DNA of 7,039 nt, from the NCBI GenBank assembly GCA_030630935.1, contig DAOVMD010000156.1:1-7039 (forward strand), read 5' to 3'. This document shows positions 1 to 7,039 of this stretch, piece after piece. The position numbers and the translations under genes were made by a program. Position 1 is the first letter of the stretch. Each line of letters begins with the position of its first letter. The stretch is from Candidatus Mcinerneyibacteriota bacterium. GTDB taxonomy: Bacteria > AUK180 > JAQVHJ01. Below the pieces are notes generated by a model, which made no database searches, was not told where the DNA came from, and saw only the letters and a list, made by a program, of their open reading frames with translations.

Positions 1-104
1 CCGGGCGCCCTGATTGAAAGAATTTAATCCTCCCATGTCGAGTATATCAAATCTAATGGGATACTTATTTCATACGATAAGGGCGCCCGGCCGGTCGCCC
101 CTAC
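1..104. repeat. Right part of a short inverted-repeat (MITE-like) element
   Basis: The first 11 bases (CCGGGCGCCCT) are the exact reverse complement of 80-90 (AGGGCGCCCGG). The right arm continues outward through CCGGTCGCCCCTAC to 104, giving a GC-rich arm of about 24 bp in otherwise AT-rich DNA. The left arm appears cut by the window edge after its inner 11 bases. The 68-bp interior is AT-rich and holds no ORF or recognisable gene. Seen: the paired arms and the composition contrast. Inferred: a non-autonomous mobile or palindromic repeat element. It could equally be two neighbouring solo palindromes in opposite orientation. Confidence 0.55.
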
Positions 105-145
105 TGAACGATACAAATATTTGATTAATATACAAATCAAACTTC

Positions 146-207
146 AGGATTAACATCATCACATTCCAGTTTGGCCCAGCAAGCAGGGTTTGTTATACTG
201 GTGCATG
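146..207. repeat. Diverged partial copy of the structured repeat at 5826-5887
   Basis: Positions 175-207 align without gaps to 5826-5858 with 26 of 33 bases identical, including a 15-base exact match (GCAAGCAGGGTTTGT at 179-193 and 5830-5844). Positions 148-157 (GATTAACATC) and 162-167 (CATTCC) also recur at 5868-5877 and 5882-5887, but there they lie on the other side of the 15-base block. The symmetry seen in the 5.8-kb copy is largely lost here. It is most likely a decayed or permuted member of the same intergenic repeat family. Function is unknown. Confidence 0.5.
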
Positions 208-290
208 ATTAAAGATGATAATGTTTTTGTATTTATATATGACAATGCTTTAATTTATAGTATCGTATGGGTGTTTAGATTCGATTGATC

Positions 291-314
291 AGGGTTAACG
301 CCGTTAACCCCTAC
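291..314. repeat. GTAGGGG-type palindromic repeat, TTAAC centre
   Basis: GGGTTAACG (292-300) and CGTTAACCC (302-310) form a perfect 9-bp inverted repeat around one base, followed by CCTAC so that the right end reads CCCCTAC. That end matches the right end of the element at 98-104, and both are followed by TG. The centre differs completely from the other copies yet remains palindromic. It lies about 220 bp upstream of the large secreted-protein gene. It could fold as a hairpin in DNA or RNA, but no T-tract follows on either strand, so a classical terminator is not supported. Confidence 0.6.
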
Positions 315-331
315 TGTTATCTATAAAACTA

Positions 332-360
332 CTGTTTTCAGTTCTCTGCTCTCTGTTTTC
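332..360. repeat. Pyrimidine-rich direct repeat (CTGTTTTC twice)
   Basis: CTGTTTTC occurs at 332-339 and 353-360, 21 bp apart, within a pyrimidine-rich stretch full of TCTCTG and CTGTT words (332-365). It is non-coding in all frames. It may be a simple-sequence tract or part of the upstream control region of the gene starting at 533. Nothing in the sequence decides this. Confidence 0.35.
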
Positions 361-370
361 TGTTCACATT

Positions 371-410
371 ATTGTACAACAATGTGCAATAATATACAAT
401 TATGTACAAA
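371..410. repeat. Four 10-bp tandem units, consensus near AATGTACAAT
   Basis: Four consecutive 10-mers, ATTGTACAAC, AATGTGCAAT, AATATACAAT and TATGTACAAA, follow each other in exact phase. The first contains the palindrome TTGTACAA. A 10-bp period places equivalent bases on one face of the helix, which would suit cooperative binding of a regulator upstream of the gene at 533. It may also be a plain slippage-derived tandem repeat. The units are diverged in sequence but exact in spacing. Confidence 0.55.
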
Positions 411-501
411 TTTCTTTTCATATATAAACGGTCTATTTATCGAACATACTGTTATTTATGGTCATTATCTTAAATGATCTATTTAGGAACGAAAATTGCA
501 C

Positions 502-507
502 TATAAT
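502..507 (+). promoter_or_regulatory. Candidate -10 box of the secreted-protein gene
   Basis: TATAAT at 502-507 is a perfect sigma-70-type -10 hexamer and would start transcription near 514, about 19 bases before the chosen start codon. The hexamer 17 bp upstream (CTATTT) is a poor -35, so the call rests on the -10 alone in AT-rich DNA where chance matches are common. Confidence 0.3.
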
Positions 508-519
508 AATAAAATGCCC

Positions 520-524
520 AGGAG
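520..524 (+). promoter_or_regulatory. Ribosome binding site deciding the start at 533
   Basis: AGGAG lies 8 bases before the ATG at 533. The earlier in-frame ATG at 458 has no such site and would put 25 polar residues in front of the signal peptide. This motif therefore fixes the start. Confidence 0.75.
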
Positions 525-532
525 TTGTCATA

Positions 533-3500
533 ATGACGAAGAAGGTATTAATTATATTATTACTTTTGTTTTCTTTTTCATTCATTTCCTATTCAATGAC
601 TCTCACTACGATCACGATTGATGGAGACGTTGAAGATTGGACAGCAGTTCTTCTGGATCCTGATAATTATGTTTCTGATCCGATTAAGAACTTTGGTGAC
701 CTTGACACCCCTACCATCGTACAGAGCGGGAGAGATATTACAAATTCTGCTGTAACCTGGGATAATAATTATTTATATTTTTACGTTGAGATGAATACAA
801 TAATCAGTAATATCTCCAATATCCTATTTTACCTTGATACAGATTATGATGAACGCATGAAATCGACAGATAAGGTTGTTCGTTTTATGTTCAATAATGC
901 ACAATTAAAGAGTTATTTATATAATTATGTCCCTATAGATGGCATAAACGGAGATATTATCCCTGACCCTGGTGATGGTCAGTCTCTTCCGGGTACAGTA
1001 GATTCAGGTTTAGAGAAGAGTTATTTATTTCAAAAGGGTCCTCTTTTAACCCGAATAGAAATGAGAATTCCCTGGGTAGATATTGGAATGTCCCCTGGTA
1101 ATCCATTGAATATTCATGTTTCCACTTCACGAGGAATTAATCTCCCAGGTCAAATTGAAGATAATTTAAATTTAGTTACGACCATGTATGCAGCGATTTC
1201 AATTACGCCTGATAATTTTGGTTCAACCACCGCAGGAGGTTCAGTAATTTATTCACACATAGTTCAAAATCTTGGTAATGATACAGATACATTTAATATA
1301 ACTACATCCGGGACACTCGTTGGCTGGACAGTCGGTCTATTTTCCGATTCAGGAGCAACAATCCCGCTAACTGATACAAATGGTGATGCAATAATTGATA
1401 CCGGACTATTGGCTCCCGGGGCAACTACAACTATCTATGTGAAAATTACAAGTAAAAGTAATGCGCCTACCGGGAGTACCGATAAGACTTATATAAATCT
1501 TGCATCAACAAATGAACCGGAGATAACCGATTCTACATTTGATGAGACAGTAGTAGGAGATGTTGCAATCTATCCTGCCAGAAGCGGTTTTATATCCCCG
1601 GGAGATTTTATCATATATGAATTCACAATTGTCAACAATGACATTTTGGCACATATTTTCAACATTGAAACATCCGGAACGCAGCCCAGTTGGACTGTAG
1701 GTCTTTATTCTGATTCGAGCTGTACGATTCCTCTAACCGATTCAAATTCAGACCTTATCCCTGACACAGGTAATCTTTTATCAGGTGTCAGCTTTACTTT
1801 CTATTTAAAGCTCGAAGTTCCCGGGACAGAGACACTTGGGACTATCGATACAACCCAGATTGATGTTGAAGCAGCTGATGACAACAAGATTACAGCAGAT
1901 AATTTTGCATATACCGAGGTTAAAAAAGGTATAATTATTACTCCTGATAAAACTACTGAATCGGGAACTAATTCCTATGTATTCATTGAACATTATATTC
2001 AAAATAACTTCAGTTATTCTAACACAGTAAACTTTACAATGACAGGAATTCCTCCGGGTTGGGCGGTGAAATTATTTGAATCAGATGGTGTAACTGAGTT
2101 AGTAGATAATGATGGTGATTCAAATGTTGACATTACTGATGTCTCTCCCTATGGAGAACCATATTATATAAAATCGAGAATTTATATCCCAGCCGGGGTT
2201 CCGGAAGGGATAGTCGGAGAGATAACAATAACTGCTGATTCCAATAGTGTTTCTGATACAGTTCTTGAAACAATAACTGTTCGAACTTTAATTTCATATG
2301 CATCATCGGCTTATACTAATATTAAGAAAATCTTTACAATTGGTGAGACTATTTATGTAAAGGCATCAGGAATAACCAGTGGAAAAGTTGTAATCTTATG
2401 GTTTGATAATACCCCAACCCTCGTTTATACTTCACCTGAAATTCAGGTTAATGCAAGTGGAATTGCCAAAAATGAATATGTACCTATTCCCGGTAATCAA
2501 ATAGGAGATTGGTCAATTATAATTTATGAATCAAAGAATGGTAATCCAACAGGAAGCCCGTTGGGAACTGCTTATGTAAATGTTGGGGAAATAGTTAGTT
2601 CAGGTGATACCTTAAAATTATTCCCATCCTGGTCCCCTGAAGATAATAGGGTTTCTTATATCTCAGAGACTGCAGCATTTAATGATAATTGGCATATTTA
2701 TTATTTAGATTTAACAACCTTAACTGAAACCAAACTAACTGATGTTTCGGATGTTGCGTCATTAATAGGAATAAACACTGCCCCGGAATGTGTCCATTAT
2801 TCAAAAATCAGCTGGGATCCTGACTCAAGCCCCACTGAAGGCAGGATTATTTTCGCAGCAGTTGATAAAGATGATAGCTTTGATAACTCCGAACTTTATA
2901 CGGTTAACCTGACCCAGGATGCAACAGGGAGATACCCAATTAAAAAGGTTTCCCCGGTCGGGATGTATGGAAATCCACTTGAAGGTTATGGCGGCTGGGT
3001 TGATCCTAATTGGGATAGTACAGGATTCTATGTTCCCGAAGCTGATGGTAATTGGGTTGCAGCTGCAGTCAGAGGAAATATCTTTGTATTCAAACCTGAT
3101 TCAATTACTGATGGTCCACCGTCCGCCGGTGGAAATTATAAGAAGATAATCAGAATCACTAACCTTGCTTTGAGCTCTTCCGTAGACGGGTTATTTGAAC
3201 CTATCTGGTTTACTGAAGGTTCCGACTTGAAATTAGCAGTAGTTTATAAAGGTATATCAGCTAAATCAGATGTTTATATAATTTCTAATGTTGATGATAT
3301 CATCTCTGAAACTATGGCATCACCTAATTTTGGATCACACTTGTTTGATTATTCAACTGAAGTCTCTGCACAGTACCGGGTTAATGATGTGACAGATATG
3401 ATTAAAGTGACTGAGACAATCAATCCTATTTGGGGTATAACAACTTCTCCGGACGGGTTGAAAATTTCATTCTCTGAAGATACAGCAAATATCTTTAATA

Positions 3501-4558
3501 ATAGTAATTTCTATACTTCACCTTATGCAGCACTTGTGAATACGGACTTTGATGTTTATAAAATTGATGCGTCCACTACACCAGTTCCGGTTGAGTTATT
3601 TTCTCATCCGTATGATGAAGGATTTGGAGAATGGTCAAATAACGGGCAGTATTTAATTTATATTGACCAGCCAACCGATGACGACCCAAGCCCTGGAAAT
3701 CAACATACTCTGTTCCTGAAAAAATTCTATATTGTGAACTCTATTATATTCGGAACTTCAGGCGGTGGATTCAGAAAAAATTCCAACTCGTATATTTTAA
3801 AGGATGATGCTTTCTCTTCAATTGAACTCCCAATCGATTCAATCGATTCCCCTACCCTGATCTCGATGTATGAACCGTATGGTACAAAACACCATATCAC
3901 ATTTGATTTTGAAGGCTCTATCGGGGACTTCCCGGTGATAGGAAGAGAAATAAACGGTCTGATCTATACCGGTGTAGCAAGACAATTCGACCCGATAAAT
4001 TTGAAATTAAATAACGATGCAGCAATTAATATTCATTATACCGATGCCGAATTAAAAGCTGCAAAGATTAATAAAGTCGATGAGAATTTCCTCGTGATTG
4101 CTTTTTATAATACCAGAACTAAACAATGGAAACCAATAAAGTCAAACGTTGACCTAAATAGCAATATTATATCTGCGAAATTCCATAAACTCGGGATCTT
4201 CGGTGTATTTGTAAAAAGAGCTCCGGTAGATAATAACCTGGATAATATTATCGTCTATCCGAACCCGTTCAAGGTTTCAGAAAGTCCAAACAGAGAGATT
4301 ACAATTGATAGAATTCCACATGGCTTGATTAAAGAAATTAAAATATTCAATATTGCCGGGGAACTTGTGCTTGAAGGTGAATATGGTGAATTTATTTACT
4401 TTAATTCAGATCCTTCTACACTCTTCCCGGGTTATAGAAAATGGACATGGAATTTGAAAAATAAAGATGGTAAACGAATCGCATCAGGTGTTTACATAAT
4501 CGTGATTAAAACCTATTCAGGGAAAGAAGTACATAAAAAAGCCGCGATCATTTTTTAA
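533..4558 (+). CDS. Secreted multidomain beta-propeller protein with type IX-like C-terminal sorting domain
   Basis: An exported 1341-residue protein. The first 21 residues are a signal peptide: MTKK, a run of leucine, isoleucine and phenylalanine, then a likely SYS cleavage site. No lipobox is present. Residues about 22-215 resemble a DOMON/CBM9-like beta domain ('TIDGDVEDW', 'DNNYLYFYVEM'). Residues 216-585 are three related Ig-like repeats with a GWxVxLFxDS motif (264, 386, 509) followed by an acidic loop of the form D-x-[ND]-x-D-x3-D. Another beta domain spans 586-687. From 691 to 1070 several PD40/TolB-like strands recur, for example 'PSWSPEDNRVSYIS' at 698 and 'SPDGLKISFSED' at 971, indicating a beta-propeller. 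Residues about 1093-1226 look ZU5-like. The C-terminus has VYPNPF at 1241, 'IFNIAGELV' at 1271 and 'ASGVYIIVIK' at 1317. A cell-surface or released binding protein is inferred. No catalytic motif is visible, and the ligand is unknown. Confidence 0.85.
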   Translation: MTKKVLIILLLLFSFSFISYSMTLTTITIDGDVEDWTAVLLDPDNYVSDPIKNFGDLDTPTIVQSGRDITNSAVTWDNNYLYFYVEMNTIISNISNILFYLDTDYDERMKSTDKVVRFMFNNAQLKSYLYNYVPIDGINGDIIPDPGDGQSLPGTVDSGLEKSYLFQKGPLLTRIEMRIPWVDIGMSPGNPLNIHVSTSRGINLPGQIEDNLNLVTTMYAAISITPDNFGSTTAGGSVIYSHIVQNLGNDTDTFNITTSGTLVGWTVGLFSDSGATIPLTDTNGDAIIDTGLLAPGATTTIYVKITSKSNAPTGSTDKTYINLASTNEPEITDSTFDETVVGDVAIYPARSGFISPGDFIIYEFTIVNNDILAHIFNIETSGTQPSWTVGLYSDSSCTIPLTDSNSDLIPDTGNLLSGVSFTFYLKLEVPGTETLGTIDTTQIDVEAADDNKITADNFAYTEVKKGIIITPDKTTESGTNSYVFIEHYIQNNFSYSNTVNFTMTGIPPGWAVKLFESDGVTELVDNDGDSNVDITDVSPYGEPYYIKSRIYIPAGVPEGIVGEITITADSNSVSDTVLETITVRTLISYASSAYTNIKKIFTIGETIYVKASGITSGKVVILWFDNTPTLVYTSPEIQVNASGIAKNEYVPIPGNQIGDWSIIIYESKNGNPTGSPLGTAYVNVGEIVSSGDTLKLFPSWSPEDNRVSYISETAAFNDNWHIYYLDLTTLTETKLTDVSDVASLIGINTAPECVHYSKISWDPDSSPTEGRIIFAAVDKDDSFDNSELYTVNLTQDATGRYPIKKVSPVGMYGNPLEGYGGWVDPNWDSTGFYVPEADGNWVAAAVRGNIFVFKPDSITDGPPSAGGNYKKIIRITNLALSSSVDGLFEPIWFTEGSDLKLAVVYKGISAKSDVYIISNVDDIISETMASPNFGSHLFDYSTEVSAQYRVNDVTDMIKVTETINPIWGITTSPDGLKISFSEDTANIFNNSNFYTSPYAALVNTDFDVYKIDASTTPVPVELFSHPYDEGFGEWSNNGQYLIYIDQPTDDDPSPGNQHTLFLKKFYIVNSIIFGTSGGGFRKNSNSYILKDDAFSSIELPIDSIDSPTLISMYEPYGTKHHITFDFEGSIGDFPVIGREINGLIYTGVARQFDPINLKLNNDAAINIHYTDAELKAAKINKVDENFLVIAFYNTRTKQWKPIKSNVDLNSNIISAKFHKLGIFGVFVKRAPVDNNLDNIIVYPNPFKVSESPNREITIDRIPHGLIKEIKIFNIAGELVLEGEYGEFIYFNSDPSTLFPGYRKWTWNLKNKDGKRIASGVYIIVIKTYSGKEVHKKAAIIF

Positions 4559-4561
4559 TTG

Positions 4562-4581
4562 GTAGGGGCACGGCATGCCGT
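4562..4581. repeat. GTAGGGG-type palindromic repeat in the convergent gap
   Basis: GTAGGGG (4562-4568) is followed by the perfect 12-bp palindrome ACGGCATGCCGT (4570-4581) and then ATC. It starts four bases after the stop codon of the secreted-protein gene and ends nine bases before the stop of the convergent gene. The expected closing CCCCTAC is absent, so the outer stem is incomplete. It may act as a bidirectional 3'-end structure, but the stem is short and no clear T-run follows it directly. Confidence 0.55.
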
Positions 4582-4589
4582 ATCAAAAA

Positions 4590-5555
4590 TCAGTTTATTT
4601 TATTTTTTTGGTCCACATTAATTTTGATAAAGCCATCCAACATCTCAATTTTGTGTGAAGAACAAAACTCACTAATGGGACATTTTTCTTTAAATCTGCA
4701 GAGCCTATCACTTCTCGATATAGAGCATCCGTATTTTCCGAGAATCCATAGGAATATTTCAAATTCAAGCGGGATTAATTTAATTTTATCTCTTCCAACC
4801 TTATATACTTCTTGCCAGAATTCAGCACATAAATCCTCCAGATCTAAATCTAGTGAAGTCGTAGAACCAATAATTGAACCTGACATAAAAGTTGCACGAA
4901 TAATATGTACACCTATCGGCACAGAAAGTTTTTCTACTTGTTTTAGAATTATATTGGAATTCCTTTTTAAACGAGTAATCCAGACAATAACTTTTCTTCT
5001 CTTATGATATTCTGGAAAACATTTTGAATATGGTTCCATCATCAATAAGTCAATTATTTTAAAAACATCATTATCGTAATTCTTGAATAAGGTTTGTATA
5101 TTAGAATCAAAATCACTCAGAAATTGCGCCATGTTCAACCAAATATTAATATCATTTTTCCTGGCTCTTCTCTTATCTGTTAATAGTAGATGACCAATAC
5201 TCCATTTCCGTGCTTGGAGAACATCCTCAAAAAGGTTATACTGATTTAAATCTTTTTTTAATTTTTCAATAGGGGTTTTTAATACTTGTTCCGGGTTAAA
5301 TACATACGAAGTATTTTCATCTCCCCAGGTAGTCCTTGCGGCATTCCATAATTGTTCTTCTTTTCTCAAGTATGCTATTCCGGAAACAAAGGTTAAAAAT
5401 AAGAGATGCTGATTGCTCCCCTTCTCCATATTATGTGGAATAATTTCATCTGGGATATTAATAAAATCAATTATCTCTTTCTTCTCATATGCATCCTTAA
5501 GTTTTATTATGGTCTCAATTCCCCGGTTTATGTCTTTCTTTATTTCTACTTTCAC
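4590..5555 (-). CDS. Diverged HhH-GPD (DNA glycosylase-fold)-like protein with four-cysteine tail
   Basis: A 321-residue cytoplasmic protein with no signal peptide or membrane segment. Residues 212-220 (VPIGVHIIR) fit the segment that in endonuclease III-type glycosylases reads 'AVDTHIFR' and carries the catalytic aspartate; here that position is Gly215. Residues 262-298 fit the end of the fold: 'LEFEIFLWILGKYGC' and then cysteines at 277, 286, 292 and 298, matching the place of the family's iron-sulfur loop. Spacing is C-x8-C-x5-C-x5-C, not the usual C-x6-C-x2-C-x5-C. Lys188 in 'HKRRKVIVW' may fall near the hairpin lysine, but this alignment is weak. The likely role is DNA or nucleic-acid binding, possibly repair, with doubtful lyase or glycosylase activity. 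The start is GTG at 5555; an in-frame stop lies 15 bases upstream, so the gene cannot begin earlier. No strong Shine-Dalgarno is visible. Family assignment is from motif recall and is moderate. Confidence 0.6.
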   Translation of the reverse strand: MKVEIKKDINRGIETIIKLKDAYEKKEIIDFINIPDEIIPHNMEKGSNQHLLFLTFVSGIAYLRKEEQLWNAARTTWGDENTSYVFNPEQVLKTPIEKLKKDLNQYNLFEDVLQARKWSIGHLLLTDKRRARKNDINIWLNMAQFLSDFDSNIQTLFKNYDNDVFKIIDLLMMEPYSKCFPEYHKRRKVIVWITRLKRNSNIILKQVEKLSVPIGVHIIRATFMSGSIIGSTTSLDLDLEDLCAEFWQEVYKVGRDKIKLIPLEFEIFLWILGKYGCSISRSDRLCRFKEKCPISEFCSSHKIEMLDGFIKINVDQKNKIN

Positions 5556-5585
5556 AGTAATTCTATCTTTTTACAAATTCTTTGC

Positions 5586-5614
5586 ATTTTAACATATAAT
5601 TTCTATTAAATCAA
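5586..5614 (-). promoter_or_regulatory. Candidate sigma-70 promoter of the glycosylase-like gene
   Basis: On the minus strand TTGATT (5614-5609) and TAAAAT (5591-5586) are separated by 17 bp. Predicted initiation near 5579 leaves a leader of about 24 bases before the GTG at 5555. Both hexamers are close to consensus and the spacing is optimal. AT-richness makes chance matches possible. Confidence 0.45.
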
Positions 5615-5647
5615 GAGGAAAAATCAAAAAATCAAAAATGTTAAAGT

Positions 5648-5782
5648 GTTCAAGATCAAGGTATACTTCGCATGCGTTCAAATGTTCAAGTGTTTAATAG
5701 TTCAAGTGTTAATAAAACGTTTAAGTGTTAAAACTGTTGCGATAGTTCAATAGTTTAAGTGTTAGAAAAACGTTCAAATGTT
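5648..5782. repeat. Array of degenerate 8-bp units, consensus GTTCAAGT
   Basis: Units beginning with GTT recur at 5676, 5684, 5692 and 5700 in exact 8-bp phase, then at 5708, 5719, 5727, 5736, 5745, 5753, 5761 and 5772 with steps of 8, 9 or 11 bp. A related unit stands at 5648. Six perfect matches to the 11-mer GTTYAARTGTT occur (starts 5676, 5684, 5700, 5719, 5753, 5772). Two more GTT units, GTTCAATA and GTTAGG, lie at 5897 and 5905 beyond the hairpin chain. The period is not a multiple of three and all frames are broken. A slippage-derived or binding-site array is inferred. Confidence 0.65.
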
Positions 5783-5800
5783 ATTATAGATTTTTGGAGT

Positions 5801-5881
5801 GCATTGATAAGTTTACGAATCAATGCCCTGCAAGCAGGGTTTGTACAAAGGGTGCTTGCACCACATCGATTAACATCGATG
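5801..5881. repeat. Chain of five adjacent inverted repeats
   Basis: Nearly every base of this stretch belongs to a stem or its loop. GCATTGAT (5801-5808) pairs with ATCAATGC (5819-5826). CCCTGC (5826-5831) pairs with GCAGGG (5834-5839). TTTGTACAAA (5840-5849) is a full palindrome. GGTGC (5851-5855) pairs with GCACC (5858-5862). CATCGAT (5864-5870) pairs with ATCGATG (5875-5881). In addition, TGCAAGCA (5829-5836) and TGCTTGCA (5853-5860) form a larger dyad centred exactly on TTTGTACAAA, which competes with the two small hairpins. The chain lies 48-128 bases downstream of the hemerythrin stop codon. Its role is unknown: a structured RNA 3' end, a recombination site or a decayed mobile element are all possible. 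Confidence 0.6.
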
Positions 5882-5928
5882 CATTCCTATACAATGGTTC
5901 AATAGTTAGGGTTGGAATGGTTACACTA

Positions 5929-6783
5929 TTATTCAAAATGATAATTTTTCTGTCTTTGCAATTTTTTAAATTCAGAATACAGAATTTTTTCTTCCTTATT
6001 CATATGAAGGGTTAAATCAGCGACAATCTTGCCGAATTCAACTAAGACGTCCATTTCTGAAGTTTCAGATTCGAGGTTTTCAAAGAATTCTTCAATTTTT
6101 TCTTCAAACTCATCATGTTCTTCAATAAATTCCTGAAAATTAGTCTTTAGGTCAAACACTCCCTTTGATGCTTCATTTAGAACAGCTATTAATTTTTCAT
6201 TTTCGTTATTCTTATGCTTGAGAAGCACTTCTTTAAATTTTAAAAACAACTCTTTTGAATCTTCAATGATAATACCATTATGAGTAATTTCTTTTATTAC
6301 TTTTAAAATTTCAGCATGCTCAAGAAGAAGTTCATCTACAATAGCATCACCAAAATCAAGAGGTTTGGTTACTTCAGAATTCTCAAGTGCATGCTTTTCA
6401 TATTCTTTAAATAATATCTTTTCTTCCCTTCTAACACGAATCATTAGGGCAACATAGATTTTTTCAAAATCTTCTTCAATATTAGGATACTTCGTTTCTT
6501 TCTCATAATTATTGAAAAATGCAAATACTTCATCAGATATTTCCAGCATCTCTTTTATAAACATATTAAGAATCTCTTTTTTACTTGAATTCGAATTTGC
6601 ATACTGGTACAGGACTGGATAAAAATTTTCATCTTCATTTTTTAAATGATCTGTAAAGCATTTTTTCAGTTTTGTCAGAAAGACTCTTCCTTCTTTGTTT
6701 CGAATGCCTAATGACTTAACCTTCTCCAATATCCTGATAATTGTGTTGTGTTCCTCAGTAAGTTTTTCAATGTAAACACTCAT
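5929..6783 (-). CDS. Tandem hemerythrin (HHE) domain protein, first domain degenerate
   Basis: A 284-residue soluble, mostly helical and highly charged protein with two four-helix HHE cation-binding modules. The second module (about 143-275) has a full set of candidate di-iron ligands: His156 (LLLEH), His190 and Glu194 (LLKHKNNE), His223 (EEHDEF), His260 and Glu264 (LHMNKEEKILY). The first (about 1-132) keeps His12, His46 and Glu50 ('DHLKNEDENFYP') but has no histidine in its third helix ('EISDEVFAFF') and has Arg116 where the matching 'RVRREEKILF' motif needs histidine. Proteins of this family bind or sense O2 or NO, store iron, or help repair iron-sulfur centres. Which applies here is not shown. 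The start at 6783 is chosen because AGGGAAG precedes it by 6 bases; the earlier in-frame ATG at 6837 would translate a hairpin. It lies 62 bp downstream of a secreted-protein gene on the same strand. Confidence 0.85.
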   Translation of the reverse strand: MSVYIEKLTEEHNTIIRILEKVKSLGIRNKEGRVFLTKLKKCFTDHLKNEDENFYPVLYQYANSNSSKKEILNMFIKEMLEISDEVFAFFNNYEKETKYPNIEEDFEKIYVALMIRVRREEKILFKEYEKHALENSEVTKPLDFGDAIVDELLLEHAEILKVIKEITHNGIIIEDSKELFLKFKEVLLKHKNNENEKLIAVLNEASKGVFDLKTNFQEFIEEHDEFEEKIEEFFENLESETSEMDVLVEFGKIVADLTLHMNKEEKILYSEFKKLQRQKNYHFE

Positions 6784-6789
6784 TATCTT

Positions 6790-6796
6790 CTTCCCT
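6790..6796 (-). promoter_or_regulatory. Ribosome binding site deciding the hemerythrin start
   Basis: AGGGAAG on the minus strand (6796-6790) within the purine run AAAAAGGGAAGAAG lies 6 bases before the ATG at 6783. It favours this start over the ATG at 6837, whose added 18 residues (including CFCTAP) derive from the hairpin sequence. Confidence 0.65.
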
Positions 6797-6805
6797 TTTT
6801 GTATA

Positions 6806-6841
6806 ATTTGTGGGGCAGTGCAGAAGCACGGCCCCACAAAT
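6806..6841. repeat. Strong GC-rich hairpin between two minus-strand genes
   Basis: ATTTGTGGGGC (6806-6816) pairs perfectly with GCCCCACAAAT (6831-6841). Inside, GTGC (6818-6821) pairs with GCAC (6826-6829) around a 4-base loop, with one A/G mismatch between the stems, so 15 of 16 positions pair. It fills most of the gap between the stop at 6846 and the ribosome site at 6790-6796. No T-run follows on the minus strand (ATACAAAAAGGG), so it is not a classical terminator. It may separate or protect the two messages. It resembles the GTAGGGG palindromes in its GGGGC outer arm, though it begins GTGGGG. Confidence 0.65.
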
Positions 6842-6845
6842 ATAA

Positions 6846-7039
6846 CTATTTAATTATTGCGATTTTTCCTGTTTTTGTCTCTGTCGGACTCTTTATAACG
6901 TAGATATAAATTCCTGAAGCTACTTTACTCCCGGAGATATTTGCTGCATTCCATCGTGCTGTATTCATTGCACTATTAATTTGAATGACATCGTCTGAAG
7001 TTGCAACTTTCTCCCCGGCAATCGAGTATATCTCAATAG
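6846..7039 (-). CDS. C-terminal end of a secreted protein with type IX-like sorting domain (partial)
   Basis: Only the last 63 residues are in the window; the gene runs past the right edge and ends with TAG at 6848-6846. The fragment shows the terminal beta-sandwich of FlgD-Ig-like or type IX-secretion C-terminal domains: 'IEIYSIAGEKV' near its start, a tryptophan strand 'ARWNA', 'SKVASGIYIYVIKS' and a final 'KTGKIAIIK'. The same motif order ends the large protein at 4558 ('IFNIAGELV', W, 'ASGVYIIVIK', 'KKAAIIF'), so both are probably exported through the same route. The function of the missing N-terminal part cannot be told. Confidence 0.8.
   Translation of the reverse strand, partial: IEIYSIAGEKVATSDDVIQINSAMNTARWNAANISGSKVASGIYIYVIKSPTETKTGKIAIIK

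Follow-up and report, generated by a model that had tools for sequence, protein, structure and literature searches.

Positions 5801–5881 of the window, the whole stretch of 7039 nucleotides analyzed here, probably form the core of a composite REPIN-like element, with inverted REP-like units as its ends and an independent palindromic repeat in its spacer. The feature extends past these positions, from the tag GGAG (5796) to ATTCC (5887), and is made up of two different repeat families, one nested within the other. Among the roles suggested by the sequence-only reading, that of a transposon-end-like DNA hairpin is favored: the units are dispersed, intergenic and tagged, they occur as inverted pairs, and their stems are compensated.

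Stem Content of the Stretch

Five inverted repeats and a larger, competing dyad had been described for this stretch, and all are present. Stem 1 is GCATTGAT/ATCAATGC (5801–5808 and 5819–5826), stem 2 is CCCTG/CAGGG (5826–5830 and 5835–5839), stem 3 is the palindrome TTTGTACAAA (5840–5849), stem 4 is GGTGC/GCACC (5851–5855 and 5858–5862), and stem 5 is CATCGAT/ATCGATG (5864–5870 and 5875–5881). The competing dyad (5829–5860) pairs TGCAAGCA (5829–5836) with TGCTTGCA (5853–5860) around TTTGTACAAA, and in the window copy it does share its center, 5844.5, with the palindrome.

Perfect non-overlapping hairpins take up 50 of the 81 bases. This coverage is matched by none of 2000 dinucleotide-preserving shuffles (mean 9.0, maximum 40), and no other 81-nt segment of the contig sampled in 5-base steps reaches it. 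The folding of both strands, proposed as a check, gives energies 3.5 to 3.9 standard deviations below shuffled sequence, with z = −3.9 for single-stranded DNA (0/200 shuffles), −3.8 for RNA of the + strand (0/200) and −3.5 for RNA of the − strand (1/200). A chance origin of the stems is rejected on these shuffles, the stem content being far beyond chance.

Structure of the Composite Element

A search of the window's own genome, a single genome of 3.16 Mb in 471 contigs that is 80% complete, returns 55 DNA matches to positions 5780–5900, the query itself included. The matches break near 5826 and 5863, thus dividing the sequence into a left (5780–5826), an inner (5826–5862) and a right (5864–5900) module. 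The left outer REP-like unit (5796–5826, + strand), defined through covariance model R1, alignment A1 and pair counts, consists of GGAG, a T and the hairpin GCATTGAT(loop 10)ATCAATGC. The right outer unit (5863–5887, − strand) belongs to the same family in inverted orientation and consists of GGAA, a T and the hairpin GCATCGAT(gtta)ATCGATGT, so that the two units are convergent with their tags outward. Between them lies the second repeat (5826–5862, + strand), which is composed of CCCTG(caag)CAGGG, the spacer TTTGTACAAA and GGTGC(tt)GCACC; it is supported by pair counts and occurs alone elsewhere.

The flanks of the element are partly conserved. The left flank GTTATTATAGATTTTT (5780–5795, + strand) is common to the copies at loci L006–L008, L016 and L018, with the consensus GTTATTGTAGATTTTT, and the right flank TATACAATGGTTC (5888–5900, + strand) is common to several copies, with the consensus GATAYAATAGTTC. 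The middle of the element varies from copy to copy: the full inner part is present in L001–L003, the first inner hairpin is duplicated in L004, only the second inner hairpin is found in L006–L009, and a 9-base spacer, AAAAACCTT, joins the left and right modules in L010, L015 and L019.

The Outer Unit and its Subfamilies

Read from the outside inwards, the left and right modules represent a single unit, with the 5′ tag GGAG or GGAA, a T and an 8-bp hairpin of the form GCATYGAT...ATYRATGC (TGCATYGAT...ATYRATGC with the T). There are approximately 70 such units of this GGAR family in the genome. Model R1 detects 62 of them at E < 0.06 and 48 at E < 2e-5, and a second pattern, which keeps the tag and base but has another stem, detects 18 units that overlap the first set in part. 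Some of the latter have long imperfect stems of 14 bp; long stems such as CACTTAAATC/GATTTAAATG contain a mismatch. Reversed-pattern controls gave 0 matches, compared with 19, 37, 35 and 18 for the real patterns. The tag is GGAG in 47, GGAA in 23 and GGAT in 3 units, a total of 73/75 that arises partly by construction, as the search demanded a near-match to the tag. Nine flank columns, GGA among them, are invariant in alignment A1.

The sequence-only reading had called for a search for copies and a covariance model, and these recover dispersed copies whose stem substitutions are compensated within the hairpins. An alignment of 38 units shows pairing in 98.0% of stem cells, the figure for shuffles being 93.9%. 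Three pairs are changed on both sides (shuffled mean 1.0; 2/500 shuffles reach three), as are 18 cells (shuffled mean 6.6; 0/500 shuffles), many of these double changes being shared by descent between left and right units. Across the wider set, the four base pairs at the foot of the stem, GCAT/ATGC, hardly vary, and stem positions 5–8 alternate between CGAT/ATCG, TGAT/ATCA, CACG/CGTG and CAGG/CCTG. Over the approximately 70 units, the stem classes are CGAT/ATCG, TGAT/ATCA, CAC(A/G)/CGTG, CAGG/CCTG and CACT/AATG; there are thus five or so subfamilies in which the tag and stem base are kept and the upper stem varies with compensation. Where left units have T-A, right units have C-G. As each hairpin retains its own Watson–Crick pair, local hairpins appear to be favored over one long dyad between the left and right units.

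The Inner Repeat

The inner repeat is a separate family with the form CCCTGCAAGCAGGG-TTTRTAAAA-GGGWGCTTGCWCCC, often followed by AGATTGCCG. It is found both nested and alone, being present without outer units at many loci, including L014, L022, L128, L130–L132 and L151. A degenerate fragment also lies at 179–205 (+ strand) of the window, where GCAAGCAGGGTTTGT is followed by TTATACTGGTGCATG, with a 15-base exact match to 5830–5844; two matches are seen in 0/200 shuffles.

The two folds with a shared center had been taken as mutually exclusive, but a designed switch built on them is not borne out by the copies. In 21 inner copies, the fold with two separate hairpins has 93.8% of its cells paired, and a U-A to A-U exchange keeps these hairpins paired in 8/21 copies. 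The rival dyad has 86.5% of cells paired, which is not above shuffles, shows no both-side changes and has broken terminal pairs in 8/21 copies. The structural switch is rejected as unsupported on this covariation, and the shared center is not a maintained feature. The dyad exists because the loops CAAG and CTTG are complementary.

Distribution

A search of 40 other genomes did not find the family, save for one marginal match (E = 0.008), and none was found in six other genomes of the same phylum. The left-unit pattern has no match in named public genomes, a search from which the host's own record may be excluded. Viral contigs, plasmids and phages gave no match, and a mobile element common to them is rejected as a candidate. 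Within the sequences searched, the family is restricted to this lineage.

Genomic Location and Promoters

The units occur singly or in pairs, and many copies are single hairpins. There are 16 convergent pairs with tags outward and none with tags inward. Of 60 units, 55 lie outside open reading frames (ORFs) of at least 100 aa and only five within them, as opposed to 71% of positions drawn at random from the same loci. Four of these five belong to one tandem array (L072/L137), in which four GGAR units with a 30-bp period immediately precede the promoter that serves a tRNA gene (L137, contig C357, 626–760). Where the gene configuration around the units is callable, by crude ORF calling, it is unidirectional in 28 cases, divergent in 12 and convergent in two.

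A strong sigma-70-type promoter pointing away from the unit is located 19–108 nt beyond the tag in 24/69 units, compared with approximately 6% in Markov sequences, and on the inner side in 8/69. Perfect TTGACA/TATAAT promoters number six outward and none inward. The CAC subfamily carries its promoter on the inner side (L121, L123 and L126). In the window, the element sits between the 3′ end of a hemerythrin-domain gene (5929–6783, − strand) and the likely promoter (5614–5586, − strand) of a 321-aa gene that starts at 5555. This promoter, TTGATT-N17-TAAAAT with TG before the −10, is assigned by consensus match only, and the element is approximately 180 bp upstream of it. The promoter bias may reflect selective survival of copies that lie between a promoter and the gene preceding it, a target preference or a function.

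Alternative Explanations

If the bias reflects function, the tagged hairpin could be a host cis-regulatory or insulator element, kept upstream of promoters as a binding site or cruciform. The excess of outward promoters, the orientation of the perfect ones and the array of tandem units before the tRNA gene would agree with this. However, such a promoter is lacking from two thirds of the flanks, the distances vary, the CAC subfamily is oriented the other way, no gene type in common is apparent, and the window copy lies well away from its promoter. The bias is equally well explained if insertions survive in the gap that separates a promoter from the preceding gene. A regulatory role is considered very unlikely. 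A classic MITE is somewhat easier to entertain, although still unlikely. In that case the 13-bp ends GGAGTGCATTGAT/ATCGATGCATTCC would mark a DDE-type transposon as its terminal inverted repeats, with movement occurring in trans and in double-stranded form, and the end hairpins would be incidental. The inverted ends are of constant sequence with the shared form GGAGTGCAT, pairs keep the same outward orientation, and in a subset of copies the similarity of the flanks reaches outward (TATTGTA...TACAATA). Yet each end is a complete hairpin in which stem changes are compensated while the tag and base stay constant, single hairpins make up many of the copies, and at one locus single units follow each other in tandem. 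No long element with convergent unit ends at transposon distance occurs among the listed unit positions, in an assembly that is fragmented at repeats, and no target-site duplication is obvious in the flanks inspected by eye, nor was an empty site established.

Two other suggestions of the sequence-only reading, an attC-like integron recombination site and a structured RNA, fare worse. The folded form, a single strand bearing two sets of arms, does recall attC, but the genome contains no integron integrase (TIGR02249) above the curated cut-off, and its below-cut-off integrase matches are of a kind also given by all 14 control genomes. Cassette arrays are absent, the copies being scattered singly or in pairs, and they share tag and stem base sequences, unlike attC sites; the probability of this origin is negligible. 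A structured RNA is set aside in turn, there being neither an Rfam RNA nor a tRNA match at the stretch and no conserved gene context.

Relation to REP/REPIN Systems

REPs, their outward-tag dimers and hairpin-bearing spacers have been defined previously (PMC3733652, PMC3116915), and the GGAR family, which resembles them in both anatomy and distribution, looks like a new relative of these mini mobile elements. As with the GTAG-tagged REPs and REPINs associated with RAYT/TnpA-REP (PMC3116915, PMC3733652, PMC8266576), the palindrome measures 20–40 bp and carries a short 5′ tag that is left unpaired. Copies occur singly, as outward-tag pairs or in clusters; they are intergenic and species-restricted; subfamilies have alternative complementary stem residues; and hairpins reside within spacers. 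In contrast to these systems, the tag is GGAR as opposed to GTAG/GTRG, approximately 70 copies is a modest number, no Y1 gene with a GGAR unit was found among the three Y1 genes of the genome, many copies lie upstream of promoters instead of downstream of genes, and a second repeat family is nested in the spacer. With a GGAR tag and a missing cognate gene, placement in the GTAG/RAYT class fails, and membership of the RAYT-linked class is not shown. A tag that is neither GTAG (GTRG) nor CGTC puts the family outside both super-families described so far. No description of GGAG-tagged REPs was found in the literature searched. The CGTC-tagged REPs (PMC3733652) are likewise tagged palindromes that form dimers and for which a dedicated transposase was not found, but they differ in tag and stems and are described mainly from Alphaproteobacteria. 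MITEs derived from IS200/IS605 similarly have subterminal hairpins at both ends, although no IS with GGAR-unit ends was found in this genome.

The movement of REPs and REPINs is attributed to Y1 (HUH) transposases, which act on them as folded single strands (PMC8266576, PMC3116915). By analogy, we infer Y1-driven movement of the GGAR units. The units would be non-autonomous mobile DNA, in which a Y1 transposase would recognize the tag and hairpin as single strands, as TnpA-REP does with REPs. Single units may be decayed pairs, and copies would persist in intergenic positions, where they are least harmful, and often a short way upstream of a promoter. Stems are packed so densely here as a side effect of two hairpin repeats being nested.

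Y1 Transposases

The genome contains three Y1 genes, at L086, L087 and L088, and the GGAR unit flanks none of them. As the genome is 80% complete and in 471 contigs, the cognate transposase may be missing from the assembly. L086 is the only IS200-like gene and lies among a different repeat, ACAAAGATATCGCTC; an in-frame array of this repeat replaces the C-terminus of its transposase ORF (L086 1030–1200, contig C247). The other two are RAYT-like Y1 genes with C-terminal helix-turn-helix (HTH) regions, L087 encoding Y1_Tnp with an HTH_23-like C-terminus.

Another repeat, AAGTAAACATAATACTG-CAACAAAATGCAACCCCCGTCCCTC, borders L087 (1350–1500 and 2338–2380, contig C338) and has approximately 30 copies in the genome. 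The gene and its repeat fit the description of the TIR families of TIRYT genes, which encode Y1 with a C-terminal HTH (PMC3733652; subclass 2.1, PMC6006769), and would amount to a TIRtron-like unit, here from a candidate phylum; in contrast to those families, the GGAG unit does not flank the L087 gene. At four loci (L275, L281, L286 and L289), the L087 repeat directly abuts a GGAG-type unit with a CAC stem, and two of these four units carry a one-base tag change. This abutment shows nesting and is not proof that the L087 enzyme moves the unit.

It is conceivable, if rather improbable, that GGAR is a third REP tag class in a deep-branching candidate phylum, mobilized by an HTH-bearing Y1 transposase of the TIRYT type, the enzyme's own repeat fusing with GGAR units that insert preferentially just upstream of promoters. 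If so, these elements could rewire transcription genome-wide. Most descriptions of REP-type repeats concern GTAG or CGTC tags, and the GGAR family widens the range of tags that hairpin-reading systems may use. In a phylum with few genomes, it has about five stem classes with compensation, nests with further palindromic repeats and sits close to promoters. Its approximately 70 units offer a compact natural data set for the co-evolution of tag, stem and enzyme. The element also illustrates how two nested repeats, and not a switch, can underlie a site that is densely packed with stems in raw sequence.

Other Features of the Window

A degenerate, AT-rich tandem sequence of the GTTCAAGTGTTCAATAGTTCAAATGTT type borders the element at 5640–5782 and 5894–5907. 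Sequence of this type also borders many element copies elsewhere and represents a further dispersed low-complexity repeat. Other palindromic repeats, GGGCGCCCGGCCGGTCGCCCCTAC and TAGGGGCACGGCATGCCGT, lie at 1–110 and 4561–4582, with near copies at many of the loci examined (e.g., L030, L124 and L174); the genome thus holds several palindromic repeat families. The 1342-aa protein encoded at 530–4558 (+ strand) is of secreted type, and its C-terminal region is type IX secretion-like, with a weak match of the last 100 residues to a PorZ model. The C-terminus of a second such protein, with a weak Por_Secre_tail match, is encoded at 6846–7037 (− strand).
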